DNA of 10,254 bases. Origin: Oscillospiraceae bacterium. GTDB taxonomy: Bacteria; Bacillota_A; Clostridia; Saccharofermentanales; Saccharofermentanaceae. The DNA lies in contig CADAXO010000094.1 of assembly GCA_902791885.1 (NCBI GenBank), positions 1-10,254 on the forward strand, read 5' to 3'. The notes under the pieces were generated by a model. It saw only the letters and a program-made list of their open reading frames with translations. It was not told the origin of the DNA and ran no database searches. A program made the translations under genes and the position numbers. Below are positions 1-10,254 of the stretch, piece after piece (the stretch's first letter is position 1; the number at the start of each line of letters is the position of its first letter).

Positions 1-150
1 GAACTTACAGGCTGGTATACGAATGACGGTTCTATAAATGCGATCATAAGAGAAGAGATGCCTGCCTATTTCGAAGGTCAGAAGACACTTGATCAAGTTA
101 TTCCGGTACTTGAAGACAGAATACAGACACTTCTTAACGAGAGGGGATAA
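1..150 (+). CDS. Sugar ABC transporter substrate-binding protein (family 1), C-terminal end only
   Basis: Only the last 49 codons are in the window, open from base 1 to TAA at 148-150. The peptide begins ELTGWYTNDGSINAII and ends with YFEGQKTLDQVIPVLEDR followed by QTLLNERG. The pattern YFxGxKTxDxVIxxxxxR..LLNE is the usual end of Gram-positive family 1 (MalE/UgpB-like) extracellular binding proteins, which capture a carbohydrate outside the membrane and deliver it to a MalF/MalG-type permease pair. Two such permeases follow directly, the first starting 9 bases after this stop, which fits the standard binding protein-permease-permease order. The substrate cannot be told from this fragment, and the signal peptide and lipobox lie outside the window. 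Confidence 0.85.
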   Translation, partial: ELTGWYTNDGSINAIIREEMPAYFEGQKTLDQVIPVLEDRIQTLLNERG

Positions 151-159
151 CATAATCTG

Positions 160-1176
160 ATGTCTTCAGATAAGGTAAGTAAGAAGATTAAACTTAACGA
201 TAAAGAGAAAGAATCCGTCAAAGAGCAGCCGCAGATAACGACTCCTCTTACGACGGATCCTGCCCGTTTGGCGCAGATGAAAGCTGCTAAGAAGCGCTTC
301 CACAGAAGAAGAAAGATGAAAGACTGGGCTATGTTCACAGGCTATCTGACACCGAGCCTTGTCGGTGTTCTTCTGTTCTTCTTCCTGCCGCTTCTGATGA
401 TCCTCAAGACTTCTTTCCAGAAGTCGACTACAAACTATGATTTTGTAGGAGTTGCCAACTACGAAAAGGTTCTTACAAACGACGCCTTCAAGGACGCTGC
501 AATTAACACTTTGAGATTCTCGGGTATCGCAGTGCCTTTGGCAGTCGTACTCGCACTTTTGCTTGCGATACTTCTTAATTCCGGTATCCCGGCACAGAGT
601 GCTTTCAGAAGCGTACTTTTGAATCCTATGATGGTACCTGTTGCATCCATTGTTCTTATCTGGCAGGTATTCTTCAGCTATAACGGTGTTGCCAATGCAT
701 GGGGTATCAATCATCTGTTTGAGCCCGATAAGATAGACTGGCTTAAGTCGGATTATGCCCAATTGGTTATCCTCGCGCTGTTCCTGTGGAAGAACCTCGG
801 TTATAACATGGTGCTTTTCCTCGCGGCTCTTAACAGTATCGATGAGCAGATAATCGAATCCGCGATGATGGACGGTGCAGGTTCCTTAAGAAGATTCTTC
901 TCCATTAAGATGTTCTTCCTTGCACCGACGATCTTCTTCGTTGCGATCATGTCACTTATCAATTCATTCAAGATATTCCGTGAAGTATATCTTCTTACGG
1001 GCGACCACCCGTATACAAACCTTTATATGCTGCAGCACTTCATGAACAATGCTTTCAAGAACCTCGAGTACAGTAAGCTTTCAGCCGGCGCTATCATCAT
1101 GTGCGTTGTCATGATCGTTATCGTAGGTGCATTGTTCTTCGCCGAAGCAAAATTCGATTCGGATGTGGAGGGCTGA
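160..1176 (+). CDS. Carbohydrate ABC transporter permease, MalF/UgpA type
   Basis: This 338-residue inner-membrane permease forms one half of the channel of a sugar importer. About six helices can be read near residues 61-83, 117-139, 151-173, 199-222, 252-272 and 308-328. The FVGVANY motif (95-101) follows TM1 by about a dozen residues, as is usual. The cytoplasmic EAA loop, which docks on the ATPase, is at 233-256: E233-S-A, then D238-G239-A240, I249 and P256. The second Ala of EAA is replaced by Ser. A hydrophilic, Lys/Arg-rich stretch of about 55 residues precedes TM1 and is longer than usual. The start at 160 has only a weak AGGGG (142-146) 13 bases upstream, so translation may depend on coupling with the preceding gene. 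A start further in, at residue 40 or 53, is possible. No ATPase gene is nearby; Gram-positive importers of this class often share an unlinked MsmK/MsmX-type ATPase. Confidence 0.92.
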   Translation: MSSDKVSKKIKLNDKEKESVKEQPQITTPLTTDPARLAQMKAAKKRFHRRRKMKDWAMFTGYLTPSLVGVLLFFFLPLLMILKTSFQKSTTNYDFVGVANYEKVLTNDAFKDAAINTLRFSGIAVPLAVVLALLLAILLNSGIPAQSAFRSVLLNPMMVPVASIVLIWQVFFSYNGVANAWGINHLFEPDKIDWLKSDYAQLVILALFLWKNLGYNMVLFLAALNSIDEQIIESAMMDGAGSLRRFFSIKMFFLAPTIFFVAIMSLINSFKIFREVYLLTGDHPYTNLYMLQHFMNNAFKNLEYSKLSAGAIIMCVVMIVIVGALFFAEAKFDSDVEG

Positions 1177-1181
1177 TGATG
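1167..1181 (+). promoter_or_regulatory. Ribosome binding site and tandem ATG deciding the MalG-type start
   Basis: GGAGGG (1167-1172) lies inside the last codons of the upstream permease, followed by TGATGATG, which offers in-frame ATGs at 1176 and 1179. The spacing is 3 bases to the first and 6 to the second, so 1179 may be the start mainly used. The two choices differ by one Met. Confidence 0.7.
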
Positions 1182-2237
1182 CAGGAACCCAAGACATACG
1201 AACAGAAGAGAGAAGAAGCTACAAAGGCAAGACGTATTGTCTTTACCCACTACGAGCATGAGCCGTCTTTCTTTGAGAAGATGACCGACGCCGAGAGGGA
1301 AGAGTTTTTCAAGAACGAGAAAACAAGATCTTTAAAGGTCAGAAGAAGGAGAAGTATAGTCCACGGCACATCGATCACCATCGGCGTAGCGCTCGCGGTA
1401 GCTGTATCGATCCTTGCTATCGTGCCCGTATTCTATACATTCCTGAATTCATTCATGTCATCTGCGGAGATCTCACATAACTACGGAATGATCTTCCAGA
1501 GCCTGTCGGGTAATTCTGACAACGGCGCTGCATATCTTGCTTCGTCTCCCAGACTTACTCTGGTTCCGCAGAGAGTTACGATAGATCAGTACAAGAACCT
1601 TCTGTTCATGAGTCCCACGTATCTTCTTAAGTTCTGGAACTCGATCATCCTTGTTCTTCCTATCGTATTCGGTCAGATGGCAGTTTCCTGTCTTGCCGCA
1701 TACAGCTTCGCAAGATACAGAAGAAAGAGAAGAGAGGTTCTTTTCTTCTCATACATCATCCTTATGCTCATGCCTTTCCAGGTTACTCTGGTTCCTAACT
1801 ACATGATCTCGGAGCAACTCGGAATCCTGAACACAAGATGGGCTATCATATTGCCGGGTATATTCTCGACGTTCGCCATATATCTTCTTACCAAGTATAT
1901 GAGACAGATCCCGATCGCTTACATAGAAGCTGCGAAGCTCGACGGAGCGACCGAATGGCAGATATTCACAAAGATCGCCGTTCCGATGTGCGGAAGCGCC
2001 ATATTCGCTTTGTCGATCCTTCTGTTCATCGATTACTGGAACATGGTTGAGCAGCCGATCGTTCTTTTGCCTAACGCGGATCTTCAACCGATGTCGGTTT
2101 TCTTATCACAGATTAATGAAGCAGAGATAGGTATAGCATTTGCAGCATCAGCACTTTACATGATCCCGCCATTGTTGATCTTCCTCTGGGGTGAAGAGTA
2201 CCTCGTTGAAGGAATTTCAAGATCGGGCGTCAAATAA
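1176..2237 (+). CDS. Carbohydrate ABC transporter permease, MalG/UgpE type
   Basis: This is the second permease of the first importer, 353 residues from ATG 1176 or 352 from ATG 1179. The EAA loop matches the family consensus closely: E251-A-A, D256-G-A, F264, I267 and P270. The C-terminus EEYLVEGISRSGVK is the typical MalG-family ending. Helices lie near 66-90, 152-178, 187-209, 221-240, 270-288 and 322-338. The first 60 residues are charged and cytoplasmic. The TM1-TM2 loop, about 60 residues (91-150), is somewhat longer than usual and holds a Ser/Asn/Gly-rich patch. The gene overlaps the stop of the previous permease by one base, a sign of translational coupling and of a 1:1 heterodimer. 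The frame is open upstream to 1101, but that stretch is the other permease in a shifted frame and was not used. Confidence 0.93.
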   Translation: MMQEPKTYEQKREEATKARRIVFTHYEHEPSFFEKMTDAEREEFFKNEKTRSLKVRRRRSIVHGTSITIGVALAVAVSILAIVPVFYTFLNSFMSSAEISHNYGMIFQSLSGNSDNGAAYLASSPRLTLVPQRVTIDQYKNLLFMSPTYLLKFWNSIILVLPIVFGQMAVSCLAAYSFARYRRKRREVLFFSYIILMLMPFQVTLVPNYMISEQLGILNTRWAIILPGIFSTFAIYLLTKYMRQIPIAYIEAAKLDGATEWQIFTKIAVPMCGSAIFALSILLFIDYWNMVEQPIVLLPNADLQPMSVFLSQINEAEIGIAFAASALYMIPPLLIFLWGEEYLVEGISRSGVK

Positions 2238-2248
2238 CGGAGGAGTAT

Positions 2249-4123
2249 ATGAAGAAGCACGAGAATCAGAAGAGCAATCGTAAATGGGTCATAAAGGCTA
2301 TGATCGGTTTCATAGCGGTTCTTGCATTATTGACGTTCTTCTCGAACACGATAATGAACCTTACCATTCCGCTGGTTGTTACATCCACCGCCATGAGAGG
2401 TAACCTTGCTTATACTAACAGCGCGACCGGAACGGTCGTTGCCGACGGTCAGGTAGAGATCAAGGGACTCGACGGAAGAACCGTTAGCGAGGTTCTTGTA
2501 TCCAATTACGATAATGTACAGGCCGGCGATGTCATCATGACACTTGTCCCTGTTGAGGATATTCACGAGCTCACAGATCTTGAGAATCAGCTCCTCGCAG
2601 CTCAGCGCGAGCAGGAATATGCGGCAAGAACACCGAATCACGTTGACTACACAGTACAGAATACAGCGATCAGAACTGCTCAGCAGACTCTTGCCGATGC
2701 ACAGGCAACACTTAACGCTGCTACTACAAGAGATGAGACAATCGCTGCAGCTCAGCAGATCTTAAACGCCAACCAGGCTGCTGTTGTAGCTTTACAGGCT
2801 CAGGTTACTTCTGCTTCCTCTTCCGTTGAGAGCATCAACGCACAGCTTGCAGCATTGTATGCAAGGCTTGCTGTAATCGACGGAACGGCAACAGTTGTTC
2901 TTCCCACTCCCGTAACCGGAATGTATGCTCCGAGAACGACTCCTCTTAACGTTCTCAAGTTCGATCCCACAGATCCGATCGATCCTACTGATACTTCAGA
3001 TTCGACATCAGCACCGGAAGTGCCCGCTGATGCAGCAACAGGCGATCCTTCAGATTCAACGACAACAACATCTCCTGCGGAGACAACACCTCCGGTTTCC
3101 GCTCCGACGGATACCACCGCAACAACGGAATCAACAACTGCTCCGAGCATTCCTGCCGCAAGCGTTAACCCTGACGATGAGCGCGCTGCGATCATCGCAC
3201 AGATCGCACAGTATCAGGGTCAGCTTACGGATGCCCAGAACAGACTTGCAGGTTATTCGTCTCAGCTTGCTCAGGCACAGCTTGCAGTAACTTCCGCTCA
3301 GACAGCTATCACTACGGCACAGGAACTTCCCAGCACATATGCTGCCGAGGAAGCCGTAGTTGTTGCACAGGAAGCTTTGAACACTGCAACGGTCGCCCTT
3401 TCGGATGCACAGATCAATGCCGGCATCGAGGCAGATAAGAGACAGGATGCAGTTGAAGACAGAGAGCGTAACATTTCAAATCTTGAGGAACAGATCGAGA
3501 AGGTACGCGCAAGACTTCTCCAGAACGAGATCGTTGCACCCGCAGACGGCTATGTAGTAAACCTCTCGGCTACCCAGGGCGATAAGCTTCAGGAATCCGT
3601 TGTTATCTGCACGGTAGTTCCTTCCGAGACAACATATTCTGTAAGCTTTACATTCTCTACGAACGTTGCTCAAAGCCTCAGTGTAGGTCAGGAGCTGTCT
3701 TCCGATAATTACTCTTATATCGACAGGATCGTTATCACAAGCATTAAGCCCGATCCCAACAATCCGAGAGACAACCGTATCATAAAGTGTGCACTTTATT
3801 CCGATGTAGGACTGTGGCCCGGCGAGACGATCACCGTTACTGCCGACAGAGGAAACGCGAACTACGATCATGTAGTTGCATCAAGTGCCATAAGTGAAGA
3901 TAACGGCGGTAATTTCGTTTATGTAGTCGATCAGACTACAGGTCCTTTGGGCGACAGATATACCGTAAGAAGAGTTTCTGTCGGTATCGCGGCAAGATCC
4001 GGAGCTTTCACGGCTATCACTGGCGAGGGCCTCGATAACGTAATGGTAGTTACCCGAAGCGATGTACCTTTGCATAACGGCGACAGAGTACGTCTCGAGG
4101 ACTACAGCAACTCACAGAACTGA
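2249..4123 (+). CDS. HlyD/MacA-type membrane fusion (periplasmic adaptor-like) protein with an unstructured hairpin tip
   Basis: This 624-residue protein has one N-terminal membrane helix (about 15-32) and an extracytoplasmic adaptor body. The lipoyl/barrel-sandwich domain is split in the way expected of the family: first half about 56-104, second half about 426-460 with IVAPADGYVVNLSATQGDKL. Between them are two Ala/Gln-rich coiled-coil arms (about 105-208 and 309-425). A beta-barrel (about 460-535) and a membrane-proximal domain (about 540-618) follow. In Gram-negative bacteria such adaptors join an inner-membrane transporter to TolC; in Gram-positive bacteria relatives partner with MacB-like ABC exporters. 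Here the coiled-coil tip is replaced by about 97 Pro/Ser/Thr/Asp-rich residues (212-308). GGAGGAG (2239-2245) precedes the ATG. The gene starts 11 bases after the sugar permease and ends 11 before a MacB-like protein, which is its likely partner. The exported substrate, if any, is unknown. Confidence 0.88.
   Translation: MKKHENQKSNRKWVIKAMIGFIAVLALLTFFSNTIMNLTIPLVVTSTAMRGNLAYTNSATGTVVADGQVEIKGLDGRTVSEVLVSNYDNVQAGDVIMTLVPVEDIHELTDLENQLLAAQREQEYAARTPNHVDYTVQNTAIRTAQQTLADAQATLNAATTRDETIAAAQQILNANQAAVVALQAQVTSASSSVESINAQLAALYARLAVIDGTATVVLPTPVTGMYAPRTTPLNVLKFDPTDPIDPTDTSDSTSAPEVPADAATGDPSDSTTTTSPAETTPPVSAPTDTTATTESTTAPSIPAASVNPDDERAAIIAQIAQYQGQLTDAQNRLAGYSSQLAQAQLAVTSAQTAITTAQELPSTYAAEEAVVVAQEALNTATVALSDAQINAGIEADKRQDAVEDRERNISNLEEQIEKVRARLLQNEIVAPADGYVVNLSATQGDKLQESVVICTVVPSETTYSVSFTFSTNVAQSLSVGQELSSDNYSYIDRIVITSIKPDPNNPRDNRIIKCALYSDVGLWPGETITVTADRGNANYDHVVASSAISEDNGGNFVYVVDQTTGPLGDRYTVRRVSVGIAARSGAFTAITGEGLDNVMVVTRSDVPLHNGDRVRLEDYSNSQN
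2882..3172 (+). other. Low-complexity Pro/Ser/Thr/Asp linker inside the adaptor hairpin
   Basis: Residues 212-308 of the adaptor are rich in Thr, Pro, Ser, Asp and Ala, with runs such as DPTDPIDPTDTSDSTS and STTTTSPAETTPPVSAPT. They contain no predicted helix, while heptad-like Ala/Gln/Leu sequence lies on both sides. The linker is placed exactly where the coiled-coil hairpin should turn. It is probably disordered and possibly glycosylated. Confidence 0.8.
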
Positions 4124-4134
4124 CGGGAATATAT

Positions 4135-5433
4135 ATGGCATTAAGTAACAGAGCGAAAAGATACGTCAAGGAAGTCTACCGCGACACCAGAAGGAAGGTT
4201 AAGAAAGTTGTTCTTGCCGCTCCCTTCTGGGTGCTGTTGGCTGCCTTGGTCATGACAGGAACGGGTATCGGAAGATACATCTACCTCACAGGACAAAGAT
4301 ACGATCAGAACATGGCATCCTACTGGATCAATGATTCAGAGACTCTTGCAAGGCACATGTCGGTATACTCAAGAGGTGCCAGATACGGCGGAGATATGAC
4401 TCCTCCGATATATATAAGCCAGAGTGTATCTTTAAGCAAAAGCGATATCATAACGATCAGAACGTCTCTTCAGAACTTTGTTGATTCAAGTTCCGGAGTA
4501 GCAGGCAAGACAGGTCTCGGTAACGACGGAAGACCCAGAGGCTGGGAGGACTGCTATTCGTCATATCTGTCGGCAACCGTGGATACGGTCCCCGATCCTA
4601 ATTCAGAGACCCCGTTGTCGTTTACAAGTACATGCGACATCATTGCCATCGACGGCAACTATCCTGTATTCCATCCGTTCACTTATTTGTCAGGCGGATT
4701 TCTCCCCGAGATTGTCGAGGATGCAAGACAGATAGTATTGAATGATGTTCTGGCATGGAAGTTTTACAAGTCTTACGACATCATCGGCAACAAGGTTAAG
4801 CTCTGGGGTGAGGAATTCACTGTAATAGGTGTTGTTTCCGAGCCTTCAGACAGAATAGCCATAAGTGCCGCAGGCGGTGAGATCCCGAGAGCTTATGTTT
4901 ATTTTAGTGCTATGGAAGATCTGGCTCCTCTGACAGCTCCTTCCGGCTCCACGGATAACTCACAGTCCGATTCCGGCGGAAGTTCGTCGAATACCGCGCA
5001 GCCCACAACGGCTCCCGCATCGGCAGGTCAGACCGGTTCAGCAGATCCTTCTGCAGTCCCCGGATCCGGAAGCAATTCCCGCCCTGTTATGGCGGTGCTT
5101 TGCTACGAAGCAATGCTCCCTGAGATCATCAAGGGTGTAGCTAAGACAGATATGAGTTCTTCGGTTCCCAACTACAATCCGGTCGATCAGAATTTCTATG
5201 TCTTAAGCAACACGGGAAGATTCAACGTTTGGAACGTCTGGAAGCTTATGTCACCCATTGGACAGTTCGAAAGTTCCGTATCAGACTTCGATTTCCCTTT
5301 CTGGGAGAAGACGGCACAGCTTGCCACGGAACACCTTTATGTTGACGAATGGCTTACGATCTCAGGCGTTGTATTGCTCGGCACAGGCTCCATTATGGCG
5401 ATACTCCGCTTCCGTAAAATGTCTCGAAAATGA
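4135..5433 (+). CDS. MacB-like extracytoplasmic core protein with only two membrane helices
   Basis: This 432-residue protein has a basic N-terminus, a helix at about 25-44, a large external domain, and a second helix at about 404-424 with a short basic tail. Residues 160-262 resemble the MacB periplasmic core: LSGGFLP, then QIVLNDVLAWKFYKS, IIGNKVKLWGEEFTVIGVV and a later YVYF strand. This follows the family layout of G-F, a conserved V-L strand, IG-x-V and FTVIGVV. Normal MacB/FtsX-type permeases have four helices, three of them after the core, and MacB also carries an ATPase. This protein stops after the second helix, and the base sequence downstream shows no continuation. A Ser/Gly/Thr/Pro-rich linker (263-316) interrupts the domain. 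The ribosome site is weak (GGGAA, 4125-4129), and the gene lies 11 bases after the adaptor gene. The MacB assignment comes from motif reading and is moderately sure; transport activity without an ATPase partner is doubtful. Confidence 0.72.
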   Translation: MALSNRAKRYVKEVYRDTRRKVKKVVLAAPFWVLLAALVMTGTGIGRYIYLTGQRYDQNMASYWINDSETLARHMSVYSRGARYGGDMTPPIYISQSVSLSKSDIITIRTSLQNFVDSSSGVAGKTGLGNDGRPRGWEDCYSSYLSATVDTVPDPNSETPLSFTSTCDIIAIDGNYPVFHPFTYLSGGFLPEIVEDARQIVLNDVLAWKFYKSYDIIGNKVKLWGEEFTVIGVVSEPSDRIAISAAGGEIPRAYVYFSAMEDLAPLTAPSGSTDNSQSDSGGSSSNTAQPTTAPASAGQTGSADPSAVPGSGSNSRPVMAVLCYEAMLPEIIKGVAKTDMSSSVPNYNPVDQNFYVLSNTGRFNVWNVWKLMSPIGQFESSVSDFDFPFWEKTAQLATEHLYVDEWLTISGVVLLGTGSIMAILRFRKMSRK

Positions 5434-5457
5434 AATAATAGTCAATTCCTTCATAAG

Positions 5458-5463
5458 TATAAT
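5458..5463 (+). promoter_or_regulatory. Possible -10 box for the lipoprotein gene
   Basis: A perfect TATAAT lies in an AT-rich 64-base gap, about 35 bases upstream of the lipoprotein ATG. At 17-base spacing the -35 position (5435-5440, ATAATA) does not match TTGACA, and no TG extension is present. It may be a weak promoter giving the lipoprotein its own expression, or chance in AT-rich DNA. Confidence 0.35.
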
Positions 5464-5497
5464 TAAAATACAGGATATTATCTTAGGAGGAATTACT

Positions 5498-6685
5498 ATG
5501 ATCGGTAACAGAAAGAGTAAGTTAACGGCAGTGGTATCCACTCTGTTGGCCGGCGTATTTCTGATGAGCGCATGTTCGGTCAACATGAACGGCATAGGCA
5601 ATGCTTTCTCCGATCTCGGAAATAATCTCAATGAGGCTGTAAGCAGAAACAGCCGAAACAATGACCGCGAAGAAGATGAAGATACGGAAGAGACTGTAAT
5701 AGTTATCGAGGAAACGGTCGAAGAGACGGAGCCTTCAGAGACTGAAGCCGAACCGGATCCCGAGCCTACAGCTACACCGACTCCTACTTCAACACCCACT
5801 CCGACACCTTCTCCCACGCCTGTTCCGCAGCGTGTGGATTTCTCGGAGCTTACCGAGGATCAGCTTACTGATTCGATCGATATTGAAACAGAAGACTTCT
5901 CCGAGTCTGCTCATGCAGAAGATGATGACGATATTATCCTTGCAAAGTTTACGGGTGAAAGAGTTCTTATATCATCTGATGAGATCTCAGGTCCCGTTAC
6001 ATCAGTTAACCTTATGCTCGATGCTTTCTATATGGAAGCTGAGGGAATATATAACAGAGTAGTTAACGAGCAGTATGCGGCATATGCACTCGATCCCGAG
6101 ATGGTCCCTGATACGATCGAAGTATCCGTATCTTATGAGTATTTCTTTAACGGAAGACTGCTGTGTATAGTCATGAATTATTCTGAGACTTCGGATGACG
6201 ATGTTCTTTTGACGCATACCGAGTATTACAGATTCGATCTTTATACAGGCCAGATAGTTTATTCTGATATGCTGGTCAATGATGTTGACGGATTCTACGA
6301 TGCACTTGCCGAGGCAGTTGCCGACAGCACAAGAACACCTGCGGACGATGCGGAGGATTATGAAATTGAATTCTTTACCGTTGAGACTGATGATGACGGA
6401 ACGCAATTAGTCATTGCCGCAGTCAAGGATGGCGACGGATTCGAATATTACACCGTGGAGTTCCCGGATCTTTATGACGGACTTACCCGTTACGGAAGGA
6501 TCGTTTGGAATGTCTCATACGTTGAAGTAGTCGAGGCTGATGAGGAAGAAGACCAAGACGATGAAGACAGAGACGACGAAGAAGAGGATGAGGAAGAAGA
6601 GGAAGAAGCCGATGAAGAGGCTTCTGACAGGGATGAAGAGTCAGATACGGCTGATGACTCTTCTGAGGATGAACGCGGGCGCTGA
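5498..6685 (+). CDS. Acidic surface lipoprotein with Pro/Thr stalk, possibly RsiV/DUF3298-like
   Basis: This 395-residue product has a basic N-terminus, a hydrophobic core and a lipobox FLMSAC with Cys26, so it should be lipid-anchored outside the membrane. Met at -3 is less common than Leu. In order it has an Asn/Ser-rich part, an acidic stretch (57-90), a Pro/Thr spacer (91-110, PTPTSTPTPTPSPTPVP), a folded domain (about 145-345), and a tail (346-395) made almost wholly of Glu and Asp with Ser. In the folded domain, VNLMLDAFYMEAEGIYNRVV and later HTEYYRFDLYTGQIVYSDML recall the H...FDLxTG...DL pattern of DUF4163/DUF3298 proteins such as PdaC and RsiV. This is a weak, unverified likeness. 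The start is set by AGGAGG (5485-5490) 7 bases before the ATG. The frame is open upstream to 5258, but only inside the previous gene. Its role is unknown; it may be a wall-spanning surface or sensor protein. Confidence 0.85.
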   Translation: MIGNRKSKLTAVVSTLLAGVFLMSACSVNMNGIGNAFSDLGNNLNEAVSRNSRNNDREEDEDTEETVIVIEETVEETEPSETEAEPDPEPTATPTPTSTPTPTPSPTPVPQRVDFSELTEDQLTDSIDIETEDFSESAHAEDDDDIILAKFTGERVLISSDEISGPVTSVNLMLDAFYMEAEGIYNRVVNEQYAAYALDPEMVPDTIEVSVSYEYFFNGRLLCIVMNYSETSDDDVLLTHTEYYRFDLYTGQIVYSDMLVNDVDGFYDALAEAVADSTRTPADDAEDYEIEFFTVETDDDGTQLVIAAVKDGDGFEYYTVEFPDLYDGLTRYGRIVWNVSYVEVVEADEEEDQDDEDRDDEEEDEEEEEEADEEASDRDEESDTADDSSEDERGR

Positions 6686-6696
6686 TAAGTGCTCGC
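6675..6696 (+). other. GC-rich hairpin across the lipoprotein stop codon
   Basis: GCGGGCGC (6675-6682) can pair with GTGCTCGC (6689-6696): eight pairs including two G-U, with loop TGATAA containing the stop codon. No T-run follows directly, so it is not a classic terminator. It may protect the 3' end of the message or act with the next hairpin. Confidence 0.4.
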
Positions 6697-6712
6697 TTGT
6701 GGTCAGGTTTCT

Positions 6713-6746
6713 GTGAAAAATTACCGCAATATTCACTCACTTTTTT
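6713..6746 (+). terminator. Candidate rho-independent terminator after the lipoprotein gene
   Basis: GTGAA (6713-6717) pairs with TTCAC (6732-6736), and an inner ATT/AAT stem closes loop ACCGC. TCAC and then six T (6741-6746) follow. The stem is AU-rich and interrupted, and the T-run starts four bases after it, so efficiency may be modest. Its place between the lipoprotein and the next strong promoter supports the call. Confidence 0.42.
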
Positions 6747-6777
6747 GAGGTATATTTACAGACCGCACAAAAAAAGA

Positions 6778-6806
6778 TTGCAACGATGTGCAACATGTTG
6801 TAAAAT
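6778..6806 (+). promoter_or_regulatory. Strong sigma-A-type promoter of the second importer
   Basis: The -35 box TTGCAA (6778-6783) and -10 box TAAAAT (6801-6806) are separated by exactly 17 bases, and each matches the consensus in at least four of six positions. Transcription should begin around 6812-6815, leaving a leader of about 130 nt before the binding-protein ATG at 6946. This is the best promoter in the window and fits the high expression suggested by the biased codons of the gene it serves. Confidence 0.75.
6779..6800 (+). promoter_or_regulatory. Operator-like repeats inside the promoter
   Basis: TGCAAC occurs at 6779-6784 and again at 6789-6794, ten bases apart, so both copies face the same side of the helix. 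The second runs into the perfect 10-base palindrome CAACATGTTG (6791-6800), which ends directly at the -10 box. A protein bound here would block RNA polymerase, so a sugar-responsive repressor is a reasonable guess. No regulator gene is in the window. Confidence 0.5.
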
Positions 6807-6812
6807 CCAGTC

Positions 6813-6945
6813 GTAAGTGTCCATGTTTTTGTGTGTATGCGTACACATAAGGCGGATGGAACACATGAGGCGCAAGCTTCATGTAAGCAAAGTTAGGTCC
6901 TAATTGGACAGAAATAAAACCTTATTTTTTTAGGAGGCAAAAACA
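6813..6945 (+). promoter_or_regulatory. Structured 5' leader RNA of the second importer
   Basis: Hairpin 1 (6817-6864): GTGTCCAT (6817-6824) pairs with 6856-6864 with one bulged A at 6861. After a small internal loop, 6827-6837 pairs with 6842-6852 around loop TGCG. Hairpin 2 (6863-6884): ACATGAGGC pairs with GCTTCATGT, nine pairs with one G-U, closed by a GCAA (GNRA) tetraloop. Hairpin 3: GTCC (6897-6900) pairs with GGAC (6906-6909). CCTAA (6899-6903) could instead pair with TTAGG (6930-6934), covering part of the AGGAGG ribosome site (6932-6937). The leader does not match any riboswitch class I can recall. It could be an mRNA-stabilising 5' structure or a regulatory leader. Confidence 0.55.
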
Positions 6946-8268
6946 ATGAAGACAAAGAAGATTATTGCTTTGATGTTGTCATTGGCAATGGCTGCAGCAG
7001 CTCCCGCTGAGACAGAAGAAGCAGCTCCCGCTGAGACAGAAGAAGCAGCACCCGCTGAGACAGCTGATGCTACTGTAGACGCTTCTGCTTACACAGAGCT
7101 TGCTATTGCTGATGTTGCTGATGAGGATGATGAAGTTGTAGTTTATGGCTTCAATGAGGAGGTTAAGAACCTCACTGAGACATATTCTGACATCGCAGTT
7201 CGTTACGAGCAGCAGTCATCTGACACAATTCAGCAGGTACTTGACAACGTTCTCGCTTCTGGTGAGGACGCTCCTGACATGTTTGCTTGCGACGCAGACT
7301 ATGCCAGAAAGTACATGCAGTCTGACAACACATTGCCTATCAACGATCTCGGTATCGCTTACAGCGAGCTTACTGAAATGTACAACTACACACTTCAGTT
7401 CGCTACAGATAACGAGAACGTAATTAAGGGTCTTGCTTGGCAGGCTTGTCCTTGCGGCGTTTTCTATAACAGAAGCGTTGCTCAGGCTACACTCGGTGTT
7501 TCCGAGCCTGATGAAGTAGCTCCTTACTTCGAGAGCTGGGATGCATTCCTCGAGACAGCAAGAACAGTTGCAGCTTCAGGTGAGTACGTTGCAATTTCTG
7601 CTACAGGCGACATCATGAGAGCTATCCTTGGTTCTCGTACTGAAGCTTGGATCGTTGACGGCGAAGTTACTATTGATCCTGTTATGGAGCAGTATTTCGA
7701 CCTCGCTAAGACACTCCACGATGAGGGCCTCACACACGAGACATCTCAGTGGCAGGATGCTTGGACAGCTGATATGTCCAACGGCACAGTTCTTTCTTAC
7801 TGGGGACCTATGTGGCTTGCTAAGTTCTCCATGGCTCTTGATCCTTCTGTTAACGACGTACCTAACCCGACATCCGGTGATTGGGGTATCGTAGCAGCTC
7901 CTGGTGATTCTTACTGGGGTGGTACATGGCTCATGGCTTCTAAGTACTGCAACTCTAAGGCTTCCGTAGCTCAGATCATGAGAGACATCTGCATCAACAC
8001 AGCTTCTCTCCAGGATATGGCTAACAACGGTGAGTTCGTTAACAACATCTCCATCATGACAACTCTTGGTCATGACGATGCATTCGGTCTCGAGTGGCTC
8101 GGCGGCCAGAACCCTATCCCGGTTCTCCTCGATGCAGCTACAAAGATCGACAACTCTGTAATCACGATCAATGACGGTGCTATCAACGATCAGTTCAACG
8201 CTGTAGTTGAGTCTTACATCCAGGGCGATATCGCTACTGTTGCTGAGGCTGAGTCCGCAAGCAGTTGA
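6946..8268 (+). CDS. Sugar ABC transporter substrate-binding protein (family 1), lipobox missing
   Basis: This 440-residue extracellular binding protein is for the second importer. After the N-terminus, VVVYGFNEEVKNL starts the family fold. LASGEDAPDMFACDADYARKY, FYNRSVAQ, ESWDAFLETA, GPMWLAKF and a late WGIVAAPG with WGGTWLMASKYC follow the normal order of carbohydrate binding proteins, with Trp/Tyr residues suited to stacking on sugar rings. The signal region has a basic start and a hydrophobic stretch (about 6-19), then passes straight into AAPAETEE repeats with no Cys, so no lipid anchor is predicted. Signal peptidase I could cut near AMAAAAPA. The C-terminus stops soon after ESYIQGDIATVAEAES, about 15-20 residues short of typical relatives. 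AGGAGG (6932-6937) lies 8 bases before the ATG. Codons are highly uniform (GCT, GTT, ACA, AAC, CAG), as in highly expressed genes. The sugar is not identifiable. Confidence 0.9.
   Translation: MKTKKIIALMLSLAMAAAAPAETEEAAPAETEEAAPAETADATVDASAYTELAIADVADEDDEVVVYGFNEEVKNLTETYSDIAVRYEQQSSDTIQQVLDNVLASGEDAPDMFACDADYARKYMQSDNTLPINDLGIAYSELTEMYNYTLQFATDNENVIKGLAWQACPCGVFYNRSVAQATLGVSEPDEVAPYFESWDAFLETARTVAASGEYVAISATGDIMRAILGSRTEAWIVDGEVTIDPVMEQYFDLAKTLHDEGLTHETSQWQDAWTADMSNGTVLSYWGPMWLAKFSMALDPSVNDVPNPTSGDWGIVAAPGDSYWGGTWLMASKYCNSKASVAQIMRDICINTASLQDMANNGEFVNNISIMTTLGHDDAFGLEWLGGQNPIPVLLDAATKIDNSVITINDGAINDQFNAVVESYIQGDIATVAEAESASS
6997..7062 (+). repeat. 24-bp tandem repeat encoding AAPAETEE
   Basis: Two identical 24-base units (6997-7020 and 7021-7044) are followed by a partial third unit (7045-7062) with one changed base (GCACCC for GCTCCC). 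The repeat keeps frame and codes for the acidic Pro/Ala/Glu spacer after the signal sequence. Such units can expand, contract or be collapsed in assembly, which bears on the missing lipobox next to it. Confidence 0.92.
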
Positions 8269-8324
8269 AGACGCTGGTATTGTTTAATTCACAACAACTG
8301 ATTTAAACACTAACTAAGGTAATT

Positions 8325-8360
8325 TGCGGGGCAGGGCAACACCCTGCCCCGCATTTCCTT
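8325..8360 (+). terminator. GC-rich hairpin between binding-protein and permease genes
   Basis: TGCGGGGCAGGG (8325-8336) and CCCTGCCCCGCA (8342-8353) form a perfect 12-base-pair stem with loop CAACA, followed by TTTCCTT. AAGG (8316-8319) and CCTT (8357-8360) can lengthen the base. The T-run is short and broken, so it is probably a leaky terminator or a 3' stabilising structure. Either would leave more binding-protein than permease message, as is common in sugar ABC operons. No convincing promoter lies between it and the permease gene. Confidence 0.8.
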
Positions 8361-8406
8361 AACTAAAAAGAACTTTTGGGCAAAATAATTTTGGAGAGTG
8401 ACCAAG

Positions 8407-10254
8407 ATGGCAAGAGGTACAAATACATCTTCCAGACGTAAAGGTATGAGTTATACCAAGTTTGGCTACATCTTTGTGGCCCCGTTCGTCATCGCATACT
8501 GCTTGTTCAGCCTTTATCCGTTGCTTACCACTTTCTGGTATTCCGGAACATTCATGCAGAACGCTAATGCGAGCTTCTGGGGTTTTGATCACAGAGAGGT
8601 TTATTATGACAGATACCTTGACCTGAATTCATTCTATGATGATCTCCAGGGAAGCACAGGTATCAATCCTGCGGATTATGCGAAGATCAAGAACTTCTTC
8701 TCCGCACAGGAAGTAGCTGACAGATACACACCTATCGATCCTGACGGCCTTACGGCTCTCGTAAACAACGGTGATATCTCTCAGGCAACAAGAGACAAGA
8801 TTCAGCAGGTTATCGATACAGGAGATATCTCTTATATCGCAGCTGACGAATCAGTTATGGCAGAACTCAATGAATGGAGTTCAAACTATGTAGATCTCGG
8901 ACTTACTGTCATCGGACAGTTGGGAAGAGTAAACGCAGCAGCTACAGAAGCTGCAACATTAGAGTCATCCGGTGAAGAGGGTGAAGAAGACGGTATTACT
9001 GCTGAGGATATCCTCACAAGCAGCCAGTACGAGAGCTTCCTCGAGACTCTTCAGGCAAATGATTTCGATGAGGGCCAGCAGCTCCTCGTCAACTACATCA
9101 CAGCTAAAGTCGGTGTAGATTCACTTTATGATTTCTTTGCAGCAGAGGATGTTGCAGTTGATTCAGATGATTTCTATTTCATCTGTTCCAACCTCGATTC
9201 ACCTAATGCTGTTTATACAACAGAGGAAGGCGAGACACCCGTTAATGCTATCGCTGTTCCTTTCATGAACGATCTGACCAAGTTCCTCAATGCTAATTCA
9301 TGGTCAACATCGGTTCCTGCAATCAGCACATATTCTGATTTCCAGGGTTATATCGATGGTGATATCGAACTGCATTCTAACCAGGAGCAGCTCTATGCTG
9401 ATCTTGAGACTCTCTACAACATGGGTCTCATCAATAATCAGGTTCAGCTTGTTCAGGAGGGCGATGCACTCGTTCCTTCATCTAACGTTACAAACAATGT
9501 ACTCGAAGCTATGCGTCAGTACATTGACAGCAACTATCAGTCAGATGAAGTTAAGACAGATTCTTCACTCCAGATTACTTGCCTTAACAACTATCTTGAC
9601 GCTGCTATGAACTCCGGTCGTAAGAAGCTTATTGACGCAGGTATTGACATTGACCGTTACATCTCATTCAGCGGCCAGTTCGACATGGACAAGTACCTCG
9701 AGTTCAAGGCTCTCATCGGTATGGATACTGTCCTTACATTGGATAAGTATAATGAGCTTGATGAAGCAAGAAAGCTTAAGAACCAGGAGAAGGCTCAGTC
9801 CAAGCTCGAAGAGGCGCAGGCTGCTCTTCCTGCTGCTCAGGCTGCATATGACGCCGCTGTTGCATCCGGTGATGAAGATGCAATCAACGAGGCATATGAA
9901 GCTCTTACAGCTGTAAACGTTGCTATCACTGACAACCAGTCCAAGGTTAACAGACCTTCCGGTCTTCTCGAGAAGGCTGATGCTACAAGAGATTATATCT
10001 TCGTAGGTATGGACAACTTCGGTGATATCTTCGGAAACAAGTACAGATTCAACAAGGTATTGGGAGCATTCTATACGACATTCGTAATGTGGATCATCGG
10101 CTTCATTCCTCAGGTCCTCTTGGCACTGCTCCTCTCTGCTTGGTTCACTGATACCAAGCTCAAGCTTAAGGGTCTCAATCTCATGAAGGCTTTGATGTAC
10201 TTGCCTAACGTTATCACAGCGGCAACCATCGCTATCTTCTTCAGAAGATTGTTC
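8407..10254 (+). CDS. MalF-type sugar ABC permease with a giant extracytoplasmic insertion (partial, 3' end outside window)
   Basis: The frame is open from ATG 8407 to the last base, giving 616 codons with no stop. Residues 19-45 are a normal first helix of a MalF-type permease, FVAPFVIAYCLFSLYPLLTT. The family motif expected about a dozen residues later, here FVGMDNFGDIF, appears only at 532. It is followed by normal second and third helices (about 553-578 and 592-611, with YLPNVITAATIAIFF). The roughly 485 residues between form an extra domain outside the membrane. It is acidic and mostly helical-looking, with an acidic patch near 188-197 and a likely coiled coil at 446-515 (KLEEAQAALPAAQ and similar). 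I recognise no known domain. GGAGAG (8393-8398) lies 8 bases before the ATG; the in-frame GTG at 8398 is too close to it. The EAA loop lies beyond the window. Codon bias matches the binding-protein gene. Confidence 0.88.
   Translation, partial: MARGTNTSSRRKGMSYTKFGYIFVAPFVIAYCLFSLYPLLTTFWYSGTFMQNANASFWGFDHREVYYDRYLDLNSFYDDLQGSTGINPADYAKIKNFFSAQEVADRYTPIDPDGLTALVNNGDISQATRDKIQQVIDTGDISYIAADESVMAELNEWSSNYVDLGLTVIGQLGRVNAAATEAATLESSGEEGEEDGITAEDILTSSQYESFLETLQANDFDEGQQLLVNYITAKVGVDSLYDFFAAEDVAVDSDDFYFICSNLDSPNAVYTTEEGETPVNAIAVPFMNDLTKFLNANSWSTSVPAISTYSDFQGYIDGDIELHSNQEQLYADLETLYNMGLINNQVQLVQEGDALVPSSNVTNNVLEAMRQYIDSNYQSDEVKTDSSLQITCLNNYLDAAMNSGRKKLIDAGIDIDRYISFSGQFDMDKYLEFKALIGMDTVLTLDKYNELDEARKLKNQEKAQSKLEEAQAALPAAQAAYDAAVASGDEDAINEAYEALTAVNVAITDNQSKVNRPSGLLEKADATRDYIFVGMDNFGDIFGNKYRFNKVLGAFYTTFVMWIIGFIPQVLLALLLSAWFTDTKLKLKGLNLMKALMYLPNVITAATIAIFFRRLF

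Follow-up and report, generated by a model that had tools for sequence, protein, structure and literature searches.

A giant outer domain, predicted to be mostly helical, at the P2 position of a MalF-type permease from a likely cello-oligosaccharide importer

The permease loop best known for talking to a binding protein is P2 of MalF. In the Escherichia coli MalFGK2-E importer, P2 comprises MalF residues 91-271 and contacts the binding protein, with segment 240-249 touching MalE directly (PMC3150292, in excerpt); for the domain described here such a contact is only hypothesised. Also alike are CuaABC-CbpA of Ruminiclostridium cellulolyticum, a cellobiose ABC importer with a cellobiose phosphorylase, and athe_0595-0598 of Anaerocellum bescii, likewise a cello-oligosaccharide ABC importer, with two binding proteins; both are compared by description only, and the excerpts that describe them mention neither a giant permease domain in the former (PMC10384115) nor an insert in the latter (PMC12838199). 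The same excerpt of PMC10384115 describes another cellobiose-binding protein of R. cellulolyticum as working for a sensor.

The giant permease and its gene neighborhood

The window (the whole stretch of 10,254 nucleotides analysed here) ends in a gene which, by its sequence relationships, is a MalF-type (type I) sugar ABC permease with a six-helix core. The genes discussed below are:

160..2237, + strand: second sugar permease pair, of another transporter (MalF-type with a short loop, 160-1176; MalG-type, about 1176-2237)
2249..5433, + strand: upstream cassette (HlyD-like adaptor, 2249-4123; MacB_PCD-like protein, 4135-5433)
5495..6685, + strand: lipoprotein-like gene of no convincing family, with an acidic tail
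6946..8268, + strand: solute-binding protein of family 1 (SBP_bac_1), closest among solved proteins to one named cellobiose-binding
8398..10254, + strand: MalF-type sugar ABC permease with the giant insert, 619 codons of it in the window, whose end cuts the gene

The giant permease gene has start codons at 8398 (GTG) and 8407 (ATG), and its frame stays open to the window end. For the whole protein we use its nearest full relative, P0002 (811 residues, 98% identical over the searched part), from which the C-terminal ~195 residues beyond the window are taken by analogy. P0002 scores the BPD_transp_1 profile at 35.2 bits (curated cut-off 26.4), and the window copy, cut by the window end, gives no match to this profile. 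Relatives of the giant permease display the EAA-type coupling-helix motif YESAQxDGA at a position outside the window; the name EAA also occurs in the excerpt of PMC3150292. A whole-protein profile of the giant permease matched AlgM1 and MalF among solved sequences, and the window permease alone had no match to PDB sequences at E 1.

A scan of genome contigs recovered at least 547 relatives, the best 80 of which were retained as loci: 28 carry the insert (proteins of 808-915 aa) and 52 are free of it (281-396 aa). The first-pass annotation had asked whether homologues of the insert always sit beside a family 1 SBP, and such a gene lies directly upstream in 27 of the 28 insert loci among these best 80 of at least 547; in the 28th the contig starts 85 bases upstream of the permease. 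A MalG-type permease gene follows directly 3' of the giant permease in all 28 (outside the window), overlapping it by 61 bases in L015. Downstream, 22 of the 28 feature a GH94 gene; of those lacking one, L002, L013, L015 and L018 have just 432-3270 bases left, and L011 and L026 extend for nearly 10 kb without it. In L003, the one locus examined in this way, the nearest solved relatives of the first GH94 protein are cellobiose phosphorylases and those of the second are cellodextrin phosphorylases. These phosphorylase neighbors in the relatives make it likely that the transporter imports cello-oligosaccharides. The combination expected of such an importer, a cellobiose phosphorylase with a cellobiose-type SBP in one gene run, is found in the relatives, and the window holds the SBP only, with a weak match to its cellobiose-binding relative (E 3.3e-10, over 189 residues). 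The same gene run in L003 also includes, after the GH94 genes, a GH5 cellulase with two DUF4214 stretches (L003:20023-21723). No ATPase gene was recognised beside the giant permease in the loci read, and presumably the ATPase is a shared subunit of the MsmX/MsmK type. The lipoprotein-like gene lies upstream of the SBP in 22 of the 23 insert loci with at least 3 kb of upstream sequence.

The 52 insert-free permeases of the best 80 of at least 547 (Lachnospiraceae, Ruminococcus and others), which have 38-64% identity in the best BLASTP segment, show the same order of SBP, MalF-type and MalG-type genes, and GH94 is among the nearest matches listed in 16 of these 52 loci (at only 33-34% identity in L061 and L067). 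Hence, the insert is not needed for such a neighborhood, and this type of transporter works without it. Short-loop paralogues from the same family as the insert (L111-L121) share the gene order but differ in that 10 of the 11 loci, L111 being the exception, have a GH3-like gene, which points to a different sugar, probably in a pentose or xylo-oligosaccharide system. The GH3-like calls were made from the first residues. Pfam, run on L112 and L113 alone, confirmed GH3, transketolase and FGGY kinase there, and transketolase-like neighbors are frequent across these loci. A further arrangement was seen in 15 hand-chosen GH94 loci from 15 of the 83 insert-free genomes of the family: in 13 (L095-L105, L108 and L109) an SBP gene directly precedes GH94 with no permease between them, the place of GH94 in L103 and L105 coming from a separate search, as a longer antisense frame masks it there. 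For GH94, the starred branches of a quick tree with 28 in-group rows force at least three changes in the presence of the permease pair; for the SBP, those of a quick tree with 38 in-group rows force at least one, with two by parsimony, and the trees do not settle whether the pair was gained or lost. The SBPs of L103-L105 are 28-31% identical to that of the window, and the stem that leads to them in the SBP tree is long (1.72), as though constraint had changed.

Size, position and predicted structure of the insert

The segments of the giant permease in and around the insert are:

8452..8544, + strand: TM1 (P0002 16-46), structure-aligned with MalF starting at residue 55-58
8545..9975, + strand: extracytoplasmic insert (P0002 47-523), a net gain of ~468 residues against insert-free relatives
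8575..8628, + strand: best conserved insert stretch, membrane-proximal FWGF...YYDRYLDL (P0002 57-74)
8590..9726, + strand: globular part (P0002 62-440), nearly all-helical apart from two beta hairpins; block means of pLDDT are mostly 81-96
9739..9951, + strand: predicted coiled-coil hairpin (P0002 445-515)
10000..10017, + strand: FVGxxN motif, where the permease core picks up again (P0002 532-537)
10039..10155, + strand: predicted helix 545-583 of the structure model, including TM2

We measured the insert as the interval between two conserved residues, P38 in TM1 and G534 (P0002 numbering, G534 being part of the GxxNF motif), which spans 488-599 residues in all 44 full-length insert-bearing rows and 25-36 residues in all 30 insert-free relatives aligned (30 of the 52). 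In the sequence nearest to the window it is 495 residues long, giving the net insert of ~468, and in the upstream permease (160-1176) it is ~19 residues, counted on the translation. The distinction drawn in the first-pass annotation between a giant loop in the one permease and a short loop in the other thus holds, as do the insert edges that it placed at 8545 and 9999, which match the end of the predicted TM1 (8544) and the start of FVGxxN (10000). It had also held that the frame stays open with unchanged codon use: the former is borne out by the 619 codons up to the window end; as to the latter, GC3 dips in the insert (0.451) relative to its two flanks (0.531 and 0.609) and lies near the value of the binding-protein gene (0.47). 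Across seven pairs, dN/dS by Nei-Gojobori-type counts is 0.13-0.18 in the insert and 0.07-0.17 in the membrane part, with the widest pair near synonymous saturation; the insert is under purifying selection. Searching with words from residues 50-550 recovered, at E <= 0.001, 40 clusters of proteins with identities of 31-98%; BPD_transp_1 is present in 38 of them.

Two alternative readings take the insert for an artefact or for a diverged P2. A misjoin, a frameshift or an erroneous gene fusion might be suspected given that the window end cuts the gene, so that the whole protein is not within the window. Against this, the insert recurs at the same place in 28 of the 80 loci, on separate public contigs, and in 32 of 115 genomes, with no stops inside it and under the selection noted above; these independent contigs refute the artefact, to which we assign next to no probability, and together with the 40 clusters they exclude chance and vindicate the earlier view of the insert as a true part of the protein. 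Close homologues with a short loop, which would have spoken against it, do exist in part, as the 52 loci above and the same-family paralogues, some of them in insert-bearing genomes, but they mark the insert as an added option rather than as an artefact. That the insert is a P2 homologue has in its favor the identical site in the identical subunit. In the core alignment with MalF of E. coli K-12 (25% identity, 248 columns), residue 531 of P0002 corresponds to MalF 257; Pfam places MalF_P2 (PF14785) at MalF residues 100-260, and the structural alignment pairs P0002 13-791 with MalF 55-510. Together these put the insert, which lies between core TM1 and TM2 as MalF_P2 does, at the P2 position, where the first-pass annotation had located it. 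Its further claim that the insert is much larger than P2 and unrelated to it is upheld in size (~468 against ~160 residues) and in sequence. The MalF_P2 profile has no match in P0002 or in any of six insert genomes, and it recovers E. coli MalF at 4.1e-61 and only E. coli among 14 control genomes. Moreover, comparison of the insert profile with MalF returned a probability of 0.05%, and the insert is predicted to be nearly all-helical, in contrast to P2, whose segments lie in loops between antiparallel beta-sheets (PMC3150292, in excerpt). Homology to P2 is accordingly very improbable, and one and the same spot of the importer seems to have grown independently in two lineages.

The insert is confined to a narrow phylogenetic range. 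Of the 115 genomes searched from one family of Clostridia, 32 contain it; across the order the same 32 of 188 genomes have it, with none among the 73 outside the family, and in a class-wide sample it occurs in 5 of 391 genomes, all among the 32. In a quick tree of the membrane core with the insert omitted (75 rows), the 35 insert-bearing rows fall on one side of a branch with an SH-aLRT of 100, the outgroup branch being very long. The simplest reading of these distributions is that the insert had a single origin within this family. Many insert-locus record titles name ruminant gut or horse faeces; those of L021 and L023, the deepest insert branch, do not. When 5.8 billion proteins were searched with the insert profile (7994 candidates scored), the 40 matches were 37 BPD_transp_1 permeases and three shorter pieces of 323-548 aa. 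As the longest contigs of these three are below 4.5 kb, we consider them fragments, and the candidates scored included no stand-alone copy.

An AlphaFold model of P0002 from a 74-row alignment (mean pLDDT 85.2, pTM 0.61) has a pLDDT of about 90 in the insert, with block means of 81-96 except for 62-63 at residues 181-200. It predicts a nearly all-helical fold with two short beta hairpins, followed by a helical hairpin, whose helices at 445-487 and 490-515 agree with the coiled coil anticipated toward the insert end. Among the 28 insert rows the coiled-coil part varies from 68 to 162 residues, and the globular part stays within 388-433. The longest inserts (566-579 aa; L024, L025 and L052) owe their surplus mostly to the hairpin, which has 136-162 residues as against 71. 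Conservation is highest in a 25-residue membrane-proximal stretch (0.77 against a mean of 0.57). The insert has a charge of -54 and no hydrophobic segment, and the N- and C-terminal tails of the protein carry +5 and +6. By the positive-inside rule, positive tails at both ends of a six-helix core put the insert outside, and we infer that it faces outward.

Profile methods applied to the insert alone, a check that had been proposed for it, yielded no convincing known domain. Pfam gave no family for the window insert at E 0.1; across the 28 insert rows at the same threshold, 18 families appeared, of which 17 matched a single row and the remaining one matched two, and none of them is an SBP family, as a fused substrate-binding domain would require (a separate SBP gene is present), or a carbohydrate-binding or wall-binding family. 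The best of these matches, a baculovirus protein at 8.9e-4, is regarded as chance, as is the lone match of the insert profile to PDB sequences, ribosomal S15 at E 1.8. Fold searches with the model returned the permease core or generic coiled coils. Among the titles and abstract starts listed from open-licence literature, none describes this insert. Judged by sequence, a transporter of known type here carries a domain that is conserved, specific to one clade and outside the recognised families.

Candidate roles of the insert

As the best explanation, we posit an importer comprising a lipoprotein binding protein, the giant permease and the MalG-type permease, which would deliver cello-oligosaccharides to cytoplasmic cellobiose and cellodextrin phosphorylases. 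In the relatives the binding protein has a lipobox and would be tethered: a cysteine follows the signal stretch in all 25 SBP relatives that exceed 40% identity and retain their N-terminus (two fragments omitted). The first outside loop would have gained its domain of ~470 residues, most simply once, in one family of Clostridia, such that TM1 and TM2 hold a globular helical body and a coiled-coil hairpin above the mouth of the transport path. There it may hold or orient the tethered binding protein at the permease in the manner of P2, or capture and concentrate released cellodextrin, so that in a wall lacking a periplasm substrate delivery would be faster or tighter. We rate a probable cello-oligosaccharide importer with an outer domain of this P2-like or cellodextrin-capturing kind just short of an even bet. 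More tentative is the fuller picture of a cello-oligosaccharide importer in which a large helical domain for docking or capture, bearing a coiled-coil arm and of a sequence family undescribed in these searches, arose once and came by convergence to act like P2 from the same position in a bacterium without a periplasm.

Rate covariation was analysed in the 20 of 28 insert loci in which all five parts were found, a small set of sequences from one gene run with a shared history. With the other parts accounted for, the distances of the insert and the SBP showed no covariation (partial r 0.047, p 0.36; 20 loci, low power), and those of the TM core and the SBP did covary (partial r 0.62, p 0.0005; same 20 loci). 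Mean distances are 1.18 for the insert, 0.65 for the SBP and 0.34 for the TM core, and this fast evolution of the insert is not what a tight, fixed interface with the SBP predicts and counts against one. The SBP is also acidic (-47), so that the two lack charge complementarity. Given the absent covariation and the shared acidity, we consider P2-like docking or capture of the binding protein plausible, with no better than an even chance, despite the low power.

The same lack of covariation with the SBP would suit an insert that instead serves as a surface adaptor. Its target might be the wall, the lipoprotein encoded nearby, a cellulase on the surface or cellulose itself, and the binding would site the importer where cellodextrins are released. 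An exposed, fast-evolving domain with a coil of variable length on a globular part of steady size fits this role, as do the GH5 cellulase in the L003 gene run and the record titles that name gut or faeces for many insert loci, albeit not for the deepest branch. However, the lipoprotein-like gene does not depend on the insert: of the 15 insert-free GH94 loci, 9 have it near the SBP, which down-weights a role tied to the lipoprotein; the insert and lipoprotein rates do not covary significantly either (partial r 0.125, p 0.14; 20 loci), and the Pfam search returned nothing that binds carbohydrate or wall. We thus hold the adaptor to be rather unlikely. Less probable still is a mainly structural insert with no specific partner, one that helps assembly or, as a rigid lid or spacer, shields the outer mouth or gates it: the membrane-proximal location of its best conserved stretch and the loosely constrained coil length are compatible with this, but a spacer would not require a complete globular domain in which conserved residues are spread throughout and dN/dS is 0.13-0.18. 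A second domain at the P2 site, unrelated to P2 in sequence and about three times larger, would suggest that this site is a general place for evolving control of substrate delivery. Related bacteria that have or lack the insert, many of them of ruminant-gut origin, offer a natural comparison.

Some further features of these loci merit mention. The N-terminus of the window SBP (6946-7080) has no lipobox cysteine, and ~20-25 residues are missing there beside a short AAPAETEE repeat; this gap is either an in-frame deletion specific to the strain or the result of a collapse in the assembly. The 160-5433 segment of the window displays an odd combination of importer-type permeases beside exporter-type parts. 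Very large upstream proteins occur in some relatives: L095:2868-5567 encodes one of 899 aa with an SBP domain at 538-804, a protein of 879 aa upstream in L096 matched no family, and L005:1-1575 belongs with these observations of large proteins and of importer-type beside exporter-type parts. The first permease of this upstream cassette (perm1) is itself found in 102 of the 115 family genomes at E <= 1e-60.
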